51,201 nt of DNA, taken from NCBI GenBank assembly GCA_024404875.1, contig JAKSPK010000013.1, forward strand, positions 1 through 51,201. The letters run 5' to 3'. The position numbers and the translations under genes were made by a program. Every line of letters begins with the position of its first letter. The stretch's first letter is position 1. Origin of the DNA: Oscillospiraceae bacterium. GTDB taxonomy: Bacteria > Bacillota > Clostridia > Oscillospirales > Ruminococcaceae. The notes beneath the pieces are model-generated. The model was not told the DNA's origin, did not search any database, and saw only the letters and a program-made list of their open reading frames with translations. Shown piece by piece: positions 1 through 51,201 of this stretch.

Positions 1-90
1 GTTGTACCCTCCTGCGGCGCTGCCGTAGTGGTTGTACCCTCCTGCGGTGCTGCAGTTGTAGTTGTGCCCTCCTGCGGTCCTGCAGTTGTA
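1..90 (-). repeat. 30-bp tandem repeat inside the scaB linker
   Basis: Three near-identical 30-bp units at 1-30, 31-60 and 61-90 encode the ten-residue unit GTTTTAAPQE (one copy has AGP). They form a Thr/Pro/Glu linker after the eighth cohesin. The array may continue past the window edge. Such units are prone to copy-number change and their Thr residues are typical O-glycosylation sites in cellulosome linkers (family knowledge). Confidence 0.85.
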
Positions 91-3000
91 GTTGTTTCAT
101 CCGGTTCCGGCTGCTCAGCTGTGGTTGTAGTGCCAGGCTCAACGACCGGTTCAGTTGTAGTGGTTTCCTCATCAGGAGTTTCAGCAGTGGTCGTGGTGAT
201 AACATCATCAATGACGATGACAGCACCCGGCTGCTCGATAGTCTCTGCAAAGCTTCCGTCTGTATTGGAAACCTCAAGATTCTTGAATGTTACAGGGTAT
301 TCGCCTACTGCATCCGGTGCAGTGAAGATCAGGTACAGAATCGGAGCATCATCTGCTGCAGTCTGGTTTGTACCTTCCTTAGATGCCCAGACAACAACCA
401 GCTCATCATTGTTGACGATTGCTTCACCAGTATAACCAGTGCCCCATTCGAAGCCTGTGAATGTCAGTGCCGGATCTGCATCAAATTCAACAACGAAGCC
501 TGCTGTACCAGGATCGCTCTTCACATTGACAGGAACCTTGGCGGTTGCGCCCTTAGCGACTGTCTCAGTGCCGATGATCCAGCCAACCTCACCTGCCGGA
601 ATAACCATCGGAGTAGTTGTGATGGTATCGACGGGTTCGTCAGCTGTGGTCGTTGCGGCAGCCGTGGTGGTTTCATCAGCAGCCGGTTCCGCAGTTGTTG
701 TGGTCTCATCAGCCTTAGCTTCTGTCGTAGTGGTGGTCTCTGCCTCTGTAACCTCGGCCGTAGTCGTGGTCTCATCGAGAACGATAACTGCGCCCGGAGT
801 CTGCTCAATGGTGATTTCGGAGCCGTCTCTATTGACTGCTTCGAGGTTCTTGAATGTAACAGGATATTCGCCTGCTGCATCCGGTGCGGTGAATACGAGG
901 TAAAGGATCGGAGCGTCTTCAGCAGCCTTCTGATTCTGGCCGTCCTTGGATGCCCAGACAACAACCAGTTCATCATTGTTGACAATAGCTTCGCCGGTAT
1001 AACCAGTGCCCCATTCGAAGCCTGTGAATGTCAGTGCCGGATCTGCCTCAAATTCAACAACAAAGCCTGCGGTGCCAGGATCGCCGGTTACAGTGACCGG
1101 AACCTTAGCAGTTGCGCCCTTTGCGACCGTTTCTTTACCGATGACCCAGCCTGCATTGCCGCCCGGCTCTGCGGTCGTGGTCACGCCATTAACGATGACC
1201 TTACCGTTTTCCTTCGTCAGGTTGAGGTCAACGCCGTTGGTGTCAGTGACTTCGAGGCTCTTGAATGTAACAGGGTATTCGCCTGCTGCACTCGGAGCAG
1301 TGAACTTCAGGTTCATGACGACAGCGCCGTCAGCAGCCTTAATGTCCTTGCCGTTCTCTTCTGCCCAGACAACAAGAACAGCCTTTTCGTCAGTCGATTC
1401 TTCATTTTTGGTAGGCTCGCCGGTGTAGCCGTCTGCCCACTCAATGCCCGTGAATGTCAGTGCCGGATCATACTCGAATTCGACAACGAATCCGCTTGTT
1501 CCGGTATCGCCCTTCACAGTGACAGGAACAGTCGCTTCTGCGCCCGGAAGAACGGTATCTTCACCGATAATCCAGTTTGCAGAGCCTGCTTCACCCTCAA
1601 CAATGACTGCACCGTCTTTCTTGGTGACGGTCAGCTCGTTGCCGGAGGTATTGACAACCTCAAGGCTCTTAAATGTGACCGGATATTCACCGGCTGCATT
1701 CGGAGCGGTTACGAGGATGTTCATGATCTCGCCGTTTGCCTTCTGATCAGCGCCGTCTTCGTCTGCCCAGACTACAACCAGCTCATTGTTGTTGATGGTA
1801 GCTTTGCCGGTGTAACCGGTGCCCCACTCAACGCCCTTGATAGTCAGCGCATCATCGCACTTGAACTCTGCGACGAATCCGCCTGTGCCTTCATCACCCT
1901 CAACAGTGACCGGAACCTTCACATCAGCACCTGCCGCAGCAGTCACCTTTGCAATTGTCCATGAGGTCTTGCCTGCCGGAATGTTTTCGGCTGCAGTTGT
2001 TGTGGTTTTTGCATCGGCAACTGTGATCTCAAGACCGTGCATTACGAAATCGTATGCATCGCCGACGAGCGGGATGACCTTGCACTTGTCTCTGCCGTCC
2101 TGAACGATGACATACTTGCCTTCCTTTTCAGGTGCATTGATCGTGAACTCATAGATCACAGCATTGTTGTCGGCCTGATACTCTTCATTACCGCCGAAGC
2201 CGTAGAAGACCTGGCCGCCGTCCTTTGCGTTCTCAGCCTTGCTGGTATTGACATACTTCTCGTTGATCGTCGGGATGAGCTCATATGCATCACCCATGTC
2301 GGATCCGTTGTACTTACCACCATTTTCGGTGACATCAGAGAAGTCGAAGAACATCTGAAGGCCAGAGACCTTCTTATCGTTCTTAACAGTCCACTGAACG
2401 GTGATCTCCTCACCCGGAGTAGCGGTGTATCCATTGTTGCCGACAGAATTGTCTGCGGCCTTTTCGTACTCCTTGCCCTTCGGAATAAGGTTATAGATGA
2501 TCGAATCAGTCGAAACTGTCTGCTGCTTGGTTGTGGTCGTTTCATCGATCGGTGCCTCACCGACTACGATGTCGATGCCGTGCATCACAAAGTTGTACGC
2601 ATCGCCGACCAGCGGAATGACCTTGCACTTATCTCTCGTATCCTGAACGACAGAATATGTGCCGTCCTTTTCCGGTGCAGTCACCGTGAACTCGTAGATA
2701 ACTGCATTGTTGGAAGCCTTGTATTCTTCATTACCGCCGAAGCCGTAGAAGACCTGGCCGCCGTCTCTTGCATTAGTTGCTTTGCTCTCATTTGCGAACT
2801 TCTCGTTGATCGTCGGAATGAGCTCATATGCATCGCCCATGTCGGATCCGTTATACTTACCGCCATTGTCGGTAACACCGGAGAAGTCGAAGAACATCTG
2901 AAGACCGGAGACATCCTTATCGTTCTTAACAGTCCACTGAATGGTGATTTTCTCACCAGGAGCTGCCATATAAACATTGTTGCCGGTTACATTATCAGCA

Positions 3001-4283
3001 ACGCCGTCATAATCTTTTCCCTTCGGGATCAGGTTATAAACGATAGAATCACCCGAAACGGTTTCCTGTGCCTTGGTCGTTGTTACCTTGGCAGGTGCAT
3101 CGCCGACCTGGATCTCAAGACCATGGAGCGCATAGCTGTACTCATCACCGACGAGCGGAACAACCTTGCACTTGTCTCTTGTATCGCGGACGATCACATA
3201 AGAACCGTCTTTCTCCGGAACCTGGATATTGAACTCATAGACGACAGCGCCGTCAGCAGCCTGGAATTCATCATTACCGCCGAAGCCGTAGAAGACCTGG
3301 CCGCCGTCCTTGGCGTTGTCAGCCTTGCTGACGTTCGCATTCTTTTCATTGATTGTCGGCATGAGCTCATATGCATCGCCCATCTCGGAACCAATGTACT
3401 TACCGCCGTTGCCGGTGACATCAGAGAAGTCAAGGAACATCTGAAGGCCGGAGACCTTTTTGTCGTTCTTGACAGTCCACTGAACAGTAAGTTCTTCGCC
3501 GGCAGCTGCCTGATAGACATTGTTGCCGGTCTGATTTGCCGGAGCAGCGGTGTATTCCTTGCCCTTCGGGATGAGATCATAAATGATCGAGCCGGTGGGG
3601 ATCGGATCACCCGGATCCTGCTGCTTGACAGTTGTTGTCTGCGCAGGATCGTTCTGCTTCGCTGTGGTTGTTACTTCGGGAGCATTTCCGACCTTAACGG
3701 TAAGGCCGTGCATTGTGTAAGAATACTCGTTTCCAACGAGCGGAATGACCTTGCACTTGTCTCTCGTATCTCTGACGATCGAATAATTACCTTCTTTTTC
3801 AGGTGCCTGGACTTCGAACTCATAGAGCACTGCATTGTCGTCAGCCTGGTATACTTCATTACCGCCGAAGCCGTAAAATACCTGACCGCCGTCCTTTGCG
3901 TTCTCAGCCTTGCTGATGTTCGCATTCTTCTCATTAATGGTAGGAATGAGCTCATAAGCATCGCCCATTTCGGAACCAATATACTTACCGCCGTTACCGG
4001 TAAGATCAGAGAAGTCGAGGAACATCTGAAGGCCGGAGACCTTCTGGTCGTTCTTGACAGTCCACTGAATGGTGAAGGTTTCGCCCGGCTCAGCGGTATA
4101 CTGGTTGTTGCCGCTGCCGGTCGCCGCCGTATATGTCTTACCCTTCGGGATCAGATCATATACGATGTCACCGTCAGCTTTGACCTCTGCAGCAGATGCT
4201 GTCATCGGTACAGCAGCAAACGCTCCGAGCAATGAAGTAGCAGCAAGGCACAAGGAAGACAGAGCAGAAATAAGTTTCTTCAT
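1..4283 (-). CDS. scaB: ScaB-like multi-cohesin scaffoldin (3' end beyond window)
   Basis: Secreted structural scaffoldin that binds dockerin-bearing proteins through repeated cohesins. The ATG at 4283 follows AGAAAGGG; residues 1-31 are a signal peptide ending ASA. The frame stays open for 1427 codons to the left edge, so the C-terminus is missing. Four cohesins of one class lie near residues 39-199, 232-394, 412-576 and 593-757 (each begins IxYxLIPKGK and contains QWTVKNDxxVSGLQMF). Four of a second class lie near 768-895, 898-1033, 1037-1165 and 1229-1360 (W.I.K.TVAKGA, TAGFVVEF, GTGYTGEA, LVVVWA). Thr-rich linkers separate modules. Order and the two cohesin classes match R. flavefaciens FD-1 ScaB, where one class binds enzyme dockerins and the other the ScaA dockerin; that specificity is transferred, not shown. 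A dockerin is expected beyond the edge. Confidence 0.9.
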   Translation of the reverse strand, partial: MKKLISALSSLCLAATSLLGAFAAVPMTASAAEVKADGDIVYDLIPKGKTYTAATGSGNNQYTAEPGETFTIQWTVKNDQKVSGLQMFLDFSDLTGNGGKYIGSEMGDAYELIPTINEKNANISKAENAKDGGQVFYGFGGNEVYQADDNAVLYEFEVQAPEKEGNYSIVRDTRDKCKVIPLVGNEYSYTMHGLTVKVGNAPEVTTTAKQNDPAQTTTVKQQDPGDPIPTGSIIYDLIPKGKEYTAAPANQTGNNVYQAAAGEELTVQWTVKNDKKVSGLQMFLDFSDVTGNGGKYIGSEMGDAYELMPTINEKNANVSKADNAKDGGQVFYGFGGNDEFQAADGAVVYEFNIQVPEKDGSYVIVRDTRDKCKVVPLVGDEYSYALHGLEIQVGDAPAKVTTTKAQETVSGDSIVYNLIPKGKDYDGVADNVTGNNVYMAAPGEKITIQWTVKNDKDVSGLQMFFDFSGVTDNGGKYNGSDMGDAYELIPTINEKFANESKATNARDGGQVFYGFGGNEEYKASNNAVIYEFTVTAPEKDGTYSVVQDTRDKCKVIPLVGDAYNFVMHGIDIVVGEAPIDETTTTKQQTVSTDSIIYNLIPKGKEYEKAADNSVGNNGYTATPGEEITVQWTVKNDKKVSGLQMFFDFSDVTENGGKYNGSDMGDAYELIPTINEKYVNTSKAENAKDGGQVFYGFGGNEEYQADNNAVIYEFTINAPEKEGKYVIVQDGRDKCKVIPLVGDAYDFVMHGLEITVADAKTTTTAAENIPAGKTSWTIAKVTAAAGADVKVPVTVEGDEGTGGFVAEFKCDDALTIKGVEWGTGYTGKATINNNELVVVWADEDGADQKANGEIMNILVTAPNAAGEYPVTFKSLEVVNTSGNELTVTKKDGAVIVEGEAGSANWIIGEDTVLPGAEATVPVTVKGDTGTSGFVVEFEYDPALTFTGIEWADGYTGEPTKNEESTDEKAVLVVWAEENGKDIKAADGAVVMNLKFTAPSAAGEYPVTFKSLEVTDTNGVDLNLTKENGKVIVNGVTTTAEPGGNAGWVIGKETVAKGATAKVPVTVTGDPGTAGFVVEFEADPALTFTGFEWGTGYTGEAIVNNDELVVVWASKDGQNQKAAEDAPILYLVFTAPDAAGEYPVTFKNLEAVNRDGSEITIEQTPGAVIVLDETTTTAEVTEAETTTTTEAKADETTTTAEPAADETTTAAATTTADEPVDTITTTPMVIPAGEVGWIIGTETVAKGATAKVPVNVKSDPGTAGFVVEFDADPALTFTGFEWGTGYTGEAIVNNDELVVVWASKEGTNQTAADDAPILYLIFTAPDAVGEYPVTFKNLEVSNTDGSFAETIEQPGAVIVIDDVITTTTAETPDEETTTTEPVVEPGTTTTAEQPEPDETTTTAGPQEGTTTTAAPQEGTTTTAAPQEGT

Positions 4284-4300
4284 CTTTATCCCTTTCTGGA

Positions 4301-4332
4301 TTATGTGCGCGAAGTTACCTCCGCGCACATAA
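4301..4332 (-). promoter_or_regulatory. Perfect inverted repeat between scaA and scaB
   Basis: Arms TTATGTGCGCG (4301-4311) and CGCGCACATAA (4322-4332) form a perfect 11-bp stem with a 10-nt loop. It lies 40 nt after the scaA stop and just before the scaB ribosome site. No U-tract follows in the direction of transcription, so it does not look like a simple terminator. A processing or stabilising hairpin that sets the ScaA:ScaB ratio is possible. Confidence 0.6.
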
Positions 4333-4372
4333 CGCCTTCATATTAAATTGCGAATCAAACGCGTTGCGTCAA

Positions 4373-6130
4373 TTACTTCTTCGGGAGCGACGGAATCAGT
4401 CTTGCCAGGTACTCCTTGATTGCAGTAGAGTCATCAGATGTAATGTTGTTGTCCTTGACGCAGTCTGCATTCTTCTTGCCCTGTGCACTGATATCAGCAG
4501 TCTTTGCGAGGTATCTGTTCAGAAGAACAACGTCGTTGATTCTGACCTGCGTGTCGCAGTTGACGTCGCCGTAGAGAACATCGCCATCACCAGCCGGAGC
4601 AGTGGTGGTCTGCTGCGGAACAGTCGTGGTAACAGTCGTGGTGGTCTGCTTCTCAGGCTCAGCTGTAGTAGTGGTCTCTTCCTGAGTGTCGCCGACAACG
4701 ATGTCGAGGCCATTCAGAACGAAGTCATACTGATCGCCGACGAGCGGGATAACCTTGCACTTGTCTCTGCTGTCCTTCACGATGGAGTAAGTACCATTCT
4801 TGGTCGGAGCAGTGATGTTGAAGTAGTAGATAACTGCATCGTCTTCAGCCTGGAACTCTTCGTTGCCGCCGAAGCCGTAGAAGACCTGGCCGCCGTCCTT
4901 AGCATTCTCAGCCTTGGTGATGCTTGCATTCTTTTCGTTGATGGTCGGGATGAGCTCATAAGCATCGCTCATATCAGAGCCGTTGTACTTACCACCGTTC
5001 TCGGTGATAGCGGAGAAGTCGAAGAACATCTGGAGGCCGGAGACCTTCTGGTCGTTCTTGACAGTCCATGCAACGGTGATATCCTCGCCCGGCTTTGCGT
5101 TATAAACGTTGTTGCCGTTTGCGGTCGTTGCAGCAGTGTAATCCTTGCCGTCCGGAATCAGGTTGTAGACGATTGCATCGCCAGTCGGAACCGGAGCATC
5201 CGGCTTTGCGGTCGTGGTAGTCTTGTCACCCTGGGTAGGAGCGGTGGTTGTTCCTCCCTCAACCGGCTTCGCATCGCCGACGGTGATGGTCAGCTTCTCA
5301 GAAGCGAGCTTGTTTGCGCCGCCGATACCGGTTGCGCCGCTCGTTGCGTAGGTACGCTCGCTCTCCGGGAGCTCCTTGTTGGTCTCAGAATCGAACAGAG
5401 CGGACGGAGTGGTGAGCATATACTCTTTATGATAGACGTCGAACTCATAGGTTCCGTCTGCCAGATCTGCCGGGAGATTGAGGTTGAAGGTAACGATTGC
5501 GTGATCGTATGCCCAGCTCTCAGTCTTTGCCCATGTGAAGACCGGTGTATAATTGTCATAAGCAGGCTTGCCAGCTGCTGCCCATGCCTCATAGGAGTCG
5601 ATATCCTTGGAACCTTCGGTCAGGCCGTACTTAGCAGCGGTGTACTGAACAGCGTGCTTTGCCTGATACATGAAGTTGTAAGCATAGTCAGTGAACATAT
5701 AGGTGCCGGCCTTGAGGTTACCAGCAAACATCTTTGCGCCGAGAATACCGGAATCCAGCGGGCCCGGATCATTCTTGTTGTCGCCAGCCGGCCAAGTGAT
5801 ATCAGAGATCGTGATGCCGTAGTTGCCGAACGAACCTGCATAGTTCGGATACGCCTTCTTGTCCATATCGTAGACAGTACCCTGACCGAGTGTAGCATCG
5901 CCGTTGATCGCCATCTTCAGAGACAGCGTATTGAAACCGGCAGACTGCGGAATATACATTGCGACCGGAACAACATCGCCCGGCTTCGCGGTAACAGCAG
6001 ACTCACCGTTAGAACGGAATGCGACGATTGTCGAATCGACTGTTGCGGCATCCGAGCTGAATGCGAGGGCGCCGCCCATTGCCGTCGCTGCGATTACGAG
6101 CGACGAAAGAGCAGAGATGAATTTCTTCAT
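4373..6130 (-). CDS. scaA: ScaA-like scaffoldin: N-terminal module, cohesin, dockerin
   Basis: Secreted 585-residue scaffoldin. It has a signal peptide (cleavage near residue 28), a divergent N-terminal module (about 30-290, ending ITVGD), a Thr/Pro linker, one cohesin (about 318-480) closely like ScaB cohesins 1-4, a TTTT linker, and a C-terminal dockerin (about 517-583) with Ca-loop-like NCDTQVRINDV and CVKDNNITSDDS. In the ruminococcal model ScaA binds enzymes through its cohesins and docks onto ScaB. The N-terminal module may be a second, divergent cohesin, since ScaA of FD-1 has two. The start follows AAGAAAGGA. It sits between scaC and scaB, in the order known for the sca cluster. Confidence 0.88.
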   Translation of the reverse strand: MKKFISALSSLVIAATAMGGALAFSSDAATVDSTIVAFRSNGESAVTAKPGDVVPVAMYIPQSAGFNTLSLKMAINGDATLGQGTVYDMDKKAYPNYAGSFGNYGITISDITWPAGDNKNDPGPLDSGILGAKMFAGNLKAGTYMFTDYAYNFMYQAKHAVQYTAAKYGLTEGSKDIDSYEAWAAAGKPAYDNYTPVFTWAKTESWAYDHAIVTFNLNLPADLADGTYEFDVYHKEYMLTTPSALFDSETNKELPESERTYATSGATGIGGANKLASEKLTITVGDAKPVEGGTTTAPTQGDKTTTTAKPDAPVPTGDAIVYNLIPDGKDYTAATTANGNNVYNAKPGEDITVAWTVKNDQKVSGLQMFFDFSAITENGGKYNGSDMSDAYELIPTINEKNASITKAENAKDGGQVFYGFGGNEEFQAEDDAVIYYFNITAPTKNGTYSIVKDSRDKCKVIPLVGDQYDFVLNGLDIVVGDTQEETTTTAEPEKQTTTTVTTTVPQQTTTAPAGDGDVLYGDVNCDTQVRINDVVLLNRYLAKTADISAQGKKNADCVKDNNITSDDSTAIKEYLARLIPSLPKK

Positions 6131-6336
6131 GACAACTTAATCCTTTCTTGTCTGACACCGGTTCAGCCGCGTTCCCGGTTCAAACGCATTGTTTATTTGG
6201 TTTTGTTGGGTTTGGTTTCGGCGATTCTCCGTCGGCATTGCTCCCGGCGGAGCCTGCGGCTATATTTTGCCGACCATGAATGTTGCAGTTGATACGCGCC
6301 TTTCGGCCGCATATCACGGAGCATGGAACCGTCAGC
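6131..6336 (-). promoter_or_regulatory. scaC-scaA intergenic region with GNRA hairpin
   Basis: A 206-nt gap. About 20 nt after the scaC stop, 6290-6316 folds on the minus strand into an 11-bp stem with one bulged G, closed by a GAAA tetraloop. No U-run follows. Further on is a smaller GCTCC/GGAGC hairpin near 6240-6255. I see no convincing -35/-10 pair for scaA, so read-through from scaC, shaped by these structures, is likely. Confidence 0.5.
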
Positions 6337-7191
6337 TTACCCGTGCGCCTGCGGTCCCCCGTGGGTGAGTGCTTTGTCAGTGTGTTTCCGGAGCGATGTC
6401 CTCGGCCGGATCTGGATCCTCCGAAGTATCAGCGTTACATCGCACATCGTCAGCACGCCGTCCGACTCACAGTCTGCGTTTGCGTATGCTGCGGCGCTGA
6501 GAGCAAGCTCTTCGTTCAGTGCGCGGTGCAGCAGCACTGCATCCGCTACGGTCAGTTTTCCGTCCAGATCAATATCGCCGTACATAGTAGTGCCGGCTTC
6601 GTTGACCGGTTTCCAGACTGCACCGCTTTTTGCGGTAACCTGACAAGGCTGCATCATATCGTTGTCGTCCAGCCAGCCTGCGGCAATTACTGCATCCGCA
6701 GTATCCCCCGCCGCCGGTACAAGCTCAATCGGGATCTGCGTTCCTGCCGGAACATCCTCCGAAACAGTTCCGCTCACCGTGAAAAAGACTCGTTCCTCTT
6801 TCAGCCAGAAGTCTGCCTTCGCAGCGGTACCCCATCGGATCTTCAGGAAGCCTTCGGTATTTTCATATGTAAATACATCGTTTCCTGTGATGCCGGCGAG
6901 CTTTTCCGCCTTCTGTGCGCCTGTGTCATAAAGCAGTGTCACATCCGTGACTGTCAGAGCAGCAGCATCGTACTTTAGCGCGAACTCCATTGCACACAGT
7001 CCTGTTTCCGGCATCCGTTCCAGCGATACTGATGCGGTAAACCCGCCGTCTGCATCCGCCACAGTCACATCGACCGCTGCCTCCGCTTCCGGAAGATCCG
7101 CCGCGCAGATCCTGACCGGTGCTGTCCCCAGATAACCGCAGGCAAGAAAGCCCGCGAGCAGTCCGAAAACCGCCGCTTTCTGCGCCTTCAT
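6337..7191 (-). CDS. scaC: ScaC-like adaptor scaffoldin: one cohesin plus dockerin
   Basis: A 284-residue secreted protein. Residues 1-31 form a signal peptide, followed by one cohesin-like module (about 37-185, with MEFALKYDAAALTVTDV and FFTVSGTV) and a dockerin (about 203-260: YGDIDLDGKLTVADAVLLHR and NADCESDGVLTMCDVTLILR). In R. flavefaciens ScaC is an adaptor: its dockerin binds the ScaA cohesin and its own cohesin recruits other dockerin proteins. The start has GGAGGAAAGGA just before ATG. The C-terminal tail after the dockerin is basic and unusual. It is the first gene of the operon, behind the promoter at 7478-7506. Confidence 0.85.
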   Translation of the reverse strand: MKAQKAAVFGLLAGFLACGYLGTAPVRICAADLPEAEAAVDVTVADADGGFTASVSLERMPETGLCAMEFALKYDAAALTVTDVTLLYDTGAQKAEKLAGITGNDVFTYENTEGFLKIRWGTAAKADFWLKEERVFFTVSGTVSEDVPAGTQIPIELVPAAGDTADAVIAAGWLDDNDMMQPCQVTAKSGAVWKPVNEAGTTMYGDIDLDGKLTVADAVLLHRALNEELALSAAAYANADCESDGVLTMCDVTLILRRIQIRPRTSLRKHTDKALTHGGPQAHG

Positions 7192-7471
7192 TCCTTTCCT
7201 CCTTCTTTCATGATGATTTCATATACTCCAAGAAACACGCTGATCCGTTCCTTTTCATATACACAGACAAGCCCCCGCTTATGCATTCGGAATCCTGCTT
7301 CCGCCGGCATCCGCACCGGATTCACTGACACGGATTTTGCGCCGGGGCAGTCCCGGAAAAGCCTGTCTATCCTGTCCGTACCTGGTGGTCTGTCCGCGCG
7401 GAGAACGCCCTGCATCCGTACTAATGCACAGCGATCTGCCGACAAATATCCCTTACCCGACAATACGGCTT
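7192..7471 (-). promoter_or_regulatory. 280-nt 5' leader of the sca operon
   Basis: The stretch between the predicted start of transcription and scaC is GC-rich with several short stems (for example CCGGGAC..GCCCCGG). It has no stop in the frame that ends at 7188, overlapping the scaC ATG as ATGA, but the only upstream starts in that frame lack a ribosome site, so I do not call a gene. I recognise no known riboswitch. Confidence 0.45.
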
Positions 7472-7477
7472 ACTACC

Positions 7478-7506
7478 ATTATAATAAACCACTGTCACAA
7501 AGTCAA
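7478..7506 (-). promoter_or_regulatory. Promoter of the sca operon
   Basis: On the minus strand TTGACT (7501-7506), a 17-bp spacer and TATAAT (7478-7483). Transcription would start near 7471 and read scaC, scaA and scaB. Confidence 0.75.
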
Positions 7507-7674
7507 GACTTCAATACCGTTTTTGTGATTATTGATAAATTGAACAAGCGAAAACTATGCAATCCGACAAAAAGAAAGACGCGGCAAAAGTCAGCATTTT
7601 CATCAGCCGGCTTTTACCGCATAAATCCCCGTTCATTTTGATATGTGAGCTATCAATTTTCGGTCAATTTCCGG

Positions 7675-8940
7675 TCATTCCAGGTCGCGGAATTCTGCCG
7701 GAATATTGTTTTCAATGATCGCGTCGATCACACCCTTGCCGAAGTCCTTCGCCGTCTCCGGATAGGCGTGCGTATATGGCAGCGCATGAGCATTCGCAAG
7801 CTCCGTCGTATAGAGATCATACGGATACAGCCGCAGATTTGCAAAGCCCGCATCATAATGCGTAATGACCGGCTTGCACTTGATATCCTCGACCGTTACC
7901 TTACCGGTATCGCCGTGTTTCACAAGATTGAAGCTGTTCATTTCGCCGACCACATTGAAATTATCAGTCTGAGCGCAGATAAAGTTACCCATTGAATAGA
8001 AGACGAAGCCCTGCGTGCCGTCCTCGCGCGGGATATACTCCATTGTCTCCGCGGTATGCGAGTGGGTGCCGAGAATGACATCAGCGCCCCAGCCGACCAG
8101 TTTCCGTGCGAGTTCCTTGACATCATCGCGTACCCAGTGCGTATCTTCAGCGCCCCAGTGGACAGCAACCACGACCGCATCCGCGACTTCCTTTGCACGC
8201 TTGATCTGTCGTTCCATGAGCGCCTCATCCGAGGTCATGCCGACTTTGATTTCCGTATCAGCCGGCAAAGAATAGCCGTTCAGGTGCTCCGCATAGGAGA
8301 GATACGCAATGCGCATCCCCCGGATATACTGCACTCTGAGCGTGTCCTGGTCCTCAGCATTGCGGTAGGCACCGACCGTAAGGATCGGATGCTTCTCCAT
8401 CATGCCGTCCCAGTAATCCATTGAGGAAGCAAGACCAGCGATGCCCTTGTCGAGCATATGGTTATTCGCGGTTGTGAAGATATCGAAGCCGAGATCAACC
8501 ATTGCATCTCCAAGCTCAACGGGGGAGTTGAAGTTAAAGCCGGAGCCGGAGATCTCGTAATCACCGCCGCAGATCAGCGTTTCCTGATTGATGATGGCAA
8601 CATCGGCGGCCTGCACGACCGGCTTGACATTTTCGTAGAGCGGCGCAAAATTATATCCTGTTCCGCCGGCCTGCGCCTGTGCCGCAAGGTATACATAAGT
8701 CTGCACGAGATTATCGCCGACCGCCAGCAGATTAACCGAGATATCTGGCGGCGCCGGCGGCTCGGTAGTCGTGGTGACAACCGTCGTTGAAGTCGCCAGC
8801 GTAACAGCTGAGGTATCCTCGGTCACAGCAGGTTCGATATTTTCAGCGATCCCGCTGCTGCCGGAGCCGCTGCATCCGCTGAAGCCCATTGCAAGACTGA
8901 CCGCGATCAGACCAGCAGGCAGCATTTTTTTCAGATTCAT
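7675..8940 (-). CDS. CapA-family metallophosphatase-like lipoprotein
   Basis: A 421-residue lipoprotein of the CapA (PGA_cap) family, a calcineurin-like fold known from poly-gamma-glutamate capsule loci. The lipobox is FSGC (Cys23); a Thr-rich linker follows, then the domain from about residue 68: LLAVGDNLVQ, INQETLICGG, FDIFTTANNHMLDKG, VVVAVHWGAE and LGTHSHTAETME supply the Asp, Asn and His residues of the metal site. It is anchored outside the cell. No capB/capC partner is present, so a role in capsule is not supported; CapA proteins are widespread in Firmicutes with unknown substrates. It is a separate unit with its own promoter. RBS AGAAAGGAAGAG precedes the ATG. Confidence 0.85.
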   Translation of the reverse strand: MNLKKMLPAGLIAVSLAMGFSGCSGSGSSGIAENIEPAVTEDTSAVTLATSTTVVTTTTEPPAPPDISVNLLAVGDNLVQTYVYLAAQAQAGGTGYNFAPLYENVKPVVQAADVAIINQETLICGGDYEISGSGFNFNSPVELGDAMVDLGFDIFTTANNHMLDKGIAGLASSMDYWDGMMEKHPILTVGAYRNAEDQDTLRVQYIRGMRIAYLSYAEHLNGYSLPADTEIKVGMTSDEALMERQIKRAKEVADAVVVAVHWGAEDTHWVRDDVKELARKLVGWGADVILGTHSHTAETMEYIPREDGTQGFVFYSMGNFICAQTDNFNVVGEMNSFNLVKHGDTGKVTVEDIKCKPVITHYDAGFANLRLYPYDLYTTELANAHALPYTHAYPETAKDFGKGVIDAIIENNIPAEFRDLE

Positions 8941-9003
8941 ATATGTCTACTCTTCCTTTCTCGTTCCAGCGCTTACGGATCCTGAATATCCGCTTTACTC
9001 CTT

Positions 9004-9032
9004 ATTATAACACAAGATCCCGAAAAAAGCAA
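9004..9032 (-). promoter_or_regulatory. Promoter of the CapA-like gene
   Basis: Minus strand TTGCTT (9027-9032), 17-bp spacer, TATAAT (9004-9009). Confidence 0.7.
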
Positions 9033-9169
9033 CTGTTTCCGTGAAAAAGGAGCGGCTGACCGAAGAATTGTTATTTCAGATTTGTCGCCGTCCCGTTGTC
9101 GGCATAACCACGGACAGAGCAGATCTATGAGTCCTCTTAGCCGTTAGATATATAAATTCTGCCTGAGCT

Positions 9170-9209
9170 AAAAAAGCGCACCCGTGTGCGGAATGCACAC
9201 GGGTGCGCT
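9170..9209 (-). terminator. Terminator of the PFOR gene
   Basis: A perfect 15-bp stem (9175-9189 with 9195-9209) and 5-nt loop, followed on the minus strand by a run of U. It lies about 30 nt after the PFOR stop. Confidence 0.9.
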
Positions 9210-9241
9210 GACGAAGATTCGTGAACTTGCCCGGAAAAGAA

Positions 9242-12200
9242 TTACTTCTCTGCGAGCTTGGTGAGGTATGCGTAGCGATCCGCTGCGGTCTCCTCTGCCT
9301 TTTCGAACAGTGCCTTTGCACGCTCCGGGAAGGAACGAGTCAGTGCGCTGTAACGTGCTTCGCCCATGATGAAGTCCTGATAGGACGCGGTCGGTGCCTT
9401 GGAATCGAGCTGGAACGGATTCTTGCCCTCTGCAGCCAGTCTCGGATCGTAGCGGAAGTTGTTCCAGTAGCCGCACTCGACAGCCTTCTTCATTTCCGCC
9501 TGGCAGTTGGTCATGCCGCCCTTGATGCTGTGCATCTCGCACGGTGCATAACCGATGATGAGGGACGGACCCGGATAGCTCTCTGCTTCCTTGATCGCCT
9601 TGAGGGTCTGGTTCATGTTCGCACCCATTGCGATCTGTGCAACATAGATGTAGCCGTAGCTCATTGCAATATCAGCAAGGCGCTTCTTTGCGATTGCCTT
9701 ACCTGCTGCCGCAAACTGTGCAACCTGACCGATGTTGGAGGACTTGGAAGCCTGTCCGCCGGTGTTGGAGTAAACCTCGGTATCGAAGACCATGATGTTG
9801 ACATCCTCGCCAGTTGCAAGAACATGATCGAGGCCGCCGAAGCCGATATCATATGCCCAGCCGTCGCCGCCGAAGATCCAAACAGACTTCTTGGAGAGAT
9901 ACTGCTTGTTCGCGACGATGTCTGCGCTCTTTTCGCACTTGTCAGCGATCTTTTCGAGCTCTGCAAGGAGAGCATTTGCTGCTGCACCGTTCTTTGCGCC
10001 GTCCTCAGCAGTTGCGAGGAACGCATCGGCAGCTGCCTTCAGCTCTGCGGAAGCATTCTCGTTCGCCGCAACTTCCTTGACCTCTTCGATCAGTCTGTCG
10101 CGGATCGCCTTCTGGCCGAGATACATACCGAGACCATGCTCAGCATTGTCCTCGAACAGGGAGTTTGCCCAAGCCGGACCTCTGCCGTTTGCATCGACAG
10201 TGTACGGGGATGTTGCAGCCGGGCCGCCCCAGATGGAGGAGCATCCGGTCGCATTGGAGATATACATTCTGGAACCGAAGAGCTGTGTGATCAGTCTTGC
10301 ATAGGAGGTCTCTGCACAGCCTGCGCAGGAGCCGGAGAACTCAAGCAGCGGCTTCTTGTACTGGCTGGAGATAACGGAAGCATCGGTTGCAACCTCCGGC
10401 TTCTCCGTGACCTTTGCCACACAGTAATCGAATACAGCCTGCTGCGGCTCCTGAGACTCTCTCGGAACCATCTTCAGGGACTGAGTCGGGCAGACGCCGA
10501 TGCAGACGCCGCAGCCCATGCAGTCCATCGCAGAGACAGCGAGCGTATACTTGTACTCGGTCTTGACGATCGGCTTCGGTGCGATCTTGGTGTTTTCCGG
10601 TGCAGCAGCAACCTCTTCCTCGTTCAGTGCGAACGGACGAATCGTTGCGTGCGGGCAGACGAATGCACACTGATTACACTTTGCACAGGTATCAGCATTC
10701 CACTCCGGAACCATAACTGCAACGCCGCGCTTCTCATATGCGGATGCGCCATGCTCAAAGGTACCGTCAACATGATCCATGAATGCGGAAACCTTCAGAG
10801 CATCACCCTGCATCTTGCCGACCGGATTCATGATGCCGTCAACCATCTTGATCAGTGCATCCGGGCCTTCCAGCTTGCAGTCGCATGCCTTGTCCTCTGC
10901 ATTTGCCCAGTCAGCCGGAACCTCGACTTTGTGGTATGCAGTTGCGCCGGCGTCGATTGCAGCCTCGTTCATCTGAACGATCTCGATGCCCTTCTTCATG
11001 AACTTCTGTGCCTTTTCCTTCATGTAGCCGATTGCCTCAGCCTCCGGCAGAACCTTGGAGAGGGAGAAGAATGCAGACTGGAGAACAGTGTTGGTACGCT
11101 TGCCCAGACCGATCTTTGCGGCGAGGTCGATCGCGTTGACCGTGTAAAGCTGGATGTTGTTCTTTGCGATGTAGCGCTTTGCCTCAGCATTGAGATGCTC
11201 GGAGAGCTCCTCGTCTGTCCACTGGCAGTTGATGAGGAAGACGCCGCCCGGCTTAACATCATTGACCATCTTGTAGCCCTTCATAACGTAGGACGGGTTA
11301 TGACAGGCAACGAAATCGGCCTTATTGATGTAGTACGGGCTCTTGATCGGCTGGTCGCCGAAACGCAGGTGCGAAATGGTGATACCGCCGGTCTTCTTAG
11401 AGTCATACTGGAAGTATGCCTGAACATACTTATCGGTGTGGTCGCCGATGATCTTGATGGAGTCCTTGTTTGCGCCGACTGTACCGTCGCCGCCGAGACC
11501 CCAGAACTTGCACTCGATCGTACCCTCAGCAGCGGTGTTCGGAGCCTCCTCCTCTGCGAGCGAGAGGTTGGTGACATCGTCCACGATACCCATGGTGAAC
11601 TGCGGCTTCGGATCTGCCTTTGCCAGCTCTGCAAATACTGCAAAGACCGATGCAGGCGGTGTATCCTTGGAGCCCAGACCATAACGGCCGCCGACAACCT
11701 TGAGGCCGGTTCTGCCGGTAACGCTCAGAGCGGTGACAACATCGAGATAGAGCGGCTCACCGAGAGAGCCCGGCTCCTTGGTTCTGTCGAGGACAGCGAT
11801 CGTCTTTGCAGACGCCGGAATTGCCTCAACGAGCTTTTCAGCAGAGAACGGACGATACAGGCGAACCTTGACGATACCGACCTTCTCGCCATTCTTGTTC
11901 AGATAGTCGATGACCTCTTCTGCAACGTCGCAGATCGAGCCCATAGCAACAATGACACGGTCTGCATCTGCAGCGCCGTAGTAGTTGAACAGCTTGTAAT
12001 CTGTGCCGAGCTTTGCGTTGACCTTATCCATGTACTCCTCGACGATTGCCGGAACAGCATCATAGTAGGAGTTGCAGGCCTCGCGGTGCTGGAAGAAGAT
12101 ATCGCCGTTCTCGTGAGAACCACGCATAACCGGCTTTTCCGGATTCAGCGCACGCTCACGGAATGCCTTGACAGCATCCATATCGCACATTTCCTTGAGA

Positions 12201-12775
12201 TCCTCATAATCCCAGATGGAAATCTTCTGGATCTCGTGAGAAGTACGGAAGCCGTCGAAGAAGTTAATGAACGGCACTCTGGACTTGATCGAAGCAAGAT
12301 GTGCAACGGCAGCCAGGTCCATGACTTCCTGCGGATTGGTCTCAGCGAGCATCGCGAAACCGGTCTGGCGGCAGGCATAGACATCGGAGTGGTCACCGAA
12401 GATGTTCAGTGCATGAGATGCAACGCAGCGAGCCGAAACATGGAATACACACGGCAGGAGCTCACCGGCGATCTTATACATATTCGGGATCATCAGGAGC
12501 AGACCCTGGGAAGCGGTATAAGTTGTGGTCAGGGCGCCTGCATTCAGCGAGCCGTGAACGGTGCCGGCAGCACCTGCCTCTGACTGCATTTCCTCAACCT
12601 TGACGGTCGTACCGAAAATGTTTTTGACACCCTGTGCCGACCACTGGTCAACATAGTCTGCCATCGGGCTGGAAGGCGTAATCGGATAAATACCGGCGAC
12701 TTCCGTGAAGGCGTAGGAGACATATGCCGCAGCATTGTTGCCGTCCATCGTCTTCTTCTTACGAGCAATAGCCAT
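9242..12775 (-). CDS. nifJ: Pyruvate:ferredoxin (flavodoxin) oxidoreductase
   Basis: Single-chain PFOR of 1177 residues, the usual length. It oxidises pyruvate with CoA to acetyl-CoA and CO2 and reduces ferredoxin, the central step of anaerobic sugar fermentation. The N-terminal part has the TPP/pyruvate motif IYPITPSSPMADYVDQW. The middle has two 4Fe-4S clusters (CAKCNQCAFVCPHA and CMGCGVCIGVCP). The C-terminal part has the TPP site (GGDGWAYDIGFGGLDH, SNTGGQASKSS) and a third-cluster Cys pair (SGSCAGC). The start chosen is the ATG after GGAGGTACATTTCTT. It is monocistronic, with a promoter at 12882-12910 and a strong terminator. Confidence 0.98.
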   Translation of the reverse strand: MAIARKKKTMDGNNAAAYVSYAFTEVAGIYPITPSSPMADYVDQWSAQGVKNIFGTTVKVEEMQSEAGAAGTVHGSLNAGALTTTYTASQGLLLMIPNMYKIAGELLPCVFHVSARCVASHALNIFGDHSDVYACRQTGFAMLAETNPQEVMDLAAVAHLASIKSRVPFINFFDGFRTSHEIQKISIWDYEDLKEMCDMDAVKAFRERALNPEKPVMRGSHENGDIFFQHREACNSYYDAVPAIVEEYMDKVNAKLGTDYKLFNYYGAADADRVIVAMGSICDVAEEVIDYLNKNGEKVGIVKVRLYRPFSAEKLVEAIPASAKTIAVLDRTKEPGSLGEPLYLDVVTALSVTGRTGLKVVGGRYGLGSKDTPPASVFAVFAELAKADPKPQFTMGIVDDVTNLSLAEEEAPNTAAEGTIECKFWGLGGDGTVGANKDSIKIIGDHTDKYVQAYFQYDSKKTGGITISHLRFGDQPIKSPYYINKADFVACHNPSYVMKGYKMVNDVKPGGVFLINCQWTDEELSEHLNAEAKRYIAKNNIQLYTVNAIDLAAKIGLGKRTNTVLQSAFFSLSKVLPEAEAIGYMKEKAQKFMKKGIEIVQMNEAAIDAGATAYHKVEVPADWANAEDKACDCKLEGPDALIKMVDGIMNPVGKMQGDALKVSAFMDHVDGTFEHGASAYEKRGVAVMVPEWNADTCAKCNQCAFVCPHATIRPFALNEEEVAAAPENTKIAPKPIVKTEYKYTLAVSAMDCMGCGVCIGVCPTQSLKMVPRESQEPQQAVFDYCVAKVTEKPEVATDASVISSQYKKPLLEFSGSCAGCAETSYARLITQLFGSRMYISNATGCSSIWGGPAATSPYTVDANGRGPAWANSLFEDNAEHGLGMYLGQKAIRDRLIEEVKEVAANENASAELKAAADAFLATAEDGAKNGAAANALLAELEKIADKCEKSADIVANKQYLSKKSVWIFGGDGWAYDIGFGGLDHVLATGEDVNIMVFDTEVYSNTGGQASKSSNIGQVAQFAAAGKAIAKKRLADIAMSYGYIYVAQIAMGANMNQTLKAIKEAESYPGPSLIIGYAPCEMHSIKGGMTNCQAEMKKAVECGYWNNFRYDPRLAAEGKNPFQLDSKAPTASYQDFIMGEARYSALTRSFPERAKALFEKAEETAADRYAYLTKLAEK

Positions 12776-12881
12776 AAGAAATGTACCTCCATTCAAATTT
12801 TAGTGGATACGCTGAGCATCTGCACCGCGGCTCCGGACAGCGTCAGGTCACGTCCGCGCCCGCGCAGATTTTCGCTTATCT

Positions 12882-12910
12882 ATTATAACACATAATACGG
12901 GAAATGTAAA
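12882..12910 (-). promoter_or_regulatory. Promoter of nifJ
   Basis: Minus strand TTTACA (12905-12910), 17-bp spacer, TATAAT (12882-12887). The leader to the ATG is about 100 nt. Confidence 0.7.
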
Positions 12911-13063
12911 GCCGTTTCACAGATTTTCGACGATAATTCACGGGTCGGAACAGAAACAGCCGTGGCAGAATCAGGTTCAATGTTGAAAGTGCATATTTTT
13001 AATTGTGCATTTTGTGCAATTCGACGAAAATCGGTTGTGAATCCCAAAAATTGAAAAAAACAG

Positions 13064-13092
13064 TTGACTGTTTCGGCGTTTTCGTGTATAAT
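13064..13092 (+). promoter_or_regulatory. Promoter of the small RNA
   Basis: TTGACT (13064-13069), exact 17-bp spacer, TATAAT (13087-13092), with an A/T-rich stretch before it. No coding region follows before the terminator at 13189-13212. Confidence 0.8.
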
Positions 13093-13098
13093 AAAGCC

Positions 13099-13212
13099 AG
13101 TGAAATAATGTAATGTTATTTTCACTCGTTTTGTTGTCTCCTTTCTTTTGTTCTACACATTTTGATTTGACCTCATTTTATTTTGCAAGCAGGGCATTTG
13201 CCCTGCTTTTTT
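13099..13212 (+). ncRNA. Candidate small regulatory RNA, about 114 nt
   Basis: A complete small transcription unit. The 5' end forms a hairpin at once (GTGAAATAA, 13100-13108, with TTATTTTCAC, 13116-13125). A long U/C-rich unpaired stretch follows (13126-13188). The 3' end is an intrinsic terminator: stem 13189-13195 with 13200-13206, then six T. The unpaired part holds TCTCCTTTCTTTT, the complement of a Shine-Dalgarno sequence, as in trans-acting sRNAs of Gram-positive bacteria. Bases 13134-13146 match perfectly (13 nt, antiparallel) the ribosome site of the gene at 46930. No open frame with a ribosome site is present. I do not recognise a known RNA family. Confidence 0.65.
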
Positions 13213-13283
13213 CATTTTCTGCGGACGAAGCGGCAGTATCTGCTTTTTAATTCTAATAGTATATGCTTTTTCCAGGCATACAA

Positions 13284-13316
13284 AAAGCAGCCGGAGCACT
13301 TGACTCCGGCTGCTTT
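13284..13316 (-). terminator. Terminator of rpmE
   Basis: 13-bp stem (13284-13296 with 13304-13316) carrying GCAGCCGGAG, with a U-run on the minus strand. It starts 11 nt after the rpmE stop. Confidence 0.85.
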
Positions 13317-13326
13317 CTTCTGTGCA

Positions 13327-13530
13327 TCAGCCTCTGTTGAAACGCTTGTTGAAGCGCTCTACGCGTCCGCCGGTATCGACCAGCTTCTGCTTGCCCGTGA
13401 AGAACGGGTGGCACTTGGAGCAGATTTCAATCTTGATGTCCTTCTTCGTGGAAAGAACCTCGATGACATTGCCGCAGTGGCAGGTGATCGTGGTCTTTTC
13501 GCAATTCGGATGGATGCCTTCTCTTGCCAT
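13327..13530 (-). CDS. rpmE: 50S ribosomal protein L31
   Basis: A 67-residue L31, a part of the large ribosomal subunit. It has the zinc-binding form: TCHCGN and [13 protein letters not shown] supply the cysteines, and [14 protein letters not shown] is the conserved C-terminus. The start [10 protein letters not shown] is preferred over an ATG 14 codons upstream because GAGGTG lies directly before it and the length fits the family. Monocistronic, with its own promoter and terminator. Confidence 0.97.
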
Positions 13531-13628
13531 GATTTTCACCTCTTTCATTGATAGATGCGGAATATCTGACATAACAGCCCATCCGGATACTGTTCGGACA
13601 GTAGTGCTATGGATTCGACGCAGAAAAT

Positions 13629-13657
13629 ATTATACCATATTTTCGCTCAAAAATCAA
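13629..13657 (-). promoter_or_regulatory. Promoter of rpmE
   Basis: Minus strand TTGATT (13652-13657), 17-bp spacer, TATAAT (13629-13634). Confidence 0.75.
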
Positions 13658-13758
13658 GTATCCGATTTCAACAAAGTCAAAGTACATTTTCGCAGGATCT
13701 TTGGCTGCTCTCACCGTAACATAGCTGCACCGGACTGTGACTATATATTATAGAAACA

Positions 13759-13777
13759 CCGTCACAGGATGTGACGG
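13759..13777. promoter_or_regulatory. 19-bp palindrome upstream of the VYGPP operon
   Basis: CCGTCACA-GGA-TGTGACGG, a perfect 8-bp inverted repeat. It ends 16 bp before the -35 box at 13794. TTTT follows on the plus strand, but no known gene would need a plus-strand terminator here, so an operator is more likely. Confidence 0.45.
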
Positions 13778-13793
13778 CAGTTTTCGTACAGCG

Positions 13794-13822
13794 TTGACTT
13801 TTCCATTCATTTGTGCTATACT
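13794..13822 (+). promoter_or_regulatory. Promoter of the VYGPP / radical SAM operon
   Basis: TTGACT (13794-13799), 17-bp spacer, TATACT (13817-13822). Transcription would start near 13829 and read the three genes to the terminator at 15956-15998. Confidence 0.75.
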
Positions 13823-13857
13823 GAAAAAAAGAAAATAGAATCCTGAGGTGACAACTC

Positions 13858-14169
13858 ATGAAAAAAGCAAAAAAATTCGGCCTGGTCTCGGCATTCTGTT
13901 CGGCAATGCTTTCGCTGACTGCCTGTACGCGTCCGGCAAGCGTCTATGGCCCGCCGCCAGAGGATGAATCGAAATACGACCTTAGCTCAGCAGAGGATGT
14001 GCAGGATGTTTACGGGCCGCCGGTCGGCGAAGACACTGAAGTCGATGCCAGCGACGATGAAGCATCGTTGGAAGAATCATACCTCGATCCTGCAGACAAT
14101 ATACCGAGCCTTGTCTACGGCCCGCCGCCTGCACTCGAAGAAAACGCCCCGAAGGTCGTTCCGGAATAA
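13858..14169 (+). CDS. Small acidic lipoprotein with three VYGPP motifs, likely modification target
   Basis: A 103-residue lipoprotein: basic start MKKAKK, hydrophobic stretch, lipobox LTAC with Cys23 as the lipid anchor. The mature part is short, acidic and probably unfolded. It carries VYGPP three times, at 29-33, 51-55 and 86-90, and has no recognisable domain. RBS GAGGTG precedes the ATG. It is the first gene of an operon with a VYGPP dockerin protein and a radical SAM/SPASM enzyme. I infer that Tyr (or its neighbours) in VYGPP is the modified site, which makes this a precursor or substrate protein. No leader-like region, GG site or Cys-rich core of a classical RiPP is seen. A plain surface lipoprotein remains possible. 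Confidence 0.8.
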   Translation: MKKAKKFGLVSAFCSAMLSLTACTRPASVYGPPPEDESKYDLSSAEDVQDVYGPPVGEDTEVDASDDEASLEESYLDPADNIPSLVYGPPPALEENAPKVVPE

Positions 14170-14208
14170 GCCGTCATCCTGTAAAAGCCCTCACTGAAAG
14201 GAGCTGCT

Positions 14209-14820
14209 ATGAAAAAAACGCTTCAAACTGCAATGACCGCTGCCATGTTCGCCGCCTCGCTCGGCATAGGCGCTGAGACTGCCTCCGCATCACAAACCGT
14301 TTCATTCAGCACCGCTTCCGTTGAGGATCTCATGAACGCTACAACCGGCGAACCTGTCGATGTATATGGCCCGCCTGCGGCATTCTTCACCGAAACCATC
14401 CCTTCGGCCACCACAGCCGCTGAACCAGCCGCTCCGCCTGTGGAAACAACCGAACCGTACTACGATGAGCCGATAATCGGCGGCGTCATTCCGCTGCCGA
14501 CAATGGATCTGGACGGCGACGGCCGGTTCGATGCACGCGATGTCACCCGCCTGAAGCAGAGTCTGATGCATAATTCCGATTCAGGCTATAGCCATATATT
14601 CTCTTCTTTAGCCGATTACAACTACGACGGCATCACCGATAAGCAGGATCTTATCCAGATGATCCTGGAGCTGACCGGTATGCCGGAGTGGAAAACGGAG
14701 GATCCCGCCGTGACAACGACCGTGACCGGAACCGCGTTTCCTGCGACCGAAACAACGATCTTCTCGGAAAATCTCCCGCAGCCGGTGTACGGTCCGATCG
14801 GCTGGTACGATTCTGAATAA
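14209..14820 (+). CDS. Secreted dockerin protein with two VYGP motifs, likely modification target
   Basis: A 203-residue secreted protein: signal peptide 1-27 (ASA), VYGPP at 52-56, Thr/Pro linker, a dockerin-like pair of Ca loops (DLDGDGRFDARD at 100-111 and DYNYDGITDKQD at 136-147), a Thr-rich linker, and VYGPI at 193-197 near the C-terminus. Both loops keep the acidic residues at positions 1, 3, 5 and 12, so they should bind calcium. A dockerin would attach the protein to a cohesin such as those at 1-7191. The motif shared with the preceding lipoprotein, which is otherwise unrelated, marks it as a second substrate of the enzyme at 14836. RBS AAAGGAG precedes the ATG; the next ribosome site begins just after its stop. 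Confidence 0.85.
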   Translation: MKKTLQTAMTAAMFAASLGIGAETASASQTVSFSTASVEDLMNATTGEPVDVYGPPAAFFTETIPSATTAAEPAAPPVETTEPYYDEPIIGGVIPLPTMDLDGDGRFDARDVTRLKQSLMHNSDSGYSHIFSSLADYNYDGITDKQDLIQMILELTGMPEWKTEDPAVTTTVTGTAFPATETTIFSENLPQPVYGPIGWYDSE

Positions 14821-14835
14821 TGACGGAGGATCAAA

Positions 14836-15912
14836 ATGCTTGCCCCGAAACTGAAAGAAAAAAATATGCAGCGTCTTGCCATTTACCGCGAGGGACTGAA
14901 GGTCATGCCGCAGCTCCGCAACCTCTTTCTGGAGCTGACGCTCCGCTGCAATGAGCGATGTCTGCATTGCGGAAGCTCATGCGGCGATGTGCCTTCAGAT
15001 GAAATGTCGCTCGAACAATACAAGGCCTTCCTCGATCAGATCAAGGAGGATTTCGGCACATCCGGCTTCATGCTTTGCATCACCGGCGGCGAACCGCTGC
15101 TGCGGAAGGATTTCTTCGAAATCATGGGCTATGCAAATGAGCTGGGCTTCAACTGGGGCATGACGAGCAACGGCACGCTCATTACCGAAGAGGTTGCGCA
15201 CAAGCTTCTCGATTGCGGCATGAAAACAATCTCGATCAGCCTTGACGGTCTGCCCGCAACGCATGATGCCTTCCGCCGCACGCCCGGCGGCTGGGAAAAG
15301 GGGATGCAGGGCGTACAGAATCTGATCAAGGTCGGCGGCTTCCAGGCAATCCAGGTCACGACCGTCGTGACGCATCAGAATATCGTTGAGCTGGATGCAC
15401 TTTATGAAATATTCAAGGATATTGATATTGATTCGTGGCGCGTCATCAATATGGATCCGATCGGCAGGGCAAAGGCGCATCCGGAGCTGCTGCTGACGAA
15501 AGACGATTATCGGACAATGTTCGAGTTTATCCGCAATAAGCGGATCGGGGGTGAACCTGTCTGCTACGGGTGCAGCCACTATCTCGGCATGGACTATGAG
15601 CGCGAAGTGCGCGACTGGTATTTCCTATGCACCGCCGGACTTTATACGGCGAGCATTACCGTCAGCGGCGATATTATTGCCTGCCTTGATATTGAGCGGC
15701 GTCCGGAGTTTGTGCAGGGCAATATTTTTGAAGATCGTTTCAAGAATGTCTGGGAAAGCAGATTTCAGATTTTCCGGAAGGATCTTGCACTCGAAAACGA
15801 AAAATGCCGTGCATGCAGCGAAGCAAAATTCTGTCACGGCGGCGCCTATCATACATGGGACTTTGATAACAAATGTCCGCAGGTCTGCTTCAAGGATGTC
15901 CTCTTTGAATAA
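14836..15912 (+). CDS. Radical SAM/SPASM peptide maturase
   Basis: A 358-residue radical SAM enzyme. The SAM-binding 4Fe-4S motif is CNERCLHC (Cys38, 42, 45). GGEPLLRKDF binds the SAM amino group and ISLDGLPATHD follows as in the family. The C-terminal SPASM region has many cysteines (243, 246, 265, 283, 324, 327, 333, 347, 351), enough for two auxiliary clusters. SPASM enzymes modify ribosomal peptides (sactipeptides, PQQ, mycofactocin, tyramine excision at XYG sites). With two VYGP proteins upstream in the same operon, Tyr chemistry on VYG is the natural guess. It may belong to the TIGRFAMs FibroRumin class, known from Fibrobacter and Ruminococcus; I cannot check. GGAGG precedes the ATG. 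No protease or transporter is linked: the substrates use Sec export. Confidence 0.9.
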   Translation: MLAPKLKEKNMQRLAIYREGLKVMPQLRNLFLELTLRCNERCLHCGSSCGDVPSDEMSLEQYKAFLDQIKEDFGTSGFMLCITGGEPLLRKDFFEIMGYANELGFNWGMTSNGTLITEEVAHKLLDCGMKTISISLDGLPATHDAFRRTPGGWEKGMQGVQNLIKVGGFQAIQVTTVVTHQNIVELDALYEIFKDIDIDSWRVINMDPIGRAKAHPELLLTKDDYRTMFEFIRNKRIGGEPVCYGCSHYLGMDYEREVRDWYFLCTAGLYTASITVSGDIIACLDIERRPEFVQGNIFEDRFKNVWESRFQIFRKDLALENEKCRACSEAKFCHGGAYHTWDFDNKCPQVCFKDVLFE

Positions 15913-15955
15913 TGTCGGCAGAGCTGACAGCTATTTCTCACGACATCGTTTCGCA

Positions 15956-15998
15956 GCGCGGCGTGTTCCGTCAAAAACGGAATGCGCCGCGCTTCTTT
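15956..15998 (+). terminator. Terminator of the VYGPP operon
   Basis: A long GC-rich stem (AGCGCGGCG..TTCCGT with ACGGAA..CGCCGCGC) closed by CAAAA, followed by TTCTTT. Confidence 0.85.
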
Positions 15999-16006
15999 GA
16001 TTTGTG

Positions 16007-16084
16007 TATTTCGATGAATTTCTAAATACCTGTTGACATTCTGCCGAAAATGTGCTATATTGTATTTAGACGGAAATCTAAATA
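16007..16084 (+). promoter_or_regulatory. sdpR-like promoter flanked by two identical-layout operators
   Basis: Promoter TTGACA (16033-16038), 17-bp spacer, TATATT (16056-16061). Operator 1 at 16007-16028 is TATTTCGA-6 nt-TCTAAATA, just upstream of -35. Operator 2 at 16063-16084 is TATTTAGA-6 nt-TCTAAATA, just after -10. Both have 8-6-8 architecture, 56 bp apart. They fit autorepression by the ArsR-type protein encoded next. Confidence 0.75.
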
Positions 16085-16111
16085 CCGTCGAATGCCGAAA
16101 GGAGGTACGCC

Positions 16112-16390
16112 GTGAAGGATATCTGGGGTGCGCTGGCCGACCCGACAAGGCGCGAGATCCTCACCATGCTGCAAAGCCGCGATATGACCGCTGGTGAGAT
16201 CACCGACTGCTTCGAGATCTCCGGCGCAACAGTCTCACATCACCTGAAAATCCTGCGGGAGGCCGGACTTGTGACGGCCGTCAAGGAAAAACAGACCATT
16301 ACCTACAGCCTCAACACGACCGTATTGCAGGATTTCATGAAAAACATTTCTTCGTTCTTTGGGAGAAAGGAGGCCGGAAATGAAGAATAA
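16112..16390 (+). CDS. ArsR-family repressor, SdpR-like
   Basis: A 92-residue winged-helix repressor of the ArsR/SdpR type: LADPTRREILTML, then the recognition helix ISGATVSHHLKILREAGLV and wing VKEKQTITYSLN. No Cys metal site is visible, as in SdpR. It starts with GTG after AAAGGAGG. It overlaps the next gene, an SdpI-like membrane protein; in Bacillus subtilis SdpI sequesters SdpR at the membrane when the SdpC toxin is present. Likely represses its own operon through the two operators at 16007-16084. Confidence 0.9.
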   Translation: MKDIWGALADPTRREILTMLQSRDMTAGEITDCFEISGATVSHHLKILREAGLVTAVKEKQTITYSLNTTVLQDFMKNISSFFGRKEAGNEE

Positions 16391-17042
16391 GCTCACAATC
16401 ACACTCATTCTGCTGGCGGCAGTCAATCTGATCCTGTCCGTCATTTACTTCGTCCGTCTGCCGGAAACGGTTCCGACACATTTTGATGCGCAAGGCATCT
16501 GCGACGGTATGGGCAGCAAGGGCGCCTATCTGATCCTCAGCTTTCTGCCGCTGCTCTTTGCAGCAATCATCCCGCTGAGCATGAAATTTGCAAAAAATGC
16601 CGAGCGCAACCGCAAGGTGATTGCGGTCACGGCATCGGCACTCTGTGTTTTCTTTATCGCCTTCAACTGGTTCATGCTGACAGTCGTTGCGGGCAGCGGC
16701 GCACAGATCGGCGACGCGCTCCCGCCTGCATTTGCATGGCCGCTGCTGATCGGCATGACAGCGCTGTTCACCGTTCTCGGCAATTATATTCCTCTCGCGC
16801 AGCCGAACCGCACAATCGGTATCCGGCTCCCGTGGACGCTGAACAATGACACCTGCTGGAAGCTGACACACCGGTTCACCGGCAGACTGCTCGTTTTCGG
16901 CGGCACTGTCACGCTTGCCGCCGTCACGGTCATGATGCTGCTGAAAGCGCCTGCGATCGCCGGCATCATCACAGTCACCGTGTTCATCTCGGCAGTGACG
17001 GTCGGCTCATCGGTCTATGCATATCAGCACAGAAACGGCTGA
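16380..17042 (+). CDS. SdpI-family integral membrane protein
   Basis: A 220-residue protein of the SdpI / DUF1648 type with about six hydrophobic segments. The N-terminal part shows the DUF1648 motif LPETVPTHFDAQGICDGMGSK; a later part has PLAQPNRTIGIRLPWTL, then W..THR (WKLTHRFTGR), typical of SdpI. Members give immunity to the SdpC-type toxin or act as signal receptors for SdpR. The start at 16380 overlaps the repressor by 11 nt and follows AGAAAGGAGG. No toxin gene is visible nearby. The gene ends 3 nt from a convergent peptidase gene, with no room for a terminator. Confidence 0.85.
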   Translation: MKNKLTITLILLAAVNLILSVIYFVRLPETVPTHFDAQGICDGMGSKGAYLILSFLPLLFAAIIPLSMKFAKNAERNRKVIAVTASALCVFFIAFNWFMLTVVAGSGAQIGDALPPAFAWPLLIGMTALFTVLGNYIPLAQPNRTIGIRLPWTLNNDTCWKLTHRFTGRLLVFGGTVTLAAVTVMMLLKAPAIAGIITVTVFISAVTVGSSVYAYQHRNG

Positions 17043-17045
17043 TCC

Positions 17046-18140
17046 TCACGCATTTTCACGCAGCGGCAGGATCGTCAGCTCCTTCGGGAATGCTGTCAGA
17101 TTCCGCGCATCGCCGTCCGTGATGACGAGCATATCCTCGATCCGGACGCCGAATTTCCCCGGCATATAAATGCCCGGTTCATCGGTCATGACGATGCCCG
17201 GCTCCAGCGGCTTATCACAGCGCGGCGCCGCGACCGGTGACTCATGAATTTCCAGCCCGACCGAATGGCCCAGCGCATGCGTGAAATATTCTCCGAATCC
17301 GGCATCCGCAATGACCTTTGCCGCCGCATTGTGCATATCACTGCAAAGCATTCCCGCACGAGCAGCTTCCTGCGCCGCCGCCTGCGCTGCCAGCACTGTC
17401 TCGTAGACACGCCGCATCTCAGCACTTGCGCTGCCGTAAGCGACCGTACGCGTCATATCAGAATGATATCCGTGCCAGACCGCACCGAAATCCGCGAGAA
17501 CAAAATCTCCGTCCCGCAGCGGACGGTCTCCCGGAACGCCGTGCGGTCTGCTTGTATTTTCGCCGAACAAAAGAATCGTGTCAAAGGAAGGCTTTTCGCT
17601 GCCGCCAAGCGCCATATAATAATTCAGACGAGCGGCAGCTTCGCGCTCAGTCATACCGGTATACAGCTCCGGAAGAAGGCGGTGAAGCGCCTGCTCCGCG
17701 ATGCGCTGTGCATGGATGATATATTCGACCTCCTGCTCCGATTTGCCGGCGCGCAGCTTCCGGATGCGGCTGCCGATCGGCTGAAAGCTCAGCCCCAGGA
17801 CATCCCGCATCATCGCAAATTCGTCCACTGTCAGGACATCGTCTTCATACATCAGCTTCTGGACGCCGCGCTCCGTCAGCAGCGCATGGAGATACTCATA
17901 GAGTCCAACGCTATTTGTCCGAGTCAGAACAGTAAATCCCTGCGGGATAAGTGCCTGCTCAGCGGCTTCGGTATAGCGGCCGTCCGTCACAAAAAGGGGG
18001 GCACGATCGGGGAAGATCAGGCATTGTCCCTCAAGCGCGATGGTTTTCAGTACATACATCAGATTAACCTCGCCGGTGAGGAGCATTGCATCGGCGTTTT
18101 CCTCGCGAAGTGCAGCGGACAGTGTTTCAATGATATTCAT
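17046..18140 (-). CDS. M24B aminopeptidase P-like (Xaa-Pro peptidase)
   Basis: A 364-residue cytoplasmic metallopeptidase that removes N-terminal residues before Pro or splits Xaa-Pro dipeptides. The creatinase-like N-terminal domain (1-125) is followed by a pita-bread M24 domain with the five metal ligands in DFGAVWHGYHSDMTRTV (two Asp), GHSVGLEIHE (His), TDEPGIY (Glu) and VRIEDMLVIT (Glu). The start MNIIETL at 18140 is preferred; an ATG two codons upstream is the alternative, both behind AGAAAGAGTG. It converges with the SdpI gene. Confidence 0.92.
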   Translation of the reverse strand: MNIIETLSAALREENADAMLLTGEVNLMYVLKTIALEGQCLIFPDRAPLFVTDGRYTEAAEQALIPQGFTVLTRTNSVGLYEYLHALLTERGVQKLMYEDDVLTVDEFAMMRDVLGLSFQPIGSRIRKLRAGKSEQEVEYIIHAQRIAEQALHRLLPELYTGMTEREAAARLNYYMALGGSEKPSFDTILLFGENTSRPHGVPGDRPLRDGDFVLADFGAVWHGYHSDMTRTVAYGSASAEMRRVYETVLAAQAAAQEAARAGMLCSDMHNAAAKVIADAGFGEYFTHALGHSVGLEIHESPVAAPRCDKPLEPGIVMTDEPGIYMPGKFGVRIEDMLVITDGDARNLTAFPKELTILPLRENA

Positions 18141-18176
18141 GTACATCACTCTTTCTGAATGCGGCAACGAACGACT

Positions 18177-18220
18177 GGGTTTCGCGAAATGTTCCAGCGT
18201 TGTCGCCGTTGCGGTCTGGC
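18177..18220 (+). repeat. Dispersed intergenic repeat, copy 1
   Basis: Contains TTTCGCG and TGTCGCCGTTGCGGT. It aligns at about 30 of 41 positions with the copy near 32183-32222 (opposite strand). It lies between the M24 peptidase and the YdcF-like gene. Confidence 0.5.
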
Positions 18221-18308
18221 TTTCAATTTATTGTTCTGCTGTTCGCGTTCGGCATTGACTGCTTTGAACAGCATCCGCTCGATAATCAGCGAAGCATCTG
18301 TATCGAAC

Positions 18309-19262
18309 TCAGGCTTCGAGCTGAAGCAGCTCCAGCATTCCACCGGTCTGGAAGAACAGCAGATCGCCCTTGCCGTATGCGACAAACTGTACATCATACG
18401 CGCAGTTTGACACCACACGAAGCGCGCCCTTTTCGGCGCTTGCAGAATGCGTCCGGAAGACAGTCTCAAACATCAGCGCGCCCCACGGAATATGGTAATT
18501 GCTGCTGACGATCGCAACAGATTTGACTTTCGGATATTTGCTGTGCAGAATTGCATAGGAATTCTCAGCATTCTCGGCAGTGGAAAGAGAGTCACTCTCC
18601 GCGATCAGGCGGCTGGATTCGATACCATGGATCCGCAGCCAGTCGCGCATTCTTTCGCCCTCGGAGACATCTTTATTATAGAGTGCTGTTCGGCCGCCGG
18701 TGCAGAGAACATAGGCACTCGGATACTGTTTGGCACAGGCAAGCGCAGTCTCCAGCCGTCCGATCAGCTCATCCTTCATGGTACCATCGGAGTTCAGCTC
18801 ATAACCCAGTACCACGATGCAGAGCGAATCGTCTCGGGGGAGATTTCCCGGCAGACTTTTTTTATTGATCAGCATTTGATCGTTGACATATTTCCAATAA
18901 TCGAGGATGCCCTCCCAGCGCTGACCAAGGCTGTCGTCGGCATCCTTCAGTTCATCCAGCAGTTGTTCGACGCGATCTTGTCCGAGGCTGCCGTAGGCAT
19001 GAATCAGTTTTTTTATAACGGGATCCTGACTGTGATCCGGCTCATAAGAATCTTCTGCCGTCTGCTCAGAAGATTCGGCTGTGCGCTGTTCTATGCTGCT
19101 TTCATCACGGCTGTTTTCTGCTTCAGCAGCACTGCTGCCGTAGGTTGAGACCAGTTCCCGCAGAATCACATCCGAACTGCGCTTGATTTCCTCTTTTCTG
19201 CAGCCTGCCGTAAAAAGCAGGCTCAGCAGACTGACAGCACAGAGCAATGCCGTGCGCTTCAT
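18309..19262 (-). CDS. YdcF/DUF218-family lipoprotein
   Basis: A 317-residue lipoprotein: signal peptide with lipobox FTAGC (Cys21), a Ser/Glu-rich linker, an alpha-helical stretch, then a DUF218 (YdcF/SanA/ElyC) domain from about residue 155 with IVVLGYELNSDGTM, RLETALACAKQYP, VLCTGGRTALYN, DSLSTAENAENSYAIL and VAIVSSNYHIPW. ElyC and SanA act in envelope integrity; the exact chemistry of DUF218 is not settled. The start is chosen for GGAAGGAG 4 nt before ATG and because it gives a clean signal peptide. The frame is open for 75 more codons upstream, but that part covers the promoter at 19320-19348. Confidence 0.85.
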   Translation of the reverse strand: MKRTALLCAVSLLSLLFTAGCRKEEIKRSSDVILRELVSTYGSSAAEAENSRDESSIEQRTAESSEQTAEDSYEPDHSQDPVIKKLIHAYGSLGQDRVEQLLDELKDADDSLGQRWEGILDYWKYVNDQMLINKKSLPGNLPRDDSLCIVVLGYELNSDGTMKDELIGRLETALACAKQYPSAYVLCTGGRTALYNKDVSEGERMRDWLRIHGIESSRLIAESDSLSTAENAENSYAILHSKYPKVKSVAIVSSNYHIPWGALMFETVFRTHSASAEKGALRVVSNCAYDVQFVAYGKGDLLFFQTGGMLELLQLEA

Positions 19263-19319
19263 GGCGCTCCTTCCTTTCATAATCGCCGGAGGAAAACACC
19301 GACATAATTTACCAGTATA

Positions 19320-19348
19320 ATAATACCCCATATTCACCGTTTTGTCAA
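19320..19348 (-). promoter_or_regulatory. Promoter of the YdcF-like gene
   Basis: Minus strand TTGACA (19343-19348), 17-bp spacer, TATTAT (19320-19325). Confidence 0.75.
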
Positions 19349-19443
19349 GCCTTGCACTCAGCCTGCCTTCAACTCCTATTGTCATCCGGATACGCACAGC
19401 AGAACAATATAATAAAAAACCAGATCGTGAAGCAGGCGCGATC

Positions 19444-19485
19444 AGCGCCGTTACAGCGCCAACTCTGATATGCTCCGCGAAACCC
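19444..19485 (-). repeat. Dispersed intergenic repeat, copy 2
   Basis: Plus-strand GTTACAGCGCCA..TGATATGCTCCGCGAAA; the copy near 32183-32222 has GTAACAGCGACA..TGATACGCTCCGCGAAA. It lies between divergent ydcF-like and htrA promoters. Confidence 0.55.
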
Positions 19486-19605
19486 ATCCGCAGGGAACCG
19501 GCTGCCGGACGACGGGTTCACAGGATTTTCATATTGTGAAATAAAATTCCGATTTCATTTAACACTGTTTTTTAGCGATTATCATATGTTTTTCACAGAA
19601 CGGCG

Positions 19606-19611
19606 TATAAT
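19606..19611 (+). promoter_or_regulatory. -10 box of the HtrA gene
   Basis: TATAAT with no good -35 hexamer at the 17-bp position (CATATG there), which suggests an activated or alternative promoter. Confidence 0.4.
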
Positions 19612-19689
19612 AAAAGCATAGAGCAAAGGAACACCGGGCCGCAGCAAAAAACGCGGCGGCTCATGAATATCAGAAAGAGGTGCAGAAAA

Positions 19690-21318
19690 ATGTTTGAACA
19701 CGATGATATGAATTTTGATCCGACACTGCACGGCGATGCACAGCAGGATATGACGGATCTTCCGAGAACACCCGATGCGCGCAATACCCGTGATTTCGAG
19801 CCGACGCCGGTTGAGCAGGTCTTTTCTCAGCAGCCGATCCGGCAGGAACGCCCGCAGAGCAGAAGCGGCAGCTATTATTCCCCGCGCAGCGGTTATCCCC
19901 GCAGCAGCGGCTATCATGGCGGCTATCCCAGCGGCGGATACCCGGGCGGCGGATATGTTCCTCCGACAGGCAACGGCCCGCAGGGACCTGACGGCTACGA
20001 TAACGGTCAGCCGAAAAAGAGCCACACCGGCCTGAAAGCGCTGGCGATCTCCGCAGCAGCAGCGATCGCACTGTTCGCAGGCTTCGCGGGTTATAAGCTC
20101 ATACAGGATAAGAAAGATGTGACAGGCACAGACCGCAGCACGGCTTCCGTTGCCGAGCAGATTCCGGAGACGAAAACCGAATCCTCTGCACCCGAAGCAG
20201 AGAGCAGCGAAAGCAATACCGAGACTGCTTCGACATCCGGCGAAAATCTGAGCTTCATCGAACTTGCCTCCCGCGACAATGCGATGAAGATCCCGGATAT
20301 CGTTGACAAGATCACCCCCGCGACTGTCGGTATCCAATCGATCTTCCTCTATCAGGGACAAACCTTCTCGATGTTCGGCTTTGGTCAGGGGCACCATGTT
20401 GAGCAGGAGGTTCCTGCCACCGGAACCGGCATCGTCATGTCAGACAACGGAAACGGTTCCTATTATATTATCACGAATGCGCACGTCATTTATGACAACA
20501 GTGAGAATTATCACCTGGGCGAAGCAAAAGCTGTCAAGGTCGTTCTGAATCCGGATTACTATTCCAACAATACCGAATTTGATGCTGAGATCGTTGGCTA
20601 TGATGTTGCTGAGGATATCGCCGTACTGAAGGTCACGACAAATCAGCAGCTCACCGTTGCGGAATTCGGCAACAGTGATGATCTCCGCGTCGGCGAACTG
20701 GTCGTTGCAATCGGCAATCCGCTGGGCTTTGAGCTGTTCGGTTCGGTCACAACCGGTATCGTTTCTGCGCTTGACCGTGAGGTCACGATCAATGATTCCA
20801 AAATGAAGCTGATCCAGACTGACACTGCAATCAACTCCGGCAACTCCGGCGGCCCGCTCATCAACAGCTACGGCCAGGTTATCGGCATCAACTCCTCAAA
20901 GATCAGCTCCAGCTATAACGGCGGCGCATCCGTCGAAGGACTTTGCTTCGCAATCCCGATCTCCCATGCAAAGGACATCATCAACGATCTCATTAACTAC
21001 GGTTATATCACCGGCAAGCCAATGATGGGCATCAACCTGACTGTCGATATCGACGAAAGCCTTGCACAGCGTCTCGGCATCCCGGTCGGTGTGTATATCC
21101 GTGATATCGAGCCGGGCGGCGCTGCGGATCTCGCAGGTCTGCGCGAAGGCGATGTGATTATTGCGATCGGCAACAAGGCGGTTGCCAACTATGAAGAAAT
21201 CAAGGCTGAAAGTGAAAACTACAAGGCAGGCGATACCATGATCATCACAGCAACGAGAAACGGTGAAGACATGGAATTCTCCCTGATCCTTCAGGAACAG
21301 AAGCCGTCAACAGTCTGA
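19690..21318 (+). CDS. Membrane-anchored HtrA/DegP-like serine protease with PDZ domain
   Basis: A 542-residue S1C protease for quality control outside the membrane. Residues 1-110 are cytoplasmic and rich in Gly, Tyr, Pro and Arg (SGYHGGYPSGGYPGGG). One membrane segment lies near 118-137 (LKALAISAAAAIALFAGFAG), then a Ser/Glu-rich linker. The trypsin-like domain has His265 (TNAHV), Asp309 (AEDIAVL) and Ser386 (GNSGGP). A single PDZ domain (about 440-535) ends the protein. The start follows AGAGGTGCAGAAAA; an ATG nine codons upstream has no ribosome site. The Gly/Tyr-rich cytoplasmic tail is longer than in most Firmicute HtrA proteins. Confidence 0.95.
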   Translation: MFEHDDMNFDPTLHGDAQQDMTDLPRTPDARNTRDFEPTPVEQVFSQQPIRQERPQSRSGSYYSPRSGYPRSSGYHGGYPSGGYPGGGYVPPTGNGPQGPDGYDNGQPKKSHTGLKALAISAAAAIALFAGFAGYKLIQDKKDVTGTDRSTASVAEQIPETKTESSAPEAESSESNTETASTSGENLSFIELASRDNAMKIPDIVDKITPATVGIQSIFLYQGQTFSMFGFGQGHHVEQEVPATGTGIVMSDNGNGSYYIITNAHVIYDNSENYHLGEAKAVKVVLNPDYYSNNTEFDAEIVGYDVAEDIAVLKVTTNQQLTVAEFGNSDDLRVGELVVAIGNPLGFELFGSVTTGIVSALDREVTINDSKMKLIQTDTAINSGNSGGPLINSYGQVIGINSSKISSSYNGGASVEGLCFAIPISHAKDIINDLINYGYITGKPMMGINLTVDIDESLAQRLGIPVGVYIRDIEPGGAADLAGLREGDVIIAIGNKAVANYEEIKAESENYKAGDTMIITATRNGEDMEFSLILQEQKPSTV

Positions 21319-21358
21319 CTGGCAATAAATAAAGCATGACAGCACACCTTTCTATAAG

Positions 21359-21396
21359 AAATTGCGGTCGCCGGCATCTGCCGGCGGCCGCAATTT
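21359..21396 (+). terminator. Terminator of the HtrA gene
   Basis: An 18-bp near-perfect inverted repeat (AAATTGCGG..CCGCAATTT, one G-U pair) ending in TTTCC. It lies about 40 nt after the stop. Confidence 0.75.
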
Positions 21397-21784
21397 CCGT
21401 TCAATCGGCATGACCATACTGCTGCACACACATGATATAACTGTCGAACAAATTTTTACAAGACGCTATGGGGGTGCGTGATTGTTGCAGAATACTGTTG
21501 CGTTCAGCAAGCTGCCCATATTCGTTTGCTTAAATTTGTGCAGCATGAACAATATTTCGCGGCAAATTGTTTGTATTCCCGTATTTCAGCAGGCAATTTT
21601 GTTAATTTCAGCTATTGCTTTTTCTCTTTGAATCGGGTATAATAAAAGGGTATTGTTTGGGCGGCGTCCGGTGATCCGGATCCTCGCCGAAGCCCGCCGG
21701 GATGCCAACATACCGGATGCGGCTGCGCCCCGTGTTCCACGGCGGTACAACTTTACCCCTCAATGTTGGAGATTGGAGAAAGTA
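21397..21784 (+). promoter_or_regulatory. glgP upstream region: promoter and structured leader
   Basis: Promoter TTGCTT (21615-21620), 17-bp spacer, TATAAT (21638-21643). The leader of about 135 nt is much more GC-rich than the DNA before it. It can fold into a hairpin from GGCG..TCCGG..CCGGA..CGCC near 21660-21690, and a second stem is likely after CCCGCCGGG. I do not recognise a riboswitch class. 21397-21614 is AT-rich, with no gene seen. Confidence 0.6.
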
Positions 21785-24169
21785 ATGTCCAAATTTTCAG
21801 AAAAGGTTACGCAGGATTTTCTGAACCGCCTGCAAATGCAGTTCAATGTATCCCCTGATGAAGCCAGCGACAAGCAGATCTATCTTGCGCTCTCGGCTGT
21901 TGTCATGGATCTGATGAAAGCAAAGCGTCAGAAGTTCATGAACCATGTCAATTCGACTGGTCAGAAGCAGATCTTCTATCTCTCGATGGAATTCCTGATG
22001 GGCAGATCGCTGAAGACCAGCCTCTATAGCCTCGATCTGGCAGATGACATCGCTAAGTTCCTCAAGAAATTCGACATCAAGCTTGACCGCATCTATGATT
22101 ATGAGCCGGATGCCGGCCTCGGCAACGGCGGTCTCGGCAGACTGGCTGCCTGCTATCTCGATGGTCTCGCTACCACCGGCTTCCCGGCAACAGGTCACTC
22201 GATCTGCTATGAGTACGGTATCTTCAAGCAGAAGCTCGAAGAGGGCTGGCAGACTGAGCTCCCCGACAACTGGCTTCCCGGCGGCGAAGTCTGGCTGGAC
22301 CCGAGACCGGAGCAGTCAATCGAGATTCACTTCGAGGGCGACCTTGAGGAGTACTGGGATCAGCAGTATCACCATGTCTCCCATGTCAACTACAGCACCG
22401 TCACCGCGATCCCCTATGATATGTATGTCTCCGGCTACAACAGCAACGCAGTCTCCGTTCTGAGACTGTGGACTGCAAAAGCGCCGAGCTTCGATATGGC
22501 TATGTTCAATCAGGGCGACTACTCCAAGGCGCTTGCGCAGAACTCCATCGCAAACGCGATCTCAAAGGTGCTCTATCCGAACGACAATCACCTTGAAGGC
22601 AAGTCGCTCCGTCTGCGTCAGCAGTATTTCCTCTGCGCAGCTGCCGTCGGCGATATCGTCAACAATCACATGGCTGTCTACGGTACGCTTGACAATCTCG
22701 CGGAAAAGGTCGCGATCCATATCAACGATACGCACCCGACACTCGCTATTCCGGAGCTGATGCGCATCCTGCTCGACGACTGCGGATACGGCTGGGATAA
22801 GGCATGGGAGATCACCACAAAAGTCTTCGCCTATACGAACCACACCGTCATGGCTGAGGCACTCGAAAAATGGGATGTCAACCTCGTCCGCAGAGTCATT
22901 CCGCGTATCTTCTCGATCATCGTCGAGATTAACAACCGCTACTGCGCTGAAGTCTTTGCAAGAACCAATGACAGTGCCCTGACAACCAGAATGTCGATTA
23001 TCCAGGATAATCTTATCCACATGGCAACACTCTGCGTCGCTGCTTCGCACAATGTCAACGGTGTTTCCAAGCTGCATTCCGAGATCATCAAGGATGCGGT
23101 CTTCCACAATGAATACTGCTATTCGCCGGAAAAGTTCACGAATGTCACAAACGGCATTGCGTATCGCCGCTGGCTCTATCAGTCCAATCCCGGCCTGACA
23201 AAGCTGCTGCAAAATACAATCGGCGGCGGCTTCCTCAAGAACGGCGCCGAGCTGGAAAAGCTCCGCGCATTCCAGGATGATGCTGAGGTACTGGAAAAAC
23301 TCATGGCGGTCAAGCGCGCCAACAAATCGGAATTCGCAAAATATGTCAAAGCCAAGAACGGCATCATCCTCAATCCGGACAGTGTCTTTGATGTGCAGGT
23401 CAAGCGTCTGCACGAGTATAAGCGTCAGCACCTCAATGCGCTGAATATCCTCGCGGATTATCAGGCACTTCTTGACAATCCGGATATGGATTTTGCACCG
23501 AAGACTTATATCTTTGCAGCAAAGGCTGCACCGGGCTACTATCTCGCAAAGCAGATCATCAAGATGATCTGGTCGCTCTCCGAGGAGATCCGCAAGAATC
23601 CGAAGATCAGCGAAAAGCTCGCTGTCGTCTTCCTTGAAAACTACTGTGTCACGCTCTCCGAGCTGCTGATGCCGGCATCCGATTTCTCCGAGCAGATCTC
23701 GCTCGCAGGCACGGAGGCATCCGGTACGGGCAACATGAAGCTCATGCTCAACGGCGCTGTTACGATCGGTACACTCGACGGTGCAAATATCGAGATCAAG
23801 GATTCAGCCGGCGATGAGAACATCATCATCTTCGGCATGAAGACCGAGGAGGTCAATGCCCGCAAGGCGAATTACCGTCCGCAGGACATCTATCAGCATC
23901 ACGGTCTCATCCGCTGCTGCGTAGACCGCATCGCGAACGGCATCAACGGCTGCAAGTTCCCGGAGATTGCTCAGTCGCTTCGCACGCAGGATCCTTATAT
24001 GGTTCTCGCAGACTTCGACAGCTACCGCGCAGCACAGGCATACGCTGCACAGTGCTATGCCGACAAGCAGCGCTTCGCAAAGATGAGCCTGAATAATATC
24101 GCAGGTGCCGGCGTGTTCTCCGCAGACCGCGCCGTAACCGAATACGCCAAGAATATCTGGCATCTATAA
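21785..24169 (+). CDS. glgP: Glycogen/maltodextrin phosphorylase (GT35)
   Basis: A 794-residue phosphorylase that releases glucose 1-phosphate from alpha-1,4-glucans. Visible motifs are FYLSMEFLMGRSL, PDAGLGNGGLGRLAACYLD, HINDTHPTLAIPELMR, FDVQVKRLHEYKRQHLN and the pyridoxal-phosphate site EASGTGNMKLMLNGAVTIGT, whose Lys binds PLP. The start MSKFSEKV follows TTGGAGAAAGTA; the frame is open 44 codons further up but that part lies in the leader. Its neighbour is a GH13 hydrolase, so the two can degrade storage glycogen or imported maltodextrins. Confidence 0.96.
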   Translation: MSKFSEKVTQDFLNRLQMQFNVSPDEASDKQIYLALSAVVMDLMKAKRQKFMNHVNSTGQKQIFYLSMEFLMGRSLKTSLYSLDLADDIAKFLKKFDIKLDRIYDYEPDAGLGNGGLGRLAACYLDGLATTGFPATGHSICYEYGIFKQKLEEGWQTELPDNWLPGGEVWLDPRPEQSIEIHFEGDLEEYWDQQYHHVSHVNYSTVTAIPYDMYVSGYNSNAVSVLRLWTAKAPSFDMAMFNQGDYSKALAQNSIANAISKVLYPNDNHLEGKSLRLRQQYFLCAAAVGDIVNNHMAVYGTLDNLAEKVAIHINDTHPTLAIPELMRILLDDCGYGWDKAWEITTKVFAYTNHTVMAEALEKWDVNLVRRVIPRIFSIIVEINNRYCAEVFARTNDSALTTRMSIIQDNLIHMATLCVAASHNVNGVSKLHSEIIKDAVFHNEYCYSPEKFTNVTNGIAYRRWLYQSNPGLTKLLQNTIGGGFLKNGAELEKLRAFQDDAEVLEKLMAVKRANKSEFAKYVKAKNGIILNPDSVFDVQVKRLHEYKRQHLNALNILADYQALLDNPDMDFAPKTYIFAAKAAPGYYLAKQIIKMIWSLSEEIRKNPKISEKLAVVFLENYCVTLSELLMPASDFSEQISLAGTEASGTGNMKLMLNGAVTIGTLDGANIEIKDSAGDENIIIFGMKTEEVNARKANYRPQDIYQHHGLIRCCVDRIANGINGCKFPEIAQSLRTQDPYMVLADFDSYRAAQAYAAQCYADKQRFAKMSLNNIAGAGVFSADRAVTEYAKNIWHL

Positions 24170-24250
24170 GCAATGCAGGCTGCGGAAGCCGGCCGGGCAG
24201 CAAGCTCTGCCGGCGGACAAACCGCCGCATGATGATACCATGCTGAAAGG

Positions 24251-24281
24251 GCAGGCGGTCAGATGGATCGCCTGCTTTTTT
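24251..24281 (+). terminator. Terminator of glgP
   Basis: Stem GCAGGCG (24251-24257) with CGCCTGC (24269-24275), then TTTTTT. Confidence 0.85.
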
Positions 24282-24413
24282 CGCAATACGCGCTGCTGTG
24301 CTGCACAGGAATACAGAAGTGCTTCAAAGAAGCTATATGAGGGCGGGGCTTGTGTCGGAGCCGCCTTTGCTCTCCGTTTTTCACGGCAGCGGAATATCAG
24401 AAGGGAAATGCAT

Positions 24414-26288
24414 ATGAGACAAATCTACGACAGCTGGGATCGCGCATACAAGTCCGTATTCGGTGCGCTTCGCCAGAATGAGCCCTGCACCTTTACAATC
24501 TGCCTTCCGGCAACACAGGGGCTCGACACAAACCCGATGCTCGTGCTCTACCGTCCGGGCATGAAGGAACGCTTTATCCCGATGAACACCGTTTATCAGA
24601 GCGGTGATGTGATCTATTATTCCGCGACCTGCTCCGCGAAGATTCCCGGTGTACATTACTATTATTTCTCGTTCATCGCCGGTGGGCAGTGGCACTATAT
24701 CAAAAAATCCGCCGCGCATGAGGGCGTGATCGGCGAAGGTGATCTCTTTCAGCTCACGGTCTATGACGAGAGCTTCCAGACACCGGAATTTCTCAAGGGC
24801 GGTGTGATGTATCAGATCTTCCCCGATCGCTTCTGCCGTAGCGGAATTCAGCACGAAGGCGTCCCGACCGACAGAGTCCTGCGCGATGACTGGGGCGGCA
24901 CCCCCTACTATCGGCCGGATCAGAACGGCCATGTCTGGAACAACGATTATTTCGGCGGTGACCTTGAAGGCATTGTGCAGAAGCTCGGCTATCTCGAATC
25001 GCTCGGCGTTACCTGCATTTACCTCAACCCGATCTTTGAATCTCATGAGAACCACCGGTATAATACCGCAAACTACCGCCGCGTTGATCCGCTGCTCGGT
25101 ACGAATATGGACTTCCAGCGGCTCTGCACGGAATGTGAGCGGCACGGAATACAGGTCATTCTCGACGGCGTATTCTCCCATACCGGTGCAGACAGCATTT
25201 ATTTCAACAAGTTTAACCGCTATGATTCCATCGGCGCGTATAATTCCAAATCCTCGCCCTATTACAAGTGGTACAGCTTCCATCAGTATCCGAATGTCTA
25301 TGAGGCATGGTGGGGCATCGACACACTTCCGAATGTCAATGAGAATGAGCCGGAATACACCGACTATATCTGCGGAAAAGGCGGCGTACTGGAATACTGG
25401 ATGAGCCTCGGCGCAGCTGGCTTTCGTCTGGATGTCGCCGACGAGCTGCCGGATGCGTTTCTGGATCATCTGCATGACTGTGTCAAGCGCGCTGACGGTG
25501 AACATATCGTCATCGGCGAAGTCTGGGAGGATGCCTCAACCAAGGAGGCCTACGGCGTCAAGCGGCGTTATCTGCTCGGCTCACAGCTCGATTCGGTCAT
25601 GAACTATCCGTTCCGGACGGCGATCATGCAGTATCTGGGCGGATGCAGCCCGTATGATTTCCGCCGCCAGATCATGACGATTATCGAAAACTATCCGAAA
25701 TGCGTTGTCGATGTGCTGATGAACTTTGTCTCAACACATGATATCGAGCGCGCAATTACGGTCTTCGGCGGAGAACCGGCGAACGGCCGCGGCAAGGACT
25801 GGATGGCCGAGCGCAGACTGAATCCGCAGCAGTACGAAATCGGCAAGAAGAAGCTGAAATGCGCAATGGTGCTGCAATTCTTCCTGCCCGGCGTACCGAG
25901 CATCTACTACGGCGACGAGGCTGGTCTGGACGGCTACGGCGATCCCTTCAACCGCCGCTGCTTCCCGTGGGGCCACGAGGATCAGGATCTGATCGAATTC
26001 ACCAAGGAGCTTTCGCAGATCCGCCACAGCTCGAAGGTGTTTATCGACGGCGATCTCAAATTCCTGACGCTTTCTGACGACTATATCGTTTTCGCCCGAT
26101 ACCGCGAGCAGCGCCGCAAGGCTATGGTCATTGCAGTAAACCGCTCCGATCATGATGTCGTGTTCGGCGCGGATCAAACGCTCTTCACTGACCGCTATTC
26201 CACCTTTGATGTGGTTCACGGCGAGATCAACGGGAATGACTGTAAACTCCCGCCCTACGGCTATCTCGCTGTCAAGGTTGAGCTGTAA
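24414..26288 (+). CDS. GH13 alpha-glucan hydrolase (neopullulanase/cyclomaltodextrinase-like)
   Basis: A 624-residue cytoplasmic GH13 enzyme; no signal peptide. An N-terminal beta-sandwich (about 1-125) of the neopullulanase type precedes the barrel, which starts at GGVMYQIFPDRF. Conserved regions: ILDGVFSHTG, GFRLDVADELP (Asp nucleophile), IVIGEVWED (Glu acid/base) and FVSTHDIER (transition-state Asp). LNPIFESHENHRYNTANY is typical of cyclomaltodextrinase/neopullulanase relatives. It probably trims maltodextrins or branched limit dextrins, working with glgP. The ATG at 24414 fits GAAGGGAA 8 nt upstream; another ATG lies two codons before. The C-terminal beta domain is complete. Confidence 0.92.
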   Translation: MRQIYDSWDRAYKSVFGALRQNEPCTFTICLPATQGLDTNPMLVLYRPGMKERFIPMNTVYQSGDVIYYSATCSAKIPGVHYYYFSFIAGGQWHYIKKSAAHEGVIGEGDLFQLTVYDESFQTPEFLKGGVMYQIFPDRFCRSGIQHEGVPTDRVLRDDWGGTPYYRPDQNGHVWNNDYFGGDLEGIVQKLGYLESLGVTCIYLNPIFESHENHRYNTANYRRVDPLLGTNMDFQRLCTECERHGIQVILDGVFSHTGADSIYFNKFNRYDSIGAYNSKSSPYYKWYSFHQYPNVYEAWWGIDTLPNVNENEPEYTDYICGKGGVLEYWMSLGAAGFRLDVADELPDAFLDHLHDCVKRADGEHIVIGEVWEDASTKEAYGVKRRYLLGSQLDSVMNYPFRTAIMQYLGGCSPYDFRRQIMTIIENYPKCVVDVLMNFVSTHDIERAITVFGGEPANGRGKDWMAERRLNPQQYEIGKKKLKCAMVLQFFLPGVPSIYYGDEAGLDGYGDPFNRRCFPWGHEDQDLIEFTKELSQIRHSSKVFIDGDLKFLTLSDDYIVFARYREQRRKAMVIAVNRSDHDVVFGADQTLFTDRYSTFDVVHGEINGNDCKLPPYGYLAVKVEL

Positions 26289-26312
26289 CACGCACAGAAA
26301 GGAGGCGGCCGG

Positions 26313-28235
26313 ATGCTGCTTTCATGTTCACAGATACACAAATTTTATCAGGATAATCATGTACTGCGTTCGGTCAGCCTGACCGTTGAAAACCAGGATC
26401 GAATCGGTCTGGTCGGCGACAACGGCTGCGGAAAATCGACGCTGCTGCGCATTCTTACCGAACAGGAGCTCCCGGACGGCTTTGAACGCGAAGAACCTGC
26501 GATCGCAAAGGCTCCGCGTCTCCGCATCGGCTATCTGGCGCAGAATGCCGGTCTCGACGGCAGCCGCACCGTACAGGAGGAAATGAACGATGCCTTTGCG
26601 CATCTCAATGCGGCGCGGGAGACCATGCGGGCGCTCGAAGCGCGTATGGAGCACGGTCTGACCGATGAAGAAACCGACGAATATGCGCGGCTTTCGGCAT
26701 TTTTCGAGACAAACGACGGCTACACGACCGATGTGCGCATCCGCACAGTGCTTTACGGCATGGGCTTCAGTGAAGAAACACTCGCGCGACAGATCTCCGG
26801 CTTCTCCGGCGGCGAAAAGACGCGCCTTGCGCTCTGCAAACTGCTGCTCGAATCGCCCGATCTGCTAATCCTCGACGAGCCAACAAACCACCTGGATTTT
26901 CAGACCGTCGGCTGGCTGGAGGATTACCTAAAGGCATGGCGCGGTGCATTGCTGATCGTCAGCCACGACCGCTTCTTCCTCGACCGTCTCTGCACAAGCA
27001 TCTGTGAGCTGGAGCGCGGTGAACTGACACGCTATAAGGGCAACTATACCGCCTTCACAAAGCTGCGTGCAGAATCCCGTGATCGCCAGCAGAAGGAATA
27101 CGAAGCGCAGCAGCGTGAGATTGCGAAGCTGGAGGAGTATGTCGCACGGAACAAGGTTCGCGCATCAACAGCTAAATCTGCTAAATCCCGCGAAAAACAG
27201 CTCGAAAAGATCGAGCGCATCGATAAGCCCTATGCCGCACAGAAATCGGCAAAGCTCAGCTTTACATACAGCGTAACACCGCCGATCGACCTGCTCGAAG
27301 TCCGGAATATCGACCTGACTGTCGGACACGGCGCACAGCAGAAAACACTCATGGAAAATCTTTCGTTCACCGTCCGGCGCGGCGACAAGATCGGCATTAT
27401 CGGCGAAAACGGTGCGGGCAAATCAACACTGCTCAAAGTGCTGCGCAATATCCTGCCGCACAAGGGGCTCGTCAGATGGGCAGCCGGTACGCGGCTCGGC
27501 TGCTTTGAACAGGAGAGCGAAAGCCTCAATCCCTATGCAACCGTCTTCGATGAGCTGCATGACCGCTATCCGGCACTCAGCGATTTTGAAGTGCGCAGTC
27601 TGCTGGGACAGGTTCGGCTGACCGGCGAGAATGTATTCAAGCAAACCGGCGTGATTTCCGGCGGTGAGCGTGCCAAGCTCTGCTTCGCGATCCTGATGAT
27701 GGAGCACGGCAATGTACTGCTGCTGGACGAACCGACCAACCACCTCGATCTGACCACAAAGGAAATACTGGAGCAGGCGCTTGCCGAATTTGATGGAACG
27801 ATCCTCTTTGTCAGCCACGACCGCTATTTGCTTGACCGCATCGCCGATCAGCTTTTGATCCTCGCGGACGGCGGGCTCAATACGTTCAAGGGCAAATTCT
27901 CTGCTTATCAGGAGCAGATCCGCCGCAGAACCGAAGCTGAACAAACCGCTGCTGCCGAAGAAAAACAGCGCAAAGCGGCTGATTCCCAGAAATCAGCATA
28001 CCGCTCGAAGGAGCAGCGCGCGCAGGAGGTCAAACGCCGCGCCGAACAGAAGCGCATGGAGCAGGAAATCGACGCATTGCAGGCAGAACAGGATACGCTA
28101 CAGGCATCTCTGTCAGACGAAACAATCGCATCTGATTATGAAAAAATGCAGCAGGTCTGCAACCGGCTGGAGGAAATCCGCCAGCGGCAGGATAATCTGC
28201 TCGAACAGCTGATCCTGCTGGAGGAGCAGGCCTGA
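26313..28235 (+). CDS. ABC-F family ATPase
   Basis: A 640-residue ABC-F protein with two ABC domains and no membrane part: GDNGCGKSTLLRIL and FSGGEKTRLALCKLLLESPDLLILDEPTNHLD in the first; GENGAGKSTLLKVL and ISGGERAKLCFAIL with LLLDEPTNHLDL in the second. A basic linker lies between them (about 245-320), and a C-terminal coiled coil (about 535-640) is rich in Gln, Arg and Glu. ABC-F proteins act on ribosomes in translation control or antibiotic protection. The long C-terminal coiled coil resembles the Uup/YdiF type. RBS AAGGAGG precedes the ATG, 24 nt after the GH13 gene, so they may be cotranscribed. Confidence 0.95.
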   Translation: MLLSCSQIHKFYQDNHVLRSVSLTVENQDRIGLVGDNGCGKSTLLRILTEQELPDGFEREEPAIAKAPRLRIGYLAQNAGLDGSRTVQEEMNDAFAHLNAARETMRALEARMEHGLTDEETDEYARLSAFFETNDGYTTDVRIRTVLYGMGFSEETLARQISGFSGGEKTRLALCKLLLESPDLLILDEPTNHLDFQTVGWLEDYLKAWRGALLIVSHDRFFLDRLCTSICELERGELTRYKGNYTAFTKLRAESRDRQQKEYEAQQREIAKLEEYVARNKVRASTAKSAKSREKQLEKIERIDKPYAAQKSAKLSFTYSVTPPIDLLEVRNIDLTVGHGAQQKTLMENLSFTVRRGDKIGIIGENGAGKSTLLKVLRNILPHKGLVRWAAGTRLGCFEQESESLNPYATVFDELHDRYPALSDFEVRSLLGQVRLTGENVFKQTGVISGGERAKLCFAILMMEHGNVLLLDEPTNHLDLTTKEILEQALAEFDGTILFVSHDRYLLDRIADQLLILADGGLNTFKGKFSAYQEQIRRRTEAEQTAAAEEKQRKAADSQKSAYRSKEQRAQEVKRRAEQKRMEQEIDALQAEQDTLQASLSDETIASDYEKMQQVCNRLEEIRQRQDNLLEQLILLEEQA

Positions 28236-28271
28236 CAGCACAGCACTCCGAAAAAATGAGAGGGTAAACAA

Positions 28272-28919
28272 ATGAAAAAAATCCGGCTTTTCGCAATGGC
28301 CGCCGCGATGCTGCTCTCCGCCTGCGCGGTGACGGCCTGCGGCGAACAATCATCCGTGACAGAGGATCAGGCAGAGGAGGATATGCCTTACGGTGCAACC
28401 GTTGTTGAGAACCGCAGCGGCGATTATACACTCTGCTATGACAGACGCTTTCTGGACGACGCCCTTATTGACATGATCCGCAAATATTACCTTTCCCTGC
28501 AGGAGAAGGACGGCGAGGCGTTCTCAAAGCTGATGTTCCCGCTCTATCATCAGTATCAGCTCGAAGAATTCTATGCGGGTGAGCTGACCGATCAGGACAT
28601 CGTCGAGCAGACACATGATGCAATCGCGAAATATTACGACATTGATTTTGCATACAGCTACATCGACATCAAATCACTCATTGACACAGACAGCCAGTCG
28701 CAGGAACGCGATTCGCTGCTCCCGATGCTGGACAACCTCGCGGCGGAAAAAGATCTGCCGAAGATCTCTGAGGGAACGACAAAGCTTTATGAAATGACAA
28801 TCGACCGGTATATCGGAGAGCGCGAAAAGACGGACAAAAATCCGACCGATATCGTTCTTCAGGACGAAAAGCTTTATGCGATCAAATATGAAGAACAATG
28901 GTACCTGATCTATCTGTGA
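28272..28919 (+). CDS. Lipoprotein of unknown function (paralogue A)
   Basis: A 215-residue lipoprotein; lipidation at Cys18 (LSAC) or Cys23 (VTAC). The mature part is acidic, with a helical region LIDMIRKYYLSLQEKDGEAFSKLMFPLYHQ and a C-terminal strand pair (EKLYAIKYEEQWYLIYL), a layout like NTF2-fold lipoproteins, though I cannot prove that. It resembles the next gene in order and spacing of these elements. RBS GAGAGGG. Confidence 0.8.
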   Translation: MKKIRLFAMAAAMLLSACAVTACGEQSSVTEDQAEEDMPYGATVVENRSGDYTLCYDRRFLDDALIDMIRKYYLSLQEKDGEAFSKLMFPLYHQYQLEEFYAGELTDQDIVEQTHDAIAKYYDIDFAYSYIDIKSLIDTDSQSQERDSLLPMLDNLAAEKDLPKISEGTTKLYEMTIDRYIGEREKTDKNPTDIVLQDEKLYAIKYEEQWYLIYL

Positions 28920-28927
28920 GGTGTAAT

Positions 28928-29575
28928 ATGAAAAAACAGCTGATCATCCTGCTTTGCAGCATGATGCTTCTCGGAACCGGATGCGGCGCAGGCAGCTCTG
29001 CAGAAAACAGTGCCGCGGAAAGCAGCGCTGCTGCAGATAGCGCCACCGCCGAACAGTCTTCCGTAGAAATGAAGGAATCGTCCGAGGACGGCCTGACGAT
29101 CCGCGCTGCTGCGGATGTCGATACTGCTTATATCCCGCTGCTCCGCAAGTATTTCAAGGCAATCGAGGCCGAGGATTATGACACCTATCTGACGGTGCTG
29201 TATCCGCCGTTCAAGGATGCGTTTTCGGCATTTATCGAATCGCAGGAGGGTGACGAAACCCTGAAGGATGTATTCGGCGAAGTCTGTCACCGCTTTGATG
29301 AGGACGGCTACGCATCCTGGAAGCTGACAACGCTGGAAATGGAAAACATGCCAGAGGAAGGCATTGACATCGAGAACTTTTTTGATGCCTATATCAATGC
29401 CGGCTATTTTGATGAATCCCTGAAAAAGGAATGCCTCGAAAGCACAGAGGATATTCAGGATATCCGTTTCTCGCTCTATGCACTCTATGAGGGCGATGAA
29501 GAGCCTGTCAAGGTCGTAGATGAGAATGAGATTATTGTTCTGAAAACCAAGGACGGAGCGTATCTCTTCGGATAA
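28928..29575 (+). CDS. Lipoprotein of unknown function (paralogue B)
   Basis: A 215-residue lipoprotein: lipobox LGTGC (Cys19), then a low-complexity Ala/Ser/Glu linker and a domain starting DTAYIPLLRKYFKAIEAEDYDTYLTVLYPPF that matches the same region of the previous gene (RKYxxxxxxxDxxxxxxxxYPxF). The end is a hydrophobic/acidic strand pair (ENEIIVLKTKDGAYLFG). Eight nt separate it from the previous stop. The pair probably arose by tandem duplication. RBS GAGGTG. Confidence 0.8.
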   Translation: MKKQLIILLCSMMLLGTGCGAGSSAENSAAESSAAADSATAEQSSVEMKESSEDGLTIRAAADVDTAYIPLLRKYFKAIEAEDYDTYLTVLYPPFKDAFSAFIESQEGDETLKDVFGEVCHRFDEDGYASWKLTTLEMENMPEEGIDIENFFDAYINAGYFDESLKKECLESTEDIQDIRFSLYALYEGDEEPVKVVDENEIIVLKTKDGAYLFG

Positions 29576-29614
29576 GTCCGTTCCCGGAAGCTACACGATC
29601 GTGAGGTGAACAGT

Positions 29615-30403
29615 ATGTTCCAGATCATCTGTATGGGCATCGGCTATGCGCATGAGCCGGATTTCGTCATTGACCGGCGCGAGGGCTATCCGCATTATCT
29701 CGCACTGCTTGTCCGGACGAAATGCCGTCTGCGCAGCGGCGATGAAATCCGCCCATATCCGCCGAATACTTTTGTGCTGTACGATATGAATACACCGCAG
29801 TTTTATGCAGCGGATAATGAACCGTATGTAGATGACTGGATCCAGTTTACAAGCGAGCCAAAGATCATACGCTCTTTCGGTCTGCCTCTGAATGAACCGA
29901 TCACGATACCGGAATGGGCGCATCCGGAACAGTATTTCCCGATCATATGCAGTGCATTTTTCCGCGGCTTCAATAATGATGCGGTCATCAATTCTCTGAT
30001 GACCGCAATGCTGACGGATTATTCTGCGATTTCGCTGCTGCCAAATAAACCGATGCCGTTTTTTAGCGAGCTGGTGACGATCCGGCAGCAGATCGGCGCA
30101 CAGCCGCAGAAGGACTGGCGTGCCGAGGAGCTTGCTGATTCGCTGCATATCAGCGTTTCACATTTTCATCGGCTCTATAAAGAGACCTTCCGCACATCGC
30201 TGACGCAGGATGTGATCCACAGCCGGATCGAGGCCGCAAAGAACCTGCTGCAAGGCACCGGCCTGAATGCGGCAGAGATTGCCCTGCGCTGCGGCTACAC
30301 AAACCCTGAGCATTTTTCTCGTCAATTCAAGAAAAGTATCGGTATTTCACCCGACCGCTGGCGGCGGCAGGGCAGAGGCTCCGAAGGCAATATCGGGGAT
30401 TGA
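29615..30403 (+). CDS. AraC-family transcriptional regulator
   Basis: A 262-residue regulator: an N-terminal cupin-like sensor (PHYLALLVRTKCRLRSGDE, PPNTFVLYDMNTPQFY, VDDWIQF) and a C-terminal double helix-turn-helix (LADSLHISVSHFHRLYKETF and AEIALRCGYTNPEHFSRQFK, then GISPDRWRR). Such sensors often bind sugars. The start ATG at 29615 is chosen because GAGGTG lies 6 nt upstream. Its stop codon TGA is part of the -35 box of the following tRNA. No target is evident; the neighbouring lipoproteins are candidates. Confidence 0.92.
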   Translation: MFQIICMGIGYAHEPDFVIDRREGYPHYLALLVRTKCRLRSGDEIRPYPPNTFVLYDMNTPQFYAADNEPYVDDWIQFTSEPKIIRSFGLPLNEPITIPEWAHPEQYFPIICSAFFRGFNNDAVINSLMTAMLTDYSAISLLPNKPMPFFSELVTIRQQIGAQPQKDWRAEELADSLHISVSHFHRLYKETFRTSLTQDVIHSRIEAAKNLLQGTGLNAAEIALRCGYTNPEHFSRQFKKSIGISPDRWRRQGRGSEGNIGD

Positions 30404-30428
30404 CAAAACGCCGGAAATATGATATAAT
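30400..30428 (+). promoter_or_regulatory. Promoter of tRNA-Leu
   Basis: TTGACA (30400-30405), 17-bp spacer, TATAAT (30423-30428): full consensus. The -35 box contains the araC-type gene's stop codon. Confidence 0.85.
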
Positions 30429-30438
30429 AAGCCGGTAG

Positions 30439-30522
30439 GCCGGTGTGATGGAATTGGCAGACGTGACGGACTCAAAATCCGTTGGTGGCGACACCGTGCG
30501 GGTTCGACCCCCGCCACCGGCA
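30439..30522 (+). tRNA. tRNA-Leu (anticodon CAA)
   Basis: Acceptor stem GCCGGTG/CACCGGC, D-arm, anticodon loop CTCAAAA with CAA, long class II variable arm (TGGTGGCGACACC), T-arm GCGGGTTCGACCCCCGC, discriminator A. CCA is not encoded. Confidence 0.97.
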
Positions 30523-30530
30523 TCATATTG

Positions 30531-30568
30531 ACTCCCATGCAGCGATGTGTGGGAGTTTTTGTTTTTTC
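30531..30568 (+). terminator. Terminator after tRNA-Leu
   Basis: Stem ACTCCCA (30531-30537) with TGGGAGT (30550-30556), followed by TTTTTGTTTTTT. Confidence 0.85.
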
Positions 30569-30628
30569 AATTAACCGTTCCGCTATAAAACCAGGTTGTG
30601 AAATCCTTTTTTTATTTTTTCGTATCCA

Positions 30629-30657
30629 TTGCACTTTTTCCCATAATATGCTATAAT
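30629..30657 (+). promoter_or_regulatory. Promoter of the small membrane protein / kinase pair
   Basis: TTGCAC (30629-30634), 17-bp spacer, TATAAT (30652-30657). Confidence 0.7.
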
Positions 30658-30694
30658 AAATAAGATACCGAATACCATGAAGGGAGGGTGCCGA

Positions 30695-31177
30695 ATGCCT
30701 GCTGCGGCCTTGCTGCTGATCTCACTCGGAAAGTGGCGCTATTTCATCACCGGCCTTGCGATCACGGCCTTTGCGAGACTGCTTCTGCGGACGATCAGCC
30801 GCATTTCGGAACCGCGTGGAAAATGGCAGCGCTTCCGCGGTAAATGCACAGCCGCCGAACCGCACGGCAGCCAAACTGCCGCACTCATCGCCTTCACCGA
30901 CCGCAGCCGTCTGCGCCATACCGCCGCGCTGCTGACTGATACACCGATTGCGCCGGAAGATGACACCGTCATCGCAATCCGGACAGAGGTGTTTGCGGCC
31001 GGTGCTTATCCGCAGACACTCGCGGAAGCTTCCGACAAAGATATCCTCACCGGCACAGCATACAAAAAGCTGATCCGCCGTCAGATGGGCAGAGAGCTGC
31101 TGATCGGGCTGATTCTCTGCGGGATTGCGCTCGGCGCAGTGATCCTGACAATGCGGCTTTGCTTCGGTTCGCAGTAA
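30695..31177 (+). CDS. Small membrane protein of unknown function
   Basis: A 160-residue protein with an N-terminal hydrophobic segment (about 1-30), a soluble middle part with many His, Thr and Ala, and a C-terminal membrane segment (ELLIGLILCGIALGAVILTM). I do not recognise the family. The start at 30695 follows AAGGGAGGG; an ATG six codons upstream would place that ribosome site inside the gene. It lies 41 nt before the sugar-phosphate kinase and is probably cotranscribed with it. Confidence 0.7.
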   Translation: MPAAALLLISLGKWRYFITGLAITAFARLLLRTISRISEPRGKWQRFRGKCTAAEPHGSQTAALIAFTDRSRLRHTAALLTDTPIAPEDDTVIAIRTEVFAAGAYPQTLAEASDKDILTGTAYKKLIRRQMGRELLIGLILCGIALGAVILTMRLCFGSQ

Positions 31178-31218
31178 TCCAGCTTTACCAGAGAAAAACA
31201 ATGAAAAGAGGGCCCCAT

Positions 31219-32148
31219 ATGATCGCAACCGTTACCATGAATCCCGCCGTGGACTACACCGTTCAACTTGAAGAAGCGCTTCAGTTCAATGCCGTCAACC
31301 GCACCGAAAATGAGCAGATTACTGCCGGCGGCAAGGGCATCAATGTCTCGCTGATTTTGCAGCAGCTCGAAGTTCCGACGATGGTTTACGGCTATCTTTC
31401 CGGCACGACCGGAACCATGATCTCCGAACGCATCCAGCGGACACAAATCCCGATGGATTTCATCACGCTGCCGAATCAGATGAATCGCATCAATGTCAAA
31501 TTCAAGCTGAATACTCAGGTCACGGAACTGAACGGCAGAGGTCTTTCCGTTTCGGAGGCTGATACGAAAGCGCTGCTCGATAAGCTCAGCAAATACGGCG
31601 TCGGCGATTACATCGTGCTGGCCGGCAGTATTCCCGCAGGTTCAGCTTCATCGCATTATGCGGATGTCATGGCGGCGCTCGCCGATAACGGCGCACGGTT
31701 CGCCGTCGATGTTGCCGGAAAGCCGCTGCTTGAAGTGCTTCCGCATCATCCGTTTGTAGTCAAGCCGAATCTTCCGGAGCTGCGTGAGCTGTTTAATGCA
31801 GAAATCCTGACATGGTGGGATGCACTGCCCTATGGCAAAAAGCTCATTGAGCTGGGCGCACAAAACGCACTGGTCTCGCTCGGCGGCGACGGCGCACTGC
31901 TCTTCACCGATGCGGGCAGAGTCTGGCATCTTACCGCGCCGCATAACGCCATCAAGAATGCGGTCGGCGCAGGCGATGCGATGCTCGGCGGATTTCTCGC
32001 GGCCTGCTATGCCGGAAAGCCACTGACCGATGCACTCCGCACCGGCATTGCGGCGGGCTCAGCAACTGCATTCAGCGAATGGATCGCAAACCGTTCGCAG
32101 ATTGACAATCTGCTGAAATCGCTACCGGAGCCGACAGAGCTGCTGTAA
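31219..32148 (+). CDS. 1-phosphofructokinase-family sugar-phosphate kinase (PfkB fold)
   Basis: A 309-residue PfkB-family kinase close to FruK/LacC: TVTMNPAVDYTV at the start, AGGKGINVSLILQQLEVP, LAGSIPAGS, VKPNLPELRELF, VSLGGDGALLF and the anion-hole/catalytic GAGDAMLGGF, whose Asp is the base. Expected to make fructose 1,6-bisphosphate from fructose 1-phosphate, or the tagatose equivalent; sequence alone does not decide. No PTS gene or DeoR repressor is adjacent, unlike classical fru operons. The start at 31219 follows AGAGGG; ATGs upstream fit less well. Confidence 0.9.
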   Translation: MIATVTMNPAVDYTVQLEEALQFNAVNRTENEQITAGGKGINVSLILQQLEVPTMVYGYLSGTTGTMISERIQRTQIPMDFITLPNQMNRINVKFKLNTQVTELNGRGLSVSEADTKALLDKLSKYGVGDYIVLAGSIPAGSASSHYADVMAALADNGARFAVDVAGKPLLEVLPHHPFVVKPNLPELRELFNAEILTWWDALPYGKKLIELGAQNALVSLGGDGALLFTDAGRVWHLTAPHNAIKNAVGAGDAMLGGFLAACYAGKPLTDALRTGIAAGSATAFSEWIANRSQIDNLLKSLPEPTELL

Positions 32149-32182
32149 CGGCTGTCAGCGTATTGCTAACGGGGGACGCAGC

Positions 32183-32222
32183 CGGCACCGTAACAGCGAC
32201 ATAGTTGATACGCTCCGCGAAA
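32183..32222 (-). repeat. Dispersed intergenic repeat, copy 3
   Basis: Plus-strand CACCGTAACAGCGACATAG followed by TTGATACGCTCCGCGAAA. It shares its core with copy 2 (19444-19485) and, reversed, with copy 1 (18177-18220). It lies between the kinase stop and the glyS promoter. Confidence 0.55.
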
Positions 32223-32259
32223 TGTTGCTTCTGGAAAACGACTATCGGCTCTGCCGACC

Positions 32260-32288
32260 TTGACAATTTCGGCGTTCTCGTATATAAT
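32260..32288 (+). promoter_or_regulatory. Promoter of glycyl-tRNA synthetase
   Basis: TTGACA (32260-32265), 17-bp spacer, TATAAT (32283-32288). The leader is too short for a T-box. Confidence 0.8.
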
Positions 32289-32322
32289 ATAAGAGCATAT
32301 TTATGGAAAGGCGGTTTTTCGC

Positions 32323-33717
32323 ATGAAAAATACGGACAAGCAAATGGATCAGCTCGTTGCGCTCTGTCAGGGGCGCGGCTTTGTATATGCAGGCTCTGAG
32401 ATCTACGGCGGCCTCGCAAATACATGGGATTACGGCCCGCTCGGCGTTGAGCTCAAAAACAATGTCAAAAAAGCATGGTGGCATTTCTTCGTACAGGCCA
32501 ATCCCCACAATGTCGGCCTTGACAGCGCGATTCTCATGAACCCGCAGACATGGGTTGCCTCCGGTCACCTCGGCGGCTTCTCCGATCCGCTCATGGACTG
32601 CCGCGAGTGCAAAACGCGTCACCGCGCCGACAATCTCATCGAGGATTTCGACGGCACGAATGTCGCAGGCTGGACAAATCAGCAGATGATGGATTATATC
32701 CGCGAAAAGGGCATCGTCTGCCCGAACTGCGGCAAGTCGAATTTCACTGATATCCGCCAGTTCAACCTGATGTTCAAGACCTTCCAGGGCGTCACTGAAG
32801 ACAGCAAGTCTGAACTGTATCTTCGCCCGGAAACCGCACAGGGCATCTTCGTTAACTTCGCCAACATCCAGCGTACAACACGCCGCAAGATCCCGTTTGG
32901 CGTTGGCCAGATTGGTAAGTCCTTCCGCAATGAAATCACACCCGGAAACTTCATTTTCCGTGTCCGTGAATTTGAGCAGATGGAGCTGGAATTCTTCTGC
33001 AAGCCCGGCACCGATCTGGAATGGTTCCAGTATTGGCGCAGCTACTGCAAGGACTTCCTGCTGAAGATCGGTCTCAAGGAAGAGAATCTCCGCCTGCGCG
33101 ACCACTCCGCAGAGGAGCTTTGCTTCTATTCCAAGGCAACGACGGACTTCGAGTATCTGTTCCCGTTCGGCTGGGGTGAACTCTGGGGCGTTGCCGACAG
33201 AACCGATTATGACCTCACGCAGCACAGCAACACCTCCGGCAAGACACTTGATTATTTCGATCCGGAGACGAACGAGCGCTATATTCCGTATGTAATTGAG
33301 CCGTCGCTCGGCGTGGAGCGTCTGTTCCTCTCGCTCCTGACAGAAGCCTATGACACGGAAGTGCTCGGCACTGATGCTAAGGGCAAGGAGGATGTTCGTA
33401 CCGTCATGCACTTCCACCCGATGCTCGCGCCGTTCAAGTGCGCCGTCCTGCCGCTCTCCAAGAAGCTTTCCGAGCAGGCATATAAAGTCTATCAGATGCT
33501 CTCCGAGCATTTCATGGTTGATTTCGACGACGCCGGCTCGATCGGCAAGCGCTATCGCCGTGAGGACGAAATCGGTACGCCGTACTGCATCACCTATGAC
33601 TTTGATACGGACGAGAAGGATCAGTGTGTGACCGTCCGCGACCGCGACACAATGGAGCAGGTCCGCATCCCGATCACCGAGTTGGTTTCTTATCTCACCG
33701 AGCGCATTCATTATTGA
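32323..33717 (+). CDS. glyS: Glycyl-tRNA synthetase, dimeric (alpha2) type
   Basis: A 464-residue class II synthetase of the archaeal/eukaryotic-like GlyQS type, which charges tRNA-Gly. Visible parts: [33 protein letters not shown] with a later CPNC (zinc-type Cys pairs), [12 protein letters not shown] (motif 2 region), [32 protein letters not shown] (motif 3), and the C-terminal anticodon-binding domain ending with [15 protein letters not shown]. It is complete. RBS AAAGGCGG precedes the ATG. Confidence 0.97.
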
Positions 33718-33737
33718 TCCGATACCCGAAAAACGAA

Positions 33738-33775
33738 GTCCCCGAAGCTGCATCAAACGCTTCGGGGACTTTTTT
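33738..33775 (+). terminator. Terminator of glyS
   Basis: Perfect 11-bp stem GTCCCCGAAGC (33738-33748) with its complement at 33759-33769, then TTTTTT. On the minus strand it could also stop the aromatic operon, since a weaker T-rich stretch follows that side. Confidence 0.9.
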
Positions 33776-33990
33776 GTCCGAGAAAAAAGGGACTGCACAC
33801 GGCCAGCTTTTCTGACCACGGCAGTCCAACCGTAAATGAAAATCAATTCATTTTTGGAAATAGGAAAATAGAAATTGGGAAATGGGGGTTGAAATCGTTG
33901 GAAGCGATCATTTCGCTTCACTGATTACATAATAACCCGCAAATCTTAAATGAATCTGAAGTATTTTATACATCACCGGTTAATCTGATG
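33776..33990. other. Intergenic region between glyS and the aromatic operon
   Basis: No gene seen. 33865-33900 is a purine-rich tract with repeated GGAAAT/GGGAAAT words. 33901-33919 is a 7-bp inverted repeat (GAAGCGA-TCATT-TCGCTTC) about 70 nt after the aroQ stop; no U-run follows it. Confidence 0.5.
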
Positions 33991-34428
33991 TCAGTTCCGC
34001 CTGATATGATGCACCAAAATATTCAGCCCTTCGAGATATCCTGCAAAGCCCTTGCCCTTGACGGTCGCGATGCAGGCCTGCCGGATATAAGAAATCTTCC
34101 GGAAATCATCCCGCGTATCGGGGTCGGAAATATGTACCTCAACAGTCGGAAGCTGCACCGCCTTGACCGCGTCCAAAAGCGCGACACTCGTATGCGTATA
34201 TGCAGCCGGGTTGATGAGAATGCCGTCGGCCTTGCCGTATGCCTCCTGAATTTTGTCAACCAGCACGCCCTCATGATTCGACTGGAAGCATTCGACCGTG
34301 ACATCGAGCGCTGCAGCCTCTGTTTCGATCATCTTCACCAGATCGGCAAGCGTCTGTGTTCCGTAATGCTCCGGCTCACGAATGCCGAGCATATTCAAAT
34401 TCGGCCCATTCAGCACGAGAATATGCAC
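33991..34428 (-). CDS. aroQ: 3-dehydroquinate dehydratase, type II
   Basis: A 145-residue type II dehydroquinase that converts 3-dehydroquinate to 3-dehydroshikimate, step 3 of the shikimate pathway. Motifs: VLNGPNLNMLGIREPEHYG (catalytic Arg and Tyr), FQSNHEG, INPAAYTHTSVALLDA and VEVHISD (catalytic His). It starts with GTG after GGAGGGATTATT. Its first 53 nt overlap the end of the aroE-aroK gene in another frame. It is the last gene of the aromatic operon. Confidence 0.96.
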   Translation of the reverse strand: MHILVLNGPNLNMLGIREPEHYGTQTLADLVKMIETEAAALDVTVECFQSNHEGVLVDKIQEAYGKADGILINPAAYTHTSVALLDAVKAVQLPTVEVHISDPDTRDDFRKISYIRQACIATVKGKGFAGYLEGLNILVHHIRRN

Positions 34429-35665
34429 AATAATCCCTCCAGATCTCCTGCGCAGCCGCCTCGGGCGTGCTGCTGTTTTCAACTGCTGTATCTGCAAATT
34501 TCTGATAAAGCGGCATCCGCACCGCCGCCATTGCGTCCAGATCGGCACCGATCGAAAGCGGGCGTCCTTCGCGGCTGAGCTGATCAATCGGGCGGCAGAT
34601 CTGATAGATCCGGCCGTTGCTGCGGAGCGGGGCTTCATTTTCCGGACGCGTTATAACACCGCCGCCGGTCACGAGAATGACACCGCGCTTTGCACTATGC
34701 TCCCGCACGACCTCCGATTCAATCTGCCGGAAGCCATCTTCACCGGATTCCGCAAAAATCTCTGGAATCGGCTTGCCCGCCTTCTGAACGATTTCCGCAT
34801 CGAGATCAACAAGGGGTCTGCCGGTCAGCTTTTCCAGCGCATCGCCGATACAGGATTTGCCGCTGCCGGGCATCCCGATCAACACGATATTTTCTGCATC
34901 TGCCTGCATTTTCGCACCGATTTCCGCGATCCGCACATCGTCAATATCCTGCCCGAAGAAATGCTCCGCCGCCCGCTTTGCCTGCGCAACCAGCATCGTC
35001 AGGCCGCCTGCAAACGGAATACCAAGCGCTTTCGCCTGCAGCAGCATCGCCGTCCGCGCCGGATTGTAGATCACATCCGCAACACCTTTGAGATTCGGGA
35101 ACTGCGCCAGATCGACAAGGGATTTGCCCGCGTTCGGATACATCCCGACCGGTGTTGCATTGACAATCAGCGTAGTGCTGTGATAGAAGCGAGGCAGATC
35201 GTCATAGCTGTATTCCGTTCCACAGATATCGAGAACGGTCAATGTCTTGCAGCCGTCCAACTTTGCAATCGCCTGGATTGTCTGCGATACGCCGCCGTTG
35301 CCCAACACCAACACATCGGCGCCGTCAAAGGACAGTCCGCCCGCACGCATCATGCAGCGCAGACCATAGGCATCGGTGTTATAGCCCTTCCATGTGCCGT
35401 CGTCCTGCCGGACGAGCGTATTTACGCTGCCAATCGCCTCTGCCAGCGGATCAAGCGATGCGCAGAGCGGAATGACATCTATTTTATACGGTATTGTAAC
35501 ATTGAGCGCTTTCAAGCGCGTATCTGAAAGGAACACAGCCAATTCGTCCGGCTCAAGCTCATAGAGCGAATAATGCGGATTGCCGAGCGCCGCATGAATT
35601 TCCGGCGAAATACTGTGGCCGAGCTTCCGGCCGATCAGGCCGTAGGGCGTTTGAAAATCAGTCAT
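34376..35665 (-). CDS. Bifunctional shikimate dehydrogenase - shikimate kinase fusion
   Basis: A 429-residue fusion. Residues 1-255 are AroE: GLIGRKLGHSISPEIH (shikimate site Ser pair), VTIPYK (catalytic Lys), GSVNTLV, VLVLGNGGVSQTI (NADPH loop; the usual GxGGxx) and DVIYNPARTAMLL. From about 260 it is AroK: IVLIGMPGSGKSCIG (Walker A), LVDLDAEI, GEDGFRQIESEV, VTGGGVITRPEN and the lid region EGRPLS. It reduces dehydroshikimate and then phosphorylates shikimate. The start MTDFQTPYG follows CGGAGG. Its last residues overlap aroQ, 53 nt. This AroE-AroK order is an uncommon fusion. Confidence 0.95.
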   Translation of the reverse strand: MTDFQTPYGLIGRKLGHSISPEIHAALGNPHYSLYELEPDELAVFLSDTRLKALNVTIPYKIDVIPLCASLDPLAEAIGSVNTLVRQDDGTWKGYNTDAYGLRCMMRAGGLSFDGADVLVLGNGGVSQTIQAIAKLDGCKTLTVLDICGTEYSYDDLPRFYHSTTLIVNATPVGMYPNAGKSLVDLAQFPNLKGVADVIYNPARTAMLLQAKALGIPFAGGLTMLVAQAKRAAEHFFGQDIDDVRIAEIGAKMQADAENIVLIGMPGSGKSCIGDALEKLTGRPLVDLDAEIVQKAGKPIPEIFAESGEDGFRQIESEVVREHSAKRGVILVTGGGVITRPENEAPLRSNGRIYQICRPIDQLSREGRPLSIGADLDAMAAVRMPLYQKFADTAVENSSTPEAAAQEIWRDYCAYSRAEWAEFEYARHS

Positions 35666-35669
35666 GGAT

Positions 35670-36188
35670 TCAGCCTCCGTTCGTGATAAGATACTCATTC
35701 GGTGACTCCAAAAGCCACGGGATATAGGCGTCAATTTCGATCTGCAAAACCGGACGCGGAAAGCCGTCCGGCAGCAGCTCCGCCTGATTTGTATTATAGT
35801 ATAAAAACAGCGCAAATTGATCTGTGATCCGGAGAGAGAAACGCTCCGGTACAAACTGTGAATCTCTCTCCGCTTCCAAAAGACCCGCACCGTCTTTCAC
35901 AGCACCGATCACATGATAAAAACCGCCGTACCAGTTGCCGCCGTGCGCCGCGTATTGCTCCGCCGGTGTGTCCCACGGGATCAGCTCCGCAATGAGATTC
36001 GGCGAATCAAGACCGATCGCAGCAAGTGTTTCGCGGATGCGGGGATCGCAATGCGGACTTGCAGTCCAGCGCCGGAAATTCTCGCAGCCCCCGCAGCCGC
36101 AGTCATTTACAAGGGGATGCGCTGCATACCACCGGCGCGTCGCGTCCGCGTCGATCTCAGCAGTGCATTCGCCGAATCGCAGTATCAT
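35670..36188 (-). CDS. Conserved-looking cytoplasmic protein of unknown function in the aromatic operon
   Basis: A 172-residue protein without signal peptide or membrane segment. The N-terminal part has a Cys-rich CGCGGCENFRRW (Cys30-35) and later LIPWDTPAEQYAAHGGNWYGGFYHVIG. The C-terminal part is strand-rich (FSLRITDQFALFLYY, PRPVLQIEIDAYIPWLL). I do not recognise the family. The gene ends 4 nt before the aroE-aroK start and begins 22 nt after pheA. Place and spacing make it part of the operon; Cys may bind metal. The ATG has only a weak GGAAGATCGG-like ribosome site (inference). Confidence 0.75.
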   Translation of the reverse strand: MILRFGECTAEIDADATRRWYAAHPLVNDCGCGGCENFRRWTASPHCDPRIRETLAAIGLDSPNLIAELIPWDTPAEQYAAHGGNWYGGFYHVIGAVKDGAGLLEAERDSQFVPERFSLRITDQFALFLYYNTNQAELLPDGFPRPVLQIEIDAYIPWLLESPNEYLITNGG

Positions 36189-36210
36189 TTTCCGATCCTC
36201 CCGCGCCGGT

Positions 36211-37356
36211 TCAGCCGATCATCTCGGTATAATTGCCGAGCAATGTGAATGAATCGCAGGAGCGCTCCAGCTCGCAAAGCAGCCCGAGGACGCCCTCCTG
36301 ATGCAGATTGCATTCCAGATCCATATAAAAACGATACGAAAAATTCGTGCCGGGAATCGGCATACTTTCGAGCTTGCACATATTGATGCCGAGCGCTGTG
36401 ATCTTCGCGATCATCTGATAAAGCGCACCCGGCGAATTTGCACAATTCACCAGCAGGCTCATGCGGTCAGCACCCGCATAGAATCCCGCCCCCTTTGTGA
36501 CGCAGAGGAAACGCGTATCATTGACTGCTTCATTCTGGATCTCCGCAGAAAGCACATCGAGATGATAGAGCTTTGCGCAGGCCTCACCCGCAATTGCCGC
36601 AGATGTGTGATCCTGCGATTCGGCAACACGCTGCGCCGCGTGCGCCGTGCTGACACAGGGAACAATATCCGCGCCAAGCTCTGCAATAAACCGGCTGCAC
36701 TGTCCCGCCGCCTGCTCATGCGTGTAGATCGTCTTGATATCCTCTAATTTCGTGCCCTTACGCACCAGCAGTACATGACGAATCAGCTGCCGCACACTTC
36801 GTACAATGCAGATATCCGGCTCCTGAAGCAGATCATAAACTTGCCGCACCGAACCCTGCACACTATTTTCGACCGGCAGAATGCCGAATTGGCAAAGGCC
36901 GGACTGCACCGCCTTAACGACCGCAGCAAAGCCGTTCATGAACACGATATTTCCTTTGGGGAACAGCCGGTCTGCGGCTGCTCCTGCGTGGCTTCCCTCA
37001 ACACCGGAGACCGCGACACGCCCCGACTGCGGAAAAACAGTCTGCTCATTCGCACACATCGCTGCAACACGCGCCGCAACATTCGTCGCGGGAATGAGCT
37101 GCGCCGCCTGCCGTGCGCGTGAAAGCTCCAGTATCATGCGGAAAAGCTGATGCGCACCATCACCGTATTCGCTGCCGGCATTTTCGCGCACCTTCATCAG
37201 GATCTCACGCTCACGCGCCGGATCGTAAAGCGGCTTGGAGGGATCGCGCCGCTTCGCATCTGCAACCTTGTCGATCAGCTCCATGCGGCGGAGATATAGT
37301 TCCAGGATCTCTTTATCAATCAAATCAAGCTGCGGACGAATTTCTGAAAGTTCCAT
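36211..37356 (-). CDS. pheA: Bifunctional chorismate mutase - prephenate dehydratase (P-protein)
   Basis: A 381-residue P-protein that turns chorismate to prephenate and then phenylpyruvate. Residues 1-90 are an AroQ-class chorismate mutase (LDLIDKEILELYLRRMELI, AKRR). About 110-285 is the prephenate dehydratase (FGILPVENSVQGSVRQVYDLL, and NDTRFLCV with the catalytic Thr). About 298-378 is an ACT domain for feedback by Phe (NCANSPGALYQMI, ESMPIPGTNFSYRFYMDLE). The start at 37356 follows CAGGTGAT; an in-frame ATG at 37377 overlaps the aroC stop as TAATG. Confidence 0.95.
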   Translation of the reverse strand: MELSEIRPQLDLIDKEILELYLRRMELIDKVADAKRRDPSKPLYDPAREREILMKVRENAGSEYGDGAHQLFRMILELSRARQAAQLIPATNVAARVAAMCANEQTVFPQSGRVAVSGVEGSHAGAAADRLFPKGNIVFMNGFAAVVKAVQSGLCQFGILPVENSVQGSVRQVYDLLQEPDICIVRSVRQLIRHVLLVRKGTKLEDIKTIYTHEQAAGQCSRFIAELGADIVPCVSTAHAAQRVAESQDHTSAAIAGEACAKLYHLDVLSAEIQNEAVNDTRFLCVTKGAGFYAGADRMSLLVNCANSPGALYQMIAKITALGINMCKLESMPIPGTNFSYRFYMDLECNLHQEGVLGLLCELERSCDSFTLLGNYTEMIG

Positions 37357-37376
37357 ATTATCACCTGCAATATCCA

Positions 37377-38462
37377 TTATAATTCTGTGTCGGAAAGCAG
37401 CAGATCCAATACGCAGAGCGCAGCCGCTGCTTCGATCACGGGAACGGCACGCTGTGCAATGCAAGGGTCATGCCGCCCTTTGATTTCGATTGTCGTCGGT
37501 TCGCCGTCAGGCAGTGAGACAGTCTCCTGCTCCCGCGAGATGGAAGGTGTCGGCTTGATTCCGACACGAAAGCGCAACGGCATTCCGGTCGAAATCCCGC
37601 CGAGGATTCCGCCGTTTCGGTTCGTTTTTGTAATGATCTTGCCATCCCTGACAGTATACGGATCATTTGCCTGCGAACCGCGCATTTCGCTGAGCGCAAA
37701 TCCGTCGCCGAATTCCAGAGCCTTGACTGCCGGAATCCCGAACAAAACGCGTGCCAGTCGGTTTTCGATGCCGTCAAACATCGGATCGCCGAGACCGGCA
37801 GGAAGTCCGAGGATCATGCATTCGATTGTTCCGCCGACTGAATCGCCTTCCTGCCGCGCAGCAAGAATCTCCTGCTGCATCCGCTCACCCTGCACATCGG
37901 AGATCACCGGAAACGCTTTTTCCGCTACCGCATCAAAAAGCGACGGCTCCGGCAGCATCGGAAACACTTCATCATGAACAGTTCCGATACTTGAAAGATG
38001 TGCTCCTGCGAAGATATTATGCCGCGAAAGAATCTGCTTCGCAATGCCGCCCGCAGCACAGAGCGGCGCAGTCAGGCGTCCGGAAAAATGTCCGCCGCCG
38101 CGCATATCCGCCGCTCCGTTCCACTTCACATACGCCGGATAATCCGCATGGGAAGGCCGCGGCTTCAGCACAAGATTATTATAATCCCCAGAGCGCGTAT
38201 TCGTATTCGCGATCCGGATGCAGACCGGGAAACCAGTCGTTCTGCCTTCAAAAACACCGGAAACAAACTCCGGAATGTCTGGCTCTTTTCGTGCGGTCGA
38301 AAGCGCATTCCGCCCGCCTTGCCGCCGTTCCATAAACCGCATCAGTGTATCCGTATCAATGCGTTCACCGGCCGGAAGCCCTTCGATCAATGCACCGATG
38401 CCGTTTCCGTGCGACTCTCCGTAGATTGAAACGCGCAGCCGCTCGCCAAAACTAGATGCCAT
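37377..38462 (-). CDS. aroC: Chorismate synthase
   Basis: A 361-residue FMN-dependent enzyme that makes chorismate from EPSP. Motifs: FGERLRVSIYGESHGNGIG, RRQGGRNALSTARKEPD, RPSHADYPAYVKWN, RGGGHFSGRLTAPLCAAG and GGILGGISTGMPLRFRVGIK. Complete. RBS GGAGGGCAT before the ATG. 26 nt after aroA. Confidence 0.97.
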   Translation of the reverse strand: MASSFGERLRVSIYGESHGNGIGALIEGLPAGERIDTDTLMRFMERRQGGRNALSTARKEPDIPEFVSGVFEGRTTGFPVCIRIANTNTRSGDYNNLVLKPRPSHADYPAYVKWNGAADMRGGGHFSGRLTAPLCAAGGIAKQILSRHNIFAGAHLSSIGTVHDEVFPMLPEPSLFDAVAEKAFPVISDVQGERMQQEILAARQEGDSVGGTIECMILGLPAGLGDPMFDGIENRLARVLFGIPAVKALEFGDGFALSEMRGSQANDPYTVRDGKIITKTNRNGGILGGISTGMPLRFRVGIKPTPSISREQETVSLPDGEPTTIEIKGRHDPCIAQRAVPVIEAAAALCVLDLLLSDTEL

Positions 38463-38488
38463 ATGCCCTCCATTAAAAACAATATTGC

Positions 38489-39763
38489 TCAGTCCGTAAT
38501 TTCAGCAATACCGCCGAGCTGTCGGTAATCTGCAAAGAAAGACGGGTACGATTTGCTGACTGCCTCCGCGCCGAGAATCGTGACCGGTTCCGCGCATCGC
38601 AGCGCCGCAATCGCCGCTGCCATAACAAGTCTGTGGTCATTGTGCGCATGAACTGTTCCGCCTGTAAGCTGCCCGCCATAGACGGTCAGCCCGTCCGGAA
38701 GCTCATCAACCTGTCCTCCAACTGAGCGCAGCAGCTCCGCCACGGCGGACAATCTGTCGGATTCTTTTATCCGCAAGCGTTCCGCATTTGTAAAATGCGA
38801 AGTCCCCTTCGCGCAGGCAGCACATATCGCCAGTATCGGCAGAAGATCAGGGATTTCTTCCATGGATGCGTTGATTTCATGCATTGTCCGGCCGGATCCC
38901 GTTACCGTTTTTCCGCACACGCTCACATCTGCGCCGGCACCCTTCAAAATCGCCGCGATTGCCTTGTCACCCTGCATGCTGTCGGAATCCAGACTGCTGA
39001 CTGTGACCGATGCTCCGTCGCTGACAGCGCCTGCCGCCAGCCAGAATGCAGCATTCGACCAATCGCCGTCAATCGAAATTTCATCAGGAAACCGAAGCTG
39101 CTGCTTGCCTTTGACATAATAGTGCAGAAGTCCGTTCTGCTCAGAAACTGTGATTTCTGCGCCAAACAACCGCAGTGTATCCAGCGTCATTTCTACATAT
39201 TTGGAGGACTGCAGTACAGTTGTCAGACGAATTTCGCTGTCCGAACCGCAAAGCGGCAGCGCCATAAGCAGACCGCTCAGAAACTGCGAGCTGATATTTC
39301 CCACGATTTCGTATATGCCGCCGGTCAGTGTTCCGACTGCATTCAGCGGAAGCTTTCCATCCGAAAACTGTACGCCGTGCGCAGACATCGCAGCCGTCAG
39401 CGTGTCGATCGGACGCTCCGGAAGCCGGCCATGCCCCGTGACCGCAATATTGTCACACACGCACATCGCAACCGGAAGCAAAAACCGCAATGTCGAGCCG
39501 CTCTCACCGCAGTCGAGCACTGCGTGCGTCTGCCGGATCACCGGTGTAACATGAAGTCCATCCGGTGTTTCCGTAAACTTCGCGCCGAGCGCTGTCAGAC
39601 AGTTCACCGTCGCGGCTATATCGTCACAAAATGGCGGATACAGCGGCAGCGTTCCTCCGTTCACAGAGAGCGCCGCGCAAATCAGCTTACGGTGTGCATC
39701 CGACTTTGACGGAATCGCGCCGATCGTTCCGGAAAGCACAGACGGCTTGCATACAATATTCAT
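38489..39763 (-). CDS. aroA: 3-phosphoshikimate 1-carboxyvinyltransferase (EPSP synthase)
   Basis: A 424-residue EPSP synthase that joins PEP to shikimate 3-phosphate. Motifs: IPSKSDAHRKLICAAL, DCGESGSTLRFLLPVA, GHGRLPERPID, SSQFLSGLLMALPL, IPDLLPILA, RLRIKESDRL and HNDHRLVMAAAIAAL. In the LFLGNAGTAMRPL-equivalent site it has CGESGSTLRFL, as in class II-like (glyphosate-tolerant) enzymes. The start overlaps the aroB stop as ATGA, which suggests translational coupling. Confidence 0.97.
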   Translation of the reverse strand: MNIVCKPSVLSGTIGAIPSKSDAHRKLICAALSVNGGTLPLYPPFCDDIAATVNCLTALGAKFTETPDGLHVTPVIRQTHAVLDCGESGSTLRFLLPVAMCVCDNIAVTGHGRLPERPIDTLTAAMSAHGVQFSDGKLPLNAVGTLTGGIYEIVGNISSQFLSGLLMALPLCGSDSEIRLTTVLQSSKYVEMTLDTLRLFGAEITVSEQNGLLHYYVKGKQQLRFPDEISIDGDWSNAAFWLAAGAVSDGASVTVSSLDSDSMQGDKAIAAILKGAGADVSVCGKTVTGSGRTMHEINASMEEIPDLLPILAICAACAKGTSHFTNAERLRIKESDRLSAVAELLRSVGGQVDELPDGLTVYGGQLTGGTVHAHNDHRLVMAAAIAALRCAEPVTILGAEAVSKSYPSFFADYRQLGGIAEITD

Positions 39764-40827
39764 GCATGCCCCTCCAGTCCGTCCGCAAACAGCGCTTCGA
39801 TACCGCTAATCGGGATCTTTTCCATACGGCATCGTCCGATGCATTCCGGCATGATCACCGTAATATCCGAGGCAGCAGCTTTCTTGTCAACCGCCGCGAT
39901 CTGCGCCATATCCGCCGCTCCGAACGGACAGTCAGTCGGCAGTCCGGCACGCTCGATTGTCTTGATGATCCGCGCAGAATCGTCGCTGTTCAGAACACCT
40001 CGCTTCGCGGAAGCCCGCGACATGATCGCCAGTCCGATCGCAACCGCGTGGCCGTGTGAAATCGAAAAATCGCTAAGCCGTTCGATCGCGTGCGCCGGTG
40101 TATGTCCGAGATTCAGAAGCTTCCGGACGCCCTTTTCGTTCGGATCCTCGGTCACGATCTTCGATTTGTAGATCACCGACCGAACAATGATCTCCTCAAA
40201 GCAAGCCTCCGGCTGACCGTTTTCAAAGATCTCAAACAGCGCCGGATCATCGAGGATACCGTGCTTGATCGCCTCAGCAAAGCCGTCGTGCAGCTCATGT
40301 TCGGAGAGTGTCCGCAGCGTGTCTGTATCGCAATATACTCCAATCGGCTGGTGGAATAATCCGGCGAGATTCTTTCCGTGCGCCAGATTCACCGCTGTCT
40401 TTCCGCCGACTGATGCATCGACCGCAGCGAGCAGTGTTGTCGGGATCTGAACAAAGCGAATCCCGCGCAGATAGCAGCCAGCCGCAAAGCCGGTCAGGTC
40501 GCCGATCACACCGCCGCCGAGCGCCGCCGCAAGATCCGTGCGTGTCATTTTCGCCTCGGCGAATGCCTCCAGCAGCTCACCCAGCACGGAAACCGACTTG
40601 CTTTCCTCGCCTGCCGGAACGGTATGTGTATATACCGAAAATCCTGCATCTGCAAAGGATTTCTTCGCCTGATCCAGATAGAGCGGAGCAACATTGCTGT
40701 CCGTGACTATCATCACGCGGCAGGGCTTGATCCGCTCCGTCAGCTCAGTGCCGACCTTGGCAAGCAATCCGCTTCCGGTCAGAATCGGATAGCTCCCGCC
40801 GGCTGTTTCCAAGATCTGTTTATTCAT
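39760..40827 (-). CDS. aroB: 3-dehydroquinate synthase
   Basis: A 355-residue NAD- and metal-dependent enzyme that cyclises DAHP. Motifs: GGGVIGDLTGFAAGCYLRGI, QIPTTLLAAVDASVGGKTAVN, GKNLAGLFHQP, HGFAEAIKHG-like HDGFAEAIKHGI, LLNLGHTPAHAIE and SHGHAVAIGL (metal His). It overlaps both neighbours by 4 nt (ATGA at each end). Confidence 0.97.
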   Translation of the reverse strand: MNKQILETAGGSYPILTGSGLLAKVGTELTERIKPCRVMIVTDSNVAPLYLDQAKKSFADAGFSVYTHTVPAGEESKSVSVLGELLEAFAEAKMTRTDLAAALGGGVIGDLTGFAAGCYLRGIRFVQIPTTLLAAVDASVGGKTAVNLAHGKNLAGLFHQPIGVYCDTDTLRTLSEHELHDGFAEAIKHGILDDPALFEIFENGQPEACFEEIIVRSVIYKSKIVTEDPNEKGVRKLLNLGHTPAHAIERLSDFSISHGHAVAIGLAIMSRASAKRGVLNSDDSARIIKTIERAGLPTDCPFGAADMAQIAAVDKKAAASDITVIMPECIGRCRMEKIPISGIEALFADGLEGHA

Positions 40828-41579
40828 TCGTTTTCCTCCTGTGCAGCAATTTCTGCGGAATTTGCAATTTCCTTCAAAGCATCAAAATCCTCGGATTTCA
40901 ACATAACCGCCGCTTTTCGGTTAAGGTTTTCGCGGTCGTAAAGCTCGATCAGCAGCGCATATGTCCTGACCTCTCCGTGCGGCTTGCCGTAGTAAAAGCA
41001 GAAACCCTTCGCCTTCTCGGTATCGAACGGATATCCCACTTCACCAATCGCCGGATAGATCGTTTCCTTCATATTCAGCAGATTAATAAAAAATCTCCAT
41101 GTACCGTGCTTGTGATAATTGTACTCCTCCGGCGTGAAATTATAGATCAAGTCCCACATCTCATAGTTATTCTGCGGCTTTTCGCGGCGGATCCCGCGGC
41201 AGCCGCGGTCAATCTCCTCCTGCGTAAATCCGTTCTCACCGACGAACTCAAAGCGCGGTTCATCCTGATTGATAAATGCGATCACAACGCGCTCGGATTC
41301 TCCGCCGTCCGACACATAAAGCCGGATATTCGATTCCGGATTATTGAGATGCATCGATTCCGGAACGCGCAGCGTCATACCGCAGTCTGTCAGTTCCTTA
41401 CCGTCCTCCATTATTCCGTAGCCTTCAAAGGGGTATGGTGTCAGCTTTGCATTGAGATATTCAAATCTGTGTCTTGCATAGATGATCGCAGGAACACCAG
41501 GAAATAAGAGGTAGAACAGCAGCGCAATGAGCAGAAATCCGCCAAAGGCACTGAGAAACCATTTCATTCCTTTTCTCAC
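40824..41579 (-). CDS. Membrane-anchored protein of unknown function in the aromatic operon
   Basis: A 251-residue protein with one N-terminal membrane segment (WFLSAFGGFLLIALLFYLLF) and a soluble, mostly extracytoplasmic domain: GMTLRVPESMHL, RVVIAFINQDEP, NNYEMWDLIYNFTPEEYNYH, FINLLNMKETIYPAIGEVG. I do not recognise the family. The GTG at 41579 has GAGG 8 nt upstream, overlapping the tyrA stop; an ATG at 41567 is the alternative but has AAAGGA with no spacing. It overlaps aroB by 4 nt (ATGA). A membrane protein coupled to aroB is unexpected. Confidence 0.8.
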   Translation of the reverse strand: MRKGMKWFLSAFGGFLLIALLFYLLFPGVPAIIYARHRFEYLNAKLTPYPFEGYGIMEDGKELTDCGMTLRVPESMHLNNPESNIRLYVSDGGESERVVIAFINQDEPRFEFVGENGFTQEEIDRGCRGIRREKPQNNYEMWDLIYNFTPEEYNYHKHGTWRFFINLLNMKETIYPAIGEVGYPFDTEKAKGFCFYYGKPHGEVRTYALLIELYDRENLNRKAAVMLKSEDFDALKEIANSAEIAAQEENE

Positions 41580-41589
41580 GCCGCATACC

Positions 41590-42429
41590 TCAGTTGCCGC
41601 CGGCAGACGCCTTCGCAAGGCGTCCCTCGCGCAGACATTCACAAAGCTTCTCGGCATCGTTCGCTTCAAGTGCTTCAAGATACGGCTTGAGATTGTCGAT
41701 CAAAATGCGCAGCTCCTCCATGAGATATTCCCGGTTGTCGAGCATCAGCTCTGTCCACATTTTTTCATCGAGACGGGCAACGCGGGAGAGATCGCGGAAG
41801 CTGCCCGCTGAAAAGCCGCGGCGCTTCTGCGCGGTCGGCGACTTGACATAGGCACCGGAAACGATATGCGCAAGCTGCGAGGTGTAGGCAATGATCCTAT
41901 CGTGTTCATCCGGCGTAGAAAATGTCAGATGTGCAAAGCCGATGTCGGTGAAATAGTTTTTGAGCATTTCGAGCGTCACGAGATCGGTCTTTGCATCAGG
42001 CGTCAGGATCATCGAAGCGCCGACAAAGAGCGACTCGGTCGCATTGACAAAGCCGCCCTGCTCCTTGCCAGCCATCGGATGCCCGCCGATATAGCGAAAG
42101 CCGTTTTCCTCGGCGATCTTCGCCATTTCGCCGACAACTGCGCGCTTGACGCCGCAGATATCGACCAGCACACATTTTGCTCTGCCGAGAATCGATGCAT
42201 GATCGCGTGTCCACTGCAAAGCCGCGCCGGGGCGCAGCGCCGTGATAACAAGATCACATTCCCCGAGCAGCTCATCTGTCAGCGCTTTGTCCATTGCGCC
42301 TGTCATCCGCGCAAACATCATAACCTCCTGATCGAGGTCATAGCCGTAGACGGTGTGCAGCGTACGCGATTTCGTTGCTTTCGCATAGGAACCGCCGATC
42401 AGTCCCAGACCGATAATTGCAATATTCAT
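41590..42429 (-). CDS. tyrA: Prephenate dehydrogenase
   Basis: A 279-residue TyrA that makes 4-hydroxyphenylpyruvate from prephenate for tyrosine. It has the NAD loop IIGLGLIGGSYAKA, VDICGVKRAV, YIGGHPMAGKEQGG (catalytic His), QLAHIVSGAYV and FSAGSFRDLSRVARLDEKMW. No ACT domain follows, unlike many Gram-positive TyrA proteins, so Tyr feedback would have to act elsewhere. RBS AAAGGAGG. Confidence 0.95.
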   Translation of the reverse strand: MNIAIIGLGLIGGSYAKATKSRTLHTVYGYDLDQEVMMFARMTGAMDKALTDELLGECDLVITALRPGAALQWTRDHASILGRAKCVLVDICGVKRAVVGEMAKIAEENGFRYIGGHPMAGKEQGGFVNATESLFVGASMILTPDAKTDLVTLEMLKNYFTDIGFAHLTFSTPDEHDRIIAYTSQLAHIVSGAYVKSPTAQKRRGFSAGSFRDLSRVARLDEKMWTELMLDNREYLMEELRILIDNLKPYLEALEANDAEKLCECLREGRLAKASAGGN

Positions 42430-42444
42430 ATCAGAACCTCCTTT

Positions 42445-43323
42445 TCATTTGTTCGGATGCAGACCCGTCAGCGCCGAGAATGCATCCGCTTCATATTCCG
42501 GAATCAGCAGGTAAAAATCCCCTCTCGCATCCGCAACTGCGATCTGACAGCAATGTACGGAATACACGCCGCCGCGGCTGACTTTAATCCTGAACCGTCT
42601 GAACCTTTTGTCCGTGTGCGGCTCAGATTTGTTCCAGTCAGCAAAGCTGCACAGCTGCTCCAGCTTTTTCATCGAGCGAAGCGACGAAAGCGGGATCTCC
42701 ATGACCTCCGCTGCATTTGCGAGAAAAAGGCTGCCGTTCTCAACATAGGCATAGCGTTCAAGATTGAGATAATCGCTGACTCCGTCGATACTGATGTGCT
42801 TCGGGATTCCGTTTTCCGTAATATACTGCTCCGCAAGGAAGTCAATTCCGGCAGCAGATTCCGGAATGCCGAGCTCTGCTTTTCTCTGTTCCAAAAGCAG
42901 CTTCATGCGGCCGAGCAGCGTTTCAAACTCCGACGCAAGGGAGGCTTTGCTGCACTCTGATGCCTGCCTCCGGAGCGTCCTGTCCCGCAGAAACAGCAGC
43001 AGCCAGCCCACAAAGCAGATGCCGCCGATCAGGCAGACTGCCGGATCAAACGGAACGCCGTTCAGATTCAGGAGCATCATCACCGCGCCGAACAGACAGG
43101 CTGCTTTCAGCAGGTCCAGCAGCGGCGACAGTCCGGGTGTGCTGCTCTGCGCCGATTTCTCCGGCTGAACCGGACCATTCTCAACGGCATCTTCAAACTG
43201 CTTCTGCAATTCCGCAAGCGCAGAATCCTGTTCGTTATCCACCTGCCGGACGATAAATGCATCGGCAGGGGAGGCTTCATTTTCTGCGTACTCCGTAACG
43301 TCGATTCCAAACAAATTCAGCAT
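42445..43323 (-). CDS. Membrane protein of unknown function in the aromatic operon
   Basis: A 292-residue protein with a charged N-terminal part (about 1-75), two membrane segments (LLDLLKAACLFGAVMMLLNL and CLIGGICFVGWLLLFL) and a C-terminal soluble domain with ISIDGVSDYLNLERYAYVEN, IPLSSLRSMKKLEQLCSFADW and RFRIKVSRGGVYSVHCCQI, which resembles a PH-like strand domain (inference). Start MLNLFGIDV at 43323 is preferred because GGAG lies 9 nt upstream; an ATG at 43380 has no ribosome site. It lies between the DAHP synthase and tyrA genes. Confidence 0.75.
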   Translation of the reverse strand: MLNLFGIDVTEYAENEASPADAFIVRQVDNEQDSALAELQKQFEDAVENGPVQPEKSAQSSTPGLSPLLDLLKAACLFGAVMMLLNLNGVPFDPAVCLIGGICFVGWLLLFLRDRTLRRQASECSKASLASEFETLLGRMKLLLEQRKAELGIPESAAGIDFLAEQYITENGIPKHISIDGVSDYLNLERYAYVENGSLFLANAAEVMEIPLSSLRSMKKLEQLCSFADWNKSEPHTDKRFRRFRIKVSRGGVYSVHCCQIAVADARGDFYLLIPEYEADAFSALTGLHPNK

Positions 43324-43469
43324 TTGACCATGCTCCGATTCATTTCTGTGATGATGCCTGTCCATTGTACGGACATCCATTTGTCGTTCATGCCGGACAT
43401 CGGATGCTTACTTCGCTGTCATAACAACCGGATGAATCCGCATCAAATTCGTTCTCCCGTCTCTCCGTA

Positions 43470-44474
43470 TTACGCCTGCATGAATGCATGCAGGCCGTTC
43501 AGCTTCTTTGCCAGTGCATCGAACGCCTCCGGCTTGATCGACTGCGGGCCGTCGCAGACTGCGTGCTCCGGATCATTGTGCACCTCGATGATGAGGCCAT
43601 CCGCGCCCGCCGCAACTGCTGCCGGTGCGATCTTCGGCACCATCCACGCCTTGCCGCAGGCGTGTGACGGATCAATAATGACAGGCAGGTGCGTCAGATG
43701 CCGCAGGACAGTCACCGCGCCGATATCGAGAATATTGCGCGTATAAGTCTCGAATGTGCGGATGCCGCGCTCACAGAGGATAACGTTGTGATTGCCGCCC
43801 GCCATAATGTATTCCGCACTCATGAGCCATTCCTCATAGGTCGCGGAAAGTCCGCGCTTCAGAAGCACAGGCTTTTCCTGACGGCCAAGCTCTTTGAGCA
43901 GTGAGAAATTCTGCATATTCCGTGCACCGACCTGAATGATATCCACATCCTTGAATGCGTCAAGATGCTCTGCATCCATGATCTCGGTAACGATCGGCAG
44001 ACCGGTCTCCTCGCGGGCAATCTTCAGAAATTCCAGCCCTTCGAGCCCCATGCCCTGAAAAGAATACGGCGAGGTGCGGGGCTTAAATGCACCGCCGCGA
44101 AGGACGGTCGCACCGCTCGCCTTGACCTGCTTTGCAATCGCGACGATCTGCTCCTCGCTCTCGACCGAGCAGGGACCCGCCATGAGTGTCAGCGTGCCGC
44201 CGCCGATCTGTGTGCCGCGCACCTGGATGACAGTCGGATCCGGGTGAAATTTTTTGTTCGCGTGCTTATAGGGTTCCTGCACGCGCTTGACATCCTCGAC
44301 AATTTCCAGCGCGGAGATCAGATCAGGATCAATCGCGGCTGTATCGCCAACCAGGCCAAGGATCGTGTGCGACATACCGACGCTCTTATTGACCTCAATA
44401 TGCTTTTCCTCCAGCCATGCAATCAGGCTTTCCAGTTGCGCGGCATTCGGATTTTGTTTCAGAACTACGATCAT
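43470..44474 (-). CDS. aroF: 3-deoxy-7-phosphoheptulonate (DAHP) synthase, type I-beta
   Basis: A 334-residue DAHP synthase, the entry enzyme of the shikimate pathway (PEP plus erythrose 4-phosphate). Residues 1-75 form the ferredoxin-like regulatory domain seen in Thermotoga-type enzymes (MIVVLKQNPNAAQLESLIAW). The barrel has MAGPCSVESEEQI, LRGGAFKPRTSPYSFQG, QVGARNMQNFSLLKE, LLKRG, CERGIRTFE, DPSHACG and IEVHNDPEHAVCDGPQS. First gene of the operon; start by GAAAGGAAGAATTATT. Confidence 0.96.
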   Translation of the reverse strand: MIVVLKQNPNAAQLESLIAWLEEKHIEVNKSVGMSHTILGLVGDTAAIDPDLISALEIVEDVKRVQEPYKHANKKFHPDPTVIQVRGTQIGGGTLTLMAGPCSVESEEQIVAIAKQVKASGATVLRGGAFKPRTSPYSFQGMGLEGLEFLKIAREETGLPIVTEIMDAEHLDAFKDVDIIQVGARNMQNFSLLKELGRQEKPVLLKRGLSATYEEWLMSAEYIMAGGNHNVILCERGIRTFETYTRNILDIGAVTVLRHLTHLPVIIDPSHACGKAWMVPKIAPAAVAAGADGLIIEVHNDPEHAVCDGPQSIKPEAFDALAKKLNGLHAFMQA

Positions 44475-44760
44475 AATAATTCTTCCTTTCAAATATCTTC
44501 ACACATCGGCGTCCGCTTTCCGAAAAGGCAATACCGCCAAGCCGTCAGATTGGCTTTGCGCGGTGCTGCCGAAAAGATTAACAGCAGGGCGGAGCACATT
44601 AATTGCATCGCAGATACCCCTGCCAAAGAAAACGCTGCTGTGTAAAACTTCGGATCCGCACTTGACGAAATCCGAAAAATACGGTATGATATATACATGT
44701 CTGTGCGTATTCGCGCAGAACGACGATAACTATAATATAATGAATGGATGGTTTTTGAAC
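44475..44760. promoter_or_regulatory. Divergent region between DAHP synthase and SNF symporter genes
   Basis: The plus-strand promoter for the symporter is TTGACG (44662-44667), 17-bp spacer, TATGAT (44685-44690). On the minus strand, AT-rich boxes near 44730-44745 (TTATATTATAG) are the best -10 candidates for the aromatic operon, which would give a leader of about 250 nt. I see no T-box sequence and no convincing leader peptide. A small stem GCCAA/TTGGC lies near 44538-44556. Confidence 0.55.
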
Positions 44761-46137
44761 ATGGCATCCCAAATCAACCACACCAAGACCGGCGGATTCG
44801 GCTCGCGGATTGGCTTTATCCTCGCAGCGGCCGGCTCAGCAGTCGGACTAGGCAACATCTGGCGCTTCCCGTATCTCGCGGCGAAATACGGCGGGGGCAT
44901 CTTCCTGCTGATCTATCTGATCCTCGCCGTAACCTTCGGCTTCGCGCTGATGATTACAGAAATCGCGATCGGCCGGCGCACCGGCAGGAGCGCGATCGGC
45001 GCATACTCCGAGCTGGACAAGCGCTTCAAACCTCTGAACTGGCTCGCTGCACTTGTTCCCGTCATCATCACGCCCTATTACTGCGTGATCGGCGGCTGGG
45101 TACTGAAATATCTCTGTGTCTTCACGACAGGAGCAGTCGGTGAGGCCGCAGCCGGTGACGGCAGCTTCTTCAGCAGCTTTATCGGCCGCACAGGTCAGCC
45201 GATGTTGTTCTTCCTGATCTTCCTGCTCCTGACTGCTGCGGTTGTCATCCTCGGTGTCAACAAGGGCATTGAGCGCATCAGCAAAATCATGATGCCGCTG
45301 CTCGTCCTGCTGACAGTCGGCATCGCGGTCTATACGATGACACTGAACGGCGCCTCGGAGGGACTGAAATATTACTTTCTGCCGAATCTGAACGGCTTTA
45401 CCTTTATGACGCTCCTGAAAACGGTCGCCGCCGCAATGGGCCAGCTTTTCTATTCCATGTCCATTGCAATGGGCATTCTCGTGACATACGGCTCTTATAT
45501 GCGGAAAGAGGATTCGCTGGAGCGCTCCGTCCGGCAGATTGAGCTGTTCGATAACGGCATCGCGGTGCTCGCGGGCATGATTATCGTTCCGGCGGTCTTT
45601 GTGTTTTCCGGCGGTGATGCATCCGCACTGAATAAAGGCCCCGGCCTGATGTTCATCACGCTTCCGAAGGTCTTCCAGTCCATGACGGGCGGCCGGTTCG
45701 TCGGCATTGTGTTCTTCCTGCTGGTCGCGCTTTCCGCGCTGACCTCCTCTATCTCGCTGATGGAGACCGTTGTTTCGATCATCATGGAAAAATTCGGCTT
45801 AAAGCGCACACCTGCCTGTCTGATCACGACCGGCATCTGCATTGCGCTCGGAACGCTCTCCGTGCTGGGCTACAGCGCATGGAGCAATGTGACCGTGCTG
45901 AAGATGCAGTTCCTGGATCTGTTCGATTTCATCAGCAACAATATCATGATGCCGATTGTCGCCCTGCTGACCTGCATTCTGGTCGGCTGGATCGTCAAAC
46001 CGAAATATGTTGAGGATGAAGTGCTGGTCAGCCAGCCGCATTTTCGAGCGCGCATCATGCTTTCGGTCATGCTGCGGTATGTCTGTCCGGTCTGCATGAT
46101 CGTCATTCTGGTGACGCCCTTTGTCACGGAACTCTGA
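44761..46137 (+). CDS. Sodium:neurotransmitter symporter (SNF/LeuT) family amino acid transporter
   Basis: A 458-residue membrane protein with about 11-12 membrane segments. The first helix has GFILAAAGSAVGLGNIWRFPYLAAKYGGG, the family's sodium/substrate site; TM6-like region KTVAAAMGQLFYSMSIAMG and TM8-like LVALSALTSSISLMETVV follow. Bacterial members (LeuT, TnaT, Tyt1) import hydrophobic or aromatic amino acids with sodium. Its divergent position beside the aromatic operon suggests Tyr, Phe or Trp uptake (inference). The start at 44761 has only GGATGG 9 nt upstream. Confidence 0.93.
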   Translation: MASQINHTKTGGFGSRIGFILAAAGSAVGLGNIWRFPYLAAKYGGGIFLLIYLILAVTFGFALMITEIAIGRRTGRSAIGAYSELDKRFKPLNWLAALVPVIITPYYCVIGGWVLKYLCVFTTGAVGEAAAGDGSFFSSFIGRTGQPMLFFLIFLLLTAAVVILGVNKGIERISKIMMPLLVLLTVGIAVYTMTLNGASEGLKYYFLPNLNGFTFMTLLKTVAAAMGQLFYSMSIAMGILVTYGSYMRKEDSLERSVRQIELFDNGIAVLAGMIIVPAVFVFSGGDASALNKGPGLMFITLPKVFQSMTGGRFVGIVFFLLVALSALTSSISLMETVVSIIMEKFGLKRTPACLITTGICIALGTLSVLGYSAWSNVTVLKMQFLDLFDFISNNIMMPIVALLTCILVGWIVKPKYVEDEVLVSQPHFRARIMLSVMLRYVCPVCMIVILVTPFVTEL

Positions 46138-46157
46138 TCCGAATAACACACAGATAA

Positions 46158-46194
46158 AAAGCGCTTACAGTCCGGTTTTGACTGTAAGCGCTTT
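46158..46194. terminator. Bidirectional terminator
   Basis: Perfect 15-bp stem (46158-46172 with 46180-46194) around AGCGCTTACAGTC, A-tract on the left and T-rich on the right. It serves the symporter gene on the plus strand and the small unit on the minus strand. Confidence 0.88.
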
Positions 46195-46239
46195 GCGTTT
46201 CTATGAGTTGTCACAGAACCGGGCAGCCGCCCTTCCAGA

Positions 46240-46347
46240 TCATCCCGCGCAAATGTTTTCAGCCAAACCGAAGCAGACTTTATCCGAATTATAGATAAAG
46301 CCGTAAAATCGGTATGCAGCTGTAAACATTTCACTGCTGCGGTACAT
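46240..46347 (-). CDS. Candidate 35-residue aromatic-rich small protein
   Basis: A short frame encoding MYRSSEMFTAAYRFYGF... with nine Tyr/Phe in 35 residues and two Cys. AAGGGAG lies 10 nt upstream of ATG. The unit is complete: promoter at 46384-46412, ribosome site, frame and terminator at 46158-46194. No family is recognised. It could also be a regulatory RNA whose frame is chance. Confidence 0.4.
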   Translation of the reverse strand: MYRSSEMFTAAYRFYGFIYNSDKVCFGLAENICAG

Positions 46348-46383
46348 GGCTATGCCGCTCCCTTTCTTCCATGAGTTGTTATC

Positions 46384-46412
46384 ATTATAGCACAAACACA
46401 GCGGAATTGCAA
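46384..46412 (-). promoter_or_regulatory. Promoter of the small minus-strand unit
   Basis: Minus strand TTGCAA (46407-46412), 17-bp spacer, TATAAT (46384-46389). Confidence 0.65.
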
Positions 46413-46439
46413 CTGTCAAATTGCACAAAGTTTAGCGCA

Positions 46440-46679
46440 TTAAACCATGCAAGAATCAGGCTCAGGTTCTGGGGTCTTTTTGTTGGTCAGTCCGAGAATA
46501 TAATCCGTGCTGGTGCCATAGAAATGGGCGAGCTTAATGATGATCTCGACCGGCACGGTGCGCTGCCCTCGCTCATATTTGGAATAGAGCGACTGATCGC
46601 AGTAGAGATATTCGCAGATCTCTTTCTGTGTTCTGTCATTGTCCTCTCGAAGATCTCGTATTCGCGGGAAAAACAGCAT
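46440..46679 (-). CDS. XRE-family helix-turn-helix regulator
   Basis: A 79-residue one-domain regulator: RIRDLREDNDRTQKEICEYL, CDQSLYSKYERGQRTVP and EIIIKLAHFYGTSTDYILGLTN are the five helices of the Cro/CI fold. A short charged tail follows. Start MLFFPRIRD follows GAGAAAGGAAG; a start 18 codons upstream is possible but covers that ribosome site. A palindrome at 46805-46830 between it and the divergent gene is a likely binding site. Confidence 0.88.
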   Translation of the reverse strand: MLFFPRIRDLREDNDRTQKEICEYLYCDQSLYSKYERGQRTVPVEIIIKLAHFYGTSTDYILGLTNKKTPEPEPDSCMV

Positions 46680-46804
46680 ATCCGACACTTCCTTTCTCTG
46701 CTTTTTGGAATCCATATTTATATTCAGATTCATTACTATATTATAATAGGGTTATCAGAAAAAACTTGTAAAATGGACAAGACGGCCTAGCGAACGTGAA
46801 ATTA

Positions 46805-46830
46805 CACAAATCGGCAAGGCTGGATTTGTG
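46805..46830. promoter_or_regulatory. Palindrome between XRE gene and coiled-coil gene
   Basis: CACAAATC (46805-46812), 10-nt spacer, GATTTGTG (46823-46830): perfect 8-bp inverted repeat. Candidate operator for the XRE protein. The same half-site, ATTTGTG, recurs at 47897-47916 upstream of the GH74 gene. Confidence 0.55.
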
Positions 46831-46855
46831 CACGGCGTAGATTTTTGGATTCCGG

Positions 46856-46884
46856 TTGGAATTATTGCCAATATGTACTATAGT
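46856..46884 (+). promoter_or_regulatory. Promoter of the coiled-coil membrane protein gene
   Basis: TTGGAA (46856-46861), 17-bp spacer, TATAGT (46879-46884). Confidence 0.5.
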
Positions 46885-46929
46885 TATCCAAAGGACAAAT
46901 CGCCCACCCAGAAAGGAGACAAGAAGAAT

Positions 46930-47808
46930 ATGAATGCAATGCATATGAATACCCCCGCAGGCGCACAGACTGCCGGCCCCGACAGCATACGCTATGCGCT
47001 GGAAAAGCGGCAGGAATGCCGGACGCTGCAATACAATATCCGTACGCTGGAACAGGAAGCAGCAGACCTGAACCGCGCAGTGAAGCCCGATCCGCTTGCA
47101 GGCCATGATGACAGTCCGTTCTGGAAAAATCTCGGCGGAATGGCCTCGCCGTTTGCCGCAGGCATTATCGCGCTGCTCTTTCTGGACGCAAAGGCCTACG
47201 GTGTCTTCGTCTTTTTCCTCGCCGTCGGTATTGCCTGTGTCTTTCTGTTCCGTTTCAGCAAGCAAAAAATGAATGAATACACCACGGAGATTAACCGTCT
47301 GAAAGCAGAATCCGAAACAGACTGGCAGATGTTTTTGATCGAACGCGACGACAAGCTCCGCAGGATCCAGAGCGACCTCGAAACGCTCCGGCGGCAGAGC
47401 AACGCTGCCGCGTCCGAAACAGCAGTGCCGTATCTGCCCCAGCAGTATCAGTCAGATGATGCACTCAATATCATTTACGGCGAGCTGATGCGCAATCCCG
47501 GCATCACGATGCAGCAGGCGATGTATCAATATGACCTGATCCGGCAGCAGCGGGAATTCGAGCAGATGAAGCAGCGGCAGCTTGAGGAGCAGCAGTACAG
47601 CCTGCGTATGCAGCAGCAGCAACTCTATGAGCTCCAAAGAGCGCAGCAGGAGCTTGCAGCAGAGCAGAGCCGTCAGCAGCGCGTCACGGTCGTTGAGCGG
47701 CACGAGGAAAGCTCCGATCTCGAAAAAGGACTGATCGCCGGTGGGCTGATCCTCGGCGGACTTTCTGCCGCCAAGAAGATTGCCGATGAAATGTCAAAGC
47801 TAAAATAG
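46930..47808 (+). CDS. Gln-rich coiled-coil membrane protein of unknown function
   Basis: A 292-residue protein. A short coiled coil (about 22-50), two close membrane segments (MASPFAAGIIALLFLDA and YGVFVFFLAVGIACVFLF, about 70-110), a second coiled coil (about 112-155), then a long Gln/Glu-rich helix (about 195-265) full of QQ pairs, and a small hydrophobic C-terminal segment (GLIAGGLILGGLSAAKKIA). I do not recognise the family; a scaffold or signalling role is a guess. The ATG follows AAAGGAG. The ribosome site (46910-46922) is perfectly complementary over 13 nt to the small RNA at 13099. Confidence 0.8.
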   Translation: MNAMHMNTPAGAQTAGPDSIRYALEKRQECRTLQYNIRTLEQEAADLNRAVKPDPLAGHDDSPFWKNLGGMASPFAAGIIALLFLDAKAYGVFVFFLAVGIACVFLFRFSKQKMNEYTTEINRLKAESETDWQMFLIERDDKLRRIQSDLETLRRQSNAAASETAVPYLPQQYQSDDALNIIYGELMRNPGITMQQAMYQYDLIRQQREFEQMKQRQLEEQQYSLRMQQQQLYELQRAQQELAAEQSRQQRVTVVERHEESSDLEKGLIAGGLILGGLSAAKKIADEMSKLK

Positions 47809-48073
47809 CTGATTGTATACAGTTCGTAATATTTCATCAAGTTATCCGAACTTGTATAATTTCATATCCGTGATACTGCACAGATATTTGCTGATAATTT
47901 GTGCATTCACACAAATAAATAAATATACACTTTCATTTAAGCGCCGATTCAACAGTTGATTGCACAAAATCACATTGATTCGGCGCTTTACTTATGGTAT
48001 AATCAGTATAAGCGGAATCATGCCGATTCCGCCATAAATTTGTATCACTATAATTTTGAGAGGGGAAATAACA
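47809..48073 (+). promoter_or_regulatory. GH74 upstream region: promoter and two inverted repeats
   Basis: Promoter TTGATT (47975-47980), 17-bp spacer, TATAAT (47998-48003). Inverted repeat 1: ATTTGTG-6 nt-CACAAAT at 47897-47916. Inverted repeat 2: AAGCGCCGA (47939-47947) with TCGGCGCTT (47980-47988); its right arm fills the spacer between -35 and -10, so a bound repressor would block the promoter. A 6-bp hairpin near 47839-47856 may be a weak terminator of the preceding gene. Confidence 0.6.
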
Positions 48074-50740
48074 ATGAGAAAGGGTAATATGCGGCTGCTG
48101 GCAGCCGCCGCGGCAGCCATCACAGCACTCGGCGCCGCTCTTCCGCCCGGCACACTTCAGGCATCCGCAGCCACAGAAAGCATTGCGGACACAATGAAAT
48201 GGGGCACGCTCCGCATCGGCGGCGGCGGCTTCGTCTCCGGTATCGTGACCGGCAAAAAGGTCATGTTCGCACGCACCGATGTCGGCGGCGCATACAAGTA
48301 CAACTACGATACTGAATCGTGGGAGCAGCTGCTCGGCTTCATCAACGATTTTGACCGCGGCCTGCTCTCTGTCGATGCAATGGCGATTGATCCGACCGAT
48401 GATGACACAGTCTATTTCCTCTGCGGCTGCGCCTATTTCTCCGCAGAAAAGACCGTTATTTACAAGACGACCGACGGCGGCAAGACCTTCAAGGAATTTG
48501 ATGTTACAAACCTCATCAAGGTCATGGGCAACGGTCACGGCCGTCAGTGCGGCGAATCGATCGCTGTCGATCCGGACAACCCGAATGTCATCTATGCGGG
48601 CGGCGATGTCACCGCAGACACCGACTCGAAATCCGCACTGATCAAGTCCACCGACGGCGGCGAGACATGGGAACCGGTTGAGGGCTATGATGCACTCGGT
48701 CTGTTTGATTCCACAACAAAGTGGCCGACTTGGACAGACAACATCGTTCGCTGCGTCGCGGACGGCGAATATCAGACGCAGAACGGCGTTGCGGCAATTG
48801 CAGTCACCGGCGGCAAGGTCTATGTCGGCACATCGAAATCCGGCACAGCGAATGTTCATGTTGCATCCACGAAGGATGATAAATTCTCGGCCCTCTCCAA
48901 GGATCTGCCGACGAATTTCTTCCCTTCGCGCATCAATCTCGATCCGAACGGCGACCTGCTTATCACCTATATGGCAGGCATCAATTTCGGCGGTGCAAAC
49001 GGCGGCGGCTATCGCTATCATCCGGCAGACGGCAAGGTCACGCAGCTCTTTGATGGTGCAGGCCTCGGCTCAATGTGGGCGGATCCCTCCAATCCGGATC
49101 ATCTGATTACCAGCACATGCGGCAAATTTGAAGATCAGGAATGGCAGGAGTGGACCCCTGAGCACAGTGCTACATGGGGCGATCAGTATTACCGCTCGTT
49201 TGACGGCGGCAAGACATGGCAGAATTTCACGCCGGGCCATTCCTCCGGCTGGCATCAGCCGCTTATCTCCGATTATCTTCAGGACGGCGGCTATGCATGG
49301 ATCCGCGATAAGGCGATCCACTGGTCCGGCACCGTTGTGACCGATCCGGTCTATCCCGACAGAATGTGGATCACCTCCGGAAACGGTGTGTTCGTCTGCA
49401 CGAATGTCTGGAGTCAGGATGATGCTTCCATGGAGAATGCAAAACTCCCGACCTACACCTTCCATCCGGACGGCATTGAGGAAGTCGTTTCGCTCGACTT
49501 TGTCAGCACACCAGACGGCCTGAACCTTTCTGCAATCGGCGACTATGACGGCTTTGTGCATGAGGCAGTCGATCAGATCGGCCTTCAGTATCAGCCGAAT
49601 ATGGGAAGCACCTCCGCAATCGCAGTCTGCCCGCAGAATACCGATGTCTGGGCGCGAATCGCTGAGGGCGACAACGGCAGCGGATACTATACGACAGACC
49701 GCGGCATGACATGGACCGCATTCACTGCAGCAACGAAGGGCGGCAAGCTCGCGATTGCCGAGACAGCAAAGGGCAAATACCGCGTATTCAATACCGGCAA
49801 GAGTGACGGCGGCGTTGCCTATTCCGATGACTGGGGCAAGTCATGGAACAAATGCGAAGGAATCCCGTCGCAGTACGGTTCCAAGCCGACCATGCTGCTC
49901 GTCGAGCCGGAAGATCCGAATACTGTTTACGCCTACGCCACCTATTTCAACTCCTCGTGGCATTATTCCAAGCCCGAACCGACTGCTGAGGACGCACAGT
50001 ATAAGATCTGCGTCAGCACCGACGGCGGCAAGACCTTTACCTCGACCGATGTGTGTATGTATGACCAGTGCGACAGCGCCGGCAGAATCGGCTGGCTTGG
50101 CAAAGGTGAGCTGATGCTCGGCGGCGGCTGGTACGGAATGTACCGTGCATCCGTCAAGGACGGCAAGGTGACCGTCACAAAGGTTGACGGCATCAGCTAC
50201 TGCAAGACTCTCGGCTACGGCGCACCTGAAAAGGCCGGCGGCGTCAATACGATTTATATGTACGGCAAGCCGCTGGAAAGCGATCCGGAGGGCATCTACC
50301 GTTCTACGGATGCCGGCAAAACATGGGTATGCATCAATACCGATCATCTCTACGGCGGCACCGGCAACGGCAATTATCTGGTCGGCGACATGAAGACATT
50401 CGGTAAGGTGTATATGTCCACAGTCGGCTGCGGCATCGTCTACGGCGAGCTCAGCGACAGCACACCGCCTTCCGTCACAGAGCCGAAGGAAACCGAAACA
50501 ACTGCGCCGGACAAGACCGATATCCTCTGGGGCGATGCAGACTGCAGCGGAGAGGTCGATGTATCGGATACTGTTTTGATTGCAAGATACTTCGCTGAAG
50601 AGAAGGATGCCGTGATTACGAAAGAAGGCAAAGCAAATGCCGATGTCACACATGATGGCAAAATCGGAACGGATGACGGTGAAAAAATCTTGTTGTATGT
50701 TGCAAAGCTGATTAAGGAAGCGGATCTTGCCAAAGCATAA
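48074..50740 (+). CDS. GH74 xyloglucanase with C-terminal dockerin
   Basis: An 888-residue secreted cellulosomal enzyme that cleaves the glucan backbone of xyloglucan. Signal peptide 1-32 (ASA). The GH74 double beta-propeller fills about 40-790: RTDVGGAYKY gives the catalytic Asp69, and IGDYDGFVH the second acid (Asp490/492); repeated STDGGETW, SFDGGKTW and STDGGKTF are the sialidase-like Asp boxes of the propeller blades. A Thr/Glu linker leads to a dockerin (about 816-885: WGDADCSGEVDVSDTVLIAR and NADVTHDGKIGTDDGEKIL). The dockerin would attach it to cohesins of the sca scaffoldins. Start by AGAGGGGAAATAACA. Confidence 0.95.
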   Translation: MRKGNMRLLAAAAAAITALGAALPPGTLQASAATESIADTMKWGTLRIGGGGFVSGIVTGKKVMFARTDVGGAYKYNYDTESWEQLLGFINDFDRGLLSVDAMAIDPTDDDTVYFLCGCAYFSAEKTVIYKTTDGGKTFKEFDVTNLIKVMGNGHGRQCGESIAVDPDNPNVIYAGGDVTADTDSKSALIKSTDGGETWEPVEGYDALGLFDSTTKWPTWTDNIVRCVADGEYQTQNGVAAIAVTGGKVYVGTSKSGTANVHVASTKDDKFSALSKDLPTNFFPSRINLDPNGDLLITYMAGINFGGANGGGYRYHPADGKVTQLFDGAGLGSMWADPSNPDHLITSTCGKFEDQEWQEWTPEHSATWGDQYYRSFDGGKTWQNFTPGHSSGWHQPLISDYLQDGGYAWIRDKAIHWSGTVVTDPVYPDRMWITSGNGVFVCTNVWSQDDASMENAKLPTYTFHPDGIEEVVSLDFVSTPDGLNLSAIGDYDGFVHEAVDQIGLQYQPNMGSTSAIAVCPQNTDVWARIAEGDNGSGYYTTDRGMTWTAFTAATKGGKLAIAETAKGKYRVFNTGKSDGGVAYSDDWGKSWNKCEGIPSQYGSKPTMLLVEPEDPNTVYAYATYFNSSWHYSKPEPTAEDAQYKICVSTDGGKTFTSTDVCMYDQCDSAGRIGWLGKGELMLGGGWYGMYRASVKDGKVTVTKVDGISYCKTLGYGAPEKAGGVNTIYMYGKPLESDPEGIYRSTDAGKTWVCINTDHLYGGTGNGNYLVGDMKTFGKVYMSTVGCGIVYGELSDSTPPSVTEPKETETTAPDKTDILWGDADCSGEVDVSDTVLIARYFAEEKDAVITKEGKANADVTHDGKIGTDDGEKILLYVAKLIKEADLAKA

Positions 50741-50916
50741 AGAGCTCTCCGCAGCATAGCCATATAATAAAAAGCTGGTTTTCGAGATGCTTTTGTCTCT
50801 TTCCAAAATACCGCTGACAAGCTGTCGTCCGGCAAGGTTCTTGAACGACGGCCAGAGCCAAAAAAGTCACATAGATGTACGCTGGCATAGTGTCAACGCA
50901 TCCTAAATAAAAAATG

Positions 50917-50956
50917 AACCGGTGAGCGATCATTGCCGATCGCTCACCGGTTTTTC
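50917..50956 (+). terminator. Terminator downstream of GH74
   Basis: Stem AACCGGTGAGCGAT (50917-50930) with ATCGCTCACCGGTT (50939-50952), T-run after it. It lies about 180 nt after the GH74 stop; 50741-50916 shows no gene. Confidence 0.85.
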
Positions 50957-51002
50957 ATTGTCTGCATACGCATGGACACAATCCGTTTTTTTATTTCAGC
51001 AC

Positions 51003-51031
51003 TTGACCTTGCGCCGAACTTGTGGTATAAT
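51003..51031 (+). promoter_or_regulatory. Promoter upstream of tRNA-Arg
   Basis: TTGACC (51003-51008), 17-bp spacer, TATAAT (51026-51031). The transcript would carry about 125 nt before the tRNA. Confidence 0.75.
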
Positions 51032-51061
51032 GTCTTATATCGCACGATAAATAGAGACTCT

Positions 51062-51120
51062 GTGCCGGCCGAACCCGGCACCACGACAGCTCAGCAAGAT
51101 AAAGCGAGTACCTTCCTAAG
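51062..51120 (+). repeat. Hairpin and tRNA-Arg-like decayed copy
   Basis: A 7-bp hairpin (GTGCCGG at 51062-51068 with CCGGCAC at 51075-51081) precedes a stretch, 51085-51120, that matches the 5' half of the next tRNA at about 80 percent (AGCTCAG, AGATAAAGCG, CCTAAG). No T-arm or acceptor 3' side follows, so it is not a working tRNA gene. Confidence 0.5.
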
Positions 51121-51161
51121 TAATTCTCTCACAGCGATATTTCGTGTTTTATATCATTTTT

Positions 51162-51201
51162 GCCCTGATAGCTCAGTAGGATAGAGCGGCTGCCTCCTAA
51201 G
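51162..51201 (+). tRNA. tRNA-Arg (anticodon CCU), 5' part, cut by window end
   Basis: GCCCTGA acceptor strand, D-arm GCTCAGTAGGATAGAGC, anticodon stem GCTGC and loop CTCCTAA with CCT. The 3' half lies outside. Confidence 0.9.

Follow-up and report, generated by a model that had tools for sequence, protein, structure and literature searches.

Radical SAM/SPASM enzymes of the type considered here are known mainly as peptide maturases, and the question raised by the present locus is what one of them might be doing behind the genes of a lipoprotein and a dockerin protein that carry the same tyrosine-containing motif. The answer reached below, to which a probability of roughly two in five is attached, is that the operon would encode a cytoplasmic radical SAM/SPASM enzyme plus two of its substrates, that the enzyme would act on the shared motif as a tag, and that splicease-like chemistry is the most likely form of that action.

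The operon and its products

The window (the whole stretch of DNA analysed, 51,201 nucleotides from an Oscillospiraceae bacterium of the gut) carries at positions 13794–15998, with every feature on the forward strand, the three-gene unit proposed in the earlier note. A promoter-like site (13794..13822; TTGACT-17-TATACT with TG ahead of the second hexamer, 10/12 matches to consensus) and a terminator-like hairpin (15955..15993; 17 pairs and a T-rich tail) were indeed found around the lipoprotein, dockerin and radical SAM/SPASM reading frames; these are consensus matches only, in a region holding 5 promoter-like sites against a shuffled mean of 2.3 and 7 terminator-like sites against 2.7.

The first putative substrate (13858..14169) is a lipoprotein of 103 residues with a lipobox-like LTAC at residues 20–23 (identified by eye), an acidic linker and three copies of VYGPP, at 13942..13956, 14008..14022 (as EDVQDVYGPP) and 14113..14127. 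The second (14209..14820), of 203 residues and with an N-terminus that appears signal-like by eye, contains a dockerin type I domain (14503..14667; Dockerin_1, 28 bits against a cut-off of 22.9) flanked by a VYGPP site on its N-terminal side (14362..14376) and a degenerate C-terminal site, VYGPI (14785..14799, in PQPVYGPIGWY), so that the motif counts originally given agree with the translations. The register of the VYGPI site is occupied by VYGPP in one paralogue each of loci L021 and L022, and by DYGPI or AYGPI in the remaining ones.

The enzyme (14836..15912, 358 residues, TIGR04133-like by profile) scores above cut-off for both Radical_SAM (PF04055, 77.3 bits) and SPASM (PF13186, 35.5 bits), and the presence of CxxxCxxC (C38, C42, C45, the radical SAM cluster; 14947..14970) together with a SPASM domain places it in the radical SAM/SPASM superfamily. 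In the SPASM region (C265 to C351; 15628..15888) comparison of the enzymes shows CxG[GDN][ASG]xH in place of CxGGC. The twelve or more cluster-type cysteines noticed earlier are borne out by an alignment of 23 enzymes, in which twelve are invariant (C38, 42, 45, 49, 81, 246, 265, 283, 324, 327, 333 and 351).

The tag in cis and in trans

A chance origin for YGPP was considered and ruled out by three counts. The genome search for further VYGPP proteins that had been recommended, made with the coding pattern TAYGGNCCNCC, gave 8 occurrences over the whole genome (2.37 Mb), the operon accounting for 4; YGPP sites in the substrates number 224, against a mean of 0.37 after shuffling the proteins; and among 90 distinct substrates xGPP and YxPP are both absent (8.6 and 4.9 respectively when shuffled). 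In the same 90 substrates YGPP occurs 221 times, YGxP 5 times and YGPx 29 times, so that the prolines vary while the tyrosine and glycine never do, which is what one would expect if YG were the reacting dipeptide. The residue before the tyrosine may be V, L, I, A or others, while position +2 is also found as A, I or S (and as T, M or L in neighbours of TIGR04133 and Nostoc enzymes). The motif as a whole spans some ten residues, with P at −4, Q at −3, [VLI] at −1 and F at +6, and in secreted proteins its sites lie in linkers rich in Thr, Glu and Pro. The statement that the two substrates share nothing else was almost correct: in the 58 substrates compared, out of 91 rows, only M1 and K2 join YGPP as nearly invariant residues.

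The motif and the enzyme occur together. A YGPP protein is encoded upstream on the same strand in 38 of 41 enzyme loci, and open reading frames with YGPP make up 91 of 423 upstream, 1 of 363 downstream and 0 of 1063 antisense, the single downstream case (L041) being a substrate that belongs to a second enzyme copy. Loci that keep the enzyme and lose the motif, which the earlier note would have counted against itself, do exist in the form of L017/L040 and L042, to which may be added L228, a locus that came to light afterwards and is not counted among the 41, whose neighbour bears YGSP in its place. In the case of L017 (genome G096) the objection is answered in trans: no YGPP is found on the enzyme contig, and five YGPP dockerin-type proteins lie on other contigs.

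Among 15 genomes, the YGPP sites read were all 18 of G096, those of G071 that lie on the stretches fetched, and those of 30 loci. In hand-picked sets, the flanks of trans sites fit a matrix for which operon sites alone were used (p 0.0012 and 0.0007). The highest single score in this comparison, 13.86, fell in the background set and belongs to a zinc-ribbon protein of G071 (CIYGPPPVRR); since this resembles the gene beside the enzyme in L228, it may be a real target misplaced in the background.

The tag also occurs, behind a ribosome-binding site, on a GNAT acetyltransferase and, in G071, on a purine nucleoside phosphorylase, both intracellular. The GNAT site was read initially as a chance YGPP, a reading later dropped; the protein is tagged in 9 of 12 enzyme-positive genomes and in 0 of 24 enzyme-negative ones (related genomes being counted as independent), and is untagged in the other 3 of the 12 as well as in G642, which lies outside both sets. 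A DNA pattern search of 148 genomes matched four. Two of these, G000 and G071, are enzyme-positive, and their matches correspond to the GNAT and phosphorylase tags; the matches in the enzyme-negative G140 and G010 fall in reading frames 111 and 195 codons long and were judged by eye to be noise (Fisher p 0.011).

As intracellular enzymes bear the tag too, its range goes beyond surface and cellulosome proteins, and a purely surface role fits poorly. The earlier proposal that the enzyme targets VYG(P) in full-size secreted proteins, and not in a small leader peptide, survives as regards a YG-centred tag on full-size carriers, and is too narrow as regards secretion and a surface or cellulosome decoration, which would leave out the acetyltransferase and the phosphorylase. 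The occurrence of the tag on other proteins of related bacteria, some of them intracellular, suggests a natural portable protein-labelling system.

Relatives of the enzyme and chemistry at the tag

Among the 76 NCBIfam families matched by the enzyme the best is TIGR04133 (rSAM_w_lipo), at 282.6 bits and below its cut-off of 425; MftC (TIGR03962) reaches 145.3 bits. FibroRumin (TIGR04136) is a radical SAM peptide maturase, and the suggestion that the enzyme belongs to that class finds no backing, as TIGR04136 is not among the best 25 of the 76 matches (the 25th scoring 67.6 bits). In a 26-row tree, 13 YGPP enzymes and three TIGR04133 rows form one group (support 98/97), the next branch outward holds a Nostoc TIGR04103 protein (97/96), and MftC and NirJ stand apart. 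Judged by profile and tree, the enzyme represents a Clostridia branch of TIGR04133 that stays under the family threshold.

The TIGR04133/TIGR04134 system of Bacteroidota and Treponema, for which no description was found in the literature searched, resembles the present one further in its pairing with a lipoprotein and in sharing both the CxG...H SPASM variant and C246. Its partner lipoproteins carry YGxP, the neighbours in L054, L055 and L056 holding it (CEYGTP, CEYGSP, SCYGMP) at most one or two residues from the lipid Cys; a wider search for TIGR04133 loci gave nothing past three plasmid records. It differs in that the YGPP system has several tags per protein, a dockerin carrier, and trans and intracellular carriers; moreover, the operon lipoprotein has no NCBIfam match at E 1, and the genome no TIGR04134 match at E 10.

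The comparison with spliceases (PlpX, nif11-class maturase 3, TIGR04103) turns on the x-Tyr-Gly target. The tag taken as a sequence has just this form, with a variable x and an invariant YG, on which the enzyme would then act. According to PMC10533398, MYG and LYG are both targets of PlpXY, which together with a ten-residue tag also works in unrelated full-size proteins; PlpX functions with an RRE protein, PlpY (PMC11002830). The Nostoc TIGR04103 protein (853 bits) adjoins a Nif11 precursor ending ALYGLPPELF, and this LYGLPPELF neighbour, the tree branch and the invariance of YG in the 90 substrates lend the splicease comparison some added support, although YGLPP is one residue longer than YGPP and a target site shared with spliceases has thin support, from one Nostoc precursor and the tag sequences of one paper. 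The profile check proposed earlier gave a TIGR04103 score of 118.9 bits against a cut-off of 725. Further differences are that neither a Nif11/NHLP leader peptide nor PlpY is found at the enzyme loci, and that the Nostoc protein keeps CxGGC, whereas the YGPP enzyme is without its second Cys and has C246 and an extra invariant His. The hunt for more spliceotide precursors brought a single TIGR04103 record, the Nostoc one, and six relatives below 60% identity, among which the Aureibacter and Agathobacter loci were fetched; a second search turned up 20 phage stretches, all of them distant.

A conserved partner gene, whether RRE or protease, was also sought and set aside, no third gene recurring within 6 kb of the enzyme loci; most of the open reading frame clusters shared by at least four loci shadow the enzyme gene, on the antisense strand or in another frame, and one 7-locus group lies on both strands. 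Nor does the enzyme have a fused RRE, because the roughly 28 residues ahead of its barrel are too few. MftC acts on a Val-Tyr pair, and two MftA sequences end in GVY; it works, however, with MftB on the C-terminal Tyr of a short peptide, and was dropped as the first-choice analogue because it falls outside in the tree and the tag sites are internal.

It is highly probable that the enzyme modifies the tag, through YG-directed chemistry on full-size proteins. It would recognise P-Q-x-[VLI]-Y-G-P-P-x-x-F, a formula expressing preferences in which only Y-G looks absolute, in flexible regions; lipoproteins and dockerin proteins would be modified at Tyr-Gly ahead of export, and the N-terminally tagged acetyltransferase and phosphorylase permanently inside the cell. 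As to the product, the most likely candidate, at somewhat short of an even chance, is a splicease-type ketoamide: a 5'-deoxyadenosyl radical would set off the excision of tyramine at x-Tyr-Gly, which would make each site lighter by 135.0757 Da and leave an alpha-keto-beta-amino Val or Leu attached to Gly-Pro-Pro.

A rival of equal weight, again at roughly two in five, is that the same tyrosine undergoes other radical chemistry: its ring might be cross-linked to Pro or some other neighbour in a three-residue cyclophane, the tyrosine might be oxidised, or an epimer might form. Cross-linking is a frequent proposal for SPASM enzymes associated with repeated short motifs (PMC9062424). The SPASM ligands differ, moreover, from those of the Nostoc protein, and the nearest solved folds by Foldseek (SkfB, SuiB, BlsE and anSME) are mixed in chemistry. 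Cyclophane and triceptide motifs are of the form aromatic-x-x with a free middle residue; the middle residue of the tag, on the other hand, is always Gly, and the variation at +2 and the TIGR04103 protein on the nearest branch also speak against this rival.

It is very unlikely that YGPP is a docking element only and that another nearby residue is altered: a ten-residue motif is admittedly longer than one reacting residue requires, but nothing past M1, K2 and YGPP is nearly invariant in the 58 substrates, and multi-tag proteins keep multiple copies of YG itself. Slightly less probable still is that YGPP serves in sorting or anchoring, or marks low-complexity sequence, independently of an enzyme with some other target, which would suit the linker setting and the YGPP of ordinary proteins (RuvB-like, PPK-like and CotH-like, named from sequence), but not the pairing in cis and in trans, the untagged GNAT orthologues of enzyme-negative genomes or the tagged intracellular enzymes.

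Implications

The analysis ties a radical SAM/SPASM enzyme to a tag of about ten residues, present in cis in 91 rows of full-size proteins and also on proteins in trans, and makes the TIGR04133/TIGR04134 system directly testable, with the modified dipeptide predicted. More tentatively than for the ketoamide itself, one may propose that a single enzyme puts an electrophilic alpha-ketoamide, or some other YG-derived group, on unrelated full-size proteins, both exported dockerins and lipoproteins and enzymes of the cell interior, as a general labelling modification and not a RiPP pathway. A ketoamide would display a mildly electrophilic group on the protein; such a group already serves chemists in bioorthogonal labelling (PMC10533398) and in inhibiting proteases (PMC11002830), and its use on surface and cellulosome proteins could, as a guess, be covalent capture or the inhibition of proteases. 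Should the chemistry prove splicease-like, the tag could serve as a leader-free tool, and rumen and gut bacteria would be putting a ketoamide on surface and metabolic proteins of their own.

Placement of the tag and form of the site

The open reading frames, motifs and borders of the operon (lipoprotein, 13858-14169; dockerin protein, 14209-14820; radical SAM/SPASM enzyme, 14836-15912; all on the forward strand) are as described in the earlier note, which took it for a probable tyrosine-directed protein modification system. The enzyme matches PF04055 and PF13186 in a Pfam profile search, and 12 cysteines are invariant in an alignment of 23 enzymes. Directly after the operon, at 16112-17042, stand genes for an SdpI-family membrane protein and an SdpR-family autorepressor (115 bits, cut-off 100); they form an immunity-type pair, for which a separate promoter-like site lies at 16033.

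Relatives of the enzyme were collected from 148 family genomes, of which 7 were positive at E 1e-60, from a scan with one genome per species (33 loci) and from 398 phylum genomes (2 positive), the organism's own genome being included in both genome draws; with so few positives in these draws, the system has a patchy distribution. A same-strand YGPP ORF lies upstream of the enzyme in 38 of 41 locus rows (the window, L015-L053 and L098, with L015/L035 and L017/L040 as duplicates). By position, YGPP ORFs make up 91/423 of those upstream, 1/363 downstream and 0/1063 antisense, and these rows hold 224 YGPP sites, where 200 shuffles give 0.37 on average and 3 at most. The sole downstream case belongs to locus L041, where the substrate and enzyme unit occurs twice in tandem (4375-8014); its dockerin proteins additionally hold YGT repeats, e.g. 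VYGTMPATE.

When 58 of the 91 substrate rows are aligned (38 of the 58 matching Dockerin_1 at E 0.001), the only near-invariant columns are M1, K2 and the Y, G, P and P of the tag. Among the nearest relatives, YG is kept at both sites in six aligned dockerin proteins; in eight lipoproteins whole sites have been gained or lost, yet the first two common sites retain YG. The motif computed on 133 non-redundant sites has P at -4 (4.5-fold), Q at -3 (43/133, 10-fold) and V, L or I at -1, with F at +6 (44/133, 11-fold) on the downstream side. In 90 distinct substrates there are 221 YGPP; the counts, with shuffled means in brackets, are 0 for xGPP (8.6), 0 for YxPP (4.9), 5 for YG, non-proline, P (3.5, no excess) and 29 for YGP, non-proline (3.0), in a set selected on having one YGPP, which biases it toward YGPP itself and leaves additional sites unconstrained at every residue. 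In these additional sites the prolines vary and Y and G do not, and a PQP context is often retained at degenerate sites (e.g. PQPDYGPIGWY).

At a later locus, L228 (4003-4983), an enzyme 60% identical lies 3' of a gene for a zinc-ribbon-like protein, whose Pfam match stays under the cut-off and which contains two [IL]YGSP sites and zero YGPP. This is an IMG/VR contig, likely bacterial, with pheS/pheT-like ORFs downstream by eye; a relative of the zinc-ribbon-like protein occurs in genome G071 (locus L147), with CIYGPPPVRR.

Tagged proteins away from the enzyme

In genome G096 (duplicate rows L017/L040) and at locus L042 the enzyme is present and no YGPP ORF was found nearby. All 18 TAYGGNCCNCC sites of G096 were inspected: five dockerin-type proteins, encoded on four contigs other than that of the enzyme (C80, 0 sites), account for nine, further proteins for three (two PPK-like and RuvB-like by eye), and six fall outside ORFs of at least 40 codons. 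In a Dockerin_1 scan of the carriers at L129, L130 and L138 (the remaining two of the five being in L131), the first two passed the cut-off of 22.9 and that of L138 fell below it, at 18.4. Since C80 is without tag sites, the five carriers lie on other contigs and the enzyme is single-copy (E 1e-60), it appears, from sequence, to act in trans in G096. At both loci that lack a YGPP neighbour, L040 (6115-8070) and L042 (6133-8022), the enzyme has 3' of it a protease that looks papain-like by eye and has a dockerin-like end.

The organism's own genome (2.37 Mb, 87% complete) has eight potential YGPP-coding sites, four of them within the operon. Of the remaining four, one is in a GNAT acetyltransferase; the other three sites look ordinary or empty, being in a RuvB-like protein (LLYGPPGLGKT), a CotH-like protein (GPPWDFDLAFGN), both names read from sequence, and a 39-codon frame. 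There are 76 dockerin matches at E 0.01, so that this bacterium could be a fibre degrader of the cellulosome type; by coordinate comparison, 0/4 of the non-operon sites share a frame with any of them.

The GNAT protein matches PF00583, with a GGGGG ribosome-binding sequence and then MMIHAKSDEPVMNEEITASSVQLVYGPPVMKG ahead of the domain; further tagged copies examined likewise have a Shine-Dalgarno-like stretch and then a start codon 5' of the tag. Orthologues were sought in 21 genomes and found in 14 (12 distinct). The tag is present in 9/12 enzyme-positive genomes, own included (untagged: G697, G698, G706), and in 0/24 enzyme-negative genomes having GNAT (no enzyme match at E 1e-60 in the 148 family genomes apart from the seven positives, the same draw being assumed from genome handles), one of the 24 being a C-terminal fragment; Fisher's test on 9/12 against 0/23, relatedness ignored, gives p 3e-6. 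G642, outside the 12, is also untagged. Orthologues from enzyme-negative genomes reach 62-65% identity, which makes the nearest of them as close as the tagged one of G700 (60%). At L159 and L162 the tagged N-terminal extension also has two zinc-ribbon-like modules, by eye.

A purine nucleoside phosphorylase in G071 (351.5 bits) has the N-terminus MKLFKNKEFSPDEDIQDVYGPP, resembling AEDVQDVYGPP in the window's lipoprotein, and a second site, VQLIYGPPEM. A matrix derived from the operon sites gives higher scores to the flanks of the intracellular sites and of those in G096 than to background YGPP (p 0.0012 and 0.0007) in hand-picked sets of 11, 9 and 14 windows, the top background score being itself suspicious.

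Relationships and anatomy of the enzyme

The best family for the enzyme is TIGR04133, at 282.6 bits (cut-off 425); three members from plasmid records exceed the cut-off (451, 617 and 608). These three members stand beside lipoproteins: a putative one downstream at L055, with NELCEYGTPSADYQVKG, and adjoining ones at L056, with EIPCEYGSPHANFQIKG, and L054, with TLTSCYGMPENYYSIKG. In a tree of 26 rows, whose weight is limited by midpoint rooting, a small sample and two very long rows, the YGPP enzymes form a group (96/93) joined first with TIGR04133 (98/97) and next (97/96) with Nostoc TIGR04103, an Agathobacter protein and an Aureibacter protein 48% identical to that of Nostoc; MftC, NirJ and others are placed apart. 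We take the splicease PlpX to be a member of TIGR04103. At the Nostoc locus a Nif11-leader precursor has the C-terminus GGRGSIALYGLPPELF, and a 71-aa ORF 3' of the enzyme has zero family matches. The Aureibacter radical SAM protein, on a plasmid (L203, 1141-3344), follows three small DUF1843 proteins and is accompanied by a methyltransferase.

The AlphaFold2 model of the enzyme is confident (pLDDT 91.0) and has a single N-terminal helix ahead of the barrel, not enough to make up an RRE; top solved-structure matches by Foldseek are SkfB, SuiB, BlsE and anSME. YGPP enzymes and TIGR04133 have CxG[GDN][ASG]xH in common in the 26-row alignment, at the place where a second SPASM cysteine (Cxx-GC) stands in the rows of Nostoc, Agathobacter, Aureibacter and MftC. 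In NirJ and TIGR04347 this cysteine is likewise missing, but there is no such His. C246 (Y-[GS]-C) is also common to YGPP enzymes and TIGR04133; the rows of Nostoc, Aureibacter and MftC lack it, and that of Agathobacter has Cys in this column. Under the anSME ligand scheme the missing cysteine would be a ligand of the first auxiliary cluster, and its place may be taken by C246 or His339, a difference from spliceases.

Mechanism and role

At the level of sequence, the tag, its invariant YG, its tie to the enzyme and its spread over unrelated proteins are established. No literature on VYGPP or radical SAM with YGPP, on TIGR04133, TIGR04134 or its lipoprotein name, or on FibroRumin was found among openly licensed PubMed Central papers, and YGPP is not named in the abstract or section 4 of PMC9062424, a catalogue of new SPASM pathways. 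According to two papers on spliceases, PlpX with its RRE partner PlpY excises tyramine from Xaa-Tyr-Gly (PMC11002830), its natural sites being MYG and LYG (PMC10533398); ten-residue tags such as PIRPxYGLPI have been applied in full-size proteins, and in FtsZ most listed positions failed (PMC10533398).

Tagged proteins would be modified in the cytoplasm, ahead of export, with attack at the Tyr of the tag, and tyramine excision would be the most likely outcome. Protease inhibitors bearing dockerins are known, which is one reason for guessing that the modification might serve as a warhead on surface proteins. The other is the protease-inhibiting use of the ketoamide (PMC11002830). For intracellular enzymes that carry the tag a different role has to be assumed, for which covalent attachment may be offered as a guess.
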